DNA of 64,000 nt from Desulfobotulus alkaliphilus (GTDB taxonomy: Bacteria > Desulfobacterota > Desulfobacteria > Desulfobacterales > ASO4-4). The stretch's first letter is position 1. Every line of letters begins with the position of its first letter. This document shows positions 1 through 64,000 of this stretch, one piece after another. Location of the stretch: positions 2,783 through 66,782 of the forward strand of contig NZ_VLLC01000013.1 in the NCBI RefSeq assembly GCF_007830435.1, read 5' to 3'. A program made the translations under genes and the position numbers. The notes beneath the pieces were generated by a model, which was not told where the DNA came from, did no database searches, and saw only the letters and a list, made by a program, of their open reading frames with translations.

Positions 1-76
1 CTCGAAGTCTGGTGGCTGAGGCTCTCGAAGTCTGGTGGCTGAGGCTCTCGAAGTCTGGTGGCTGAGGCTCTCGAAG
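1..76. repeat. 23-bp tandem repeat, 3.3 copies, open to the left
   Basis: Three exact 23-bp units (1-23, 24-46, 47-69) begin CTCGAAGTCTGGTGG and end CTGAGGCT; the first 7 bases of a fourth follow (70-76). The array starts at or before the window edge, so its full length is unknown. It lies directly downstream of pseC. There are no unique spacers, so it is not a CRISPR. The unit resembles the widespread extragenic motif built on TGAG...TCGAAG, which is usually found as hairpin-forming repeats. Confidence 0.9.
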
Positions 77-97
77 CCCCCCTTCCAGCTTCCGTAT

Positions 98-1285
98 TCA
101 TGAAGGCTGTCCCAGTGCCTTGGTAAGGGCATCCACCACCCTGTTCTGGTCCGCCTCCTGAAGATCCGGGAAAAGCGGCAGGCTGATGGCTTCCTTATAA
201 TAGCGTTCCGATTCGGGGAACCGGCCTTCACGAAAGCCCATGTTTTTATAGTAGGGCTGGGTGTGTACAGGTATATAGTGGAGATTAACCCCTATGCCTT
301 TTGCCCTCAATTCCCCGAAGACCTCTCTGTGGCTTTTGGAGATCTGATCCCTCTGCAGCCTTATAATATAAAGGTGCCATGCCGGGTTGGCATCCGGATG
401 GCAGAAGGGCAGGGTCAGGGGAAGGCCTTGCAGCAGGTGGGTGTAACGCTGGCTTAGCTGTCGCCGTTTTTTAATGAAATCCCCAAGCCTGTCCATCTGG
501 CACAGCCCCAGAGCCGCCTGCATTTCCGTCATGCGATAATTGAAGCCAAGGTCAATCTGCTGGTAATACCATGGCCCGTCCGGTGCCTGTGTCATCAGGT
601 CTTCGTCCCTTGTAATGCCATGGCTGCGGAGAAGGGCCATTTTTTCAGCAAGCGCCCTCCGGTTGGTCATGGCCATGCCGCCTTCCGCCGTTGTGATGAT
701 TTTAACGGGATGGAAACTGAAAATGGTGATGTCACTGTAGCGGCAGTTGCCTGTTTTTTCATTTTTATAGGAAGCCCCCGTGGCATGGGCGGCATCTTCT
801 ATGATGGAGAAGCCATATTTTAAAGAAAGCCGGTGAATACCTTCCATGTCGCAGGGCTGGCCGCAGAGGTGTACGGGCACCACAATTTTTGGCAGACTCT
901 TTTTCTTTTCGGCTTCTTTGAGTTTTTTTTCAAGGGCATTGGGGCAGAGGTTCCATGTTTTTGGGTCGATGTCCACAAAATCCACCGAAGCACCGCAGTA
1001 AAGGGCGCAGTTGGCCGAAGCCACAAAGGTGATGGGGCTGGTCCAGAGGGTGTCGCCGGGCCCGAGGCCAAGGGCAAGGCAGGCCAGATGCAGGGCCGAG
1101 GTGGCACTGTTGACGGCAAGGGCATGGGAAGCGCCGCAGAAGGCAGCCATTTTATTTTCGAACTCCGGAACCTTTGGTCCCTGGGTCAGATAGTCTGAAT
1201 GGAGCACCTCAAGTACGGCACGGATATCTTCTTCGGAGATGTTCTGTCTGCCATAGGGTATGGTGGGCGGCATTGATGGGTTCAT
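98..1285 (-). CDS. pseC: UDP-4-amino-4,6-dideoxy-N-acetyl-altrosamine transaminase (PseC-type DegT/DnrJ/EryC1 aminotransferase)
   Basis: A PLP-dependent sugar aminotransferase of 395 residues. PseC transfers an amino group from glutamate to the 4-keto sugar made by PseB, in the pathway to CMP-pseudaminic acid, used on flagellin or surface glycans. The N-terminal motif IPYGRQNISEEDI and the lysine of SFHPVKIITTAEGG (Lys195, Schiff base with PLP) fit PseC; other sugar 4-aminotransferases of this fold are possible. A GTG four codons upstream abuts the Shine-Dalgarno sequence, whereas the ATG at 1285 has AAAGG about 11 nt upstream, so I start there. No other pse genes are visible, because the operon would continue left of the window. 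Confidence 0.85.
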   Translation of the reverse strand: MNPSMPPTIPYGRQNISEEDIRAVLEVLHSDYLTQGPKVPEFENKMAAFCGASHALAVNSATSALHLACLALGLGPGDTLWTSPITFVASANCALYCGASVDFVDIDPKTWNLCPNALEKKLKEAEKKKSLPKIVVPVHLCGQPCDMEGIHRLSLKYGFSIIEDAAHATGASYKNEKTGNCRYSDITIFSFHPVKIITTAEGGMAMTNRRALAEKMALLRSHGITRDEDLMTQAPDGPWYYQQIDLGFNYRMTEMQAALGLCQMDRLGDFIKKRRQLSQRYTHLLQGLPLTLPFCHPDANPAWHLYIIRLQRDQISKSHREVFGELRAKGIGVNLHYIPVHTQPYYKNMGFREGRFPESERYYKEAISLPLFPDLQEADQNRVVDALTKALGQPS

Positions 1286-1511
1286 GGAAAAATTCACCTT
1301 TGGCTGTCTGTTAAATTCCTCACTTACCCTTGCATGAAAAGTTCAGTCTGGACAAGATTTTTATCCGGGCAGAGGGTGGTCTCACCAAAATTCTGGCGGA
1401 ACTGAGATGGTGGTAGAAAAGGAAATCTTGTTTTTTGGATTGGGATGTAGCGTTTTTTCAGTCCTTTGAATTGGGTGGCTAAAAAAAAATGCGGTTTGTA
1501 TTTTTTTTATG

Positions 1512-1540
1512 TTGACACATGGAGGCATCACGGGTAGATA
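1512..1540 (+). promoter_or_regulatory. Putative sigma-70 promoter of the tRNA-Lys/tRNA-Glu unit
   Basis: A perfect -35 box TTGACA (1512-1517) is followed after 17 bp by TAGATA (1535-1540). Transcription would begin about 18 nt before the first base of tRNA-Lys. The -10 box is weak; the assignment is by inspection. The rest of 1286-1511 shows nothing I can name. Confidence 0.5.
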
Positions 1541-1564
1541 AGCACTCGTTTTTGACGGTTGCAA

Positions 1565-1640
1565 GGGTCGTTAACTCAGCCGGTAGAGTATCTGCCTTTT
1601 AAGCAGAGAGTCGTTGGTTCGAATCCAACACGACCCACCA
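1565..1640 (+). tRNA. tRNA-Lys (TTT)
   Basis: A complete 76-nt cloverleaf with encoded CCA. The acceptor stem is GGGTCGT/ACGACCC, the T-arm contains GGTTCGAATCC, and the anticodon loop is CTTTTAA with anticodon TTT. Only 7 nt separate it from the following tRNA-Glu, so the two are very likely co-transcribed. Confidence 0.97.
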
Positions 1641-1647
1641 CCTATAA

Positions 1648-1725
1648 GTCCCCATCGTCTAGCCCGGTCCAGGACACCGGCCTTTCACGCCGGCGACAGG
1701 GGTTCGAATCCCCTTGGGGACGCCA
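1648..1725 (+). tRNA. tRNA-Glu (TTC)
   Basis: A 78-nt cloverleaf with encoded CCA. The acceptor stem is GTCCCCA/TGGGGAC and the anticodon loop is CTTTCAC with anticodon TTC. It is the second gene of the tRNA pair and is followed by a terminator hairpin. Confidence 0.97.
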
Positions 1726-1730
1726 AATTT

Positions 1731-1767
1731 AAACAGGCACTTACAGAAATGTGAGTGCCTGTTTTGT
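1731..1767 (+). terminator. Rho-independent terminator after tRNA-Glu
   Basis: An 11-bp stem AAACAGGCACT / AGTGCCTGTTT, extended inward by TACA/TGTG, is followed by TTTTGTTT. It ends the tRNA transcript before der. Confidence 0.85.
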
Positions 1768-1897
1768 TTCTGGCCTGTTAGGATGGCGTGTCTGTTTTTT
1801 TGTTTGATTTTCGACAGGCATCGGTGCAGCATATCTTAAAGGCCTGTTTTGCTTTTTCCCGGACAAAAAGCCACAACAATAATAAGGAATGAATGAC

Positions 1898-3310
1898 ATG
1901 AAGCCAGTGGTTGCCCTTGTGGGGCGCCCCAATGTGGGCAAATCCACCCTGTTCAATCGTATGACCCGGAGTCGGGATGCCATTGTCGATGACATGCCGG
2001 GGGTGACAAGGGACCGTCATTTTGGTGATGCCCGCTGGGAGGATAAGTCCTTTATTCTGGTGGACACCGGCGGATTTCTTTCCAATGATGCGGATTCCTT
2101 TGCTTCCCACATCCGGGCCCAGGTGGAACTGGCTCTGGAGGATGCGGATCATGTGGTGCTTGTGGTGGACGGTAAAAGCGGCATCTCCTACTATGACAGG
2201 GATCTGGTGACGCTTTTGCGGGCAAAGGGAAAATCTTTTTTCTGTCTTGTGAACAAGATTGACGGAGAAAAGCATGAGGTGGCACTCAATGATTTTTATG
2301 CTCTGGGAGTTGAGGAGCCCTTTCCTATTTCCGCAGAGCATGGCTATGGTTTTTCCGATTTCATGGATGCCCTTACGGCAGATATGCCCCTGGATGGGGA
2401 GGATGAAGGCATTCAGCCCGAAGGTCCGATCCGTGTGGCTGTGGTGGGAAGGCCCAATGCGGGCAAGTCTTCTTTGATCAACCGCCTTCTCGGGGAAGAG
2501 CGCATGGTGGTCAGTGAGGTGGCGGGCACCACCCGTGATTCCGTGGATTCCCTTGTGCGTTTTGGCGGTAAATCCTATCTTTTCATTGATACCGCAGGAA
2601 TACGGCGGAAGGGCAAGGTCACCCATCGCATTGAAAAATATTCTGTGATCAAGGCCTTAAAAAGCCTGGAGCGCTGTGAGGTGGCACTGGTTCTGCTGGA
2701 TGCCGCTGAAGGGGTGACGGATCAGGATGTCCGGGTGGCAGGCTATGCCAGTGACCGGGGGTGCGGCTGTATTTTTGTGTGCAACAAGTGGGATCTGGTG
2801 CCGCCGGAAAAAAAAGACGTCAAACGCATCAAAGAAGATATTGCCATGGAGGCCAAGTTCTTAGGTTATGCCCCTGTGCTGACCATTTCCGCTCTGACGG
2901 GCCAACGGGTGACCAGGCTCTTTCCCATGATCGATAAGGTGTATGAGCAGTACATCACCCAGGTCAGCACCAGTCACCTCAACCGGATTATTGAAGACGC
3001 CACAGCCCGGACAGAACCTTCCCTTCACAATGGCAAGCGCATCAAGTTTTATTTTGCTTCTCAGGTAAAAAATGCGCCCCCCACCTTTGCCCTTGTCACC
3101 AATTATCCGGATGCCATTCATTTCTCTTATAAAAGGTATCTGGTCAATCAGATCCGGGAAGCCCTCGGGCTGGATCTTGCGCCCATTCGCATTGAATTCA
3201 GGGCAAGAAGCGGCCGGACCGACTACAGTGGCAAAAAAAGCAAGCCCTCTCCTGCTCTTCTGAAGAAGCTGCAGGCAACAAGGCGGAGCCGTAAGCGTAG
3301 AAATCGTTAG
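1898..3310 (+). CDS. der: Ribosome biogenesis GTPase Der (EngA)
   Basis: An essential GTPase with two tandem G domains that acts in assembly of the 50S ribosomal subunit. P-loops are visible at residues 9-16 (GRPNVGKS) and about 184-191 (GRPNAGKS), with NKID (about 119) and NKWD as the base-specificity motifs. A C-terminal KH-like domain ends in a basic tail. The length of 470 aa is normal for Der. An ATG at 1889 touches the AAGGA ribosome-binding site; the ATG at 1898 has 9-nt spacing and is preferred. rarA follows after 16 nt, so the two probably share a transcript. Confidence 0.96.
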   Translation: MKPVVALVGRPNVGKSTLFNRMTRSRDAIVDDMPGVTRDRHFGDARWEDKSFILVDTGGFLSNDADSFASHIRAQVELALEDADHVVLVVDGKSGISYYDRDLVTLLRAKGKSFFCLVNKIDGEKHEVALNDFYALGVEEPFPISAEHGYGFSDFMDALTADMPLDGEDEGIQPEGPIRVAVVGRPNAGKSSLINRLLGEERMVVSEVAGTTRDSVDSLVRFGGKSYLFIDTAGIRRKGKVTHRIEKYSVIKALKSLERCEVALVLLDAAEGVTDQDVRVAGYASDRGCGCIFVCNKWDLVPPEKKDVKRIKEDIAMEAKFLGYAPVLTISALTGQRVTRLFPMIDKVYEQYITQVSTSHLNRIIEDATARTEPSLHNGKRIKFYFASQVKNAPPTFALVTNYPDAIHFSYKRYLVNQIREALGLDLAPIRIEFRARSGRTDYSGKKSKPSPALLKKLQATRRSRKRRNR

Positions 3311-3326
3311 GCTGAAAGGTTCTTTT

Positions 3327-4670
3327 ATGGAAGATCTCTTTGCACAGGATGGTCCCGTTTATCCGGAAAACCCCCTTGCGGAAAGAATGCGTCCGGACTC
3401 TCTGGAGGATATTGTCGGGCAGGAGCATCTTCTGGCCAAAGGATCGGTGCTGCGCCGTGCTGTGGATGGGGACCGCCTTTTTTCCATGATTCTCTGGGGG
3501 CCACCGGGTTGCGGAAAAACCAGCCTTGCACGGGTGCTTGCAAAGGAGACAAAAAAAGGGTTTGTTCAGATTTCTGCCGTGTTTTCCGGTGTGCAGGAGG
3601 TGCGCAAAATTATTGAGGAAGCCCGTAGCCGGCGGCGTATGCAGGGCAGGGGAACCCTTCTTTTTGTGGATGAAATTCACCGTTTCAACAAGGCCCAGCA
3701 GGATGCCTTTCTGCAGCATGTGGAAGAAGGCCTTATCACCCTCATTGGTGCTACCACGGAAAATCCATCCTTTGAGGTGATTGCTGCCCTGCTTTCCCGC
3801 TGCAAGGTGCTGGTGCTGCAGCCCGTATCGAAGGAGGCATGTACCGGGGTTTTGAAACGGGCCCTTCTGGATGCGGAAAAAGGGCTTGGCAGGCTGGGTG
3901 TTGCGGCGGGTGATGATGTCCTTGCCCTCCTTGCGGAAATGGCGGACGGAGATATGCGGGCAGCCCTGTCCGGGCTGGAAATGGCGGTGTTTCACTGCCT
4001 TGGAGACGGAAGCCGCAGGGAGAGGGTAATTATAAAGGAAGACGTGGCTGCGGTATTCGGGGACCGGGTACTGCGCCATGACAAGGCCGGAGACTCCCAC
4101 TTCAATCTGATTTCAGCCTTCCATAAAAGCATGCGGGGCAGTGATCCGGATGGCGCCCTGTACTGGCTTTTCCGTATGCTGGAAGCCGGAGACGATCCTT
4201 TGTATCTGGCACGGCGCATGGTGCGTTTTGCTTCCGAGGATGTGGGCATGGCTGATCCCGGCGCACTGGCCCTTGCCCTTTCAGCCATGGAATCCTACCG
4301 TTTTCTGGGCTCTCCCGAAGGGGAGGGGGCTTTGGCCCAGGCGGCCGTTTATCTGGCCACGGCACCCAAAAGCAATGCCGTATATATGGCCCAGAAGGCT
4401 GTGGTGGCCCGCATCCGGGAAACCGGTGCGCCGCCGGTTCCTCTTCATATCCGCAACGCACCCACAGGCCTGATGGCGGATCTGGGGTACGGCAGGGAGT
4501 ACCGTTATGCCCATGACTTTAAAGATGCCTATGTTCCTCAGGATTATCTTCCCGAAGATCTTTTGCAGGACAGATACTATACCCCCACGGACCGGGGCTA
4601 TGAAAAGCTGGTGGCCCAGCGCATGGATGGCTGGCGCAGAATCCGGGAAGCTGACCGGAAGAAGCCTTAG
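3327..4670 (+). CDS. rarA: Replication-associated recombination protein RarA (MgsA family AAA+ ATPase)
   Basis: A clamp-loader-like AAA+ ATPase of 447 aa that acts at stalled replication forks and associates with SSB. Walker A GPPGCGKT lies at residues 58-65 and Walker B LLFVDEIHRF at 111-120, with a sensor motif in GATTENPSFE. The C-terminal part (from about 250) is the family's tetramerisation region. The ribosome-binding site GAAAGG lies 7 nt before the ATG. The gene is downstream of der on the same strand. The 575-bp gap that follows holds a MITE copy and a second repeat. Confidence 0.94.
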   Translation: MEDLFAQDGPVYPENPLAERMRPDSLEDIVGQEHLLAKGSVLRRAVDGDRLFSMILWGPPGCGKTSLARVLAKETKKGFVQISAVFSGVQEVRKIIEEARSRRRMQGRGTLLFVDEIHRFNKAQQDAFLQHVEEGLITLIGATTENPSFEVIAALLSRCKVLVLQPVSKEACTGVLKRALLDAEKGLGRLGVAAGDDVLALLAEMADGDMRAALSGLEMAVFHCLGDGSRRERVIIKEDVAAVFGDRVLRHDKAGDSHFNLISAFHKSMRGSDPDGALYWLFRMLEAGDDPLYLARRMVRFASEDVGMADPGALALALSAMESYRFLGSPEGEGALAQAAVYLATAPKSNAVYMAQKAVVARIRETGAPPVPLHIRNAPTGLMADLGYGREYRYAHDFKDAYVPQDYLPEDLLQDRYYTPTDRGYEKLVAQRMDGWRRIREADRKKP

Positions 4671-4744
4671 GAATTTGTATGTTGTTTAATGGTTGACGGC
4701 TCTGTGCCTGTTGCAGTTTTTTGATTGCCATATCTGTCAAATAA

Positions 4745-5081
4745 GTAACAGTTTTTCAAGTACCATACCTGCAAGACAGATGCACAGGCTCCAGGCTATT
4801 TGCCCGTGACGCAATCTTATTCGGGAGCTTCTTGCCCTGTGCGGAAGCGGCAAAAACTCCCCGCCACAGGCAGGATAAGCTTTTTGATTACCATAGCAGG
4901 CCTAAGTACGCTGCCTTTGTGGCGGCTCAGACAGTTTGCCGCTTCTTTCGCACAGGCCTGCAAAGCTCTGATCCGAAACGATTGCAATGTCACTTTCAAA
5001 TAGCCTTGGAGCCTTGCAACAGTACGAAGCTGCTGCAATGACAGCATTGGCAGTTCGAAATAAATTGTGCTGAATAATTAC
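4745..5081 (+). mobile_element. Palindromic MITE-like element, copy 1
   Basis: A non-coding element of 337 bp starting GTAAC and ending GAATAATTAC, flanked by a perfect 8-bp direct repeat TCAAATAA (4737-4744 and 5082-5089). It is an extended imperfect palindrome: GGCTATTTGCCCGTGAC near the left end is mirrored by GTCACTTTCAAATAGCC near the right, and CCGCCACAGGCAGG by GCTGCCTTTGTGGCGG near the centre. Compared with copies at 12075 and 13475 it lacks about 10 bp (TGTTCAGCAC) of the left terminal repeat. Short open frames inside it recur in every copy only because the DNA is repeated. Confidence 0.85.
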
Positions 5082-5092
5082 TCAAATAATTA

Positions 5093-5245
5093 CACGGGCA
5101 CCCGTAAAGGGTGCCCCTACACAAAACAGGGCTGTAAAAACCATTCGTAGGGGCAGGCCTTGCGCCTGCCCGTATCAAAGCCCGCACCATAGGTCTGGTC
5201 ACAGCCTGACCAGCAAGCTGTGGCTGGGTCAGGGTAGTAAGCAGA
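5093..5245 (+). repeat. Intergenic hairpin repeat (family 2), copy A
   Basis: A block of about 153 bp that recurs inverted at 10499-10652. It contains three hairpins: GGGCACCC/GGGTGCCC (5096-5116), GGGCAGGC/GCCTGCCC (5151-5171), and CTGGTCA/TGACCAG. It abuts the stop codon of the NRDE gene (stop at 5246-5248 on the minus strand), so it could also act as a 3' transcript end for that gene. The motif GTAGGGGCAGGCCTTGCGCC is typical of dispersed extragenic repeats known from many genomes. Confidence 0.8.
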
Positions 5246-6019
5246 TTATGGTTTGGCATCGGACTGCCCCGTAAAACGGACCCTCCCCGTTTCCCTTCCC
5301 CTTTCATCCCAGCTGATTTCCGTGAAAAAAAATTCTCCGCTGCGGTGTACCCTCAGCACCGTGCTGCTCCTTGTGCCGTAAAGCTCATTGACAATGAAAA
5401 GGGGTGCAAGAATTCTTTCCCACTCAAGTCCCATGCCCGTATCCGGCAGATCCCTGTCTTCCGGCATGGAGCGGTCCTGCAGCAGAAGAAAAAAATCTTC
5501 TTCTCCGGCCCCCTTGCCAAGGGCCTGATCCAGCATGCTGCATCCCCTTGTCACCTTGGGCCATGGGGTGTCCAGCAGATGATTGGAAAGGCCGTGTACG
5601 CCGGAAGGAATCACAAGGCTCTTTTCTGTCTGGTTGCTGTAATAAAAAAGTTTTTCAGGGGTGCCGCAGATCAGGTTGAATCCGTTGAAGGCGCTGGCTT
5701 CATTTTTCAGTTTTTTCAGAAAAGACTCCATATCTTCACCGGACCCAAGGGCCTGTTCCACGATATGGCCCCTTGAGGGGGCAGGGTCTTTTCTGGAAAA
5801 GGGATCTCTATAGTTGGTGAGGGCTGCAAACAGGAGGGTTTCGGGAGCAATGCCCATCCAGGTTCCCCCTTCCTGGAGATCCTTTCCTGCAATGACAGGG
5901 GGGGATGCATTCCTCAGGCGGGCGGGTTCTGTGGGGCGTCTGTGGAATTCGTCCCTGTTGGCCGCCACGATCAGGGGCCAGTCCGGGTGCTGCTGCACTG
6001 CAAAGAGGATGAGGCACAT
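5246..6019 (-). CDS. NRDE (TANGO2-like) family protein
   Basis: A 257-aa protein with the signature AANRDEFHRRP at residues 19-29, which contains the Asn-Arg-Asp-Glu tetrad that names the family. It begins MCLILFA, the conserved family N-terminus; the second-position Cys is conserved and the fold resembles N-terminal nucleophile hydrolases. The open frame extends 60 codons further upstream, but MCLILFA has AAAGGA about 11 nt upstream and matches family starts. The biochemical role is not settled (TANGO2 homologues are linked to haem or lipid handling). It is divergent from the thiolase gene. Confidence 0.85.
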   Translation of the reverse strand: MCLILFAVQQHPDWPLIVAANRDEFHRRPTEPARLRNASPPVIAGKDLQEGGTWMGIAPETLLFAALTNYRDPFSRKDPAPSRGHIVEQALGSGEDMESFLKKLKNEASAFNGFNLICGTPEKLFYYSNQTEKSLVIPSGVHGLSNHLLDTPWPKVTRGCSMLDQALGKGAGEEDFFLLLQDRSMPEDRDLPDTGMGLEWERILAPLFIVNELYGTRSSTVLRVHRSGEFFFTEISWDERGRETGRVRFTGQSDAKP

Positions 6020-6225
6020 GGGCTGTGTTTTCCTTTCAAAAGCCTCTGAAGCTTTGATTGTCAGGTTTTTTTGGCTCTTAGCTGCAACGCCGTTTTTAAA
6101 AGGGGTACTTTGTTTACCTGATTGTTGACTTTCCCGCTGTATCCGGTTAGCGTTTCTGAAAACTCGGGGAAAGATGCCTATATCACAGTGCGGGGGCACT
6201 CGTCATCGCTAAGGAGGATAAAAGA

Positions 6226-7515
6226 ATGAAAGAGGTTGTTATTGTCAGCGGATCGCGGACAGCCGTCGGTGCTTTTGGTGGCGTACTTAAAGACGTTTCC
6301 TGTGTGGATCTTGGTGCCACGGTCATGAAGGACGTCCTGAAAAAAGCCGGTCTGCGTCCCCAGTCCAGTGCTGAGATGGAGTCTTTTTGTCCGGATAAGC
6401 TCAAAGGTCTGGGCCGCATTGATCTGGAAGCAGGCGGTTATGACTATGATGAGGCCCTGAAGCCCGTTGCCATCGATGAAGTGATCATGGGGAACGTGTT
6501 GCAGGCAGGGCAGGGGCAGAACCCGGCCCGTCAGTCCATGATCCGTGCAGGGCTTTCCAAGGAGACCCCGGCTTTTACGGTGAACAAGGTCTGTGGTTCC
6601 GGTCTCAAGGCCATTGCCCTGGGAGCCCAGGCCATTATGACAGGGGATGCGGAAGTGGTTCTGGCCGGTGGGCAGGAGAGTATGAGCAACACCCCCATGG
6701 CCCTGCTCAAGGCCCGCTGGGGACACCGCATGGAACTCACCGGCGTGGGGCCGGTACATGACCTGATGGTTTATGATGGACTCTATGAAATCTTCTATGG
6801 TTACCATATGGGGATTACCGCTGAAAATATTGTGGGCAAGTATGGAATCTCCCGTGAGGATCAGGATAAGATTGCTGTCCTCAGCCACGCCAGAGCCATG
6901 GAAGCCATCAAAAACGGTACCTTCAAGTCGGAAATTGCTCCTGTGGTGATTAAGGGCCGCAAGGGCGATACCATTGTGGATACCGATGAGCGTCCCATGG
7001 AAACCAGCATGGAAAAAATGGGCAAGATGAAACCCGCCTTCAAAAAAGATGGCTCCGTCACCGCCGGTAATGCCTCCGGCATCAATGATGGTGCTGCTGC
7101 CGTCTTGATGATGACGGCGGAGAAGGCCAAAGAGCTGGGTCTTACGCCCATTATCAAAATCAAGGGTTTTGCTTCCGGCGGTATGGATCCGGCATTCATG
7201 GGCTTAGGCCCTGTTCCTGCCATCCGCAAGCTCCTTGCCCGTACCGGGATGCAGATGGGGGACATCGATATGATTGAACTCAATGAAGCCTTTGCCGGTC
7301 AGGCCATCGGCTGCATGATGGAGCTGGGCATTGATTTTGAAAAACCCAATGAGCTGGGTTCCGGAATTTCCGTAGGCCATCCCATAGGCGCCACTGGCGC
7401 ACGGCAGATGGTGACGGGGATGTACCAGATGCAGCGCAAAGGGTATGGCACGGGGATTGTTTCCATGTGCATCGGCGGCGGCATGGGTATGGCCATGATT
7501 GTTGAAAAAGCATAG
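6226..7515 (+). CDS. Acetyl-CoA acetyltransferase (thiolase)
   Basis: A thiolase that condenses or cleaves acyl-CoA and acetyl-CoA (acetoacetyl-CoA chemistry, fatty-acid or ketone metabolism). Active-site residues are present: Cys123 in KVCGSGLKA, His385 in GHPIGATGAR and Cys415 in CIGGGMG. At 429 aa it is longer than the usual 390-400. The extra residues, about 35, lie between positions 47 and 82, before IDEVIMGNVLQAG; in typical thiolases the first Cys is near residue 89. The ribosome-binding site is AAGGAGG. It stands alone, with a TTGACT/TAGCGT pair at 6125-6153 as a weak candidate promoter and a terminator downstream. Substrate chain length cannot be read from the sequence. Confidence 0.9.
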   Translation: MKEVVIVSGSRTAVGAFGGVLKDVSCVDLGATVMKDVLKKAGLRPQSSAEMESFCPDKLKGLGRIDLEAGGYDYDEALKPVAIDEVIMGNVLQAGQGQNPARQSMIRAGLSKETPAFTVNKVCGSGLKAIALGAQAIMTGDAEVVLAGGQESMSNTPMALLKARWGHRMELTGVGPVHDLMVYDGLYEIFYGYHMGITAENIVGKYGISREDQDKIAVLSHARAMEAIKNGTFKSEIAPVVIKGRKGDTIVDTDERPMETSMEKMGKMKPAFKKDGSVTAGNASGINDGAAAVLMMTAEKAKELGLTPIIKIKGFASGGMDPAFMGLGPVPAIRKLLARTGMQMGDIDMIELNEAFAGQAIGCMMELGIDFEKPNELGSGISVGHPIGATGARQMVTGMYQMQRKGYGTGIVSMCIGGGMGMAMIVEKA

Positions 7516-7585
7516 GAATTTGAATTGTTGCCATACTGAAAGAGTGTGAAAAACTTTTTTGGTTTTCTGGTATTTTGTTTGTGGG

Positions 7586-7626
7586 GGTCGCATCTGCTTT
7601 CGGGCGGGTGCGGCCTTTTATTTTTT
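7586..7626 (+). terminator. Probable rho-independent terminator after the thiolase gene
   Basis: Stem GGTCGCA (7586-7592) with TGCGGCC (7609-7615), including one G-T pair, then TTTTATTTTTTG. It lies 70 bp after the thiolase stop. Confidence 0.65.
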
Positions 7627-7827
7627 GTTTCTTTTGAATAAAATACCCGAAAAAGGGTCGCAGGCTTTCCTGAAGAGTGTTATGATAGCATGTTTGCGCC
7701 GATCCTTTATTCTGGCGGAGGTTTAAAAGAGCCGTAATGGCGTAAGGGAAATAAAAAAACATAAAATGGAAGCATCTTGGGTTTGTTCCCTGTACAGGTG
7801 CTTTTCCACGGAAAGCAGGATGTGTCC
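7627..7827 (+). promoter_or_regulatory. gyrA upstream region
   Basis: About 200 bp without a gene. The only promoter-like signal I see is TATGAT at 7681-7686, a good -10 box, but without a convincing -35 at 17 bp. The gyrA ribosome-binding site AGGA lies at its end. A TTG-initiated extension of the gyrA frame (from 7777) covers part of it but has no ribosome-binding site. Confidence 0.3.
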
Positions 7828-10326
7828 ATGACCGATACAGATTTGGGTGCGGAGATCAGCATCGAGACAGAGATGCGGCAGTCCTACCTTGAGTACGCCA
7901 TGAGCGTGATCATTGGCCGGGCCCTGCCGGATGTGCGGGACGGTCTGAAACCTGTGCATCGTCGTGTTCTTTTTGCCATGCGGGAACTTAAAAACGACTG
8001 GAACCGCCCCTACAAAAAGTCTGCGCGTATCGTGGGGGATGTGATTGGTAAATACCATCCCCATGGTGATACGGCAGTTTATGACACCATTGTCCGCATG
8101 GCCCAGGATTTTTCCATGCGTTATCCTTTGGTGGACGGGCAGGGAAACTTCGGCTCCATTGATGGAGATTCACCGGCTGCCATGCGTTATACGGAAATCC
8201 GCATGCAGCGTCTGGCCCAGGAGATGCTGGCGGATCTTGATAAGGAAACCGTCGAGTTCATCACAAACTATGATGAGTCCCTGGAAGAGCCCCTGGTGCT
8301 GCCCACCCGTCTTCCGGCACTTCTGGTGAATGGTTCTTCCGGTATTGCCGTGGGCATGGCCACCAATATTCCTCCCCACAATCTCAGGGAGGTGGCGGAT
8401 GCCATCATTGCGGTCATCGACAATCCGGATATTGATGTCACTGAGCTTATCTCCATACTGCCGGGGCCGGATTTTCCCACGGGCGGGATCATTTACGGAA
8501 AATCCGGTATCGTGGAAGCCTACCGGACCGGTCGGGGAATCATACGGCTACGGGCGCTTCTGGATCTGGAGACCGATGCAAAAAACAATGAGATCCTTGT
8601 GGTCAAGGAGCTGCCCTATCAGGTAAATAAGGCCCGTCTGGTGAAAGCCATTTCAGACATGGTCCGGGACAAACAGCTGGAGGGTATCAGCTATGTCCGG
8701 GATGAGTCGGACAGGGATGGCCTGCGCATTGCCATAGGCCTTAAAAAAGATGCCATGCACGAGGTGGTTTCCAACCAGCTTTTCAAGCATACCCAGCTTC
8801 AGAACAGTTTTGGCATTATTTTCCTTGCCGTGGTGAACAACCGGCCGGAAGTTCTTACCCTTAAAGAGATTCTCACCCACTTTATCCGTCACAGAAAAGA
8901 AGTGATTATCCGGCGTACCCGCTATGATCTGAAAAGGGCGCAGGCAAGGGCACACATTCTTGAAGGCCTCAAAATTGCTCTGGACAATATTGATGAGGTG
9001 GTGGCCCTGATCCGCAAGTCCTCTTCTCCTGTGGAGGCCAAGGACGGCCTGATGGCCCGCTTTGGTCTTTCCGCACTGCAGGCTCAGGCCATTCTTGACA
9101 TGCGGTTGCAGAGACTGACGGGGCTTGAACGGGACCGTATTCTTGAAGAATATGATGCGATTATGAAAGACATTGCCTGGTTCAAGGAAATTTTAGGCAG
9201 CGAAGCCATTGTCATGGATCTGATCAAAGAAGAGCTTGTCACCCTTAAAGAGGAGTTCGGAGACAGCCGACGTACGGAAATTGTGGAATCCACCCGGGAA
9301 ATCGGCATGGAGGACCTCATTGCCGAAGAAGACATGGTGGTAACCCTCACCCGCACCGGATACATCAAGCGCAATCCCATTACCCTGTACCAGAGCCAGC
9401 GCCGTGGCGGCAGAGGCAAGACGGCCATGACCACCCGGGATGAGGATTTTGTCACAAAGCTCTTTGTGGCTTCCACCCACCATACCTTCCTTTTCTTTAC
9501 CAACCTCGGCAAGGTTTACTGGTCCAAGGTCTGGGAACTTCCCCAGGGCGGCAGGACCAGCCGGGGCAAAGCCATTGTGAATTTTCTGGATCTGGCTCCG
9601 GATGAAAAACTGAGTACGGTTCTGGCTGTGCCGGATTTTGAGGAGGGCCGCTACATCCTCATGGCAACACGGCAGGGGCTTGTGAAGAAAACGGATCTCA
9701 TGGCCTATTCCAGACCCCGGGCCGGAGGAATCATTGCCATTGATCTTGTGGAAGGGGATGCCCTCATTGCCGCAAGGATCACCGATGGCAGCAAGGAGGT
9801 TCTGCTGACTTCCGCCGTGGGGCAGACCATCCGTTTTGCCGAGTCGGACGTGCGTCCCATGGGCAGGGTTTCCCGGGGGGTCCGGGGCCTGCGTATGGCA
9901 GAAGATGATTACATTGTTGGCATGGAAGTTACAGGCCATGGAAGCACCCTGTTCACGGCCACGGAAAATGGTTATGGCAAAAGAACAGAGGTGGAAGCCT
10001 TCCCCATGCAGCGCCGGGGTGGTAAGGGGGTGATTGGTATCCGTACCGATGGCCGCAATGGCAAGGTGGTGGCCATGGTACTTACGGATGAGTCCGATGA
10101 CGTGATGCTGGTTTCCGACAAGGGGCGTCTGATCCGCATGTCCGCATGCAGTATTTCCGTCATTGGCCGTGCCACCCAGGGAGTCCGGCTGATTCAGCTG
10201 GAAGAAGCAGAACGGCTCATCGATGCCGCAAGGCTGGATGAGGAGGCGCAGGATGATGGGGATACCCTTAACGGAGAAGGGGATGGCGGTGAATGTGTGC
10301 CTGTGGATCTGGATCAGGATGAATAA
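7828..10326 (+). CDS. gyrA: DNA gyrase subunit A
   Basis: The breakage-reunion subunit of gyrase, 832 aa, which with GyrB introduces negative supercoils. The catalytic tyrosine is Tyr121 in [10 protein letters not shown]. The GyrA box QRRGGRG (about 524-530), needed for DNA wrapping, separates it from ParC, and the C-terminal beta-pinwheel repeats follow. In the quinolone region the residue matching E. coli Ser83 is Thr82 ([10 protein letters not shown]) and Asp86 is kept. The ATG at 7828 has AGGA 7 nt upstream; a TTG at 7777 in the same frame lacks a site. The tail is acidic. gyrB is not adjacent. Confidence 0.95.
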
Positions 10327-10382
10327 GGTCTGTTGGAGTATATCCTGCTCATGTTTGTTAATGCCTTAAACCTGAGAAAAAA

Positions 10383-10878
10383 GTAACTGCTCAGCATAGT
10401 TTTCCAGGTACCATACCTGCAAGGCAGATGCACAGGCCCCAGGCTATTTGCCCGTGACGCAATCCGGCACTCAAGCTGTGAAAAAGCTTATTATTTTTTC
10501 TGATTACTACCCTGACTCAGACACAGCTTGCTGGTCAGGTTGTTGCCAGGCCTATGGTGCGGGCTTTTAATACGGGCAGGCGCAAGGCCTGCCCCTACGA
10601 AAGGTTTTTAAGGCCCTGTTTTGTGTAGGGGCACCCTTTACGGGTGCCCGCGAACATGCTTAAAATCTGGTCATATAATTTCCATGATTAAGGTTTGTAT
10701 GGCTGAAAGATAGTGGTAATCAGATTATTTTTATAGCAGCCTTTAGGTTTTTGGCTTGAGTGCCGGAATCCGAAACGATTGCAATGTCACTTGCAAATAG
10801 CCAAGGTGCCTTGCAATAGTACGAAGCTGTTGCAATTACAGTATTGGCAGTTCGGAAAAAACTGTTCTGAATACTTAC
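10383..10878 (+). mobile_element. Palindromic MITE-like element, copy 2 (different core)
   Basis: A 496-bp element with the same ends as the other copies: left GTAACTGCTCAGCATAG, right CTGTTCTGAATACTTAC. It is flanked by a perfect 8-bp direct repeat AGAAAAAA (10375-10382 and 10879-10886). About 90 bp at the left end and 130 bp at the right match copies 1, 3 and 4. The middle is instead bounded by CCGGCACTCAAGC and its inverse GCTTGAGTGCCGG and contains repeat family 2. It ends 25 bp before the gpsA start codon and fills almost all of the gyrA-gpsA gap. Confidence 0.85.
10499..10652 (-). repeat. Intergenic hairpin repeat (family 2), copy B, inside MITE copy 2
   Basis: This is the reverse complement of 5093-5245 with scattered differences. 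It includes the paired blocks GGGCAGGC/GCCTGCCC and GGGCACCC/GGGTGCCC. Its position within a MITE that carries its own target duplication shows that the composite moved as one unit, or that one repeat entered the other. Confidence 0.8.
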
Positions 10879-10903
10879 AGAAAAAATATCTAAGGGTGGA
10901 CGT

Positions 10904-11938
10904 ATGCCACAAGGGAAAAAAGCAGATTTTCAGATAGGGGTGCTGGGGGGCGGTAGCTGGGGAACGGCTCTGGCCATGCTTCTTGCGGATAAGGGGTATC
11001 CTGTCAGGCTTTGGGTCCATGAGCCGGAAGTGGCCATGGAAATTAGGGAATACAGGGAAAACAGAACCTATCTTCCGGGGATTATGCTGCCGGAAAACCT
11101 TGTGGCCACACAGGATATGGAAGAGGCCCTGAAGGGTAAGGATCTGGTGCTTTTTGTGGTGCCCTCCCATGTGATGCGGGAGACAGCACGCAGGGCCGCA
11201 GCCATGATTTCAGAAAAATCCATCCTTGTGACGGCATCCAAGGGTATTGAAAATGTCACCCACAAAACCATGACGGGGATTCTTAAGGAAGAGATCCTGC
11301 AAATTCCCGAAGAAAAGATGGCAGTGCTTTCCGGTCCCAGTTTTGCCCGTGAGGTGGGGGAAAAAAGGCCCACGGTGGTGACGGTGGCTTCCAAAGCGGC
11401 CAGCAATGCCCGTAAGGTTCAGGAAATATTTGCCAGTCCGGTTTTTCGGGTTTATACGAGCGATGATGTCATGGGCGTTGAGGTGGGCGGGGCCATGAAA
11501 AATGTCATTGCCATTGCCGCAGGTGTTGCCGATGGCATGGGACTGGGCCTGAATACAAGGGCAGCTCTGATTACCCGGGGGCTGGCGGAAATCCGGCGGC
11601 TGGGTGTGGCCATGGGAGCCAATCCCCATACCTTTTCCGGTCTTTCCGGTGTGGGAGATCTCATGCTGACCTGTACCGGTGCCTTGAGCCGGAACCACAC
11701 CGTAGGTCAGCTCCTTGGACAGGGAAAGTCCCTGGATGAGATCCTCAAGGAAATGCGCATGGTGGCGGAAGGGGTGAAATCTGCCCGTTCCGTGTATAAC
11801 CTTTCGGCAAAGCTTGGTGTGGAGCTGCCCATATGCAATGAGGTGTACCGGGTGCTTTACGAGGGCAGCACACCCCGTGAGGCCGGAGAGCGCCTGATGA
11901 ACCGGACCCTGAAACAGGAATTCCATGATCTTGTCTGA
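10904..11938 (+). CDS. gpsA: Glycerol-3-phosphate dehydrogenase [NAD(P)+]
   Basis: Reduces dihydroxyacetone phosphate to sn-glycerol 3-phosphate, the backbone for phospholipids; cytosolic. The 344-aa protein has an N-terminal Rossmann motif GVLGGGSWGTA (residues 12-22), the catalytic lysine Lys199 in GGAMKNV, and the family motif GLGLNTRAALITRGL. The ribosome-binding site AAGGGTGG lies 4 nt before the ATG, in the short segment between MITE copy 2 and the gene. Confidence 0.95.
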   Translation: MPQGKKADFQIGVLGGGSWGTALAMLLADKGYPVRLWVHEPEVAMEIREYRENRTYLPGIMLPENLVATQDMEEALKGKDLVLFVVPSHVMRETARRAAAMISEKSILVTASKGIENVTHKTMTGILKEEILQIPEEKMAVLSGPSFAREVGEKRPTVVTVASKAASNARKVQEIFASPVFRVYTSDDVMGVEVGGAMKNVIAIAAGVADGMGLGLNTRAALITRGLAEIRRLGVAMGANPHTFSGLSGVGDLMLTCTGALSRNHTVGQLLGQGKSLDEILKEMRMVAEGVKSARSVYNLSAKLGVELPICNEVYRVLYEGSTPREAGERLMNRTLKQEFHDLV

Positions 11939-12048
11939 GAGTAACTTCTGAGTAACTTGAATTTAGTTCTTTTAATACAAAAGCTTAAAAAATGACCAAT
12001 TATCCATCACTGATCGAAATTAGTTTGAATCCTGCACAAGTTACTCTA
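11938..12048. repeat. Short element with terminal inverted repeats
   Basis: AGAGTAACTTCTG at the left (11938-11950) is matched by the inverse of CACAAGTTACTCT at the right (12036-12048), 12 of 13 bases. A second left copy, GAGTAACTTG (11950-11959), is an exact inverse of CAAGTTACTC (12037-12046). The roughly 110-bp AT-rich interior has no coding potential. The GTAAC core also occurs at the ends of the larger MITE family, so this may be a remnant or a smaller relative. Confidence 0.45.
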
Positions 12049-12055
12049 TGACAAG

Positions 12056-12072
12056 ACGCCCTAGCAGGGCGT
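12056..12072. other. Stem-loop at the edge of MITE copy 3
   Basis: ACGCCCT-AGC-AGGGCGT is a perfect 7-bp stem with a 3-nt loop and no T-run. It may help end the gpsA transcript, or may be target DNA altered by the neighbouring insertion. Confidence 0.5.
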
Positions 12073-12074
12073 GA

Positions 12075-12425
12075 GCTGCTGTTCAGCACAGTTTATTCCG
12101 AACTGCCAATGCTGTAGTTGCAGCAGCTTCGTACTGTTGCATGCAAGGCACCTTGGCTATTTGCAAGTGACATTGCAATCGTTTCGGATCAGAGCTTTGC
12201 AGGCCTGTGCGAAAGAAGCGGCAAACTGTCTGAGCCGCCACAAAGGCAGCGTGCTTAAGCCTGCCATGGTAATCAAAAAGCTTATCCTGCCTGTGGCGGG
12301 GAGTTTTTGCCGCTTCCGCACAGGGCAAGAAGCTCCCGAATAAGATTGCGTCACGGGCAAATAGCCTAGGGCCTGTGCATTAGTCTTGCAGGTATGGTAT
12401 CTGGAAAACTGTGCTGAAAAATTAC
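12075..12425 (-). mobile_element. Palindromic MITE-like element, copy 3 (inverted)
   Basis: A roughly 351-bp copy of the same family as 4745-5081 and 13475-13821, in the opposite orientation. Its rightmost end (on + strand CTGTGCTGAAAAATTAC) is intact. Its left end keeps TTCAGCACAG, but the outermost GTAAT is degraded to GCTGC and no target duplication is recognisable. The central palindrome GCTGCC...GTGGCGG / CCGCCACAGGCAGG pattern is present. It ends 22 bp before the radC start codon. Confidence 0.82.
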
Positions 12426-12447
12426 GTCTGGACTTGAAAGGCGGGGT

Positions 12448-13191
12448 ATGGATGAAAAATCCACCCAGGAGGGGCATCGAAGGCGGCTTCGTCAGCGTTT
12501 CCGTGAATCCGGTCTGGCCGGTTTTCAGGATCATGAAGTGCTGGAGCTGCTGCTGACCCTGTCAACCCCCCGAAAAGACTGTAAGGGGATGGCCTGGGAA
12601 CTTCTCAACCAGTTTAAAACCCTTCCTGCTGTTTTTGAGGCGGGCTTTGCAGATCTCTGTGCCGTTAAAGGGATAGGGGAGACCAATGCCATTCCCATCA
12701 AGCTGGTGAAGGCGGCTGCGGACCGTTTTCTGAAGCAGCGTATCAAGGGCAGGGAAGTTCTTGGGACACCTCAGGCGGTGCTGGATTATCTTTACCTTGA
12801 GCTGAGGGAAAGCAGCAGAGAAGTTTTCATGGTGATGTTTCTGGATGTGAAAAACCGCCTGCTGGAAACGGAAAAACTTTTTCAGGGCAGCCTCTCGGCC
12901 AGTCCGGTCTATCCCAGAGAAGTGCTGCGTTCGGTGCTGGCCCATCAGGCGGCTTCCGTGATTCTGGTCCATAATCACCCCTCCGGCGATACGGAGCCTT
13001 CAAGGGAGGACTACGCCATCACAAGGCGTCTGGTGCATACCCTTGCCCCTGTGAATGTAACGGTGCATGAGCACCTGATCATCGGGAGCAACAGGCACTA
13101 CAGCTTTGCCGAACAGGGAGTGATACGGGCCATGTATGAAGAGGTGCGTCAGGCGGAATCCAGATTCATGCAGGAGTGGGCACCAGGATGA
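12448..13191 (+). CDS. radC: RadC family protein (JAB1/MPN domain)
   Basis: A 247-aa RadC-type protein. An N-terminal helix-hairpin-helix region (AVKGIGETNAIPIK, about residues 69-82) precedes a JAMM metalloprotease-like domain with His175-x-His177 and Asp188 in HNHPSGDTEPSRED. The name reflects an old repair phenotype; the molecular function is unproven. The ribosome-binding site AAAGGCGGGG directly precedes ATG 12448. Its stop overlaps the next gene's start (ATGA), so the two are translationally coupled. Confidence 0.9.
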   Translation: MDEKSTQEGHRRRLRQRFRESGLAGFQDHEVLELLLTLSTPRKDCKGMAWELLNQFKTLPAVFEAGFADLCAVKGIGETNAIPIKLVKAAADRFLKQRIKGREVLGTPQAVLDYLYLELRESSREVFMVMFLDVKNRLLETEKLFQGSLSASPVYPREVLRSVLAHQAASVILVHNHPSGDTEPSREDYAITRRLVHTLAPVNVTVHEHLIIGSNRHYSFAEQGVIRAMYEEVRQAESRFMQEWAPG

Positions 13192-13457
13192 GCTGTGAAG
13201 ATCAAAAACCCCATTGTTTTGGAGAGCTGGACAGGGTTTTTCCCATGGGCGAAGAGGGCTTAAGGGAGAGTCCTGAGATGTGTCTGGCCTGTGAAAATAA
13301 AACAGCCTGTCTTCGGGCGGCCCTGCAGGGGGAAAAGGGCTGGAAGGCCGAAGAAGAAAAACTTGACAGGGCCTATGCATCAGGGCATCTGGGTTTTTTG
13401 GGCAGATGGTCCAGACGCAAGGCACTGCATCAGAATAAAGGCAGAAAAGCGGACTGA
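13188..13457 (+). CDS. Small cysteine-rich conserved-looking protein, function unknown
   Basis: An 89-aa protein whose ATG overlaps the radC stop codon (ATGA, 13188-13191). Cysteines at residues 3, 10, 32, 35 and 41, in the pattern CxxC-x5-C around MCLACENKTACLRAAL, suggest a metal site. The C-terminal third is basic. There is no signal peptide or membrane segment. I do not recognise a named family. Coupling to radC suggests a shared role, but this is inference. Confidence 0.65.
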   Translation: MSCEDQKPHCFGELDRVFPMGEEGLRESPEMCLACENKTACLRAALQGEKGWKAEEEKLDRAYASGHLGFLGRWSRRKALHQNKGRKAD

Positions 13458-13474
13458 GCATTTATAAAAATTTA

Positions 13475-13821
13475 GTAACTGTTCAGCACAGTTTTCCAAA
13501 ACTATTCCTGCCAGACAGATGCACAGGCCCCAGGCTATTTGCCCGTGACGCAATCTTATTCGGGAGCTTCTTGCCCTGTGCGGAAGCGGAAAAAACCCCC
13601 CGCCACAGGCAGGATAAACTTTTTGATTACCATGGTAGGCTTCAGCACGCTGCCTTTGTGGCGGCTCAGACAGTTTGCCGCTTCTTTCGCACAGGCCTGC
13701 GAAGCTCTGATCCGAAACGATTGCAATGTCACTTGCAAATAGCCACGGAGCCTTGCATAAAGTACGAAGCTGCTGCAATTTCAGCATTGGCAGCTCGGAA
13801 TAAACTGTGCTGAATAATTAC
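13475..13821 (+). mobile_element. Palindromic MITE-like element, copy 4
   Basis: A 347-bp element, the best-preserved copy. Terminal inverted repeats: left GTAACTGTTCAGCACAGTTT, right end the inverse of GTAATTATTCAGCACAGTTT (17 of 20 identical). Inner arms GGCTATTTGCCCGTGAC (from 13533) and GTCACTTGCAAATAGCC (to 13744) pair, as do the central CCGCCAC and GTGGCGG blocks. Flanks AAAATTTA and AAATTTTA match in 7 of 8 positions, a likely aged target duplication. It ends 26 bp before the pgk start codon. Confidence 0.87.
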
Positions 13822-13847
13822 AAATTTTATAAACAGGGGGAAGGCTT

Positions 13848-15026
13848 GTGAAGGGGATTGTGGATCTGCCGCTGGCGGGAAAACGGGTGCTGATACGCGT
13901 GGACTTTAATGTGCCCATGGACAGAAACGGGAATATTGCTGAAGATACCCGTATCCGGCGGGGTATGGAAAGTATCCGTTTTGCAGCGGATTCCGGAGCA
14001 AGGGTGATTGTGGCATCCCACCTTGGAAGGCCCAGGGGACAGATTGTGCCGGGCCTGAGTCTCAAACCTGCGGCGGATCACCTTGCAGCCCTCCTTGACA
14101 GGCCGGTGAGAATGATCGGGGATTCCATAGGCCCTGATGTCAAAAAAGCGGTAGAGGGGCTTGCTGCCGGTGACATTCTCATGTTGGAGAATCTGCGTTT
14201 TTACCCCGAAGAGCAGGCCAATGATGAAGATTTTGCCAGACAGCTTGCGGATCTCTGTGATGTTTACATTAACAATGCATTTGCCGTATCCCACAGAAAA
14301 CATGCCTCGGTCCATGCCATATGCACCTTTGTAAAGGAAAAGGCTGCGGGTCATCTCCTGATGGATGAGCTGAGGTATTTTGATTCTGCCATGGGCGCGC
14401 CTGCCCGCCCCCTTGTGGCCATTGTTGGGGGAGCAAAAATCTCCAGCAAGCTCAAGGCGCTGGAAAATCTGCTCCACAGGGTGGACAAGGTGCTGATTGG
14501 CGGAGCCATGGCCAATACATTTTTAAAGGCTTCCGGTCTTTTTGTGGGGGATTCTCTGGTTGAAGATGAGATGCTTCAGACGGCTGAGGCCGTCATGGCA
14601 GAAGCCAGAAAAAGGGGTGTCCGCTTCTATCTGCCCGTGGATGCCGTAGTAACAAAAGAAATTGCAGAGGATGCCGTTGGCATGGTGGTGCCCGTACAGG
14701 AAATTCCCGAGGGCTGGAAAGTGGCGGACTGCGGTCCTGCGACGGTGAGACTTTATGCGGCCGCCCTTGCCAATGCTAAAACTGTGGTATGGAATGGTCC
14801 CATGGGGGTTTTTGAAATGGAGCCCTTCAGTGGTGGGACCATGGGGCTGGCCCGGCACGTGGCCGCCTGCCACGGCCTGACCATTGTGGGGGGCGGGGAT
14901 ACGGATACGGCAATCCATAAGGCCGGGGTGGCATCGGCCATGGGATATATTTCCACGGGTGGTGGTGCTTTTCTGAAGCTGCTGGAGGGTGAGTCCCTCC
15001 CTGCTGTGGATGCGCTGGCATCCTGA
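13848..15026 (+). CDS. pgk: Phosphoglycerate kinase
   Basis: Transfers phosphate between 1,3-bisphosphoglycerate and ADP in glycolysis and gluconeogenesis. The 392-aa protein has the N-terminal substrate motif VLIRVDFNVPMD, the conserved HLGRPRG, and the C-terminal nucleotide-binding GGGDTDTAI and STGGGAFLKLLEG. It starts with GTG, with GGGGGAAGG just upstream; the only DNA between MITE copy 4 and the start is this 26-nt segment. No gap gene is adjacent. Confidence 0.95.
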   Translation: MKGIVDLPLAGKRVLIRVDFNVPMDRNGNIAEDTRIRRGMESIRFAADSGARVIVASHLGRPRGQIVPGLSLKPAADHLAALLDRPVRMIGDSIGPDVKKAVEGLAAGDILMLENLRFYPEEQANDEDFARQLADLCDVYINNAFAVSHRKHASVHAICTFVKEKAAGHLLMDELRYFDSAMGAPARPLVAIVGGAKISSKLKALENLLHRVDKVLIGGAMANTFLKASGLFVGDSLVEDEMLQTAEAVMAEARKRGVRFYLPVDAVVTKEIAEDAVGMVVPVQEIPEGWKVADCGPATVRLYAAALANAKTVVWNGPMGVFEMEPFSGGTMGLARHVAACHGLTIVGGGDTDTAIHKAGVASAMGYISTGGGAFLKLLEGESLPAVDALAS

Positions 15027-15090
15027 AAACAGGTAGTGCTGATATGTTTGATAAATAATTTTTCTGGCGTGTATCAGGGAGGAGAATGGC

Positions 15091-16152
15091 TTGAGCTTCT
15101 GGACGTATCGGGATCATTTGAGTATGGCCAACCGGCTTCGGAGATCATATTACGAGCTGCTGCGGGATCATCTGGATTATCAGATGGTGCGGTATGCTCT
15201 GGTGGATTCCTATAACAACTTCAAGGCAAGGAAGGTTCCCTACCCCTTTGTGGAGCGTCGGGAGCTGAAACCCAAAGCAAGAATCCCCAGCCTTGAATAC
15301 GAAGCCCAGAATGCTTTTCTCGTGATCTTTGTGGAAGATACCATTCCTGCCGTCCATAAAAAATATATCCGTTTTTTTGATGACAATAAAACCACCAAGT
15401 CCAACCTGCTCAGGACAAGAACCCTCTCCCTTGCCAATGAATTTGACCGGAGCCAGAAGTATCTGGAGTCTGCCCAGTTCAATGATGTGCTGCGGGAGCT
15501 TCTGCCCGTGGATTATGCCCTTCTTATTCAGCGGGATCCCATGAGCCGTGGCAGAGACCGCTACAATCTCTCCCATTTTCATGTGCGCATTGACTGGCCC
15601 ATATCCGATGCAGCAGAGGACATGGCCCGGCGTCTGAGGTATATTTCCAAGGATCTTTATGAAAAGGGGGATAAGTATGCCGAAGACGTGCAGAAGAAGT
15701 TTTTTGAATACTATGCCCAGCCGGTCATGGCAGGGGGAAGGCGTACGGCGGCCATTGTTGCGGCCCAGTATCTGCGCCGTCTTTCCTGTATATCCACCGT
15801 ATATGCGGGCAGCAGTGAGTCCCGTTCCCTGATCCGGCTTTCGGAGCGGGGAGTGAGCAAGGTAACGCTGGTCCGTTTTTCCGATGAGGAAACCCGGACC
15901 CTTGCCGATGAGAATCACATGTCCGTATCCACTTTCCGCAAGCACTATGCCGTGGCAAGGGAGGGGAAAAATGCGGTATTTGTTTTGCAGGTTCTCTATT
16001 CCCGCACCCAGCACGCAAAGCCCCCGGAAGATGGCAAGCTTCGGGAAATCAACCCGGACCCATACTGGGTGACCGTAGGCTCCCAGAGGATTCTTCCCAT
16101 GGTGGATGCCTGGATGTACCCTCCCATGCCGGTGAATCTGATTTATGCGTAG
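15091..16152 (+). CDS. Hypothetical protein, 353 aa
   Basis: I do not recognise a family. The protein is soluble in appearance: no signal peptide, no membrane segments, many Arg, Tyr and charged residues. The N-terminal third is helical and basic (SMANRLRRSYYELLRDHLDY), the middle carries SLEYEAQNAFLVIFVEDTIP, and the C-terminal part includes a Thr/Ser-rich turn and ends PPMPVNLIYA. The start is TTG with GGAGG 6 nt upstream; an ATG at 15124 is an alternative. Its 3' end overlaps the convergent GNAT gene by 10 bp. Confidence 0.75.
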   Translation: MSFWTYRDHLSMANRLRRSYYELLRDHLDYQMVRYALVDSYNNFKARKVPYPFVERRELKPKARIPSLEYEAQNAFLVIFVEDTIPAVHKKYIRFFDDNKTTKSNLLRTRTLSLANEFDRSQKYLESAQFNDVLRELLPVDYALLIQRDPMSRGRDRYNLSHFHVRIDWPISDAAEDMARRLRYISKDLYEKGDKYAEDVQKKFFEYYAQPVMAGGRRTAAIVAAQYLRRLSCISTVYAGSSESRSLIRLSERGVSKVTLVRFSDEETRTLADENHMSVSTFRKHYAVAREGKNAVFVLQVLYSRTQHAKPPEDGKLREINPDPYWVTVGSQRILPMVDAWMYPPMPVNLIYA

Positions 16153-16607
16153 GAAAGTTCCCGCATCATGGCGATTTCATCGCAGTCCGGAAATTTTACG
16201 CAATGGACACAGTCCGACCATATTTTCAGGGGGAGATCGGCCCTGTCGATGCGGTTAAAGTTCAGCTTCCCGAAAAAGACAGGCTGGTAGGTGAGGGTGA
16301 AAAGCTGGGTGATACCAAAGGATCTGGCTTCTTCCACCAGTGTTTCCACCATCATTTTTCCTACCCCCTTGCCCTGATGGGCCACATCCACGGCAAGGGA
16401 CCGGATTTCCGCAAGATCCTCCCAGCAGAACTGCAGGGCACAGCAACCTGCAACCATACCTGTTTCAGGGGAAATATAGACCACAAAATCACGGACATGG
16501 TCGTAAAGGGCGCTTAAGGGTCTGGGGATCATTTCTCCCCTGTTTCCAAAAAACTGCAGCAGCCTGTAAATGGTCTGGATATCTTTAATGGTTGCGTGCC
16601 GTACCAT
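16143..16607 (-). CDS. GNAT N-acetyltransferase, short N-acetylglutamate synthase (ArgA)-like
   Basis: A 154-aa single-domain acetyltransferase. The acetyl-CoA loop is seen in VAHQGKGVGKMMVETLVEEA, preceded by LAEIRSLAVD. The C-terminal WSDCVHCVKFPDCDEIAM cysteine-rich tail is typical of the short N-acetyltransferases annotated as N-acetylglutamate synthases in many bacteria, which make the first intermediate of arginine synthesis. No arg genes are nearby, so the specific substrate remains inferred. ATG 16607 has GGAG 8 nt upstream. It lies downstream of the PBP1A gene on the same strand. Confidence 0.8.
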   Translation of the reverse strand: MVRHATIKDIQTIYRLLQFFGNRGEMIPRPLSALYDHVRDFVVYISPETGMVAGCCALQFCWEDLAEIRSLAVDVAHQGKGVGKMMVETLVEEARSFGITQLFTLTYQPVFFGKLNFNRIDRADLPLKIWSDCVHCVKFPDCDEIAMMRELSYA

Positions 16608-16688
16608 GGGCGTTTCTCCGCTTTAAGATTGAAGATAAAAGAATTTCCTTTACGCCTTTTTCCCGGCTGCAGCAAGTGTCTTTTTGTC

Positions 16689-18575
16689 TTACCTGTATTC
16701 TTTACGGAAAAGCCCCATATTGCCCGATGCCATTGGCCTGCGTTCCGTTCCGGCAGGAATGGAAAAGTATTCGGGTCTTGCAGCAGGACCGGTTTCCACC
16801 ATGATGTCTTTCCAGATGGGAAGGGCCGTGCGTGCACCGGTTTCCATAGGTCCAAGGCTTTCATTCCTGTCACAGCCTGTCCAGACCCCAAGGGCCATGG
16901 CAGGTGAAAATCCGATGAAAAGACCGTCCCTGAAATTGTCTGTGGTGCCTGTTTTCCCACCAAGGGCACGGTTTGAGGCCTTTGCCCTGCGGCCAGTCCC
17001 CTCAGTGACTACGGCCTGAAGCATGTCCGTCATGATGGCCGCACTTTCGGGATGCATGGCGGATCGGCTTTTTCTGGGCGAGGCATAAAGAATCCTGCCG
17101 CTGGCATCTTCCACTTTTCTGATACGCCAGGGCTGATGATACATGCCGCCTGCCGGAAAAATCGCATAGGCGGCCGTCAGCTCTTCCAGAGTGACTTCCG
17201 ATGTTCCCAGGGCCAGAGAAAGATTGGCTTGAAGGGGGCTTTTGATCCCAAGATTTCCGGCAAAGGCCACCACCTTTTCGGGCGTCATCTGATCCGTAAG
17301 GCGGATGGGAGGGATGTTCCTTGACAGGGCCAGGGAGGTTCTCAGGGAAATATTGCCCATAAAATTCCTTGAAAAATTCCGGGGCATCCAGTTCTGGCCC
17401 CGGCTCTGGGGAAAAATGACGGGTGTATCGCTGATCATCTGATCCTGCTCTGCTCCCCCTTCAATGGCCATGGCAAAAATCAGGGGTTTAAAGGCGGAGC
17501 CGGGCTGTCTTCTGGCCTGGGTTGACCGGTCAAAGGGACTCTGGGCGTAGTTTCTGCCCCCGATCTGGGCCAGAACCGCTCCCGTATGGATATCCAGTGC
17601 CAGTACCGCAGACTGGGGAAGGGCTGTGATTTGCTGAGCCCGCATCCGGGTTTCAAGGGCAGCCATATGGGTGTGCACGGCCTCTTCAGCAGCTTCCTGT
17701 ACCCGGCTGTCAAGGCTTGTGTGCACACGCAGGCCGGATTGATACAGGATGTCCGGACCTAAAGCTTCTTCCAGCTCCATTCTCACCTGTTCGATGAACC
17801 AGGGCGCCTTTCTGGAGGAGGGGGAGTGGCCAGCAGCAAGGGTAACCGGTTCTTCCAAAGCCGCTTCCAGTTGATCCTGTGAAATAATTCCCGTTGCATG
17901 CATCTGGCGAAGGACCGTATTGCGGCGGGCAAGGGCCCTTTCCATGCTGGCCCTTGGAGAAAAGCGGGAGGGGGCTTTGGGAAGGCCTGCAATCAGGGCA
18001 GCTTCGGCAAGGGAGATTTCCTCCACGGATTTTCCAAAGTACCTTATGGATGCGGCTTCCACGCCGTAGCTGCCACTTCCCAGATAAATCTGATTGAGAT
18101 AAAGGGTGAGAATTTCTTCTTTGGTATATCTTCGTTCTATCTGCAGGGCAAGAAAGGCCTCCCGAACCTTCCTCATCAGGGTTTTATCCGGACTGAGAAA
18201 AAGGGTTTTCGCAAGCTGCTGGGTCAGGGTACTGGCACCTTCGGAGTAGCCGCCGGATTGCAGGTTTCTGACAACAGCCCGTAAAATGCCCTTTGGGTCC
18301 ATACCATGGTGGGAATAAAAATTTCTGTCTTCCGTTGCAATGAGTGCCTGTTTTAAAATATCGGGTATCTGGTCTGAGACAACGGGCATGCGGTTTTCCG
18401 CATAAAACCGGGCCAGCAGCACACCGTCACTGGAAAAAACCTGGGTCAGGGATGAAGGCCGGTATTCTTCAAGGGCAGTGATCTGGGGGAGATCCCGCAT
18501 GGTTCCAATGATAAGGCCAAGAAGAAGACCCCCAATAAGTCCCGGAAAACACCAGATCAGCAGGAAACGTTTCAT
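16689..18575 (-). CDS. Penicillin-binding protein 1A (bifunctional transglycosylase/transpeptidase)
   Basis: A class A PBP of 628 aa that polymerises and cross-links peptidoglycan from the periplasmic face. An N-terminal membrane anchor (residues 4-24) is followed by the family 51 transglycosylase with catalytic Glu82 in ATEDRNFYSHHG and the motif GASTLTQQLAKTLFL. The transpeptidase has Ser360-x-x-Lys363 (GSAFK), SRN 418-420 and KTG 541-543. It is shorter than E. coli PBP1A and lacks the OB-type insertion. A terminator precedes it on this strand, so it has its own promoter. Confidence 0.94.
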   Translation of the reverse strand: MKRFLLIWCFPGLIGGLLLGLIIGTMRDLPQITALEEYRPSSLTQVFSSDGVLLARFYAENRMPVVSDQIPDILKQALIATEDRNFYSHHGMDPKGILRAVVRNLQSGGYSEGASTLTQQLAKTLFLSPDKTLMRKVREAFLALQIERRYTKEEILTLYLNQIYLGSGSYGVEAASIRYFGKSVEEISLAEAALIAGLPKAPSRFSPRASMERALARRNTVLRQMHATGIISQDQLEAALEEPVTLAAGHSPSSRKAPWFIEQVRMELEEALGPDILYQSGLRVHTSLDSRVQEAAEEAVHTHMAALETRMRAQQITALPQSAVLALDIHTGAVLAQIGGRNYAQSPFDRSTQARRQPGSAFKPLIFAMAIEGGAEQDQMISDTPVIFPQSRGQNWMPRNFSRNFMGNISLRTSLALSRNIPPIRLTDQMTPEKVVAFAGNLGIKSPLQANLSLALGTSEVTLEELTAAYAIFPAGGMYHQPWRIRKVEDASGRILYASPRKSRSAMHPESAAIMTDMLQAVVTEGTGRRAKASNRALGGKTGTTDNFRDGLFIGFSPAMALGVWTGCDRNESLGPMETGARTALPIWKDIMVETGPAARPEYFSIPAGTERRPMASGNMGLFRKEYR

Positions 18576-18590
18576 GTCGCAGGTTCCGGA

Positions 18591-18628
18591 AAATGAAAAG
18601 GGACCCGGACAGAAGGTCGTCGGGTCCC
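18591..18628 (-). terminator. Rho-independent terminator of the chemosensory operon
   Basis: A perfect 8-bp stem CGGGTCCC/GGGACCCG (18600-18607 with 18621-18628), followed on the minus strand by TTTTCATTTT. It lies 24 bp after the stop of the HEAT/receiver gene and just before the PBP1A start. Confidence 0.85.
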
Positions 18629-18651
18629 GTGTTTTATTAAAAGCAAGAGCA

Positions 18652-20313
18652 TCAGGTCAGCTGCTTTATGTTGGCTGCAAGGTCTGCATCATCAAAGGGC
18701 TTATGCATGACCATGGAAATACCGATACCTTTCATGCTTTCCGTGTCTATGCGGGCGTTGGGATGACCGGAGTGCTGTCCCACAAAGTCGCTCTGGGTGG
18801 TGATCATGATGATGGGCAGGCTGGCCGGGGTGTATTTGCGGCGCAGCTCCTTTGTGAGCTGGATACCGTTGATGTCCGGCATATTGAGATCCGTGATAAC
18901 AAGGTCCGGCTTTTCTTCAAGGGCTGCTTCGATGGCCCTTGAGGGGAAATCGAAAAGAACAGGCGAATGCCCCATGGCGTGGAGTTTGCTCTTGTAAATA
19001 CGCAGCATCATCTTGGAGTCGTCCACAACAAATATCGTAAGTCCCCTGGTTTCCTTTTCCGGTGCCACGGCTGCAAGAATTTTCTCTGCCAGTTCATGGT
19101 GGCCCTGGCTCTGCATAAGGGCCAGATAGTGCTTTCTGATATCCGGATGGGCTTTGCCCGCAAGGTGGGAAATGGCAATATTGCTGAAAGATTCTTCCTG
19201 TATGAGATTCTCAAAGGTTTTATCCGCTCCCGCATCAATGAGGGTGGCCACAATCTGGCTGGCATTGTCATCACCGGGGGCAATCATGTTCTTGAGGCCT
19301 GCTGCAAGTATGGGAGAAAGATTTTTATCCACGGCCCTTGCCGCAGCAAGGCGGACCTGCTCTTCGGGATCTTCAAGGCCCGTGGCCAGACTGATGGCGG
19401 CTTTGGCAGCGGGCAACCTTTCCATGGCTTCATAGGCGGCAAAGCGGACGTTTGCGTTGTCCGGTCTTCTGAACAGAATTTTCTGAATGGCGGGAATGGC
19501 GCTTTTGTCACCGATATTGCCAAGGACATTGAGGGTATGCACAAGGGCGTCATCATCGGTTTCCTTGAGATTTTCCACCACAACGGGTACGGCCTTGTCT
19601 CCAATGGAAATCAGTTTGTCTATGGTCCAGTTGCGGACATCCACGTAATGGGAGTTCAAAAGCTGGGTGAGACGCTGGAGAGCCGCCTGATCCTGAATTT
19701 CTCCAAGGGCTTCGATAATGAGCTGGTCTGTGCGGTTGTCTCCCCGTATGGCTTCTGCCAGAAGGTGGATGGCTGTGGGGCCGCCGATTTCCGCAAGGGC
19801 AAAGATGGCTTCCTGTTTGAGTTCTTCATCTCCGTAAAAAATAAAATCCGCAATGGCCCGGATACAGGTCTGGGAGGCCATCAGGCTTAAGGCTTTTATG
19901 GTTTCACGGAGAAAGTCCGCATCGGATTTACGGGAAAGGTAATCCGAGAGAAGGGGTATGGCTTCTTTGACCTGAAGTTCTCCTGCAATGCGGATCAGGG
20001 GAAGACGTTTATCCAGAGTGTCGGCCTTCAGTTCTTCCAGAAGCAGATCCTGACATGCACAGGATTTGTCCAGCAGCAGATCGTGGAGCCTGTTTTTGAC
20101 TCCGGAGTCGGAAATGGGCAGCTCCAGCATATAGCAGAGGGCTGGGTGGACCACCCGGTCTTCGGCCTTGCTGATTTCATAAAGGGTACGGATCTGGTTT
20201 TTTGGATCTATTTTGGGAAGAAACTGAAGCAGGGCTTTGGCCTTTACCATGTCCTTTTGTGATATGCAGAACTTCAGTTCATCGATAAATTCGGAAATAC
20301 TAATTTTTGTCAT
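18652..20313 (-). CDS. HEAT-repeat protein with C-terminal response-regulator receiver domain
   Basis: A 553-aa protein in which about 400 residues of alpha-helical HEAT-like repeats (units such as EAIFALAEIGGPTAIHLLAEAI) precede a CheY-like receiver at about 425-552. The receiver has the acidic pair Asp431/Asp432, phospho-acceptor Asp475 (VITDLNMPD) and Lys538 (MHKPF), so it should be phosphorylatable. It is the last gene of the cheA-cheW-cheB-cheR operon, 25 nt after cheR. It may be the output of the pathway, with phosphorylation altering a protein-binding scaffold; this is inference, as no DNA-binding or enzyme domain is visible. Confidence 0.85.
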   Translation of the reverse strand: MTKISISEFIDELKFCISQKDMVKAKALLQFLPKIDPKNQIRTLYEISKAEDRVVHPALCYMLELPISDSGVKNRLHDLLLDKSCACQDLLLEELKADTLDKRLPLIRIAGELQVKEAIPLLSDYLSRKSDADFLRETIKALSLMASQTCIRAIADFIFYGDEELKQEAIFALAEIGGPTAIHLLAEAIRGDNRTDQLIIEALGEIQDQAALQRLTQLLNSHYVDVRNWTIDKLISIGDKAVPVVVENLKETDDDALVHTLNVLGNIGDKSAIPAIQKILFRRPDNANVRFAAYEAMERLPAAKAAISLATGLEDPEEQVRLAAARAVDKNLSPILAAGLKNMIAPGDDNASQIVATLIDAGADKTFENLIQEESFSNIAISHLAGKAHPDIRKHYLALMQSQGHHELAEKILAAVAPEKETRGLTIFVVDDSKMMLRIYKSKLHAMGHSPVLFDFPSRAIEAALEEKPDLVITDLNMPDINGIQLTKELRRKYTPASLPIIMITTQSDFVGQHSGHPNARIDTESMKGIGISMVMHKPFDDADLAANIKQLT

Positions 20314-20338
20314 GGATCATTTCCTTATGACGGGTTCT

Positions 20339-21190
20339 TCATGACTGGCCCCTGAACTGGTAAAAGATGGAGTTCAGGTATTTTTTTGGTTCAAAAAGAG
20401 CCGTTTCATTGCTTAAGGATTCCGTGGAGCCGATGAGCAGGTAGCCATCCGGTTCCAGTACACTGGCAATTTTCTGGTAAAGCTGTTTGCGGTCCTGGGG
20501 GGTGAAATAGATGGCCACATTTCTGCAAAAGATAATATCGAATTTGCCGACTCCGGTGAAAGGCTTCATGAGGTTCATCTTTTTAAAAGAAGCCATGGCC
20601 CGGATTTCATCTTTAATACGCCAGTTGTCTCCGTCCCTGTTGAAGTAACGCTGCAGCCTCTGGGGGGTGAGGCCACGGGCGGCTTCAAACTTGTTATAAC
20701 GACCGTAGCTGGCCTGGGCAACGGCAGCATCGGAGATGTCCGTTCCCACCAGACGGATGTCATAATCCTTCAGGTTGAGGCCGAGTTCCTTCAGGGTCAT
20801 GGCAATGGAATAGATTTCCTGACCCGTGGAGCTGGCCGCACTCCAGATGCGTATGGGAATTCTTCCGCCAGTTTTTTTCGCTTTCTGACTCCGCTTGTCC
20901 ACAAGATCCGGAATAATTTTGTGCTGGAGCAGCTCAAAGGGGTGTTTATCCCGGAAAAAATAGGTTTCATTGGTGGAAATGGCATCAATGACCCGTTTTT
21001 CAAGATCTTTTTTAAAATCCTTTTGAATTTTCTGGTAAAGATCCGTATAGGAGGTCGCTCCGAGTTCTTCCAGCAGAGGATGCAGTCGGGTTTCCACCAG
21101 ATACTCTTTCCCGGCAGCCAGGGCAATACCTGAAATATCTAGGATATATTTGGAAAAGAGAGCGAATTCCTGGGGGGTAATTTTTATCAT
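20339..21190 (-). CDS. cheR: Chemotaxis protein methyltransferase CheR
   Basis: Methylates glutamates of methyl-accepting chemoreceptors using S-adenosylmethionine. The 283-aa protein has the N-terminal CheR helical domain and a SAM-binding fold (IWSAASSTGQEIYSIAM), with the characteristic DIIFCRNVAIYF and YLLIGSTESL segments. It lies 13 nt downstream of cheB. There is no C-terminal TPR or receptor-pentapeptide binding extension. Confidence 0.93.
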   Translation of the reverse strand: MIKITPQEFALFSKYILDISGIALAAGKEYLVETRLHPLLEELGATSYTDLYQKIQKDFKKDLEKRVIDAISTNETYFFRDKHPFELLQHKIIPDLVDKRSQKAKKTGGRIPIRIWSAASSTGQEIYSIAMTLKELGLNLKDYDIRLVGTDISDAAVAQASYGRYNKFEAARGLTPQRLQRYFNRDGDNWRIKDEIRAMASFKKMNLMKPFTGVGKFDIIFCRNVAIYFTPQDRKQLYQKIASVLEPDGYLLIGSTESLSNETALFEPKKYLNSIFYQFRGQS

Positions 21191-21203
21191 GGGCCACCGG
21201 ATT

Positions 21204-22334
21204 TTAAGGGCGAACGGTTTTCAGAATGGCTGAAGCAATATCGTTCAGGGAAACCACAATATCCGTGATGCCGGATTCAATGGGCTCTTTGGGCATCCCA
21301 AAAACGGTACAGCTGGCCTCATCCTGGGCAATGATATGGGCTCCGGAGTTTTTCATTTCCCTTAAGCCTGCGGAGCCGTCGGATCCCATACCTGTCATGA
21401 TGACACCGGTTGCCCGCCCCACATAATGGCTGGCAACGGAGCGGAAGAGGTAATCCGCAGAGGGACGGCAACTGTTTTCCGGAGGATCATCGGTGATTTT
21501 GATCAAGCGATTTTTACCATCTCCGGCAGCCACCACCTTCATCTGTTTTCCTCCCGGAGCAATATAGGCAGTATTGTTCTGTATGATTTCTCCCTGTTCC
21601 GCTTCTTTCACCTGTATGGTGCATTTGGCGTTGAGGCTTTTGGCAAGGGATGCGGTAAAAATGGGAGGCATATGCTGAACAATGAGAATGGGTACCCCCA
21701 TATCACCGGGAAGCATGGGCATCATACGGGCCAGTGCATTGGGACCACCCGTGGAGATACCGATGGCGACAATTTCTGATCTGGATCTGCGTGCGGTCAG
21801 TTTCTGCATGCGCTGACCGATATCACTTACGGTGCTGCTGCGGACAGGGGCTGCTGGCGCTGGTCCCGATGGGACGGTTTTCCGGGCGGGAGGAGAAGGC
21901 ATTCCCCGGAGGCGTTCCCGTATGTCTTTTCTTCGCTGGAAGGTCTGGATGATGGGTACAAGGATGCTGCGCACCGCTGCCAGATTTTCTGTCATGGAAC
22001 CGCTCTGGGGTTTAGGAACAAAATCAAAGGCTCCCAGTTCCAGGGCACGGATGGTGATTTCACTTCCCCGGGTGGTGAGGGTACTGAGCATGACCACACC
22101 GACCTCAGGGGCAATTCTGTGCATTTCTTCCAATACTTCAAGCCCGTTCATTTCGGGCATTTCAACATCCAGAGTAATGAGATCCGGTTTGAGTGCAGCG
22201 ATACGGGAAAGGGCAACCTTTCCATTATTGGCACTGCCCACCACCTGTACGCCGGGGATGGTGGAGAGGATATCACTGACGATTTTCCGGTATACAATGG
22301 TATCATCAACAACAAGAACACGGAGCTGGCTCAC
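21204..22334 (-). CDS. cheB: Protein-glutamate methylesterase CheB
   Basis: Removes methyl groups from chemoreceptors and deamidates glutamines once phosphorylated by CheA. In 376 aa it has an N-terminal receiver (Asp10, Asp11, phospho-Asp56) and a proline-rich linker (about 145-170). The catalytic domain has Ser194 (GISTGGP), His221 (VQHMPP) and Asp319 (TGMGSDGS). It lies between cheW and cheR in one transcriptional unit. Confidence 0.94.
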   Translation of the reverse strand: MSQLRVLVVDDTIVYRKIVSDILSTIPGVQVVGSANNGKVALSRIAALKPDLITLDVEMPEMNGLEVLEEMHRIAPEVGVVMLSTLTTRGSEITIRALELGAFDFVPKPQSGSMTENLAAVRSILVPIIQTFQRRKDIRERLRGMPSPPARKTVPSGPAPAAPVRSSTVSDIGQRMQKLTARRSRSEIVAIGISTGGPNALARMMPMLPGDMGVPILIVQHMPPIFTASLAKSLNAKCTIQVKEAEQGEIIQNNTAYIAPGGKQMKVVAAGDGKNRLIKITDDPPENSCRPSADYLFRSVASHYVGRATGVIMTGMGSDGSAGLREMKNSGAHIIAQDEASCTVFGMPKEPIESGITDIVVSLNDIASAILKTVRP

Positions 22335-22414
22335 GGATACACGTTTCCTGATAAGAGGTGAGAAGGAGTACGGCGGATTGTCTGGTCCGTCTTTCCTGAA
22401 GAAAGGCCAGATGC

Positions 22415-22870
22415 TTAGTCTTCCAGTACGGCATTGATATCCAGAAGTCCGATGAGTTTTTTTTCTGTTTTAAAGACCCCATGGAAAAAACGTCCCTGCA
22501 CGCCGCCGATGTTGGAGGGTGGAGGTTCGATGCGGGAAGACTCGGCCAGCAGAACATCACTGATGCTGTCCACAAGGAGGCCTACCTGCTCATCCTTGAA
22601 ATCCACAATGATATTGCGGTTATCTTTTCCGGGTTCAACGGAGGAAAGTCCCAGCTTGATGCCCAGATCAATGATGGTGACAATGCGGCCCCTGAGATTC
22701 AGCACACCCTGCACATAGTCCGCAGCCTGGGGCACGGTGGTGACTTCCGTGAGCTTATTGATTTCCTGAATCCTCAGAATGTCAATGCCGCAGAGGGCAT
22801 CTCCGATATAAAAGGTTGCCAGCTCAAGTAAACGGTTTTCCTGGGTGTTTTTTTCAGCCTGTTTTTGCAT
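22415..22870 (-). CDS. cheW: Chemotaxis coupling protein CheW
   Basis: A 151-aa single-domain SH3-like scaffold that links chemoreceptors to CheA. It shows the CheW pattern IQEINKLTEVTTVPQAADYVQGVLNLRGRIVTIIDLGIKLG and ends VFKTEKKLIGLLDINAVLED. It follows cheA by 75 nt, with a strong stem-loop in between, and precedes cheB by 80 nt. Confidence 0.93.
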   Translation of the reverse strand: MQKQAEKNTQENRLLELATFYIGDALCGIDILRIQEINKLTEVTTVPQAADYVQGVLNLRGRIVTIIDLGIKLGLSSVEPGKDNRNIIVDFKDEQVGLLVDSISDVLLAESSRIEPPPSNIGGVQGRFFHGVFKTEKKLIGLLDINAVLED

Positions 22871-22902
22871 GGGTGTTTTCCTTACAATGGGACCGGACAG
22901 GA

Positions 22903-22941
22903 ATTTTCGGGGGCAAAGGATTTTCCCTGCCCCCCGAAAAT
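22903..22941 (-). other. Strong stem-loop between cheA and cheW
   Basis: ATTTTCGGGGGCA (22903-22915) pairs with TGCCCCCCGAAAAT (22928-22941), with one bulged C. On the minus strand it follows the cheA stop closely and has no T-run. It could stabilise the cheA 3' end or act as a partial terminator, setting the CheA:CheW ratio. Confidence 0.6.
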
Positions 22942-22945
22942 GGGC

Positions 22946-25900
22946 TCATACAATACTTGCCATGGTATCCCGTATGGATATGAGCAGTTTTTCCCGGTCC
23001 AGTTTGATCTGGTAGTCGTCTATGCCCGCAGCCTGTCCTTTGATGATATCCTCTTCACCGGCAAGGGAGGTGAGGGCAATGACCGTAAGATGGGAGAAAC
23101 GGGAATCTCCCTTTATTTTACGGGTCAGCTCAAATCCATCCATATTGGGCATTTCAAGGTCCGTGAGCACAAGTCCAATTTCATCGACATGGGTCTCCAG
23201 AAGGGAGAAAGCCTCCACTCCGTCTTCTGCAACAAGAACCTCATATCCGTCTTCCGTCAGGAAGCTTGTGACCTGATTTCTGAAAAATGCGGAATCTTCG
23301 GCAAAGAGAATTTTGACGCCACCCTGCATCTGACCATTGCTGTCCAGAACGGGTGCCGTGGCAGAAAGTCCCGTAAACCATTCCGGATTGAGGGTTTTTA
23401 CAACGCCAAAGATGTCCACCATCAGGGTGGTCCGTCCGCCGATGATCATGGAACCCATGATACCCGGCTGTTTCAGTGTGCTGGCATCCACATTCAGGGT
23501 GGCTTCTACGGCATCCACGGGCGGGCTGACCATCAGGCCGATTTCCCTGCCTGTAAATTTAAATACAATGACTTCCACCTGTTCCCTTTCGGGAAGGGGC
23601 TGGATATTGGCCACTTCGCCCAGCTCGTGCAGGGGCAGGGAACCTCCCCTGTACTGCACAACCCGCTTGCCACCGACATATTCGATGTCCGTGGACTTAA
23701 TGCGTTCAATGCGTTCCACAAGATTGAGGGGAACGCCGAACTGTTCCGTTTCCGCATTGCGGAAAAGAAGCAGGGATGCCTTGTCTTCCTGTCTCTGGGT
23801 ACTTTCGATGAGTTCTTTTTCTGCATGGGCAAGGGTTTTGGAGGCGCCGCTGGAGGAAAGGTCTGCCATTTCCGCAAGGGATGCCACATCGAGGATCAGG
23901 GCAACGCGGCCATCTCCCATGATGGTGGCACCTGCATACCCTTTGCAGTCCTTCAGATGGCGGCCAAGGGGTTTTACAACAATCTCTTCGGAATCCCTCA
24001 GCTGGTCCACCACAAGACCGTAACGGAAGGTGCCCGTGGAAACCACGGCGATATTGATGGCACTGTCGGCCCTGAACCGACGGTCTTCCTGTTTTCTGGG
24101 GGCTTTATCTTCTTTTTTTAATACCTTTTCCCTGCCGCCATCCAGTTGGGCGGATCTGCGGTCGGCAATGTTGACCCTTCTGTCTTCTTTTTCTTCCCCG
24201 GTTTCGGGGTCAATGTATGTTTTTTTAATGCCAAGGACATCGGACAGATCCAGAAGGGGCAGCAGGGTTCCGCGGAGGCGGACCACAGCGGCTTTGCCGA
24301 CCTTTTCTATGCGCTCCTTTACTTGGGCTGCGGGTATGCGCAGCAGTTCATTGAGGTTGACCTGGGGAATGGCGTAGCGCTCTTTGCCCACGGAAATAAT
24401 CTGGCTGGGAATGATGGCAAGGGTCAGGGGAAGCTTGATGCGGATGATGGTGCCCGAACCTACTTTGGAATCAATATCCACAATACCGCCAAGGCGGTCC
24501 AGGTTGGTTTTCACCACATCCATGCCCACCCCGCGGCCCGATACATCGGTAACCTGCTGGGCCGTGGAAAAACCGGGAAGAAAAATCAGATTGATTTTTT
24601 CCTTGGCAGACAGGGTCTGGATGTCCTGTTCAGAAATCAGGCCCTTGGAAAAGGCGGATTTTGATATGGCTTCAGGGTCAAGGCCCTTGCCGTCATCTTC
24701 AATTTCTATATTGACCTGACCGGCTTCATGGAAGGCCTTGAGCCGGATGGTGCCGACTCTGGGCTTGCCACTGCGCTGGCGGATATCCGGAGTTTCTATG
24801 CCATGGTCAACGGAATTTCTCACCAGATGGGTCAAAGGATCATTGATGGCCTCGATAATGGTTTTATCCAGCTCAACTTCCTTGCCTTCAATCTTCAGGT
24901 TGATTTCCTTGTGCAGGGACTTGGAGAGATCCCTTACAATGCGGGTGAATTTATTGAAAACATTGGCAATGGGCTGCATGCGGGTCCGCATGATGGCCTC
25001 CTGAAGTTCGGAGGTGATCATGTCGATGCGCTGGCCTGCGGCCTCAATGGCCTGGGAGCTGCTGGTGGCAATGCCCTGGGTCAGCTGGTTGCGGCTGAGC
25101 ACCAGTTCCCCCGCAAGGGTCATGAGGGTATCCAGAAGATTGACATTCACCCTCAGGGAGGCCTGACTTTTCTGCTTGTCATTTTTACTGGCGCTGTCAG
25201 AGATCTCATCATCCGGATCATCTGTGTTTCCCGAAGACCAGGAAGCAGCCGTGGAAGCGTAGGCCGGTTCCTGTGGCGGCAGCGCGGCAGCAGCAGGGGG
25301 GCTGACTGCTGGTTCCGGCTTCGGTTCGGGCAGGGGGGGGGCCGGAGCAGGCATGGCGGGTGCCGGTTTTTCGACTGTCTTGACTGCGGGTTTTTCCGGA
25401 GGCGCCGTGGGAGCTGCGGGGCGGTCTGCGGCAACCGGTGATTCAGTTCCGCCACTTTCCGTGGTGGCTTCCGGCGGGATATGGTGAACGTATTCCGGGT
25501 CGAGATCCACCAGAATGGAGGCCATATCCGGCTCTATGATGGAGGCGAAAAGGATGAGGAAGGGAATTCTTCTTGGAAAATCATCCTCCAGTGTGCCTAC
25601 GGCGTCAAAGTCAATTTTAGAATCCAGGATGATACCGCTGTTCAGGAGGGAAGTAATCACATCCAGAGGGGTTTTGTTTTTTTTCTGGATATCCTGAAGC
25701 ATATCAAATTCCAGAAGATAGAGGAACTTGCCGTGTTTGAAGGCCTGATCCAGATCAAAACGGGAGGCTTCCATGCGCGCCTGTCCCACGGGATGCTGTA
25801 TGAATACTTTTTCACTCACGGTTTTTTTCTCCGCTTCAGGAAGAGAGCCTTCGGTGATGGCTATCAGGGCCTGAAGAAGGGTATCAATATTGACACTGTT

Positions 25901-26230
25901 GCTGGTTTCCACGTCCTGTATCAGTTCCCTGAGCCGGTCAAAGGCCTGCAAAAGAACGGAAATAATCTCTGGTGTGGGCACCATCTCATGGCTGCGAACC
26001 AGTCCCAGAATGCTCTCAAGGTTGTGGGAAAGATCTTTGATGGTTCCAAGGCCCATGAATCCAGCACCTCCTTTGATGGAGTGTGCCGCCCGGAAGACGT
26101 TGTTGACCAGATCTTCATCAATGTCGGCCCCCTGGGATTCAATGGCCAGGAGATCATTTTCGATATCTGAAAGGTGTTCCAGGGATTCTTCCACATACAT
26201 GCGCAAGGTTTCGTCATCTTCAAAGATCAT
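22946..26230 (-). CDS. cheA: Hybrid chemotaxis histidine kinase CheA with second CheW-like domain and receiver
   Basis: A 1094-aa kinase. In order: a phosphotransfer domain with His50 (RAAHSIKGGAGFM), a region of about 120 residues, a long Pro/Ala-rich linker, a dimerisation helix pair and an HATPase domain (NSVDHGIE, DDGKGLD, GRGVGMDVVKTNLDRLGG). Then come a CheW-like P5 domain with a charged insertion of about 45 residues (EEKEDRRVNIADRRS), a second CheW-like domain, and a C-terminal receiver (LFAEDSAFFR, VLTDLEMPNMDG). The end of the receiver reads IKLDREK, so the usual Lys-Pro is Lys-Leu. ATG 26230 has GGAGG 7 nt upstream; the frame extends further but without a site. It is the first gene of the operon. 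Confidence 0.93.
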   Translation of the reverse strand: MIFEDDETLRMYVEESLEHLSDIENDLLAIESQGADIDEDLVNNVFRAAHSIKGGAGFMGLGTIKDLSHNLESILGLVRSHEMVPTPEIISVLLQAFDRLRELIQDVETSNSVNIDTLLQALIAITEGSLPEAEKKTVSEKVFIQHPVGQARMEASRFDLDQAFKHGKFLYLLEFDMLQDIQKKNKTPLDVITSLLNSGIILDSKIDFDAVGTLEDDFPRRIPFLILFASIIEPDMASILVDLDPEYVHHIPPEATTESGGTESPVAADRPAAPTAPPEKPAVKTVEKPAPAMPAPAPPLPEPKPEPAVSPPAAAALPPQEPAYASTAASWSSGNTDDPDDEISDSASKNDKQKSQASLRVNVNLLDTLMTLAGELVLSRNQLTQGIATSSSQAIEAAGQRIDMITSELQEAIMRTRMQPIANVFNKFTRIVRDLSKSLHKEINLKIEGKEVELDKTIIEAINDPLTHLVRNSVDHGIETPDIRQRSGKPRVGTIRLKAFHEAGQVNIEIEDDGKGLDPEAISKSAFSKGLISEQDIQTLSAKEKINLIFLPGFSTAQQVTDVSGRGVGMDVVKTNLDRLGGIVDIDSKVGSGTIIRIKLPLTLAIIPSQIISVGKERYAIPQVNLNELLRIPAAQVKERIEKVGKAAVVRLRGTLLPLLDLSDVLGIKKTYIDPETGEEKEDRRVNIADRRSAQLDGGREKVLKKEDKAPRKQEDRRFRADSAINIAVVSTGTFRYGLVVDQLRDSEEIVVKPLGRHLKDCKGYAGATIMGDGRVALILDVASLAEMADLSSSGASKTLAHAEKELIESTQRQEDKASLLLFRNAETEQFGVPLNLVERIERIKSTDIEYVGGKRVVQYRGGSLPLHELGEVANIQPLPEREQVEVIVFKFTGREIGLMVSPPVDAVEATLNVDASTLKQPGIMGSMIIGGRTTLMVDIFGVVKTLNPEWFTGLSATAPVLDSNGQMQGGVKILFAEDSAFFRNQVTSFLTEDGYEVLVAEDGVEAFSLLETHVDEIGLVLTDLEMPNMDGFELTRKIKGDSRFSHLTVIALTSLAGEEDIIKGQAAGIDDYQIKLDREKLLISIRDTMASIV

Positions 26231-26467
26231 GGTGCGCCTCCGGGTATAACGGATCCAGGTTTCTGATCCCCTGCCTGTGGGCACGGGGATTCGGGGTACG
26301 GGGCTGGGGAGGGATGAGAAAATATCTGTAAAGGCTTTTGGATACGGTCCTTACATTCCTTTAAAAATATTCCGGTTTCCCATTCTTAAAGTCAATCAGA
26401 AAATCTAATAAGGATCAGATTTTTAAGGCAAGGAGAACATCTGTTTGATTCATTGCAGGAAAGTATA
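26231..26467 (-). promoter_or_regulatory. cheA upstream region
   Basis: A 237-bp AT-rich stretch between the U32 gene and cheA. Reading the minus strand, TTGACT (from about 26393) followed by AATATT is a weak candidate promoter. An inverted pair AAAATCT/AGATTTT (26400-26425 area) may be a weak end signal for the U32 transcript. I see no sigma-28 or sigma-54 consensus. Confidence 0.25.
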
Positions 26468-27727
26468 TCAGTATGCAGAGGCATTTGGCAAGGGTTCTTC
26501 GGGAATTCGGATCAGACTCAGGGCCCTGTGATCATTTTCAAGGGTGACCTGAAGCCTTGTATTGGGGCGTGCTACGGAGACCGGGGTGTCTGCTTCTTTG
26601 ATGCAGACAATGCGGTCCGTGGAGGGGGGGGCTCCGGGGTGGAGAACCTCAACAACATCTCCTGTGACAAAACGGTTACGGCAGACAAGGGCATGGCTGC
26701 CGGACTGCCCGTCGGAGAGGATTTTGCCCACAAAAAGGGCTTTGGGACTTTTCCCTTCCGTATTGTGGACATCGGGCTGGATGTCCTGGGGTTTATTCAG
26801 GTAGAAGCCCGTGCCATATCCCCGGTGGTGGAGACTGTTCAGGCGCCTGAACCATGAAGGGTCTTCTTTGTATGCCGCAGGATTTTTAAAAAAAAGATCC
26901 AGTGCTTCCCTGTAGACGCCTGTGGTCACAGCCAGATAATGGATACTCTTCATCCGTCCTTCTATTTTGAAGGAGGAGACGCCTGCGGCAATCATTTCCG
27001 GCAGGTGGGCAATCATGCACAGGTCTTTGGAATTAAAAATATAGCTGCCCCTCTGGTCTTCCAGCAGAGGGAAGTAATGGCCGGGTCTTTTGGCTTCAAC
27101 CACGGAATAACTCCAGCGGCAGGGGTGGGCGCAGTGGCCACGGTTGCTGTCTCTGTCTGCCATGCAACTACTCAGAAGACAGCGGCCTGAATAGGCAATG
27201 CACATGGCACCATGGATAAAACATTCCACCTCAATATTTTCCTGACAGAGGGCCTTGATTTCTTCCATGGAAAGCTCTCTGGCCCCATTGATTCGGCGGA
27301 TACCCTGCTTTGCCCAGAATTTCAGGGCTGCCACATTGGTGGTGTTGGCCTGGGTGCTCAGGTGGAGCGGAATGTGTGGGACGGTTTCCCGTGCAAGCAG
27401 AAGGACACCGGGGTCTGCCACGATCAGGGCATCGGGGCCACAGGAAGAGAGGTCCCTGAGGTAGGCTTTCAGTTCCGATAGTTCATGGCTTCTGGGAAAG
27501 ATGTTGCATGTAACATAAACCTTTGCATTCAGATGGTGGGCCAGACGAACCGCTTCTTTGATTTCAGGTATGGAAAAATTGTCGGAAAAATTTCTTAAGG
27601 AGAAATTTTGTCCTCCAAGATAAACGGCATCCGCCCCGTAGGCCAGTGCAATTTCCAGTTTTTCCATGTTTCCGGCAGGCGCAAGCAGTTCAACGGGAAG
27701 CTTTGATCGATGGGTGTGCTTGCTCAT
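26468..27727 (-). CDS. Peptidase U32 family protein (TrhP/YegQ-like)
   Basis: A 419-aa member of the U32 family. It begins PVELLAPAGNMEKLEIALAYGADAVYLGG, the family N-terminal barrel motif. It carries the conserved cysteine cluster IAYSGRCLLSSCMADRDSNRG...CAHPCRW, which in related proteins holds an iron-sulfur cluster. A SFKIEGRMKS motif follows, then a C-terminal beta-barrel-like domain. Close homologues (TrhP) make 5-hydroxyuridine at tRNA position 34 from prephenate; others are called collagenase-like. The frame continues upstream through the tRNA-Arg edge, so the ATG at 27727 is chosen, though its ribosome-binding site AGGA is 13 nt away. Confidence 0.85.
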   Translation of the reverse strand: MSKHTHRSKLPVELLAPAGNMEKLEIALAYGADAVYLGGQNFSLRNFSDNFSIPEIKEAVRLAHHLNAKVYVTCNIFPRSHELSELKAYLRDLSSCGPDALIVADPGVLLLARETVPHIPLHLSTQANTTNVAALKFWAKQGIRRINGARELSMEEIKALCQENIEVECFIHGAMCIAYSGRCLLSSCMADRDSNRGHCAHPCRWSYSVVEAKRPGHYFPLLEDQRGSYIFNSKDLCMIAHLPEMIAAGVSSFKIEGRMKSIHYLAVTTGVYREALDLFFKNPAAYKEDPSWFRRLNSLHHRGYGTGFYLNKPQDIQPDVHNTEGKSPKALFVGKILSDGQSGSHALVCRNRFVTGDVVEVLHPGAPPSTDRIVCIKEADTPVSVARPNTRLQVTLENDHRALSLIRIPEEPLPNASAY

Positions 27728-27834
27728 GGGTGCAGGTTTTTCCTGTAGGGGCTTTGCCAAAATGGATTGTCCGGGGCTGTATGGCTCCCTGTTTCCAGAA
27801 GATTTCAGAGGTGTCGCTGGGTTGTGTGGAAAGG

Positions 27835-27909
27835 TGGTGCCCCCGGCAGGAATCGAACCTGCGCTCAAGGATTAGGAATCCTATGCTCTATCCACTGAGC
27901 TACGGGGGC
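27835..27909 (-). tRNA. tRNA-Arg (CCT)
   Basis: A 75-nt cloverleaf with encoded CCA. The acceptor stem is GCCCCCG/CGGGGGC, the T-arm contains GGTTCGATTCC, and the anticodon loop is TTCCTAA with anticodon CCT. The outermost anticodon-stem pair is a T-T mismatch. Confidence 0.96.
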
Positions 27910-27926
27910 ACGTTAAAACCCTGGAG

Positions 27927-27955
27927 CATATAGCTAATTTTTTTTTATTCTGCAA
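27927..27955 (-). promoter_or_regulatory. Putative sigma-70 promoter of tRNA-Arg
   Basis: On the minus strand TTGCAG (27950-27955), a 17-bp A-rich spacer and TATATG (27927-27932) give a start about 10 nt before the tRNA. Confidence 0.55.
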
Positions 27956-27990
27956 GGAAAATGGAGAGTCCTTGCCCTGTTCTTTGTGTC

Positions 27991-29754
27991 TTACTCAATA
28001 AAAAGCTGCTGTCCCGGGTAGATGGTGCTTTGTCTGTTCAGGTTGTTTATCTGAAGAAAGCGTTGCAGGGGCATATTGTGTCTTAGTGCTATGGTGGAGG
28101 GGGTGTCTCCGGCCTTCACCCTGTATGCCTGGCGCTGGGAGTCGATGGTTTTTACCTGTTGCGCCGCTCCGGGGATCCGCAGGCGCTGGCCGATCTGGAG
28201 ATTGGCGTTTGGAAGCTGGTTTGCGGTTATAATGTCATTTTCTGAAAGGTTGAATCTTCTGGACAGGTGCCAGAGTGTGTCTCCCCGTTGTACCGTGTAG
28301 GTCAGGGTCTGGCGCTGCTGGGAAGATGGCGTGATATTCCTGCTGGGGGAGACTGTCTGCGCCATTGAAGCGCTGGCCGGCACCTTGATGACTTCCCCTG
28401 CACGGATGAGGTCGGCTCTCCTGATATTATTTTCCTGCATCAGATGCCGTACGGATACCCTGTAACGCGCAGCAATGGTTGACAGAGCCTCTCCAGGCAT
28501 GACTCTGTGATAAAGATGGGCTCTCTGGGGGGGGCTTGCTTCATCAATGGATTCTATGGAGGCCAGGAAGTGGTCTGTATAGCCCTGGGGTATTTTCAGT
28601 GCATAGGTTGCGTTGGGCAGCAGGTCATAGCGGAGTTCCGGGTTCAGGTTTCTCAGATTCTCCAGAGATATACCCGTTGCAGATGCAATGGCCTGCAGGG
28701 ATACCTGGCGTTCAACGGAGACGGTTTCAAAGGAGGGAGGGCTGTAGAGATCGCTGGGATCGAAACCGTATTTTTCCATGTTTTGAATAATATGTACTGT
28801 GGCGAGGAAACGGGGAACGTACTGGGCTGTTTCTCTGGGAAGTCTAGTATAAAGATCCCAAAAATTGTCAAGGTAATTGACGTTCTGGCTTCGGATGGTT
28901 CGGAGGACGCGGCCTTCACCGCAATTGTAGGCGGCCAGTACCGTTGGCCAGTCCCCAAAGAGGCGGTGAAGTTCCGTAAGATAGGCAATGGCGGCGTCGG
29001 TAGCCTTTTCAGGGTCCATGCGTTCATCAATGAGGAGATCCCTTTTGAGTCCAAAGCGAACACCTGTGGAAGGGATGAACTGCCATAGTCCCAGTGCCCG
29101 GGCGCTGGAAAGGGCTTTTACCTGAAACCCTGATTCAATAAGCGGAAGCCAGGCCAGCTCTTCGGGAAGACCTGCGGCATGGATTTTTTCAAGGATCATG
29201 TCCATATACATCCCGGAACGTCGGTAGGAGCGTTCAAAAAAAGCCCGTTCCCTGCCTGTAAAGCGGTCGATTTCCTTTTGAACATAGTCATTGTCGGGGA
29301 TCTGTATAGCGCTCTGTTTGCCTTGTACTCCGATTGTCTGGGAAGAATAAATTTCCTGGATGCGGCGTGCAATGGTCAGTCGGATGTCATCTCTTTGCTG
29401 GAGGTCTTCAGCGGTCAGGCTTTCTGTCCGAATGATGATGGCGTAGGCCTGGTCCAGGGATTCGAGGGCTGCATCATATTCCCCGGCTTTCCAGAATTCA
29501 TTGGCAGCGTCATAAAAATCCAGAGCCTGATCAAAGGACGTTGTTGTCCCCTTCAGCTCAGGAGAAGCAGAGCGGGTGGGATCGGTGGGGGGCAGGGTGA
29601 CTTTTTTCTCCTGCGCAACAAGTTTCCGGGCGGCTTCATGGTTGTGCTGGTTCTGCTGAAGGGGATCCTTGCTGTTGTCCTGTGCATGATGCAAAGATGC
29701 ACAACCGGAAAAAAAAAGGCTGGAACAGAATAGGCAAAGGATGAGACGTTTCAT
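27991..29754 (-). CDS. mltD: Membrane-bound lytic murein transglycosylase D-like lipoprotein with three LysM domains
   Basis: A 587-aa cell-wall hydrolase. A lipoprotein signal (MKRLILCLFCSSLFFSGC) gives lipidation at Cys18. A low-complexity region of about 60-150 residues precedes the SLT domain, with catalytic Glu in LAWLPLIESGFQVKALSSARALGLWQF. Three LysM repeats follow at the C-terminus (starting YHRVMPGEALSTIA, YTVQRGDTLWHLS and YRVKAGDTPSTIA) and bind peptidoglycan. The frame extends 28 codons upstream, but the lipoprotein start at 29754 is far more plausible. Confidence 0.9.
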   Translation of the reverse strand: MKRLILCLFCSSLFFSGCASLHHAQDNSKDPLQQNQHNHEAARKLVAQEKKVTLPPTDPTRSASPELKGTTTSFDQALDFYDAANEFWKAGEYDAALESLDQAYAIIIRTESLTAEDLQQRDDIRLTIARRIQEIYSSQTIGVQGKQSAIQIPDNDYVQKEIDRFTGRERAFFERSYRRSGMYMDMILEKIHAAGLPEELAWLPLIESGFQVKALSSARALGLWQFIPSTGVRFGLKRDLLIDERMDPEKATDAAIAYLTELHRLFGDWPTVLAAYNCGEGRVLRTIRSQNVNYLDNFWDLYTRLPRETAQYVPRFLATVHIIQNMEKYGFDPSDLYSPPSFETVSVERQVSLQAIASATGISLENLRNLNPELRYDLLPNATYALKIPQGYTDHFLASIESIDEASPPQRAHLYHRVMPGEALSTIAARYRVSVRHLMQENNIRRADLIRAGEVIKVPASASMAQTVSPSRNITPSSQQRQTLTYTVQRGDTLWHLSRRFNLSENDIITANQLPNANLQIGQRLRIPGAAQQVKTIDSQRQAYRVKAGDTPSTIALRHNMPLQRFLQINNLNRQSTIYPGQQLFIE

Positions 29755-30329
29755 GCTGGGAGAACCTCGTATAAGAATTTTTGCGGCAGTGCCGACCGGA
29801 TGATTTTGCAGAAAAGGGCCGGTGTTATAAAAATGCAAGACAAAAGTGTATAGTAATCAGTTTGTTAGTTTTCAATATCTGATATGTTTATGCTTTTTTA
29901 AAGTTCTAGAAAAAGGTTGTCCTGATTCACTGCAGAAATTCATTTTTGATGTCCCACAGTAATTTCAGGTTGGTTTATAGTTTTGGAAATCATGTGGTTT
30001 GAGGTTAATTCTTTGAAATAAGGCAGTAATGTACACAATATAAAAAGGTGTCCACAATATCTGGCTTGTTTTGCATCTGCCTGTAGTATTCAGCAAGCAT
30101 AAAAAAACTAACGCAAGCTGCTTGTCTGTGTCAATGAAGAATTATGTTTTCTGTAACAGGTGTCTTTCTGGTTTTGGAAAAATAATGTTTTGTGCCTCAT
30201 GTGATGACGCATTTCTGCAGTGTGCGCCGGAGTATTTTTGTCCGGGAAAGGGTTTGAAAAAAAGGGTGTATATTAATGGTGGTGGGGAGTCCGGGCAGAT
30301 GCTTTTTTTATCTTTTTTTAAAAAAAAGC
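29755..30329. other. AT-rich intergenic region between mltD and the tRNA-tuf unit
   Basis: About 575 bp separating divergent units. I see no convincing gene: a 112-codon frame from 30071 runs into tRNA-Thr and has no ribosome-binding site. The right end carries a T/A-tract (about 30302-30328, TTTTTTTAAAAAAAA) just upstream of the tRNA promoter, suitable as an UP element. Confidence 0.6.
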
Positions 30330-30359
30330 TTGTCAAATGCAGGGGGATTCGTTTAGAAG
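30330..30359 (+). promoter_or_regulatory. Putative promoter of the tRNA-Thr-Tyr-Gly-Thr-tuf operon
   Basis: TTGTCA (30330-30335), 18 bp, TAGAAG (30354-30359), preceded by an A-tract. The start would lie about 12 nt before tRNA-Thr. The -10 box matches consensus in 4 of 6 positions. Confidence 0.5.
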
Positions 30360-30377
30360 GAGAAGTTGTCTTTAAGG

Positions 30378-30454
30378 GCCAACGTAGCTCAGCTGGCCAG
30401 AGCGGCTGACTTGTAATCAGCGGGTCGGGGGTTCGAATCCCTTCGTTGGCTCCA
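30378..30454 (+). tRNA. tRNA-Thr (TGT)
   Basis: A 77-nt cloverleaf with CCA. The acceptor stem is GCCAACG/CGTTGGC, the anticodon loop is CTTGTAA, anticodon TGT. It is the first of four tRNAs upstream of tuf. Confidence 0.97.
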
Positions 30455-30465
30455 AAAAAAAAGAC

Positions 30466-30550
30466 GGTGGGGTTCCCGAGTGGTCAAAGGGAGCAGACTG
30501 TAAATCTGCCGGCCAAGCCTTCGGAGGTTCAAATCCTCCCCCCACCACCA
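30466..30550 (+). tRNA. tRNA-Tyr (GTA)
   Basis: An 85-nt class II tRNA with a long variable arm (GCCGGCCAAGCCTTCGGA region), acceptor GGTGGGG/CCCCACC, anticodon loop CTGTAAA, and encoded CCA. Confidence 0.97.
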
Positions 30551-30660
30551 TCTTAACGGTCTTGTAGAAGATTTTTTGCAAATAATGCTTGCAATGAAAT
30601 CGCAATTGTACTACATGGCTGCCTGCAAAACAAAAGAGTGGTTCTTTTTTGAACCTTCTG

Positions 30661-30736
30661 GCGGGAGTAGCTCAGTTGGTAGAGCATCAGCCTTCCAAGC
30701 TGAACGTCGCGAGTTCGAACCTCGTCTCCCGCTCCA
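30661..30736 (+). tRNA. tRNA-Gly (TCC)
   Basis: A 76-nt cloverleaf, acceptor GCGGGAG/CTCCCGC, anticodon loop CTTCCAA, anticodon TCC, encoded CCA. The 110-nt spacer before it is the largest in the cluster. Confidence 0.97.
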
Positions 30737-30786
30737 GTTAAATTCGTCAGATTTTTTTGTCTGATGTTTTGAAGGCAATAAAGTGT

Positions 30787-30863
30787 GCCCATGTAGCTCA
30801 GCCGGTAGAGCGCATCCTTGGTAAGGATGAGGTTCACCAGTTCGATTCTGGTCATGGGCTCCA
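30787..30863 (+). tRNA. tRNA-Thr (GGT)
   Basis: A 77-nt cloverleaf, acceptor GCCCATG/CATGGGC, anticodon loop TTGGTAA, anticodon GGT, encoded CCA. It is followed by 113 nt of leader before tuf. Confidence 0.97.
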
Positions 30864-30976
30864 TTTATTGCTTATTTTCTATTTGAGGTTTTTCGAGTGG
30901 GTCCGACGTCGTGTGAAGAGGCGGACGCAATCCTTCGGAGAAAACGATCAAGCAGGTTTTTTTAGGAGGCGAATCA

Positions 30977-32170
30977 ATGGCTAAGGCAAAATTTGAGCGC
31001 ACGAAGCCGCATGTGAACGTCGGGACCATTGGGCATATCGACCACGGCAAGACTACCCTGACGGCAGCGATCACCAAGACCTGTGCAGCAAAAGGTCTGG
31101 GTCAGAAAGTGGATTATGATAATATCGACAAGGCTCCCGAAGAGCGCGAGCGCGGTATTACCATTTCAACCTCCCATGTGGAGTATGAGTCCGTTAACCG
31201 TCACTATGCCCATGTGGACTGCCCGGGTCATGCGGATTATATCAAAAACATGATTACGGGTGCAGCCCAGATGGATGGTGCCATTCTTGTGGTTTCCGCC
31301 AGCGATGGTCCCATGCCTCAGACCCGTGAGCATATCCTTCTTGCACGTCAGGTAGGTGTTCCCCGTATCGTTGTCTTTCTGAACAAGTGCGACATGGTGG
31401 ATGACGAAGAGCTGATCGAGCTGGTGGAGATGGAGCTTCAGGAGCTTCTGGACAAGTATGATTTCCCCGGAAGTGATACTCCGATTATCCGTGGCTCTGC
31501 CCTGAAGGCACTGGAATCCGATGATCCGGATTCTGAGGACTGCAAGCCTATCTGGAATCTTCTGGATGCAGTAGACAGTTATATTCCTGAGCCTGAGCGG
31601 GATGTGGACAAGACTTTCCTGATGCCCGTGGAAGACGTGTTTTCCATTTCCGGCCGCGGTACCGTTGTTACCGGTCGTATTGAGCGTGGCATTATCAAGC
31701 CCGGTGATAACGTTGAGATTGTTGGTCTTCGTGAGACCATCAAGACCGTATGTACCGGTGTTGAGATGTTCCGCAAGCTTCTGGATGAGGGTCGTGCCGG
31801 TGATAACGTGGGTCTCCTTCTTCGTGGTACCAAGCGTGATGAGGTAGAGCGTGGTCAGGTTGTTGCCAAGCCCGGCAGCATTACTCCCCACACCAAGTTC
31901 CAGGCCGAGGTTTACATCCTTTCCAAGGAGGAAGGTGGGCGCCATACGCCGTTTTTCAGCGGATATCGTCCCCAGTTCTTCTTCCGTACCACAGACGTTA
32001 CCGGTATTATGAATCTGCCGGAAGGTGTTGAGATGATTATGCCTGGCGATAATGTGACCATTACAGCCGAGCTGATTGCTCCCATCGCCATGGAAAAAGA
32101 ACTTCGTTTTGCTATTCGTGAAGGTGGCCGTACCGTTGGTGCGGGTGTTGTTTCTGAAATCGTTGCCTAA
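30977..32170 (+). CDS. tuf: Elongation factor Tu
   Basis: The GTPase that delivers aminoacyl-tRNA to the ribosome, 397 aa. The P-loop is GHIDHGKTT (19-27), switch II includes [23 protein letters not shown], and the base motif is NKCD. The ribosome-binding site AGGAGG lies 8 nt before the ATG. It is the only tuf copy in the window and sits behind the tRNA cluster, while the usual position after rpsG/fusA is empty. Codon use is noticeably biased compared with the metabolic genes. Confidence 0.98.
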
Positions 32171-32185
32171 TTCAAGGAGAGTCCG

Positions 32186-32335
32186 GTGAGAGTCATTGTA
32201 ACGCTGAGCTGCACCGATTGCAAACAGCGCAACTATACTACGACCAAGAATAAGCGGACCACTCCGGATAAGCTGGAGTTCAGTAAATATTGCAGATTCT
32301 GCAAGCATCACACCAAGCACAGAGAAACCAAGTAG
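32186..32335 (+). CDS. rpmG: 50S ribosomal protein L33
   Basis: A 49-aa zinc-ribbon protein starting with GTG ([17 protein letters not shown]), with cysteine pairs CTDC and CRFC. This is the zinc-binding (C+) form. AAGGAGAG precedes the start. It is 15 nt after tuf and is presumably co-transcribed with it. Confidence 0.95.
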
Positions 32336-32353
32336 CTCTTTTTTGATGATAGT

Positions 32354-32393
32354 AAAGACCTGTCGGCAGCATTGTCGGTCGGCAGGTCTTTTA
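32354..32393 (+). terminator. Probable terminator after rpmG
   Basis: AAAGACCTG at 32354-32362 pairs with CAGGTCTTT, and the stem can extend inward through CGGC/GTCGG. It is followed by TTTTAT. It lies directly before tRNA-Trp, so it may be partial, as secE-nusG expression may depend on read-through. Confidence 0.6.
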
Positions 32394-32396
32394 TGC

Positions 32397-32473
32397 AGGC
32401 CAGTAGCTCCAATTGGTAGAGCGGCGGACTCCAAATCCGTAGGCTGGGGGTTCGAGTCCCTCCTGGCCTGCCA
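32397..32473 (+). tRNA. tRNA-Trp (CCA)
   Basis: A 77-nt cloverleaf, acceptor AGGCCAG/CTGGCCT, anticodon loop CTCCAAA, anticodon CCA, encoded 3' CCA. It lies between rpmG and secE, an arrangement seen in many bacteria. Confidence 0.97.
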
Positions 32474-32526
32474 AATCAAAAACATGAAGCTTGGTTTGAT
32501 CATAGCTGAAAACGGGGCAAGGTGTT

Positions 32527-32919
32527 ATGGGACGCTTATTAAAAAAGAAAACAGATAAGCAGGTTCAGAAAAAAAAGCTGAAGTTAAAGGCTAGTCAGGA
32601 TGAAAATGCTGAGTCCCCATCTGAAAGCGTAAAACCCCACAAATCTGGTGAGATCAGCATATCCCAGGCAGACAAAGCATCCAAAACACCTCACGGAAGC
32701 CGCTCGGTTGCAAGGCCTGATAAGAAAACGGCTGTAACCAAGGGGCTTGAATTTTTTCAGGAGGCCCGTGCGGAACTTTCTAAGGTTGTGTGGCCATCCA
32801 GGCAGCAGGCTCTGGCTTCTACCGGAGTTGTGATTGTTCTTGTGCTTATATTGTCTTTTTTTCTAGGGGTTGCCGATGCTGTCCTCACCCGTCTGGTTCG
32901 GCTGGCTTTGAATTGGTGA
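32527..32919 (+). CDS. secE: Preprotein translocase subunit SecE
   Basis: A 130-aa Sec translocon subunit. A long, basic, low-complexity N-terminal extension (residues 1-75) precedes the conserved amphipathic FFQEARAELSKVVWPSRQQAL and a single membrane segment (about 97-118). The core is about 60 residues as in the short SecE form, so only the extension is unusual. nusG follows after 13 nt. Confidence 0.93.
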   Translation: MGRLLKKKTDKQVQKKKLKLKASQDENAESPSESVKPHKSGEISISQADKASKTPHGSRSVARPDKKTAVTKGLEFFQEARAELSKVVWPSRQQALASTGVVIVLVLILSFFLGVADAVLTRLVRLALNW

Positions 32920-32932
32920 TTATGGGGGGGAT

Positions 32933-33463
32933 ATGGTTAAAAGATGGTATGTTGTACATGTGTATTCGGGATTCGAGGGTAAGGTAAAACGCTCTCTGGA
33001 AGAACGGATCGCAAGCTCCCCCCTGAAGGATTACTTTGGTGAGATCATCGTTCCTACGGAAACAGTGGTGGAGTTGGTAAAGGGGGAGCGAAAAGAATCT
33101 TCCCGGAAGTTTTACCCCGGTTATATTTTGGTGCAGATGGCCCTGACCGATCACACCTGGCATCTTGTGAAGGATACGGGTAAGGTAACGGGGTTTCTTG
33201 GTGGCAGAGATAAGCCGGCACCCATTACCGATGCTGAAGTGGATCAGATTCTTCGGCGGATGGAAGCAGGCAAACAGAAGCCTCAGCCAAAATATCATTT
33301 TGAACCCGGCGATGAAATTCGGGTGATTGACGGACCCTTCACAAACTTTAACGGTACCGTTGAAGAAGTCAATCCGGAAAAAGGGAAGATCAAGGTCTTT
33401 GTAAGTATTTTTGGCCGATCGACTCCCGTTGAGCTGGAGTTCGTACAGGTTACCAAGCTTTAA
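32933..33463 (+). CDS. nusG: Transcription termination/antitermination protein NusG
   Basis: A 176-aa factor that binds the RNA polymerase clamp and couples it to Rho or the ribosome. The NGN domain begins [17 protein letters not shown], and the C-terminal KOW domain includes [24 protein letters not shown]. Gene order secE-nusG-rplK is conserved. Confidence 0.97.
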
Positions 33464-33485
33464 GGTGTAAGGAGTACAGACCAAG

Positions 33486-33911
33486 ATGGCAAAAAAAGTG
33501 ATGGCGCAAATCAAGCTCCAGGTTTCTGCGGGGAAAGCGAACCCTTCTCCCCCCATCGGTCCGGCTCTGGGGCAGCATGGCGTAAATATAATGGATTTCT
33601 GTAAGGCCTTTAATGCGCGTACGCAGAATGATGCGGGCATGATTATTCCTGTTGTGATTACAGTATATCAGGATCGTACGTTTACCTTTATCACCAAGAC
33701 GCCTCCTGCGTCCGTACTCCTGAAAAAGGCCGCAAAAATTGCTTCGGGTTCCAGCAATCCGAAGCTGAACAAAGTGGCAAAAATCAGCCGGAATGAGGTT
33801 GAAGAAATCGCCAGGCTCAAGATGCCGGATCTCAACGCCTATGACCTGGATACCGCTGTGAAGATCATTTCCGGTACTGCCAGAAGCATCGGTATCGAGA
33901 TTGTTCAGTAA
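33486..33911 (+). CDS. rplK: 50S ribosomal protein L11
   Basis: A 141-aa component of the GTPase-associated centre. The N-terminus [30 protein letters not shown] is diagnostic. AAGGAG lies 11 nt upstream. Confidence 0.97.
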
Positions 33912-33929
33912 AATAAGGAGTCGGAAAAA

Positions 33930-34622
33930 ATGCCGAAGCGCGGTAAGAAATATCTGGAAACGGGCAAAGGACATGATTTCACGGCAAAATTAGGTTTGCG
34001 GGAAGGCATTGAGCTTGCCCTTGAAGCCACGTATGTGAAATTTGATGAGAGTGTGGATGTTGCCGTGCGCCTTGGGGTTGACCCCCGGCATGCGGATCAG
34101 ATGGTCCGTGGTACCTGCATTCTGCCCAATGGTCTTGGTAAGGAAGTCCGGGTACTGGTTTTTGCCAGAGGCGAAAAAGCCAAAGAGGCTGAAGAAGCAG
34201 GCGCGGATTATGTAGGTCTTGAAGATCTTGTGGAAAAAATTCAGGGCGGCTGGTTTGATTTTGATAAAGCCGTAGCTACGCCGGATACCATGGGTGTTGT
34301 GGGCAGAATTGGTAAGCTCCTTGGCCCCAGAGGCCTGATGCCCAACGCCAAAACCGGTACAGTGACCTTTGATGTTGCCCGGGCGGTTGATGAACTGAAA
34401 GCGGGTAAAATTGACTTCAGGGTAGAAAAGGCGGGCATTGTTCATGCTCCCATGGGTAAAAAGTCCTTTGGTCCTGAAAAGCTGGAAGAAAATATCCGTG
34501 CATTTCTGGACAGCATCATAAAACTCAAGCCTTCCGCAGCCAAGGGAGCCTATATTCGGGGCATGGCTGTTTCAACAACCATGGGCAGGGGTGTGAAGGT
34601 GGATACCCTTACTTTGAAGTAA
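33930..34622 (+). CDS. rplA: 50S ribosomal protein L1
   Basis: A 230-aa L1-stalk protein. The conserved [15 protein letters not shown] and the end [13 protein letters not shown] are present. In E. coli L1 represses its own rplK-rplA mRNA; the same control is plausible here but not shown. Confidence 0.97.
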
Positions 34623-34639
34623 AAAAACTGTCTGAATTC

Positions 34640-34830
34640 AGGTGAATCAAATGGGGGGGAGGCTCTGTGTCCTCCCTGCTTTTTCACATAAACCGGAAAT
34701 TTTCCGGTGCTGTCAGAGACAGTAGGTACACATGGAGTGTGTAAACGGCGCTGCCGACCTACCGAGACAGATGATGTTTGGGTTTGGCCGGCACCTCCAT
34801 GCAAATTTAAAAGAAAGGGGGTGTTAGGAA
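34640..34830 (+). promoter_or_regulatory. L10 leader (autoregulatory mRNA structure)
   Basis: A 208-nt gap precedes rplJ, the normal place of the L10 leader. It contains several pairings, such as GGGAGG(34656 area)/CCTCCC and CCGGAAATTTTCCGG (34693-34707), and a long element ending near GGCCGGCACC. L10(L7/L12) complexes bind such leaders and repress translation of rplJ-rplL. I identify it by position and structure only. Confidence 0.65.
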
Positions 34831-35352
34831 ATGAAGCTGTCCGAAAAAGAAGCGCTTGTGCAGAAACTGCACGAAGGTCTCGCCAGTGCACAGATTGCCA
34901 TTATTGCGGATTATAAAGGGCTGAACGTAGAGCAGTTTTCTCGTCTCAGACGGGATCTCCGGGAAGCTGGTGCAGATATCCAGGTCGTGAAAAATACTCT
35001 TCTGAGGCGAGCCTCGGAAGGAACCAGCGCAGATATCATACGGGATCACTTTAAAGGGCCCAGTGCCATATGTTTCAGTGCAACGGATCCGGTTCTTCCT
35101 GCAAAGGTTCTTACCAAGTTTGCTGAAGCCAATGACAAGCTGGAAATCCGTGCGGGAGTTCTGGAAGGTAAGCCCTTGGGAGCTGCCGACCTTAAGGCCC
35201 TGTCTGAACTTCCCAGCCGGGAAGAGCTGCTGGCACAGGTACTCTCAGCGATGATTGCAGTGCCTACCGGCTTTGTCCGCGTTATCAATGCTGTTCCCAA
35301 TGGTCTTGTGAATGTCCTGACGGCCATCAAAGATCAGAAAGAAGCTGCCTGA
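34831..35352 (+). CDS. rplJ: 50S ribosomal protein L10
   Basis: A 173-aa base of the L7/L12 stalk. The N-terminus MKLSEKEALVQKLHEGLASAQIAIIADYKGL and VKNTLLRRA are typical; the C-terminal helix (from about 135) binds L7/L12 dimers. Strong ribosome-binding site AAAGGGGG. Confidence 0.97.
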   Translation: MKLSEKEALVQKLHEGLASAQIAIIADYKGLNVEQFSRLRRDLREAGADIQVVKNTLLRRASEGTSADIIRDHFKGPSAICFSATDPVLPAKVLTKFAEANDKLEIRAGVLEGKPLGAADLKALSELPSREELLAQVLSAMIAVPTGFVRVINAVPNGLVNVLTAIKDQKEAA

Positions 35353-35429
35353 TATTTTGGCATGCAGGCAGATCGTTTATTATTATCATTATTTACTATA
35401 AAAACGCTTGTTTTTTGGAGGCTTGATCC

Positions 35430-35810
35430 ATGGCTGAAATTACCAAACAGGATGTAATCGATTTTATTGCAAACATGACAGTTCTTGAGCTTTCCGAGCT
35501 CGTTAAGGAACTTGAAGAGAAATTTGGCGTATCTGCTGCTGCCCCCGTTGCCATGGCTGCCATGCCTGCCGGTGCTGCTGCGGCTCCCGTCGAGGAAAAA
35601 ACCGAATTTGACGTTGTTCTTGTGGCTGCAGGAGACAAGAAGATCAACGTTATCAAGGAGGTACGTGCCATTACAGGTCTTGGACTCAAAGAAGCCAAGG
35701 ATCTTGTTGAAGGTACACCTGCTCCCGTCAAAGAAGGTATTGCCAAGGAAGAAGCAGAAAAGTTCAAGGCACAGCTTGAAGAAGCCGGTGCAAAGGTTGA
35801 ACTTAAGTAG
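35430..35810 (+). CDS. rplL: 50S ribosomal protein L7/L12
   Basis: A 126-aa stalk protein: N-terminal dimerisation helices, an Ala-rich hinge (about residues 36-52) and the C-terminal factor-binding domain with [28 protein letters not shown] lies upstream. A strong hairpin separates it from rpoB. Confidence 0.98.
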
Positions 35811-35863
35811 TCGATTCCTGTCTTGTCCTGTCGTTTTCACCATCCGTTCACATAAACGCTGTT

Positions 35864-35906
35864 GCGGAATTAAGTCCGTGGGCCTTGGCTCGCGGACTTG
35901 TTCCGC
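35864..35906 (+). other. Hairpin between rplL and rpoB (attenuator or RNase III site)
   Basis: Nested stems GCGGAA/TTCCGC (outer) and AAGTCCG/CGGACTT (inner), separated only by TT and G, form about 13 bp of nearly continuous helix, with no T-run. In E. coli the same gap holds an attenuator and an RNase III cleavage site that lower rpoBC relative to the ribosomal genes. Its position suggests the same function here. Confidence 0.7.
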
Positions 35907-35933
35907 TGTTGCGTAAGCAATCGGGGAGAAGCC

Positions 35934-38900
35934 ATGTCCGGAAGCCCTCTGGCCAACAAGCGTGTGAGAAAGCGTTTCGGCGGAAAGCACACCATTATTG
36001 ATATCCCGGATCTGATCGGGATGCAGCGGGAATCTTATGAGAGATTCCTTCAAATGGATGTGACGCCGGATCAACGTCGGGACATCGGTCTGCAGGCGGT
36101 CTTTAAATCTGTTTTCCCAATCAAGGATTTCACGGGAACCGCATCACTGGAGTTTGTGTCCTATGATTTCGGTGAGGTGAAGCATTCCGTAAGCGAGTGC
36201 ATCCACCGTGGAATGACCTATGAAATTTCTGTACGTATCCGGGTTCGTCTTGTCGTCTATGACGTGGATAAAGATGCGGGTACCGTAACCATAAGGGATA
36301 TCAAAGAGCAGGAAATCTATTTTGGGACCGTGCCCCTGATGACGCCTCGGGGAACCTTCATTGTGAATGGTACCGAGCGTGTTGTGGTCAGTCAGCTGCA
36401 TCGTTCCAGTGGTGTTTTCTTTGACCATGACAAGGGAAAGACCCATTCCAGCGGAAAAATTATCTACACGGCAAGGGTAATACCCGTGCGCGGCTCCTGG
36501 ATTGATATGGAAATCGATCCAAAGGATATTGTGTATATCCGCATCGACCGCCGCCGTAAATTCCCTGTGACCATCCTTTTCAAGGCCTTTGGGTATACCA
36601 ACGAAGATCTTCTGGCCTATTTCTACCTGAAAGAGCGCATCGAAGTCCGTGGTGAGGAATATTTTAAGGCCTTTAATGAACAGAGCCTTAAGGGACAGCG
36701 GGCCAGTGAAGATGTTCTGGATCCTGAAACCGGCGAAGTGATTGTGCGCAAAGGCCGCTTCTTTACCAAAAGAGCCATACGTCAGCTCCGCACCCTGGGA
36801 GTTACGGAACTGAAGGTCAACGCGGAAGAGCTGATTGACCGGGGTGTGGCCGCAGATATTCTGGACCCTGAAACGGGTGAGCTGATTGTTAAAGCCGGTG
36901 ACATCCTTGAAGAAGAAATCCTTGGCCGCATGCAGGAGAGTGGTGTCCGGGAATTCGAACTTCTTTTTGTGGACGCCAACTACAGTGCCGATTGTATCCG
37001 CAAAACCCTCATGGCAGATAAAACCACATCCAGGGAAGAAGCCCTTGTAGAAATTTACCGGAGGCTGAGGCCAGGAAATCCGGCCACGCCCGAAGTGGCT
37101 TTGGAGTTCATTGACCATCTCTTTTTTAAAGCCGCCTATTATGATTTCTCCGGCGTGGGCCGCCTTAAGATGAATCATCGTCTGGGTATCAATACCCACA
37201 TTGATGTGCGTACTCTGCGTAAGGAAGATATTCTGCTGACTGCTAGAACCCTGGTGGAGCTGCGGGATACCCAGGGGGTGGTGGATGACATCGATCACCT
37301 TGGCAACCGCCGCGTGCGGGCCGTTGGTGAGCTTCTGGAAAATCAGTACCGTATTGGTCTTGTGCGCATGGAGCGGGCCATTAAGGAGCGCATGAGCATG
37401 CAGGAGGTGGATACCCTCATGCCCCATGATCTGGTGAATCCCAAGCCCGTATCTGCGGTGGTGAAGGAGTTTTTCGGAACCAGTCAGCTTTCCCAGTTCA
37501 TGGACCAGACCAATCCCCTTTCCGAAACCACACATAAGCGCCGCCTTTCCGCCCTTGGACCCGGCGGTCTGACCCGTGAACGTGCGGGCTTTGAGGTCCG
37601 TGACGTCCATCCTTCACATTATGGCCGAATTTGTCCCATTGAAACGCCGGAAGGTCCCAACATCGGCCTGATCGTTTCTCTGTGTACCTATGCGAGGGTC
37701 AATGATTTCGGATTTATTGAAACACCTTATCGTACGGTTCGTGAAGGACTGGTCTCAACGGATGTGCGCATGCTGTCCGCCTTTGAGGAAAAAGATCACC
37801 CCATTGCCCAGGCCAATGCCATTGTGGGTGAGGATGGCCGCTATGTGAATCCCCTTGTGACGGCCCGTATTGCCGGTGAATTCCAGATGGTCCCCGCAGG
37901 TGAAGTGGAAATGATGGATATTTCTCCCAATCAGCTGGTGAGTGTGTCTGCCTCTTTGATTCCCTTCCTTGAAAATGACGACGCCAACAGGGCTCTCATG
38001 GGGTCCAACATGCAGCGGCAGGCCGTTCCCCTGACCCGGACGGAAGCCCCCCTTGTGGGAACCGGCATTGAGGGGGTTGTGGCCAGGGATTCCGGTGTTG
38101 CCATTGTCTGCAGGCGGGATGGTGTGGTTGTGAATGTGGATGCCTCCCGCATTGTTATCCGCCATGAGCTGGAAGAAGGGGAATCCCTCGATAATCAGGT
38201 AAGCATTTATACCCTGTCCAAGTTTACCCGTTCCAATCAGAATACCTGTTTCAATCACCGGCCCATCGTCGGATTGGGGGAAAGGGTTGTGAAGGGTCAG
38301 GTTCTTGCCGATGGCCCGTCCACGGAGCAGGGGGAGCTGGCTCTGGGTAAAAATGTGACGGTGGCCTTCATGCCATGGGGTGGATATAACTTTGAGGACT
38401 CCATTCTGCTCAGTGAGCGTCTGGTGCAGGATGGTGTTTTCACCTCTGTTCATATTGAGGAATTTGAGGTGGTGGCCCGGGATACCAAGCTTGGCAAGGA
38501 AGAAATTACCCGGGATATTCCCAATGTGGGTGAAGAGGCCTTGAAGGATCTGGATGACTCGGGAATTATCCGCCTTGGTGCGGAGGTGGTGCCGGGAGAT
38601 ATCCTTGTGGGTAAAATTACCCCCAAGGGGGAAACCCAGCTTTCTCCCGAGGAGAAGCTTCTCAGGGCCATTTTTGGTGAAAAAGCCGGAGATGTAAAAG
38701 ATACTTCCCTGCGGGTTCCTCCGGGTGTTGAGGGGATTGTCATTGATGCCAAGGTCTTTTCCCGGCGCGGTGTGGACAAGGACGAGCGAACCCGAAGCAT
38801 TGAGGACGCAGAAATCCATCAGTATGAAAAGGACAGGGACGAGCGCATTGCCGTTATAGAGGAGGCGGCATTGCAGAGAATCCATGCCCTTCTCATGGGG

Positions 38901-40034
38901 CAGACCGTGCAGAGTGATCTGCGCAAGGCGAAAAAGACCCTGCTGTCAGCTGGTTCTGTTCTGGATTCAGCCAGTCTTGAAGGATTTTCCGTTTCTCAGT
39001 TGGAAGGACTTATTCTGGAAGATGCTGCTGTTACGGAGCGTGTACATGGGGTGATAGACCTCTGGCGCAGTGAAATAGATAATTCCCGTCAGGTTTTTGA
39101 AGAGCAGGTGAGCCGCTATGAAAAGGGTGATGATCTGCCCCCCGGTGTGATTAAGATGATTAAAATCTATGTGGCCATCAAGCGCATCCTGTCTGTGGGG
39201 GACAAGATGGCCGGACGGCATGGAAATAAAGGGGTTGTTTCCCGTATTCTGCCGGTGGAAGACCTGCCTTATTTTGAAGACGGGAGCTGTGTGGATATGG
39301 TTCTCAATCCACTGGGTGTGCCTTCCCGTATGAACGTCGGGCAGATTCTGGAGATTCATCTGGGCAGGGCGGCCCGCTGTCTGGGCCAGCAGCTGGATGA
39401 AATGATTCGCAAAAAGGACAGCGATGCCCTGCGTGAGAAGCTGGGCCGTATTTTTAAGTCCCAGCCGGAGATGGAAGAAGGCATTAAAGAGTCCGATGAC
39501 AAAAATCTGATCAGCCTTGCAGGCCGCTACAGAAGGGGTGTGCACATGGCAACGCCGGTTTTTGATGGTGCCCAGGAGGTGGAGATCAAGGCCCTGCTGG
39601 AAGAGGCCGGGGTAAGCGTCTCAGGTCAGGCAACCCTCTATGACGGTCGTACGGGAGAGGCCTTTGACGGTCCCATTACCGTAGGAACCATGTACATGCT
39701 TAAATTGCATCATCTGGTTGACGACAAGCTCCATGCCCGTTCCATCGGGCCCTACTCCCTTGTGACCCAGCAGCCCCTGGGCGGTAAGGCCCAGTTCGGC
39801 GGGCAGCGTCTTGGGGAGATGGAGGTCTGGGCCATGGAAGCTTATGGTGCCGCCCACGCGCTGCAGGAATTTATAACGGTCAAGTCCGACGATATGGCAG
39901 GACGAACCCGCATGTATGAAAAAATTGTCAAGGGTCAGAACGTTCTGGAACCCGGCCTGCCGGAATCTTTCCGGGTACTGATTAAGGAATTGCAGGCACT
40001 GGGGCTTGATGTCAACCTGATCGAAGGTGAATAA
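35934..40034 (+). CDS. rpoB: DNA-directed RNA polymerase subunit beta
   Basis: The beta subunit, 1366 aa. The rifampicin region reads [21 protein letters not shown], followed by [28 protein letters not shown]. The C-terminal [14 protein letters not shown] is present. The frame opens 12 codons earlier, but ATG 35934 has GGGGAG 5 nt upstream and gives the conserved [15 protein letters not shown] start. rpoC follows 13 nt after the rpoB stop. Confidence 0.98.
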
Positions 40035-40047
40035 GGAGGAGGGATAC

Positions 40048-43000
40048 TTGGAAACTCTGTATGATTTTTTTGCCAAGCCGACGGACCCGAGGAAATATTC
40101 GGGAGTTCAGATTTCCCTCGCTTCTTCCCAGACGATCCGTGACTGGTCCTTTGGTGAGATAACCAAGCCGGAAACCATCAATTACCGGACTTTCAAGCCG
40201 GAGAGGGATGGTCTGTTCTGCGCCAAAATCTTTGGACCTACCAAAGACTACGAGTGTAACTGCGGTAAGTACAAACGCATGAAGCACAGGGGTGTTGTCT
40301 GTGAAAAATGCGGCGTAGAGGTCATTCAGTCCAAGGTGCGCAGGGACCGTATGGCGCACATTGAGCTGGCCTGTCCCGTGGCCCATATCTGGTTTCTCAA
40401 GAGCCTGCCCAGCAAGATCGGTAACCTTCTGGATATCACCCTGAAGAACCTGGAAAAGGTTCTTTATTTTGATTCCTATGTGGTGATTGATCCCAAAAAT
40501 ACTGGGCTTTCAAGGCTTCAGCTTCTTTCCGATGAAAAATATTATGAGTCCCTGGATCTTTATGGAGAAGGGGCTTTTGAGGCGGGAATCGGTGCTGAGG
40601 CCATCCAGCGTCTGCTGGAAACCATGGATATGGAAACCATTTATCACCAGCTCAGGGAGGACATTTCAGCAACGACATCCGTGGCCAAGCGGCAGAAACT
40701 GTCCAAGCGGCTGCGCATTGTGGATGCTTTCCGGAATTCAGGCGTAAGCCCTGTCTGGATGATTATGGAAACCGTGCCTGTGCTGCCTCCGGATCTGCGT
40801 CCCCTTGTGCCCTTGGAAGGCGGCCGTTTTGCCACCTCGGATCTGAACGATCTGTACCGGAGGGTTATCAACCGGAACAATCGCCTTAAGCGTCTTATGG
40901 ATCTGAAAGCACCGGATATCATTGTCCGTAATGAAAAGCGCATGCTTCAGGAGTCTGTGGACGTTCTCTTTGATAATGGGCGCCATGGCCGGGTGGTCAC
41001 GGGTACCAACAAGAGGGCATTAAAATCCCTCTCGGATACCCTCAAGGGTAAGCAGGGCCGTTTCCGTCAGAACCTTCTGGGTAAGCGTGTGGACTATTCC
41101 GGCCGCTCCGTTATTGTGGTCGGTCCCAGTCTTCGCCTGCACCAGTGCGGCATACCTAAAAAAATGGCTCTGGAGCTTTTCAAACCTTTTATTTATCACC
41201 ATCTGGAGCAGAAGGGGCTGGTTTCCACGGTCAAGAGCGCCAAAAAGATGGTGGAAAGGGAAACGCCTGAGGTCTGGGATACCCTGGACGAGGTGGTCAA
41301 GGAGTATCCGGTGATGCTGAACCGTGCTCCGACGCTGCATCGGCTGGGCCTGCAGGCCTTTGAGCCCGTACTGATTGAGGGCAAGGCCATCCGTCTGCAT
41401 CCTCTGGTGTGTACGGCTTTTAACGCCGACTTTGACGGTGACCAGATGGCTGTGCATCTGCCCCTTTCTGTGGAGGCCCATATTGAGGCCAGGGTGCTGA
41501 TGCTGGCCAGTAACAATATCCTGAGCCCAGCCAATGGTGAGCCCATTATTGTACCTACCCAGGACATTGTTCTTGGCCTTTATTACCTGACCCAGAAGAT
41601 TGAGGGGGTGAAGGGGGAAGGCTCCCGTTTTGCCAGCGTGACGGAGGTTCGGCAGGCTTATGATGCCGGCGAGATTTCCATGCATGCCTCCATTCTGGTG
41701 CGCATGAAAGACGGCAGCCGGGTGGAGACGACCACGGGGCGGGTACTGCTCTGGGAATTGATTCCCGATGCCATGGTTTCCAGTTTCAACCATATCATGG
41801 TGACCAGCGAAGAAGACCGGGATATGGTACAGAAGGCTCTGACGGCAGGCACACGGTTTACGGAGGTTGCCCAGCAGTACTCCAAGAGTGCCGATGTTTA
41901 CCACAATGCTTATATCGGCTTTCTGGATCCCAAGGAGTTTACCCGCATTTTCGGTATGAAGGGGCCTGAGGTACAGCAGCTTTTTGCCATGGAACCCGGC
42001 ACCCTGTCTTCTGTCATGGAAGAGGGGGGGCAGTATCACTTTTTTGAAGTGGTCGAGAGGCAGATGGAGATTCCCTTTTCCGTTGTGAACAAGGTCATGG
42101 ATAAGGGAACGATCCGGAAACTTGTGGATTATGCCTACAGAAACCTTGGGCCCAAGGGAACGGTTATTCTTGCGGACCGGCTGAAGGATCTGGGTTACAG
42201 CATCTCCACTAAAGGTGGACTTTCCGTTGGCATTGATGACATGATTATTCCCGAGAATAAATGGGATATCCTCAGGGATGCCGAGGACAAGGTTGCCGAG
42301 ATTAACCGCCAGTACACCGAAGGTCTGATTACCCAGGGTGAAAAATACAACAAGGTTGTGGATATCTGGGCAAGGGGAACCGATGATATTGCCAACTCCA
42401 TGATGGAAGTCATGAAAAAAACCAAGCGTCATGAACATGCGGAAGAGGGAACCGTAGACCGCATGAACGCCATTTTCATGATGGCGGATTCCGGTGCCCG
42501 TGGCTCCAAGGATCAGATGAGGCAGCTGGCAGGGATGCGCGGGCTGATGGCCAAGCCCTCGGGTGAAATTATTGAGACACCCATTACGGCCAATTTCCGT
42601 GAAGGGCTTACGGTGCTCCAGTACTTCATCTCCACCCATGGCGCCCGTAAAGGCCTTGCGGATACGGCCCTGAAGACGGCAAACTCCGGATACCTTACCC
42701 GCCGCCTTGCCGATGTGGCGCAGGACTGTGCCGTTACGGAGACGGACTGCGGCTCCGTAAGCGGCATTGAAGTGCATGCCCTGACAGAAGGCGGGGAGAT
42801 TATTCAGCGCCTTGGGGAAAGGGTGCTGGGTCGTGTAACCCTTGAGGATATTCTGGACCCCTTTACCGATGAGACCCTTGTTCCTTCCAACGTTGAAATC
42901 GATGAGAAGGTTCTTGAAATTATTGAGAATGCAGGTATTAATGCTGTGAAAATCCGTTCCGTCCTTACCTGCCGGGCGGAAAGGGGGGTCTGCGCCCGCT

Positions 43001-44451
43001 GCTATGGCCGGGATCTGGCCTACGGGCTTCCCGTGGAAGTGGGGCAGGCCGTGGGAATTATTGCCGCCCAGAGTATCGGTGAGCCGGGTACCCAGCTCAC
43101 CATGCGTACTTTTCACATTGGTGGCACCGCCTCCAGGCGCGTGGAGCAGGCGGACCTTAAGGCCCGTATGGAAGGGACTGTCCGTTTTGACGGCATTCAG
43201 GTGGTTACCAATGCCGAGGGCAATACGGTGGTCATGAACCGTCGTGGTGGTGAATTTGCCATCATGGGGGATACGGGCCGTGAGCTGGAGCGGCATCGGG
43301 TGATTTATGGCGCAACGGTAAGGGTTGAGGACGGTCAGCGGGTAAAATCCGGTGACATGCTGGCCGTATGGGACCCCTTCACAACACCCATCATCACGGA
43401 AGTGGACGGGGTGGTCAAGTATTCGGATATTTACTCCGGCAAGACCATGCAGGAGCAGGTAGACCCCGTAACGGGTAAGGCCAGCCGGACGATCATCGAA
43501 TCCAAGCTTGCGGATATCCGTCCCCGCATTTCCATCCGGGATGAGAGCGGGAAAACGGCAGTTCTGTCCACAGGCTCCGGCATGGCACGTTATTTTCTGC
43601 CCATTGGTGCGGTTCTTATGGTTGAGGAAGGGGATGAGGTCCGCGCCGGTGATATTCTGGCCAAGCTCCCCCGTGCCACCACAAAAACCAAGGATATCAC
43701 AGGGGGTCTTCCCCGCGTAGCAGAGCTCTTTGAGGTAAGAAAGCCCAAGGAAACCGCCGTCCTCAGTGAAATCGACGGATATGTGTCCATTTCCAAGGGA
43801 ACCAAGGGCAAGCAGAAGGTAAGCATCAAGCCTGTGGATGTGGGGGAAAAGTGTGAATACCTGATTCCCAGAGGCAAGCACCTTAACGTATATGACGGAG
43901 ATTATGTGCGGGCCGGTGAGCAGCTTTGTGGCGGATCGGTCAACCCCCAGGACATCCTGAATATTAAGGGTGAGATTGCGCTGGCTGCCTATGTGGTGGA
44001 TGAGGTCCAGGAGGTTTACCGCCTTCAGGGGGTGCGTATCCATGACAAGCACATTGAGGTTATCGTGCGCCAGATGATGCGTATGGTCAAGATTGTGGAG
44101 GTCGGAGATACGGACTTTATACTTGAGGAAAGTGTTGACCGGAAGATTTTTGAACGGGTAAACCGGGACGTTGTTGCCAAGGGTGGGAGTCCTGCCCAGG
44201 GTGAGCCTCTGATTCTGGGGATTACCAAGGCCTCCCTTGCCACAGAGAGTTTTATTTCTGCCGCTTCCTTCCAGGAAACCACGAAAGTCCTTACGGAGGC
44301 TGCCATCCGGGCCAAAATTGATGACCTTCGGGGCTTAAAGGAAAATGTGATCATGGGTCGTCTTATTCCTGCAGGTACGGGGGTTGAAGAGTACCGGGGG
44401 CTGGAGATCAAGGTCCTTGAAGACATTATTGCCCCGGCAGAAGAAGAATAG
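40048..44451 (+). CDS. rpoC: DNA-directed RNA polymerase subunit beta-prime with parvulin-like insertion
   Basis: The beta-prime subunit, 1467 aa. It has the zinc site Cys70/72/85/88, catalytic NADFDGD (459-465), the second zinc site [11 protein letters not shown], the bridge helix and trigger-loop regions and an SI3-type insertion after [10 protein letters not shown]. Between [10 protein letters not shown] and [11 protein letters not shown], where E. coli has only three residues, there is an extra block of about 95 residues that resembles parvulin (see separate entry). TTG at 40048, 8 nt after GGAGGAGG, gives (M)[10 protein letters not shown], matching family N-termini; a GTG at 40027 overlaps the ribosome-binding site. 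Confidence 0.97.
41767..42066 (+). other. Parvulin (PpiC)-like domain inserted in RpoC
   Basis: RpoC residues about 574-673. The block opens [17 protein letters not shown] (compare HILV...A...L of PpiC/SurA rotamases). It continues [20 protein letters not shown] and [13 protein letters not shown], then [17 protein letters not shown], and ends [13 protein letters not shown]. This order of motifs (F-x-E-x-A-x-x-Y-S, N-x-x-x-GF, P-E-x-x-x-x-x-F-x-x-x-P-G, G-x-x-x-F-x-V-x-x-R) matches the parvulin fold from first strand to last. The flanks then resume the normal beta-prime sequence. The reading frame is unbroken, so it should be made as part of beta-prime. Confidence 0.75.
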
Positions 44452-44455
44452 GTTA

Positions 44456-44484
44456 TTGACAAGTCGGATATGTATGTATAAAAA
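44456..44484 (+). promoter_or_regulatory. Putative promoter for rpsL-rpsG and the S10 operon
   Basis: A perfect TTGACA (44456-44461) begins 2 nt after the rpoC stop codon end and is followed by TATAAAAA (44477-44484). The spacing is 15 bp to TATAAA or 17 to TAAAAA. The sequence lies in the 87-nt gap before rpsL. Confidence 0.55.
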
Positions 44485-44538
44485 TAAACATTTTGTCGTA
44501 ATGGTATTAGGGTCCATTGGAAAGGAGATAAGAAAAAG

Positions 44539-44910
44539 ATGCCAACCATTAACCAGCTCGTCCGGAAAGGGCGCAAGCGTATGGTCAGCAAGATCAGTAC
44601 GCCGGCGCTGAAGGGGGGGCCGCAGAAGCGGGGGGTATGTACCCGCGTCTACACCACAACACCGAAGAAGCCGAACTCGGCCCTTCGTAAGGTGGCCAGG
44701 GTCCGGTTGACCACAGGGGTTGAGGTAACAGCCTATATCCCGGGTATTGGTCACAACCTTCAGGAACACTCCGTTGTGCTTGTGGCAGGTGGCCGTGTAA
44801 AGGACCTTCCGGGTGTGCGCTATTCCATCGTTCGTGGGGCACTGGACACCCTGGGTGTTGCGGATCGGAAGAAGAGCCGGTCCCTTTACGGTGCTAAGAA
44901 ACCCAAGTGA
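44539..44910 (+). CDS. rpsL: 30S ribosomal protein S12
   Basis: A 123-aa decoding-centre protein. It has [13 protein letters not shown] and the streptomycin-region motifs [16 protein letters not shown] and [13 protein letters not shown]. Lys residues at the classical resistance positions are present (wild-type form). AAGGAG lies upstream. Confidence 0.98.
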
Positions 44911-44933
44911 TGAGAAAAGAGAGAGTATAGGGA

Positions 44934-45404
44934 ATGCCCAGAAGAAGAGAAGTTCCGGAGCGGAAAATGATCCCGGACGCAAAGTATGGAAGCGTCCTTA
45001 TGAGTCAGTTCATTAACAAGCTGATGCGGGATGGAAAGAAAAGTACGGCTGAATCCATCCTCTATGATGCCTTTGATATTCTGGCCGAAAAAACCGGAGA
45101 AGCTCCGCTTGAAACCTTTGAAAAGGCTCTGGAGAATGTCAAGCCCCTGCTGGAGGTAAAGTCCCGGCGCGTGGGTGGTGCCTCCTATCAGGTGCCTACG
45201 GATGTAAGGCCCAAAAGACGCACGGCCCTTGCCATTCGATGGCTGATCACTTATGCCCGTGCCCGGGGTGAAAAGACCATGGCCAGCAGGCTGGCGGCGG
45301 AGTTTCTCGATGCTGCCAACAAGCGGGGGGCTTCCGTTAAGAAGCGTGAAGATACCCATCGTATGGCTGAAGCCAACAAGGCATTTGCCCATTATCGTTG
45401 GTAG
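44934..45404 (+). CDS. rpsG: 30S ribosomal protein S7
   Basis: A 156-aa 30S head assembly protein, starting [15 protein letters not shown], with [21 protein letters not shown] and [17 protein letters not shown]. fusA does not follow; the next gene is rpsJ after 198 bp. Confidence 0.98.
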
Positions 45405-45602
45405 CCGACGGTCTTAAGCGGAAAAGCCGGGATTCTGGAAAGAATCAGGACATAACAGACCGGCGAGAAAGATAAGAATTCAATCCGCAGGCATAGCCGC
45501 CCTGGCAGGCTCCGGAGATTGTATCAGGAAAAGAAGCAGGTGGAGCTGTCGTGAAGGTGTCGGTATGAGGCTAACAGAGAAACGAATGGAAAATTTGATA
45601 CT
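45405..45602 (+). promoter_or_regulatory. S10-operon leader region; fusA/tuf absent
   Basis: A 198-bp stretch without a gene. It has a GNRA-capped hairpin GATTCT-GGAA-AGAATC (45431-45446) and several GC-rich complementary blocks. It sits where fusA and tuf are usually found. The rpsJ start lacks a strong Shine-Dalgarno sequence, so folding of this leader could control translation, as the L4-binding leader does in E. coli; this is inference. Confidence 0.4.
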
Positions 45603-45911
45603 ATGATGAACGCGAAAATCAGAATCAGGCTGCGGGCCTACGATCACAAGCTGCTGGATCAGTCTGCGCTGGATATCGTGGATACCGCCAAAAAGACCGG
45701 TGCCAAGATAGTCGGTCCGATTCCGCTTCCGACGAGCATAAACAAGTTTTGTGTTCTCCGGTCTCCCCATGTCAATAAAAAGTCCCGGGAGCAGTTTGAA
45801 ATCCGGACGCACAAGCGTATGCTTGACATTCTGGAGCCGACCCAGCAGACGGTCGATGCCTTGATGAAGTTGGACCTGTCTCCCGGTGTAGACGTGGAGA
45901 TCAAACTGTAA
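45603..45911 (+). CDS. rpsJ: 30S ribosomal protein S10
   Basis: A 102-aa protein (NusE in antitermination). It has [17 protein letters not shown] and [21 protein letters not shown]-type sequence. Two adjacent ATG codons (45603, 45606) could start it; upstream is only a weak GGAAAA. Confidence 0.96.
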
Positions 45912-45926
45912 GAGGAAGCTTTGATC

Positions 45927-46559
45927 ATGTGCAAAGGACTGATCGCAAAAAAGCTGGGGATGACAAGGATCTTTAACCAGGATGGGAACAGTATTCCCGT
46001 TACCGTCGTCCAGGCCGGTCCCTGTGTTGTTACCCAGATTAAGACAGTTGAAACCGATGGCTACAATGCGTTGCAGGTAGCCTTTGGTCCGAAAAAAGAA
46101 CAGCGTGTAAACAAGCCCATGAAGGGCCACTTTGCCAAGGCCGGAGTGCCGTGTTTTTCCGTGGTAAAGGAGTTTGCGGTGGAAGATCCTTCCCAGTTCA
46201 CGCTGGGGCAGGAAGTGACCGTGGATCTCTTCAAGGTCGGAGATCTTGTGGACGTGGTCGGAACCACCCAGGGTAAGGGATTTGCCGGTACCATCAAACG
46301 TCATGGTTATCACCGCGGGCCAGTCACCCACGGTTCCCACAACGTTCGTGCTCCCGGCTCTGTGGGGTGTTCTGCATGGCCTTCCCGTATTGTAAAGGGC
46401 AAGAAAATGCCCGGCCATATGGGTGTGGATCGCAAAACGGTCAGAAACCTTCAGATAGTAGATATCCGCCCCGAGGAAAATCTCCTCCTGATCAAGGGCG
46501 CAGTCCCCGGTCATAAAACCGGAATCCTCGAGATCAAGAAGCGGAAATACCAGAAATAG
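45927..46559 (+). CDS. rplC: 50S ribosomal protein L3
   Basis: A 210-aa protein with [14 protein letters not shown], the loop [19 protein letters not shown] near the peptidyl-transferase centre, and [16 protein letters not shown] 45927 with AGGA 10 nt upstream is preferred over a TTG six nucleotides earlier. Confidence 0.97.
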
Positions 46560-46611
46560 CTTCCGTCCGGTGCGCCGGGACTGCGGCGTTTGGATATGAT
46601 GAGGAAACACC

Positions 46612-47235
46612 ATGGCTGTCGTTGATGTTTTGAATAAAGAAGGCGAGAAAGTTTCCCAGATGGAGCTTTCAGACAGCGTCTTTAATGTGGAAGTGAAGCC
46701 TGCTGTGCTGCATGAGGTTGTCAAGATGCAGCTGGCTAAAAGGCGGGCAGGGACTGCGTGTGTAAAAAACCGGTCCGATATCAAGGGTTCTACCCGGAAA
46801 CTGTTCCGTCAGAAAGGAACCGGCCGTGCGCGGCGCGGAGATATCAAGTCTCCACTCTTGAGGGGCGGCGGGGTTGTGTTCGGACCCCACCCCCGTTCCT
46901 ATGCGTACAGTCTTCCCAAGAAGGTTCGGCAGCTGGCGTTGAAAATGGCGCTGAGCAGCAAGCTGAAAAATGAGAATATCAAGGTGCTTGAAGACCTGAA
47001 TCTCGACGGAATCAAGACAAAAAATTTCGTTGGTATCATGCAGGTTCTGAATACCCGGAAAACGCTCATTGTCATCGGTGAGGAAAATCGGAATCTTGAG
47101 CTTTCCGCCCGGAATATTCCCGGTGTCAAGGTGCTGAAAGCAGAAGGGCTCAATGTTTATGATATTCTCCGCTACGATGATCTCCTGCTTGTGCCGTCTT
47201 CGGTTCAGAGTATTGAAGGGAGGTTTGCATCATGA
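46612..47235 (+). CDS. rplD: 50S ribosomal protein L4
   Basis: A 207-aa protein with the exit-tunnel loop containing [29 protein letters not shown]. In E. coli L4 is also the repressor of the S10 operon. Its stop overlaps the rplW start (ATGA). Confidence 0.97.
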
Positions 47236-47519
47236 ACTACCATGATATTCTTATTCGTCCCCTGAACACGGAAAAAACCAATATCCTTCTCGAAGAAGGC
47301 AATAAGGTTACCTTCGAGGTGGCTCCAAAGGCAAACCGGATCGAAGTGAAAAAAGCTATCGAAGCGGTTTTTAACGTTAAAATTCTGTCCGTACACACCC
47401 AGAATGTAAAAGGAAAGGTGAAGCAGCGGGGCAGAATTATCGGCAAGCGGAAAGATTGGAAAAAAGCGGTTGCCACGTTAATGCCTGGGGAGAAAATCGA
47501 ATTTTTTGACGGCGTATAA
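47232..47519 (+). CDS. rplW: 50S ribosomal protein L23
   Basis: A 95-aa protein at the tunnel exit that docks trigger factor and SRP. The core [23 protein letters not shown] is typical. The start overlaps the rplD stop by 4 nt. Confidence 0.97.
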
Positions 47520-47533
47520 GCAGAGGGCATCCA

Positions 47534-48358
47534 ATGGCAATCAAGAAAGTAAAGCCTACATCGGCGGGTCGCAGAGCACAGGAGTATTCTGCGTTTGACG
47601 AGATTACAAAAACCACGCCTGAAAAAAGTCTGCTGCGCCCCCTTAAAAAGAGCGGTGGCCGGAACGTCAATGGACGTATAACCTGCCGGCACCGGGGTGG
47701 TGGACACAGACGTCATTATCGTATTGTGGATTTCAAGCGGGACAAGGAAAATATTCCGGCCAAGGTAGCGGCCATCGAGTATGATCCCAACCGTACGGCA
47801 CGTATTGCACTCCTGCACTATGCAGATGGTGAAAAACGTTATATACTGGCTCCGTTTAACCTGAAAGTCGGAGATACGGTACAGTCCGGAGAAACGGCAG
47901 ATATCCGTCCCGGCAACACCCTGCCTCTGGCCAATATCCCTCTGGGTACCCAGATCCATAATATTGAGCTGAAAATCGGTAAAGGTGGACAGATTGTCCG
48001 CTCTGCCGGTGCTTCTGCCCAGCTTATGGCCAAGGAAGACGGATATGCGCTGGTTAAGCTTCCCTCGGGTGAGGTCCGCATGATTCTCCTCCGCTGCAAA
48101 GCCACCATCGGTGAGCTGGGCAACAAGGAACATGCCAACCTTTCTTTGGGTAAAGCCGGTCGTAAGCGCTGGATGGGTGTTCGTCCCAGTGTGCGTGGTG
48201 TGGCCATGAACCCTGTGGATCATCCCATGGGTGGTGGTGAAGGCCGTTCTTCCGGTGGACGTCATCCCTGTACTCCCTGGGGCAAACCCACCAAGGGCTA
48301 CAGAACCAGGAAAAATAAAGCCACCGACAAGTACATTGTACGACGGCGCTCCAAATAA
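47534..48358 (+). CDS. rplB: 50S ribosomal protein L2
   Basis: A 274-aa protein needed for subunit association and the peptidyl-transferase region. It has [22 protein letters not shown] and the C-terminal [20 protein letters not shown] with its conserved histidine. Confidence 0.98.
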
Positions 48359-48366
48359 CCGTCTAA

Positions 48367-48384
48367 CACCGGTATGAACCGGTG
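48367..48384 (+). other. Small perfect hairpin between rplB and rpsS
   Basis: CACCGGT-ATGA-ACCGGTG, a 7-bp stem with a 4-nt loop, about 18 nt upstream of the rpsS start and just before its ribosome-binding site. It could tune rpsS translation or mRNA stability. Confidence 0.55.
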
Positions 48385-48402
48385 CACAGGGAGATTTTTT
48401 TC

Positions 48403-48684
48403 ATGCCTCGGTCGCTGAAAAAGGGTCCATATGTGGACCAGAGTCTTTTTAAGAAAATTGTTGCTGCGCAGGAAACCAGAAATAATAAGGTAATTAAAAC
48501 CTGGTCCAGGCGCTCTACTATTCTTCCCGAAATGGTCGGCCTGACACTGGCTGTCCATAACGGCAAGAAATTCATCCCGGTTTTTGTTTCCGAGAACATG
48601 GTAGGGCACAAGTTGGGTGAATTCTCTCCAACGCGGACATACTATGGTCATGCTGCGGATAAAAAATCCAAAATGAAGAAGTAA
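48403..48684 (+). CDS. rpsS: 30S ribosomal protein S19
   Basis: A 93-aa protein starting [18 protein letters not shown], with [20 protein letters not shown] and [14 protein letters not shown] 48403 has AGGGAG about 9 nt upstream; a start 7 codons earlier lies within the hairpin region and is rejected. Confidence 0.96.
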
Positions 48685-48696
48685 AGGATGACGGAG

Positions 48697-49032
48697 ATGG
48701 AGGTTAAGGCAGTTACCCGATATGTACGCATCTCTCCCCAGAAAGTACGCATGATCATCGATGCCGTGAAGGGCAAGCCGGTGGATGCGGGGATCAATGT
48801 GCTGCAGTTTATGCCCCAGAAAGCTGCTGGGATCTTGGGGAAAACGCTCAAGTCTGCTGTTGCCAATGCGGATCAGCAGGAAATCGACGTCGACTCCCTT
48901 TTTATAAAAAATATTTTTGTAGACCAGGGACCATCCCTCAAAAGATTCCGCCCCCGTGCCCGCGGAAGGGGTTCCCGGATTCTGAAACGGACCAGCCATA
49001 TCACGGTCATCGTTGCCGAGAAGACGGCCTAG
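48697..49032 (+). CDS. rplV: 50S ribosomal protein L22
   Basis: A 111-aa protein lining the exit tunnel. It starts [20 protein letters not shown] and ends [14 protein letters not shown] 48697 has AAAGG 9 nt upstream; the in-frame ATG at 48688 directly touches that site. Confidence 0.95.
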
Positions 49033-49045
49033 GAAGGAGGAGAGG

Positions 49046-49702
49046 TTGGGTCAGAAAGTTAATCCGACAGGACTGAGATTGGGAATCATTAGAACCTGGG
49101 ATTCCCGTTGGTATGCCAAGAAGAACTATGCGGACTTCATCTATGAGGATTTCAAAATCCGCAGGTTTCTGAAAAAACGTCTGGGTCATGCGGGCGTAGC
49201 AAAAGTTGAAATTGAACGATCCAATAAGCGTGTGCGTCTTCGGATTTTTACGGCACGCCCCGGTATTGTTATCGGGAAAAAGGGAGCAGAAATTGCCCAG
49301 CTGAAACAGGAGCTGACCAAGGTTGTTTCCCAGGAAGTAATGATTGATATTCAGGAAGTGCGCAAGCCCGAGCTGGATGCTCAGCTGGTGGCTGAAAACG
49401 TGGCGCAGCAGCTGGAGCGTCGTGTGGCTTTCCGCCGTGCCATGAAAAGGGGAGTTTCTTCAGCCATGCGTTTTGGTGCAGAAGGCGTGAAGGTTATCTG
49501 CTCCGGCCGTCTTGGTGGTGCGGAAATGGCCCGGACAGAGTGGTACAAAGAGGGACGTATTCCTCTGCATACCCTCCGGGCGGACATTGACTACGGTTTC
49601 GCCGAAGCCAAGACGACCTACGGACAGATTGGTGTGAAGGTTTTTATCTTTAAAGGCGAAGTTCTGAGCAAGGACAAAGTTCAGGCGGCTGCCGCCCGGT
49701 AG
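49046..49702 (+). CDS. rpsC: 30S ribosomal protein S3
   Basis: A 218-aa mRNA-entry protein with KH domain ([14 protein letters not shown]). The start is TTG, giving the conserved (M)[19 protein letters not shown], with AAGGAGGAG just upstream. The frame extends 11 codons into rplV without conservation. Confidence 0.96.
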
Positions 49703-49725
49703 GTCGCTTCAGGAGTTTATGAGAG

Positions 49726-50142
49726 ATGCTGAGTCCCAAGAGATTTAAGTTCCGGAAACAGCAGCGTGGCAGAATGAAGGGTTCAGCCCAGCGCGGGGCT
49801 ACTTTGAGTTTTGGTGAGTTTGGTCTTCAGGCCCTTGAGTGTGGCTATATCAACTCCCGTCAGATTGAGTCTGCGCGTATTGCCATGACTCGCCATGTCC
49901 GGCGTGGCGGTAAAATGTGGATTCGGATTTTTCCGGACAAACCCATTACCAAAAAACCTGCAGAGGTTCGTATGGGTAAGGGGAAAGGCCCCCATGACAG
50001 TTGGGTGGCCGTGATCAAACCCGGACGAATTCTTTATGAGATGGAAGGTGTACCCCGGGAGAAGGCCATGGAGGCCTTGCGCCTGGCTTCCTACAAACTT
50101 CCGGTAAAAACCCGGTTCGTAGAAAGAGGCGATTGGCAATGA
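49726..50142 (+). CDS. rplP: 50S ribosomal protein L16
   Basis: A 138-aa protein near the A site: [37 protein letters not shown], and the MGKGKGP loop. The stop overlaps the rpmC start (ATGA). Confidence 0.97.
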
Positions 50143-50342
50143 AAGCAAATGAATTGAGATCGCTTGACACGAACGAGCTTGAAGCCAGATTGAAGGATTT
50201 CAGGCAGGAGCATATGAACCTGCGTTTCCGTCATGCGACGGCACAGCTCGATAACACAGCCTCCCTTAAACTGATTAAAAAGAAGGTGGCCCGTGTCATG
50301 ACAGTGATCCAGCAACGGAAATCCAAGGGGCAGGATGCGTAA
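50139..50342 (+). CDS. rpmC: 50S ribosomal protein L29
   Basis: A 67-aa all-helical protein at the tunnel exit: [21 protein letters not shown], ending [15 protein letters not shown]. It is coupled to rplP by ATGA, and its TAA overlaps the rpsQ ATG (TAATG). Confidence 0.96.
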
Positions 50343-50599
50343 TGAATGAGCGTGGAATGAGACGACAGCAGCTTGCAACCGTTGTTTCGGATAAAATGGA
50401 TAAAACCGTTGTTGTCCGGGTAGAGCGGGTGATCAAGCACAAGCTGTACAAAAAGTATGTGAAAACGCATAAGAAGTATGCGGCCCATGACGAGGAAAAC
50501 GCCTGTAAGATAGGGGATCGTGTAATTATCACGGAAAGCCGTCCCTTAAGCAAAAGCAAACACTGGCGTGTCAGTAAAATCGTTGAAAAAACGGCTTGA
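50342..50599 (+). CDS. rpsQ: 30S ribosomal protein S17
   Basis: An 85-aa primary rRNA-binding OB-fold protein: [28 protein letters not shown], then [28 protein letters not shown]. It starts within the rpmC stop. Confidence 0.97.
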
Positions 50600-50616
50600 T
50601 ATAAGGAAAGATCGCC

Positions 50617-50985
50617 ATGATTCAGGCTGAAAGCAGACTTACGGTGGCAGATAATTCCGGAGCCAAGGAAGTTTATTGCATCAAGGTTCTGGGAGGCTCT
50701 AAGCGGCGTTACGCCGGCATCGGTGACGTTATTGTGGTGTCTGTCAAAGAAGCGATCCCCAATTCCAAAGTGAAAAAAGGGGATGTGCAGAAAGCTGTGA
50801 TTGTAAGAACATCCAAGGAGATTGCACGTCCGGATGGTTCCAAAATCCGCTTTGATGACAATTCCGCTGTCTTGATTAACAACAACAGAGAACCCATCGG
50901 CACCCGTATCTTCGGACCTGTTGCACGGGAGTTGCGTGCAAAGCGTTTTATGAAGATTGTCTCCCTGGCGCCCGAGGTCCTCTAA
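50617..50985 (+). CDS. rplN: 50S ribosomal protein L14
   Basis: A 122-aa subunit-interface protein: [49 protein letters not shown]. It forms the L14-L24-L5 head of the spc block. Confidence 0.98.
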
Positions 50986-51016
50986 CCGGCAGGCCACAAG
51001 GAGAATCGAGTACGTG

Positions 51017-51343
51017 ATGACGGTAAAAACGAATATAAAAAAAGAAGACAAGGTCAAGGTTATTGCCGGTAAGGATGAAGGAAAGATCGGCAAGGTTCTC
51101 AAGGTGATCCGCAAAGATAACCGGGTGATTGTTGAGAACATCAATAAGGTGAAACGCCATGTGAAGCCGGATATGAAAAACCGGCAGGGCGGGATCATCG
51201 AACAGGAGGCCCCGATTCATCTGTCCAATGTCATGCTGATGTGCAATCACTGCATGAAGGCGTCACGCATCCGGATGCAGGAACTGGAAAACGGAAAAAA
51301 AGTGCGTGTGTGCAGAAAATGCAATGAAAACATTGACGCTTAA
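51017..51343 (+). CDS. rplX: 50S ribosomal protein L24 with zinc ribbon
   Basis: A 108-aa assembly initiator with KOW motif (KVKVIAGKDEGKIGKVLKVI). The C-terminal part has CNHC...CRKC, a zinc-ribbon pair seen in only some L24 proteins. AAGGAG is 13 nt before this ATG and 10 nt before a GTG immediately upstream (51014), so the exact start is open. Confidence 0.95.
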   Translation: MTVKTNIKKEDKVKVIAGKDEGKIGKVLKVIRKDNRVIVENINKVKRHVKPDMKNRQGGIIEQEAPIHLSNVMLMCNHCMKASRIRMQELENGKKVRVCRKCNENIDA

Positions 51344-51382
51344 TGACCGGGCGGGTGGTTCAGGATCGTGCCGGAGGATCGA

Positions 51383-51922
51383 ATGTCGTATTTAAAGAGT
51401 AAGTATGAGGGGGAAGTTGTTCCCCAGCTCATGGAAACTTTTCAGTACAGGAATCCCATGCAGGTTCCCCGCATTGAAAAAGTCGTCCTGAACATGGGTC
51501 TTGGTGAGGCTATCCATAACAGCAAAATCCTGGATGCTGCTGCCGATGAACTGGGTAAGATTGCCGGTCAGAAGCCTGTGATAACGCGGGCAAAGAAGTC
51601 CATAGCCGCTTTTAAGCTTCGTGAGGGAATGCCCATTGGCTGCACGGTAACCCTTCGCCAGCAGCGGATGTATGATTTTCTGACACGTCTGCTCAATGCT
51701 GCTTTGCCCCGTGTTCGGGATTTTAAAGGGGTTTCGGGTAAAGCCTTTGATGGTAACGGCAACTATACCCTTGGTATTCGGGAGCAGATCATTTTCCCTG
51801 AGATTGACTATGATAAGATTGATAAGGTCAAGGGGCTTAATGTCTGCATTGTGACATCCGCTAAAACCAATGCGGAAGCCAAGGAGTTGCTCCGGCTCAT
51901 GGGGATGCCTTTCCGGAACTGA
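51383..51922 (+). CDS. rplE: 50S ribosomal protein L5
   Basis: A 179-aa 5S rRNA-binding protein: [56 protein letters not shown] 51383 follows GGAGG by 5 nt. Confidence 0.97.
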
Positions 51923-51959
51923 TAAAATAATTTTCGGAAGGGAATTTAGGAGGAAAAAA

Positions 51960-52145
51960 GTGGCCAAGAAATCTTTGATCGCAAAAGCAAATCGTAAGCC
52001 CAAATTCCAGGTGCGCGCGTATAACCGCTGTCCTGTTTGTGGCCGCCCCAGAGCCTTTCTTCGGAAGTTTGGTCTGTGCCGTATCTGTTTCAGAAAGATG
52101 GCATCCGAAGGTCTGTTGCCCGGGGTAACCAAGTCCAGCTGGTAA
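51960..52145 (+). CDS. rpsN: 30S ribosomal protein S14, zinc-binding type
   Basis: A 61-aa short S14 (type Z) starting with GTG after AGGAGG. The zinc site is [20 protein letters not shown]. It lacks the long N-terminal part of the zinc-free form. Confidence 0.96.
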
Positions 52146-52192
52146 AAGCGGGATCTGGAATGGAATCAAGGGACGATAATGGAGAGAAATAA

Positions 52193-52594
52193 ATGGCAGC
52201 AATCATAGATCCCATCGCGGATATGCTGACCCGTATAAGAAATGGCGGGAAAGCAAAATTCGCCAGTGTGGATATGCCCAGCTCTAAAATCAAGCTGGAA
52301 CTCGCAAGGGTTCTCAAGGAGCAGGGTTACGTCAAAAATTTTAAAAAAGTTGATGATGGCAAACAGGGCATTCTTCGGGTCTATCTGAAATATACAGATG
52401 GCCAGAAGCATGTGATTTATGGCATTGACCGCGTGAGCAAGCCCAGTTGTCGGACCTATGCAAAGACTGGTGAGATAAAGCCCGTTCTTAATGGACTTGG
52501 CATAGCGATTCTTTCCACCTCCAAGGGAATTCTCACCGACAAGCAGGCCAAGACTGAGAATGTCGGTGGAGAAGTGCTCTGCAACGTCTGGTAG
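52193..52594 (+). CDS. rpsH: 30S ribosomal protein S8
   Basis: A 133-aa protein that binds 16S rRNA helix 21 and, in E. coli, represses the spc operon. DPIADMLTRIRNG at the start and SKGILTDKQAKTENVGGEVLC at the end are typical. Confidence 0.98.
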   Translation: MAAIIDPIADMLTRIRNGGKAKFASVDMPSSKIKLELARVLKEQGYVKNFKKVDDGKQGILRVYLKYTDGQKHVIYGIDRVSKPSCRTYAKTGEIKPVLNGLGIAILSTSKGILTDKQAKTENVGGEVLCNVW

Positions 52595-52610
52595 GAGTCG
52601 AGGAGAGATC

Positions 52611-53147
52611 ATGTCAAGAATTGGAAAAAAACCGATCCAGGTTCCGGCCAAGGTGACTGTTCGTTATGCAGATCGTGTGCTGAGCGTTGATGGTCCTCTG
52701 GGTAAGCTGCAGCGTGAAATTCATCCGTCTGTGGATCTTGAGGTACTTGAAAATGTCATGCATGTAAAACCGCTGACGGAAGACAGGCAGGCCGTTGCCT
52801 TCCAGGGCATGACCCGGGCACTTGTGGCCAATATGGTTACCGGTGTTAGTGAAGGCTTTAAAAAGGTTCTTCAAATCAATGGTATTGGTTACAGAGCCGA
52901 GCTTAAAACGGATGTTCTTACCCTGCATGTGGGCTACTCCAATCCCGTGGACTATCCTGTTCCCGAAGGAATCAGCCTGGATGTGGCAAAGAACAATGAT
53001 ATTACGATATCCGGTGTTGACAAGCAGAAAGTTGGACAGGTCGCTGCGGAGATCCGGTCCGTTCGTCCTCCTGAACCCTATAAGGGTAAGGGCATCAAGT
53101 ATGCGGATGAACATATTATTCGTAAGGCTGGTAAGGCCGCCAAGTAA
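52611..53147 (+). CDS. rplF: 50S ribosomal protein L6
   Basis: A 178-aa protein beside the sarcin-ricin loop: [17 protein letters not shown], and the end [27 protein letters not shown] 52611 has GGAG 6 nt upstream. Confidence 0.97.
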
Positions 53148-53215
53148 AAAAGGATCGGGCCCAGGCCCAAAGGGGCCATAGTGGGACGTTTCGAAACCAA
53201 AGAGGATTTAAGGGA

Positions 53216-53581
53216 ATGAGCTGCAATTCCAAAAAAGTGACGCGGCTGAAAAGAAAGATCCGTATCCGTAAAAAAATACGGGGAACTGCCGCGCGCCCGA
53301 GACTGTGTGTTTTCAGAAGTGCCAGGCATATTTATGCTCAGGTCATTGATGATATTGAAGGGCGTACTCTGTTTTCTGCATCCAGTGTTGAAAAAGACAT
53401 TCTGGATACCGACGAAGCCAAGGCCAAGCTGGACCGGGCCAAGGTAATCGGTAAGAAGCTGGCAGAGCGTGCCGTGGCCGGTGGCGTGACCCAGGTGGTT
53501 TTTGACCGCAATGGGTTTATTTATCATGGCCGGGTTAAAGCCGTGGCCGACGGTGCCAGAGAAGCGGGCCTGGAATTTTAA
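53216..53581 (+). CDS. rplR: 50S ribosomal protein L18
   Basis: A 121-aa 5S rRNA-binding protein. [31 protein letters not shown] is typical, as is [28 protein letters not shown]. Confidence 0.97.
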
Positions 53582-53598
53582 GGTAAGGAGGCTGTGCC

Positions 53599-54096
53599 TT
53601 GTTTAAAAAAGACACGGGTGAAAAACAGTACATCGACAAGGTTGTGTACATCAACCGCGTTGCCAAGGTGGTCAAGGGCGGTCGTCGGTTCAGTTTCAGT
53701 GCCATTGTCGTTGTTGGTGACGGTGAAGGTAAGGTGGGTTGGGGCCTTGGTAAGGCTGGGGAAGTTCCTGAAGCCATCCGTAAGGGCGTGGAGCAGGCCA
53801 AGAAGAATATGGTAAAAATTCCCCTGACGGCGGAAGGTTCGCTTCCATTTGAAGTTACTGGCAGATTTGGTGCTGGCAAGGTATTGCTCAAGCCAGCTTC
53901 CCAGGGTACCGGGCTGATTGCCGGCGGTGCTGTGCGTGCCGTACTTGAGGCTGTCGGTGTCAAGGATATTCTGACGAAATGCCTTGGGTCCAACAACCCC
54001 CACAACATGGTCAAAGCAACCATTGAGGGGCTGAGCAGACTGGAAAGCCCGGCCCAGATTGCCAGACGGCGCGGTCTGCGGATCGAAGATCTGTAA
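53599..54096 (+). CDS. rpsE: 30S ribosomal protein S5
   Basis: A 165-aa fidelity protein. It starts with TTG, 8 nt after AAGGAGG. It has [43 protein letters not shown] and the C-terminal [14 protein letters not shown]. Confidence 0.96.
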
Positions 54097-54110
54097 AGGG
54101 GAAAATCGTA

Positions 54111-54293
54111 ATGGGAACCAAGCTCAATATTCAGTTGGTAAGGAGTATGGTGGGTAAACCGGAAAAGCAGCGGAAAGTGCTGCGGGCGCTGGGGCTGACC
54201 AGGATGCATAAAATGGTAACCCTTGACGCCAATCCTGCCATACAGGGTATGATTACCAAAGTTGCCCATATGGTGAAAGTGGAGGAGGTGTAA
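54111..54293 (+). CDS. rpmD: 50S ribosomal protein L30
   Basis: A 60-aa protein: LNIQLVRSMVGKPEKQRKVLRALGL, ending AHMVKVEEV. It lies between rpsE and rplO as usual. Confidence 0.96.
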   Translation: MGTKLNIQLVRSMVGKPEKQRKVLRALGLTRMHKMVTLDANPAIQGMITKVAHMVKVEEV

Positions 54294-54294
54294 G

Positions 54295-54735
54295 ATGGTT
54301 AAACTCTATGAACTTTCTCCGGCAGAGGGCTCGACCCGTAAACGCAAGCGCAAAGGGCGCGGTGTTGCTTCCGGGAATGGTACGACTGCTGGCCGTGGTT
54401 ACAACGGACAGAATTCCCGCTCTGGCGGTAAAGTCCGTGCCGGCTTTGAAGGCGGGCAGATGCCCTTGCACCGTCGCCTTCCCAAGCGCGGCTTTACGAG
54501 TATTTTTAAAACGCAGTTTGCCGTTGTCAATCTTTCGGACCTGTCCAGATTTGAAGCCAACGCCCTTGTGGACGAGGCAACACTTCTTCAGGCAGGTGTG
54601 GTCAGGCAGGTAAAAGATGGTGTCAAGCTCCTTGCAAAGGGAGACGTCTCCGTACCTCTGACCGTACAGGTATCCCGGATCAGCCAGGCTGCCAAAGCAA
54701 AAATTGAAGCAGCCGGTGGCAAAGTCGAAGGGTAA
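54295..54735 (+). CDS. rplO: 50S ribosomal protein L15
   Basis: A 146-aa protein with the Gly/Arg-rich N-terminal extension (KRKGRGVASGNGTTAGRG...GFEGGQMPLHRRLPKRGF). GGAGGAGG, at the end of rpmD, is its ribosome-binding site, and the gene starts 2 nt after the rpmD stop codon end. Confidence 0.97.
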   Translation: MVKLYELSPAEGSTRKRKRKGRGVASGNGTTAGRGYNGQNSRSGGKVRAGFEGGQMPLHRRLPKRGFTSIFKTQFAVVNLSDLSRFEANALVDEATLLQAGVVRQVKDGVKLLAKGDVSVPLTVQVSRISQAAKAKIEAAGGKVEG

Positions 54736-54742
54736 ATGACTT

Positions 54743-56062
54743 ATGGTGGGTAGTGGCTTTCAGAATATTTTCAGGGTACCAGAGTTAAAACGGCGGGTAT
54801 TGTTTACCCTGATGATGCTGGTGGTTTACCGTATCGGGGTTCATGTGCCTACCCCTGGCATTGACAGGGAGGCTCTGGGGGCTATTTTTGCCCGGACCCA
54901 GGGAACCCTTTTTGCCATGTTTGACATGTTTTCCGGTGGGGCCTTGGAACAACTGTCGGTCTTTGCCCTCGGAATCATGCCCTACATCAGTGCTTCCATC
55001 ATCATTCAGCTTCTTACTGTAGCCGTTCCCCACCTGGAGCGTCTTAAGAAAGAAGGTGAGCAGGGGCGTCGCAAGATTACCCAGTATACCCGCTACGGTA
55101 CGATCGTCCTCAGTGTTATCCAAGGGCTTGGTATCAGTATCGGCCTTGAAAGCATGATGGCTCCGGGTGGTGGAGCCGTTGTCATGGATCCAGGCTGGGG
55201 CTTCCGTATCATGACGGTGATTACCCTGACATCCGGGACCGCATTTATCATGTGGCTGGGTGAGCAGGTCACCGAAAGGGGTGTTGGAAACGGAATTTCT
55301 TTGGTAATTTTTGCAGGTATTGTTGCAGGGCTGCCCTCTGCCATGGGAAATACCTTCCGCCTTCTTAAAACCGGTGAGATGGGTATTTTTCTGGTGGTGT
55401 TCCTTGTGGTCATGATGATTTCAGTTGTCGCATTTATCGTTTTTGTGGAACAGGGGCAACGCCGTATCCCCGTACATTATGCCAAACGTGTAGTTGGTAA
55501 TAAAATGTATGGTGGTCAGACATCCCACCTCCCTTTGAAAGTTAATACTTCAGGGGTTATTCCACCGATTTTTGCTTCTTCCATCATCATGTTCCCAGCA
55601 ACCATAGCCAGCTTCATTGATCTTCCCATGATGCGGGGAGTCATGGATGCCCTGCATCCGGGCGGTGTCCTTTATGAGGCTATTTTTGTTCTTTTTATCT
55701 TTTTCTTCTGCTTTTTTTATACAGCCATTGTGTTCAATCCCGTGGATGTTGCAGAGAATATGAGAAAAAACGGGGGTTATATCCCCGGAATACGACCCGG
55801 CAAACGGACTTCGGATTTTATTGATAAGGTGCTGACACGCCTGACCCTCAGCGGGGCCACCTATGTGTCAGCGGTATGCGTCCTGCCTTCCATACTCATT
55901 ACCCAGTTCAATGTGCCTTTTTATTTCGGAGGCACGGCCTTGCTCATCGTTGTGGCGGTTTCTCTGGATACGGTATCCCAGATGGAATCCCATATGCTGA
56001 CGAGGAACTACGAAGGGTTTTTGAATAAGAAAACTGGAAGGATTCGGGGACGACGCGGATGA
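54743..56062 (+). CDS. secY: Preprotein translocase subunit SecY
   Basis: The channel subunit of the Sec translocon, 439 aa with ten membrane segments. [10 protein letters not shown], the plug-region [20 protein letters not shown] and the cytoplasmic loop [12 protein letters not shown] are present. It is 7 nt from rplO. adk and map, often found next, are absent; a 118-bp gap leads to infA. Confidence 0.97.
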
Positions 56063-56180
56063 TCAGTTTTTCCCGGTCCTTTTGCGGCCGGAAAATAAGT
56101 ATGGACTCGGGCATCCTGCGGTGTTATATTTCCGGGTCTTTGCATGATACGGATACCCTTTTGGGTATCCAGGAGGATCA

Positions 56181-56399
56181 ATGGCCAAGGAAGATGCAAT
56201 CAAGGTGCAGGGCGAAGTAGTTGAAACCTTGCCGAATGCGATGTTTCGCGTGCGCCTCGAAAACGGGCATGAAATTTTGGCGCATATCTCCGGGAAAATG
56301 CGTATGCATTTTATCAAAATACTGCCCGGAGATAAGGTGACGGTTGAGTTGTCCCCATATGATTTGACCCGGGGACGGATCACCTACCGATCCAAGTAG
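56181..56399 (+). CDS. infA: Translation initiation factor IF-1
   Basis: A 72-aa OB-fold protein: [45 protein letters not shown] lies just upstream. Confidence 0.98.
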
Positions 56400-56428
56400 G
56401 AATCGGTTTAAGAAATGAGGAGCTTCCC

Positions 56429-56542
56429 ATGAAAGTCAGGGCTTCAGTTAAAAAAATTTGCACAAAATGCAAAGTCGTGAAGCGCAAGGGCGTAGTACGT
56501 GTGATTTGTGAAAACAAGCGGCATAAACAGCGGCAAGGGTAA
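56429..56542 (+). CDS. rpmJ: 50S ribosomal protein L36
   Basis: A 37-aa zinc-ribbon protein, [20 protein letters not shown]..., with Cys11, Cys14, Cys27 and His32 as the zinc ligands (C+ form). GAGGAG lies upstream. Confidence 0.96.
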
Positions 56543-56553
56543 AGGGGGATACT

Positions 56554-56922
56554 TTGGCTCGAATTGCAGGTGTGGATCTTCCCAGAAAAAAGCGTGTGGA
56601 TATCGCTTTAACGTATATTTATGGTATCGGCAGAACCAGTGCATCCAGAATTGTTGGTGGTCTGGGTCTTGATGGCGCCACCAGGGTTGATGCCCTCACG
56701 GATGATGAAATCAATGGCATCCGTAAGGCAATTGACGGGGAATTCAAGGTGGAAGGAGAACTTCGTTCTGAGGTTTCCATGAACGTCAAGCGGCTGATGG
56801 ATCTGGGGTGTTACAGGGGCCTGCGGCATCGCAGGGGACTGCCTGTTAATGGTCAGCGTACCCGGACCAATGCGCGGACGCGTAAGGGACCGAGAAGAGC
56901 GGCCATCAAGAAGAAAAAGTAA
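56554..56922 (+). CDS. rpsM: 30S ribosomal protein S13
   Basis: A 122-aa 30S head protein. TTG start giving (M)[25 protein letters not shown], with AAAGGGGG upstream. The C-terminal [16 protein letters not shown] is typical. Confidence 0.96.
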
Positions 56923-56942
56923 GCAGGAGACAGGATTAGATT

Positions 56943-57335
56943 ATGGCCAAAGCACGTTCTGCTAAAAAGACTAAGAAGGTTAAAAAGAATATTTCGACGG
57001 GTGTTGTGCATATTCAGTCCACTTTCAACAACACCATTGTAACCATCTCCGACACCGCAGGTGGCGTTGTTTCCTGGTCTTCTTCCGGAGCTATGGGGTT
57101 TAAGGGGTCAAGAAAAAGTACGCCCTTTGCTGCCCAGATGGCTGCAGAAGATGCTGCCAAAAAAGCCCAGGAACACGGCATGCGGAATGTGGAAGTTTAT
57201 GTAAAAGGCCCCGGATCGGGCCGCGAATCCGCTCTGCGTGCCATACAGGGAACGGGTTTTACAGTGACCATGATTAAAGATGTCACTCCGGTACCCCACA
57301 ACGGCTGCCGGCCCCCCAAGCGTCGCCGGGTGTAA
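56943..57335 (+). CDS. rpsK: 30S ribosomal protein S11
   Basis: A 130-aa platform protein: [32 protein letters not shown], and the end [17 protein letters not shown]. Confidence 0.98.
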
Positions 57336-57412
57336 TTGAAGCCCCGGTCCGTCCACAGGCGGGCATCGGTAATCCATAGTAGCGTAGTGCTGAGTGTTTG
57401 AAGGAGGATACC

Positions 57413-58039
57413 TTGTCCAGATACCGCGGTTCCGTCTGTCGTATGTGCAGACGTGAAAACATGAAATTATTTCTTAAGGGTGATCGCTGCTTTTCGGACA
57501 AATGCAGCTTTGACCGTAGACCCTATGCTCCTGGTCAGCATGGCCAGCGTCGGAGCAAGGTTTCAGATTATGGGATACAGCTTCGGGAAAAGCAGAAGGT
57601 CAAGCGCCTGTATGGGCTTTCTGAAAAACAGTTTCGTCTGACCTTCAGCAAGGCAGAACAGAAAAAGGGAATTACCGGCATCAATCTTCTGATGCATCTG
57701 GAATCCCGTCTGGATAACGTGGTTTACCGTATGGGTTTTGTGAATTCCCGTACCCAGGGTCGCCACTTTGTCCGTCATAACCATTTTTTAGTAAACGGTA
57801 TCCGGGTGAACATCCCTTCCTATGTGGTTAAGGCCGGTGATGTTATTGAAATCCGTGAAAAAAGCCGGAAGGTTCAGGCGGTGAGTGATGCCATGGACGC
57901 TGTGGTGCGTCGTGGTGTTCCCCAGTGGCTGGAGCTGGATAAGGATGGATTTAAAGGGACGGTAAAATCTGCACCTGTTCGTGAAGATATTACACTGCCA
58001 ATTCAGGAGCAGCTCATTGTTGAATTGTACTCCAAGTAG
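57413..58039 (+). CDS. rpsD: 30S ribosomal protein S4, zinc-binding form
   Basis: A 208-aa primary rRNA binder and, in E. coli, repressor of the alpha operon. TTG start 5 nt after AAGGAGG gives (M)[14 protein letters not shown]. Cysteines CRMC...CFSDKC form the zinc finger. The S4 domain [16 protein letters not shown] follows. Confidence 0.96.
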
Positions 58040-58133
58040 GCCCCGTCATCCTCGGTCACATGACCGGGCGGGTAGGGCTGTTGCTTCCCGAACCGGATCG
58101 GGCATCCTCTGAACCGATTGGAGATAAGGCCAT

Positions 58134-59162
58134 ATGTCATCGAACGAACTTATGTATGTTAACTGGACGGACATGATCAGGCCCGATAAAATCCAGGTGG
58201 AGACAACAGAAGAATACGGCAAGTTCGTATTCGAACCCCTGGAGCGAGGTTTCGGGACAACCATTGGTAATGCTCTGCGCAGGACGATTCTTTCTTCCCT
58301 CCATGGTGCTGCCATTGTGTCCGTTAAGTTCGAAGATGTGATGCACGAGTTCACGACGATTCCCCATGTGCTGGAAGATGTCAGTGAAATTATTTTTAAC
58401 CTTAAGGAAGTCCGTCTGAGAACTGATGATCCTGACCCCCAGACCATACGCATTGATGTCTCTGAGGGAAAACGCATTACCGCTGGGGATATTATATCGG
58501 ATAATGGCAGAATCACGGTTCTGAATCCCGATCACTATATCGCTACCCTGAATCCGGGTGGTCGCCTGCAGATGGAAATGACGGTAAGGCTGGGTAAAGG
58601 GTTTGCCCTTGCAGCTTCCAATAAGGATCCCGATGCGCCTGTGGGGACACTGGCCATTGATTCTGTGTTTTCTCCCATACAGCGGGTTCGGTATACCGTA
58701 GGGAATGCGCGGGTTGGGCAAAAGACGGATTATGATAAGCTGACCCTGGAGGTCTGGACGGACCGCAGTGTTTCTCCCGAAGATGCCGTAGCCTATGCGG
58801 CAAAAATTCTCAAGGAGCAGTTGTCCGTATTCATTAACTTTGATGAAGAGGTTGTACCGGAAGCTTCCTATGTCGAGGAAGAAGAAAGTGGCAGCCGTGA
58901 ATTCAATGAGCATCTGTACAGGAATGTAGATGAGCTTGAACTCTCTGTCCGGAGTGCCAACTGTCTCAAAAATGCAAAAATACTTAAGATATGGCAGCTG
59001 GTGCAAAAGAGTGAAAATGAGATGCTCAAGACTAAAAATTTCGGTCGCAAATCTTTGAATGAAATCAAGGAAGTCCTTACGGATATGGGATTGTCCCTGG
59101 GCATGAAGCTTGAGGGGTTTGTACCCTTTGAAGAAGATGCGGCTGAGGAAGACGACGAGTAG
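58134..59162 (+). CDS. rpoA: DNA-directed RNA polymerase subunit alpha
   Basis: The alpha subunit, 342 aa. The N-terminal assembly domain has [27 protein letters not shown], and the C-terminal domain, which contacts UP elements and activators, has [16 protein letters not shown] and [18 protein letters not shown]. It lies between rpsD and rplQ as usual. Confidence 0.98.
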
Positions 59163-59173
59163 GAGAGCGGAGC

Positions 59174-59563
59174 ATGCGACACAGAAAAGCAGGCGTAAAA
59201 CTCAATCGCACATCCAGCCATCGGGATGCCATGTTCCGTAACATGGTTACGTCCATGATCAAGCACGGTCGTATTCGTACAACGGATGTGAAGGCCAAGG
59301 AATTGCGACGTTGGGTGGATAAGATGGTAACCCTGGCCAAGCGGGGAGATCTGCACGCAAGACGTCAGGCCCTTTCCGTTATTCGGGAAAAAAGTGTGGT
59401 TCATCAGCTCTTTGCCGAAGCACAGGATCGCTTCGGTCACCGTGCCGGTGGCTATACCCGCATTATCAAGCTGGGTTACCGGGCTGGTGATGCTGCCCCC
59501 ATGGCCCTGATTGAATTTGTGGATCCGGCACCTGTTGCTGCTGCAGAGGCGGCAGAAGCCTGA
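59174..59563 (+). CDS. rplQ: 50S ribosomal protein L17
   Basis: A 129-aa protein: [49 protein letters not shown]. An Ala/Glu tail ends it. It is the last gene of the long ribosomal run. Confidence 0.98.
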
Positions 59564-59572
59564 TGCTGGTTG

Positions 59573-59601
59573 AAAAAAGGCCGGTTTTTCCGGCCTTTTT
59601 T
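59573..59601 (+). terminator. Terminator of the ribosomal/rpoA operon
   Basis: AAAAAAGGCCGG-TTTTT-CCGGCCTTTTTT, a 12-bp perfect stem with T-run, 9 nt after rplQ. Its A/T flanks would also allow function on the opposite strand. Confidence 0.93.
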
Positions 59602-59681
59602 CATGTGTATTTTTTGTTTACTGATGGTATCGTGCAGTCTTTGGGACTGGCAGGATATTTTTTTATGGGCTGGTTACAGCG

Positions 59682-59716
59682 AAGGTGCCTTTCCCTGATG
59701 GAAAGTGCACCTTTTT
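59682..59716 (+). terminator. Second terminator-like hairpin
   Basis: GGTGC-CTTTCC (59684-59694) pairs with GGAAAG-T-GCACC (59700-59711), one bulged T, then TTTTT. It may be a back-up terminator for the upstream operon. Confidence 0.7.
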
Positions 59717-59750
59717 GTATGGTTTTTGTTTAACCTCATAAAAAGTAAAT

Positions 59751-59788
59751 TTCCCCCTAATCTTTCCTGAACAATTCCCCCCTATCTT
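59751..59788 (+). promoter_or_regulatory. Direct repeat in the pstS upstream region
   Basis: TTCCCCCTAATCTT (59751-59764) and TTCCCCCCTATCTT (59775-59788) are near-identical, with starts 24 bp apart. They lie 68-105 bp upstream of pstS. Spacing of about two helical turns suits a dimeric regulator. No canonical PhoB box (CTGTCAT repeats) is seen, so any link to phosphate control is inference. Confidence 0.4.
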
Positions 59789-59855
59789 CGTTTCCAGTGA
59801 TGCGCTGACACCCACTTCGGTGTTTCGTTAAAAAATCAATTAAGGAGAAATGAAG

Positions 59856-60671
59856 ATGCTGAGAAAAGCCGGTCTTTTTTTTGCTGCCCTTGCCTTCCTC
59901 TGTATGGGAAGTGGCGCTGCCTTTGCTGAAAGGCTTTCCATTAACGGTTCAACAACCGTGCTCCCGGCAGCCCAGAAGCTTGCGGAAGCCTTCATGAAGG
60001 TTCGTCCTGACGTGGCGGTCTCCGTTGCGGGCGGGGGCTCAGGCAATGGCATCAGGGCTATTGTTGATGGAACTTCCCATGTTGGTAATTCCTCCCGTTT
60101 TATAAGAAGCAGTGAAGTAAAAATGGCTGTGGAAAGGAATACTTATCCGGTTCCCTTCCGTATTGCCCTGGACTGTATCGTGCCTGTCGTTCACCCGGAC
60201 AATCCCGTCACAAATCTCACGCTGGATCAGTTGAGGGACATGTACACGGGCAAAATCCGCAACTGGAAAGAGGTTGGTGGAAAGGATATGCGTGTGGTGG
60301 TTGTTTCCAGAGATTCTTCATCGGGTACCTTTGAAACCTGGGGTGATCTTGTGATGAACAAACAGCGTGTGGTGCCCAGTGCATTGACAGTTCCGTCCAA
60401 TGGCGGTCTGGTTCAGGCTGTTACCACAACACCTGGCGCCATTGGCTATATTGCTTTAGGTTATGTGAATCAGGATGTGAAAATGGTTTCCGTGGACGGG
60501 GTTATGGGCAGTGAGGAAAATACCATCAGTGGCCGCTACCCCATTTCAAGGCCTCTGTTCATGTTTACCCGAGGCTGGCCAGAGGGAGTGACGCTGGATT
60601 TTATCAATTTTGTTTTTTCCAGAAAGGGACAGGAAGCCGTAAGGGCTTCCGGGAGCATACCGGTTTACTAA
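59856..60671 (+). CDS. pstS: Phosphate ABC transporter substrate-binding protein
   Basis: A 271-aa periplasmic phosphate receptor. Signal peptide with cleavage after AAFA (before ERLSINGSTTV). Phosphate-binding motifs are INGSTTVLP, the loop GGGSGNGIRAI and SRDSSSGTFETW. AAGGAG is 8 nt from ATG 59856; the ATG at 59850 would leave only 2 nt. A strong terminator follows, giving more pstS than pstCAB transcript. Confidence 0.94.
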   Translation: MLRKAGLFFAALAFLCMGSGAAFAERLSINGSTTVLPAAQKLAEAFMKVRPDVAVSVAGGGSGNGIRAIVDGTSHVGNSSRFIRSSEVKMAVERNTYPVPFRIALDCIVPVVHPDNPVTNLTLDQLRDMYTGKIRNWKEVGGKDMRVVVVSRDSSSGTFETWGDLVMNKQRVVPSALTVPSNGGLVQAVTTTPGAIGYIALGYVNQDVKMVSVDGVMGSEENTISGRYPISRPLFMFTRGWPEGVTLDFINFVFSRKGQEAVRASGSIPVY

Positions 60672-60698
60672 ACCCTTTGGTTCTTTAATATGAAAGAT

Positions 60699-60739
60699 AC
60701 GGTGTGTGAGGATATGGTCAGGCACACACCGTTTTTTTT
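60699..60739 (+). terminator. Terminator/attenuator between pstS and pstC
   Basis: ACGGTGTGTG (60699-60708) pairs with CACACACCGT (60723-60732), followed by a run of eight T. pstC starts 24 nt later without its own visible promoter, so partial read-through is expected. Confidence 0.9.
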
Positions 60740-60762
60740 ACATTCTTCATAAGGAAATTGGC

Positions 60763-61656
60763 ATGGCAGTTTTACGCAATAGGACGGAAAAAGCGATTCA
60801 CTGGCTTTTTTTGGGTATTGCCACGGTTTCCATCGGTATTCTTGTTTTGATTATGTTTTTTTTGTTTCAAGAGGGTCTGCCTATTTTCAAGACTGTTACG
60901 TTGCAGGAGTTTGTCATGGGTCATTACTGGTACCCGACGGATGATCCTGCGGACTTTGGCATCTTTCCCCTCATTGTCGCCTCCCTTTTCGTGACACTGC
61001 TTTCCGCTGTGATTTCCATTCCGCTGGGGGTGATGACGGCGGTTTATCTTTCGGAAATTGCATCCAGAAAGATTGCGGAGCTGGTAAAACCCGTTGTGGA
61101 GCTTCTGGCCGCCCTTCCCAGTGTGGTCATTGGTTTTTTCGGTATGGTGCTGGTGGGGCCTTTTCTCCAGAAAACATTTGGTATTCCAATTGGTCTGAAT
61201 CTATTCAATGCTGGTCTGATGCTGGCTTTCATGTCTATTCCCACCATCTGTTCCATTGCCGAAGACGCCCTGTATTCCGTTCCAAATTCCTTAAGGGAAG
61301 CCTCCCTTGCCCTGGGGGCTACAGAGCTGGAAACCATCGTCAAGGTGATTGTTCCTGCAGGGCTTTCTGGAATATGTACGGCCATTATTCTGGGGATGAG
61401 CCGGGCCATTGGTGAAACCATGGTGGTTCTCATGGTGGCGGGCGGGGCTGCCATGCTTCCGGGATCCATTTTTGATCCCGTTCGGCCCATGCCCGCAAGT
61501 ATTGCAGCGGAAATGGCCGAGGCTCCCTTCAGGGGGGAACACTACCATGCCCTTTTTGCCATTGGTATCGTACTTTTTCTTTTTACCTTGGCCTTTAACC
61601 TGGTGGCGGATCAAATTGCGCAGCGTTACAGGCAGAGCGGGGAGGCTTCATTATGA
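60763..61656 (+). CDS. pstC: Phosphate ABC transporter permease PstC
   Basis: A 297-aa inner-membrane permease with six membrane segments and the ABC-contact loop (EDALYSVPNSLREASLALGATELETI). ATG 60763 has AAGGA 7 nt upstream; the frame opens inside the terminator. The stop overlaps the pstA start (ATGA). Confidence 0.94.
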   Translation: MAVLRNRTEKAIHWLFLGIATVSIGILVLIMFFLFQEGLPIFKTVTLQEFVMGHYWYPTDDPADFGIFPLIVASLFVTLLSAVISIPLGVMTAVYLSEIASRKIAELVKPVVELLAALPSVVIGFFGMVLVGPFLQKTFGIPIGLNLFNAGLMLAFMSIPTICSIAEDALYSVPNSLREASLALGATELETIVKVIVPAGLSGICTAIILGMSRAIGETMVVLMVAGGAAMLPGSIFDPVRPMPASIAAEMAEAPFRGEHYHALFAIGIVLFLFTLAFNLVADQIAQRYRQSGEASL

Positions 61657-62579
61657 AAGATTCGTCCGAAGAGTCCCTTTCTGGTGAAAATGGGCGGATA
61701 ACAGGGATTTTTGATAAAGGCGCTGGCCTTAATGTAAGACGCAGAATTCAGACACTGTGGTTCACATTATTCCGGGGTGCAGCCCTGGTCAATGGCTTTG
61801 CCCTCGGCCTTATCCTTTTTTTCATGCTTTCCCGGGGTTGGCAGGCCATTTCATGGGAGTTTCTCACCCAGCCTCCCAGGGACTCAATGACAGCGGGGGG
61901 AATTCTCCCCTGTATCATCGGTACCCTTGGCTTGGCTCTGGGGGCCATTGCCGTGGCACTGCCCATTGGCGTGGCCTCGGCCGTCTATCTCAATGAGTAT
62001 GCCAGTTCAGGGAAAATCACACGCATCATCCGTCTGGGTATCAGCAACCTTGCAGGTGTTCCTTCGGTGGTTTTCGGGCTTTTTGGTCTGGCTTTCTTCT
62101 GTATTATCCTGGGTATGGGAGTAAGTCTTGCCGCAGGTGCCCTTACTCTGGGTGCCATGACACTGCCCGTGATCATTGGTGCCACGGAAGAAGCCCTGAA
62201 ATCCGTTCCCGATACCTACAGGGAAGCCTCACTGGGGCTTGGGGCCACAAGGTGGCAGACCATCTGGCGGGTGGTTCTGCCTTCTGCGCTGCCGGGCATA
62301 CTCACGGGAGCCATCCTTGGGATCAGCCGGGCAGCAGGCGAGACGGCACCCATCATGTTCACGGCAGCGGTTTTCTTTACACCGAAGATTCCTTCTTCCA
62401 TTATGGATGAGGTAATGGCCCTGCCCTATCATATCTATGTTCTGGCAACGGCTGGTACCAGCATCGAACAGACCCGTCCCCTGCAGTATGGAACGGCCTT
62501 GGTGCTCATTGCCCTTGTGCTGGGCATGAACCTTGTGGCGATTATTTACCGTTCGAAGCTGCGTAAAAAAATGCGTTGA
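61653..62579 (+). CDS. pstA: Phosphate ABC transporter permease PstA
   Basis: A 308-aa permease with six membrane segments; the ABC-contact loop is TEEALKSVPDTYREASLGLGATRWQTI. The charged N-terminal 30 residues are cytoplasmic. It overlaps pstC by 4 nt. Confidence 0.94.
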   Translation: MKDSSEESLSGENGRITGIFDKGAGLNVRRRIQTLWFTLFRGAALVNGFALGLILFFMLSRGWQAISWEFLTQPPRDSMTAGGILPCIIGTLGLALGAIAVALPIGVASAVYLNEYASSGKITRIIRLGISNLAGVPSVVFGLFGLAFFCIILGMGVSLAAGALTLGAMTLPVIIGATEEALKSVPDTYREASLGLGATRWQTIWRVVLPSALPGILTGAILGISRAAGETAPIMFTAAVFFTPKIPSSIMDEVMALPYHIYVLATAGTSIEQTRPLQYGTALVLIALVLGMNLVAIIYRSKLRKKMR

Positions 62580-62628
62580 GAATGAAGGCAATAGTTTTTT
62601 ACAGGTATGGTGAGATAAAGGGTGGGCC

Positions 62629-63390
62629 ATGGAAAAAAAATGGAAAATGCAGGCAAAGGGTCTGAATTTTTACTACGGTAATTTTCAGGCACTTTACGAT
62701 ATTGAGCTGGGATTCAGGGAGAGGGATGTGACGGCGCTGATCGGCCCCTCGGGCTGTGGAAAAAGTACCTTCCTGCGTTGTCTGAACCGGATGAATGACC
62801 TGATTCCCATCAGTCGGGTAGAGGGAGAAGTTTTGCTGGATGACAAAAATATTTATGCCCCTTCCGTGGATGTGGTCCGTATCCGGAGGAGAATCGGCAT
62901 GGTTTTCCAGAAACCCAACCCCTTCCCAAAAACGATTTTTGAGAATGTGGCTTACGGACTGCGGGTGAATGGGGTCCGGGATAAAAATATCATTGCAGGT
63001 CAGGTGGAAAAAAGCCTTCGTCAGGCAGCCCTCTGGGAAGAAGTGAAGGACAGACTCCATGAGTCTGCTCTGGGAATGAGCGGCGGTCAGCAGCAGCGTC
63101 TTTGCATTGCAAGGGCCCTTGCGGTGGAGCCGGAAGTGCTGCTCATGGATGAACCTGCCTCTGCCCTGGATCCTCTGGCAACCCAGAAAATCGAAGAGCT
63201 GATCCATGAGCTGAAAAGATTTTACTCCATCATCATTGTGACCCACAATATGCAGCAGGCGGCCCGGGTATCCGATACAACGGCTTTTTTTTACATGGGC
63301 CGTATTATTGAGGTGGGTGAGACGGATACAATTTTTACCAATCCGAAGAACAGACAAACCGAAGAATATATCACCGGCCGTTTTGGCTGA
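62629..63390 (+). CDS. pstB: Phosphate ABC transporter ATP-binding protein PstB
   Basis: A 253-aa ATPase. Walker [10 protein letters not shown] (39-47), signature [16 protein letters not shown], Walker [14 protein letters not shown], and the family motif [11 protein letters not shown]. It energises PstCA uptake of phosphate. Confidence 0.96.
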
Positions 63391-63408
63391 TGGGAAAAGG
63401 GGTTGTAC

Positions 63409-64000
63409 ATGGGTTTATTTCTGCATCATGAACTGGAGCGGCTGAAAAAAAATCTTCTCTCCTTAGGAACCATGGTAGAAGACCGGGTACATACGGTCTG
63501 TTCCGCCATGGCTGCCATGGATTCTGAGATGGCCAGATTTGTTGTGGAGTCGGACCATGAAATCGATGATATGGAAGTGGAGATAGAAGAGGAATGCCTT
63601 AAGATCATCGCTTTGTATCAGCCCGTTGCCGTGGATCTGCGCTTTCTTGTCTGCGTGATTAAAATCAATAATGATCTGGAACGTATCGGAGATCTGGCCG
63701 TTAATATCGGCCGAAGGGTCATGACCATGGCTGCCAGAAGGGCCATGCCCTTTTACGATTATTCAGAAATGTCCGCCAAGGTGGGGCTGATGCTTAAAAA
63801 AAGTCTCGATGCCTTTGTTAACATGGATGCTTCCCTTGCCAATGCGGTGCGTGCCATGGATGATGAGGTGGATATCATGAATACGCAGGTGTATGGCCGG
63901 GTCAAGGAAAGGATTCGGGAAACCCCCGATGATGTTGCCTATCTGATCAATATGTTTCTGATTTCACGTCATCTGGAACGTATGGCGGATCATGCCACAA
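63409..64000 (+). CDS. phoU: Phosphate transport regulator PhoU (3' end outside the window)
   Basis: The first 197 residues of a PhoU protein. It has the two-repeat helical bundle, with metal-site motifs EVEIEEECLKIIALYQPVAVDLR and NDLERIGDLAVNI, and RHLERMADHAT in the second repeat. PhoU restrains PstSCAB and signalling to PhoR. ATG 63409 has AAAAGGGG 6 nt upstream. It follows pstB by 18 nt and is cut by the window end. Confidence 0.93.
   Translation, partial: MGLFLHHELERLKKNLLSLGTMVEDRVHTVCSAMAAMDSEMARFVVESDHEIDDMEVEIEEECLKIIALYQPVAVDLRFLVCVIKINNDLERIGDLAVNIGRRVMTMAARRAMPFYDYSEMSAKVGLMLKKSLDAFVNMDASLANAVRAMDDEVDIMNTQVYGRVKERIRETPDDVAYLINMFLISRHLERMADHAT

Follow-up and report, generated by a model that had tools for sequence, protein, structure and literature searches.

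Same sites, different interiors: a modular MITE family in Desulfobotulus alkaliphilus and its sister genomes

A composite MITE copy between gyrA and gpsA

The window, a stretch of 64,000 nucleotides of Desulfobotulus alkaliphilus DNA, holds four copies of a short repeat (Table 1). The second of them, here called the window copy, lies between two genes identified by eye as gyrA and gpsA. It is one of about 200 copies, in this genome (G000; 4.0 Mb, 95 contigs), of a MITE, a non-autonomous element whose ends are of the GTAAC type and whose target duplications are 8 bp long. The original prediction placed the ends and the perfect target duplication of this copy where they are found, and its description of a core bounded by a sequence and the exact inverse of that sequence holds as well, the two being 13-mers at 10464 and 10754. 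It was also right that only the outer parts are shared with other copies: the match to the window's other three copies covers about 67–83 bp on the left and 108–120 bp on the right. Those three have in common a core of about 154 bp (core A) that the window copy lacks. A 10-nt sequence, CAAAGCTCTG, which precedes ArmR in many copies, is absent from it too.

Table 1. MITE copies and their component parts in the window.
Feature	Coordinates	Strand	Remarks
MITE, window copy	10383–10878		start GTAACTGCTCAGC, end GAATACTTAC; flanked by a perfect 8-bp target duplication, AGAAAAAA
Left MITE target duplication	10375–10382	.	AGAAAAAA
ArmL	10383–10463	+	starts GTAACTGCTCAGCATAG
Left 13-mer of hairpin module R	10464–10476	+	CCGGCACTCAAGC
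Module loop, first part	10477–10498	+	last 8 bases (10491–10498, TTATTTTT) are the elC target duplication
Nested 226-bp element elC	10499–10724	+	ends TCTGATTAC/GTAATCAGA; two inverted GTAG-headed palindromes
Right elC target duplication	10725–10732	+	TTATTTTT
Module loop, remainder	10733–10753	+
Right 13-mer of module R	10754–10766	+	GCTTGAGTGCCGG, exact inverse of the left 13-mer
ArmR	10767–10878	+	ends GAATACTTAC
Right MITE target duplication	10879–10886	.	AGAAAAAA
MITE copy 1, ArmL–core A–ArmR	4745–5081	+	target duplication TCAAATAA on both sides
Partial elC adjoining copy 1	5095–5245	-	152 of 226 positions
MITE copy 3, ArmL–core A–ArmR	12082–12425	-	ArmR end degenerate; low coordinate is the BLAST limit
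MITE copy 4, ArmL–core A–ArmR	13475–13821	+	347 bp

The second repeat family that the prediction saw in the core is elC, which is 92% identical over 152 bp to the partial copy beside MITE copy 1. It is a separate nested insertion, with a duplication of its own, in the A/T-rich loop of the hairpin module. Nine end-bounded copies of elC were found in loci from three genomes, seven of them, the window copy included, with a perfect 8-bp duplication; at L133 a second elC sits inside a hairpin module with another duplication (AAATAATA), and no second case of elC at the same place as in the window copy was seen among the copies collected. REP and BIME sequences are not known to make a target duplication, and elC has one. 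GTAG-tagged REP/BIME sequences resemble elC, which has two inverted palindromes with GTAG at one end of each (PMC3733652); elC differs in its terminal repeats and 8-bp duplications, and thus behaves as a MITE carrying REP-like hairpins. A further feature of REP/BIME repeats is a link with a REP-associated tyrosine transposase; two Y1-type transposases are present in the genome.

Once elC is removed, the core of the window copy is a standard 69-bp hairpin. It can be aligned with 25 further module R sequences, and its predicted fold beats every one of 200 shuffles (z -7.1). The resulting ArmL–R–ArmR layout occurs in eight other groups of copies in the same genome (seven in a stricter count). The original prediction named as its refutation a core that is itself a simple insertion with its own target duplication, and for the elC part this is what was found; the rest of the core is the hairpin module. 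An RNA function was rejected, a search of Rfam with 10300–10950 having given no match at E values up to 1.

Three of the four window copies stop 22–26 bp upstream of a start codon (10878–10904, 12425–12448 and 13821–13848), the genes after copies 2–4 being, by eye, gpsA, radC and pgk. A link of copies to start codons was dropped: 191 element ends gave 54 starts versus 36 in the shuffled control, a mild excess, and 73 stop codons versus 60. The predicted fold of copy 4 is one long imperfect hairpin (z -9.1 versus shuffles).

A family with optional internal modules

With up to three mismatches, G000 has 195 sites for ArmL and 223 for ArmR (none for either reversed control) and 430 end-like sites versus 21 for the reversed control, as befits the terminal inverted repeats of a MITE. 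The 198 distinct copies collected, which are fewer than all the copies in the genome, include 172 with both arms; their mean length of 351 bp is too short for a transposase, in keeping with the short, many-copy character of MITEs. Target site duplication is equally clear, with perfect 8-bp repeats at 69 of 168 copies (0 of 168 in the shifted control) and, in the sister genome G002, at 14 of 89 (control 0 of 89).

The family is probably moved by an IS66-type transposase. Elements of the IS66 family start with GTAA and make an 8-bp target duplication, as does the MITE. A single IS66-type element is present in G000 (L208, on contig C66), bounded by GTAACTTCTCAATAAGTGTAGGCAT and its inverse; its end GTAACTTCTCAATAAGTG (with the inverse opposite) and the MITE end GTAACTGTTCAGCACAG have GTAACT and TCA in common and differ in the rest. 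An autonomous element with the end GTAACTGTTCAGCACAG was not encountered among the loci read in a PF03050 search.

The full form is ArmL–(module L)–(core A)–(module R)–ArmR, a BOX-like layout in which optional modules stand between conserved ends. When the copies were collected and sorted by interior, as the prediction had proposed, seven of the eight possible combinations appeared among the 156 complete (N-free, two-armed) G000 copies: A in 89, LAR in 29, no module in 10, AR in 8, L in 8, R in 7 and LA in 5. One "L" is the window copy, miscalled since elC mimics the module-L motif; an earlier parse and alignment A1 give R. The 89 G002 copies comprise 61 A, 12 none, 7 AR, 3 LA, 2 R, 2 L, 1 LAR and 1 AL, and the 13 copies of the second sister genome, G001, comprise 9 A, 2 none and 2 R by one automatic caller and 7 A, 2 none, 2 R, 1 AR and 1 LA by another. 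The earlier parse, with 155 groups, covered fewer loci than the set of 198 copies, in which duplicates were merged by flank. Copies with N runs (16 of 198 in G000, 1 of 100 in G002) were omitted from these counts. The automatic state callers conflict for some copies: one caller gives core A to L070, L300 and L315, whose printed sequences hold a core remnant only, and L274, called AL, is L as printed. The comparisons of orthologous copies below use the printed sequences. G002 also contains a divergent subfamily (L306, L307 and pattern matches) that has CTCACAAACAGCC in ArmR, core A in common and different outer arms.

The 13-mer that bounds the modules has 154 exact sites in G000 (78 plus, 76 minus; reversed control 0), and beyond the genus it is at the level of chance, with seven single matches in 55 genomes versus eight for the reversed control. 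The palindromic module pattern finds 100 modules in G000, counted on each strand, with 63–68 bp between the matched ends among the matches listed. In the copies printed, each module replaces a defined segment: module L takes the place of CTT in GCAAT[CTT]ATTCGGG, and module R that of 13 nt, TCGCACAGGCCTG, close to where core A ends on the right. One full copy is predicted to fold with the left 13-mer of module L paired to its counterpart at the right of module R, and both modules would thus lengthen a single long hairpin. Alignment A1 shows hardly any variation in the 13-bp stem of module R, and the interior of the module, about 43 nt, falls into several sequence types that differ strongly. 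Little covariation is seen in this module (26 sequences, 21 pairs, two with double changes, covariation term -0.84). The ArmL–R–ArmR junctions, as far as printed, fit a crossover in the 13-mers in six of the eight groups, those of L030 and L048 lying outside them.

Orthologous sites in the sister genomes

Thirty G000 sites were matched in G002 by their flanks, four of them (L102, L137, L150 and L041) without a called element and 26 occupied; most G002 loci were picked by the ArmR pattern, so empty sites are under-sampled in these figures. Judged from the printed sequences, the module state differs at 15 occupied sites, agrees at nine and is unclear at two (L330, with one arm only, and L345, with two overlapping G002 calls); L070 is truncated in G000. 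The element stands in opposite orientation at nine of the 26. At L337/L295 the interior is reversed and the outer 20 nt at both ends are identical, staying with near-identical flanks in which, among the bases shown, one base differs on either side.

A comparison of the outer arms was used to exclude repeat insertions. Against a background similarity of median 0.754 (19292 pairs), the partner at the same site is the closest copy by outer arms, none of the 100 G002 copies being closer, at 14 of the 26 sites, which speaks for common descent there, and the best match is reciprocal at 10. The 14 sites, in which the N-containing L321 and L334 are retained and marked, include three of the nine orientation differences (L168, L011 and L337). 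Their state agrees at four (L076, L132, L334 with N, L011) and differs at ten (L151, L167, L168, L186, the window copy, L059, L312, L315, L321 with N, L337). Deletion alone accounts for L312 and L321; the other eight need a template. The reciprocal sites comprise the same number of agreements, four, and six differences (L151, L186, L059, L315, L321 and L337), the reverse ranking having failed, besides the window copy, for L167 (7th), L168 (27th) and L312 (6th of 198). L312 and its partner L300 have near-identical left arms and both carry module L, in different sequences. The view that palindromic modules are exchanged between copies, and that simple decay is not the explanation, is thus supported, eight of the ten differing arm-supported sites going beyond deletion.

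A rival account is that hot spots were hit twice, with different forms of the MITE inserting separately in the two species, and three sites may have this history: arms are unlike in L148/L306, L187/L307 and L345/L294, with shifted element positions in L148 and L345. The arm rank is also not 1 at several others, including L070, L138, L169 and L182, where the state differs. As a general account, double insertion is nonetheless decidedly unlikely, since the partner is closest at 14 of 26 sites and in both directions at 10, L182 and L274 have a truncation in common, and rare bases are shared near exchanged modules. The last point is best seen in L186 (LAR) and L259 (A), which share family-rare bases (<12%) at reference positions 43, 93, 143, 144, 146 and 232, among others. 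These bracket module L at about 38 nt on the left and 9 nt on the right, and module R at about 68 and 5 nt. The module changes are therefore confined to short stretches, and core A in the middle has remained orthologous; L186 and L259 do differ at 168–173 and at other single positions.

The same pair bears on the possibility of an assembly artefact, in which the interior of a MITE was filled with sequence from another copy during short-read assembly. N runs in 16 of 198 G000 copies would agree with such an artefact, as would the closeness of some copies to a contig end (about 110 bases at most; C5, C32, C33, C39), but N occurs in just one of 100 G002 copies, the two assemblies agree on the rare bases in core A of L186/L259, and the modules at the best sites are singletons, which together make an artefact very improbable. 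The modules of L186, L059, L218, L315 and the window copy each occur once among the parsed 94 G000 or 21 G002 modules; such private modules are weak evidence, because singletons are the norm (63 of 94 in G000).

At the gyrA–gpsA site itself, no element was seen in G001. G002 has a MITE after the same GAGAAAAAA, with AGAAAAAC on the right side and another interior, in which ...GCACAGGCC is joined directly to TGCAAAGCTCTGATCC..., a deletion between 9-bp direct repeats. Judged by this junction, the G002 copy is a derivative of a core-A form without module R; the window copy has module R, and neither form can be obtained from the other by deletion. Their arm similarity of 0.906 is reached by 4.9% of background pairs, and the arm rank is 1 of 100 from the G000 side and 34 of 198 from the G002 side, so that the putative common descent of the two copies is supported chiefly by the shared site and duplication, together with the GAATACTTAC end, present in about 5% of copies. 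In three different G002 loci (L242, L251 and L267) a deletion between GCACAGGCC repeats starts and stops at identical points, and this deletion seems to recur.

Probable origin and meaning of the differing interiors

Taken together, the observations are probably best read as old insertions whose interiors have been swapped by ectopic gene conversion, trimmed by deletion between direct repeats and flipped via the terminal repeats. At the window site, the MITE would have inserted between gyrA and gpsA, with its 8-bp duplication, probably before the split from the G002 lineage; another copy would then have donated module R in place of the old interior by ectopic gene conversion, whether or not accompanied by deletion between 13-mer direct repeats, and elC would have entered the A/T-rich loop last. 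Family-wide, conversion among the roughly 200 copies, deletion between short direct repeats and inversion between end repeats would have acted together. The anatomy, the two target duplications, the module states, the differing interiors of orthologous copies and the in-place inversions are seen directly; the transposase, the direction of change at this site and gene conversion as the route, the most likely one beside other templated repair, are inferred, and no donor for the exchanged modules was identified among the copies collected.

The original prediction favoured another history, in which template switching at a cruciform gave rise to the composite and the whole then moved as a unit. The perfect outer duplication invites this view, and the long predicted hairpins and the in-place inversions are both compatible with it. 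An outer duplication is no proof of joint movement, however, because a target duplication survives later internal change. Movement as one unit is not supported: elC has its own duplication, none of the other copies collected carries elC at that place (the L133 duplication differs), and the G002 insertion at the same base has another interior, apparently from a core-A form without module R. Moreover, a purely local switch at a cruciform supplies no intermolecular donor, which is required when one copy gains a module from another, and recombination between terminal repeats, reported for bacterial IS elements (PMC3004938), leads to identical products. Template switching followed by unit transposition is accordingly highly unlikely. 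Independent mobility of the hairpin modules, which would insert at two fixed targets inside the MITE, is suggested by their 13-bp inverted ends and by their recurrent variation between present and absent at two constant positions, and can hardly be the case given that none was found outside the MITE family among the loci compared, that no flanking target duplication was seen, and that CTT or 13 nt are replaced in the copies printed. A bolder extension of the gene-conversion reading is that the 69-bp modules are parasites of the MITE population, spreading by conversion at occupied sites rather than by transposition, with hairpin-driven strand switching as the engine and in-place cassette exchange as the way in which the family evolves; this is conceivable, though we think it doubtful.

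Modular bacterial repeats and inversions through terminal repeats are already in print (PMC3049150, PMC2229807, PMC3004938). The short BOX element of Streptococcus pneumoniae (boxA–boxB(n)–boxC) likewise keeps its ends conserved and its middle modules optional, and the number of these modules varies between strains at orthologous insertions; what varies there is the tandem copy number of boxB (PMC3049150), whereas the MITE has three cassettes at fixed positions that vary singly. Module R moreover comes in several diverged sequence types, and the likeness to BOX is one of layout. The Correia/NEMIS repeats of Neisseria similarly come in a longer and a shorter class, the difference being an internal segment, but they have one such segment where the MITE has three cassettes, and in-place change at orthologous sites goes unmentioned in the part of the source used (PMC2229807). 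In Wolbachia, inversion by recombination between terminal inverted repeats affected 9% of the IS loci investigated, and elements were turned over through their terminal repeats as here; those IS are autonomous, and the relevant part of that account makes no mention of internal-module exchange (PMC3004938). Among the literature matches listed, at the level of titles and abstract openings and with few subscription journals, there was no account of orthologous sites at which dispersed copies of a bacterial MITE exchange internal cassettes, a weak negative result.

The usual dating and grouping of MITEs treats the interior as a record of the history of transposition. In this family, the outer ends and the interior at the same site seem to have different histories. 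With about 200 copies in G000 and about 100 in its sister, the rate and the tract length of ectopic conversion between very short repeats become measurable, and the same copies also show inversion through terminal repeats in natural bacteria.
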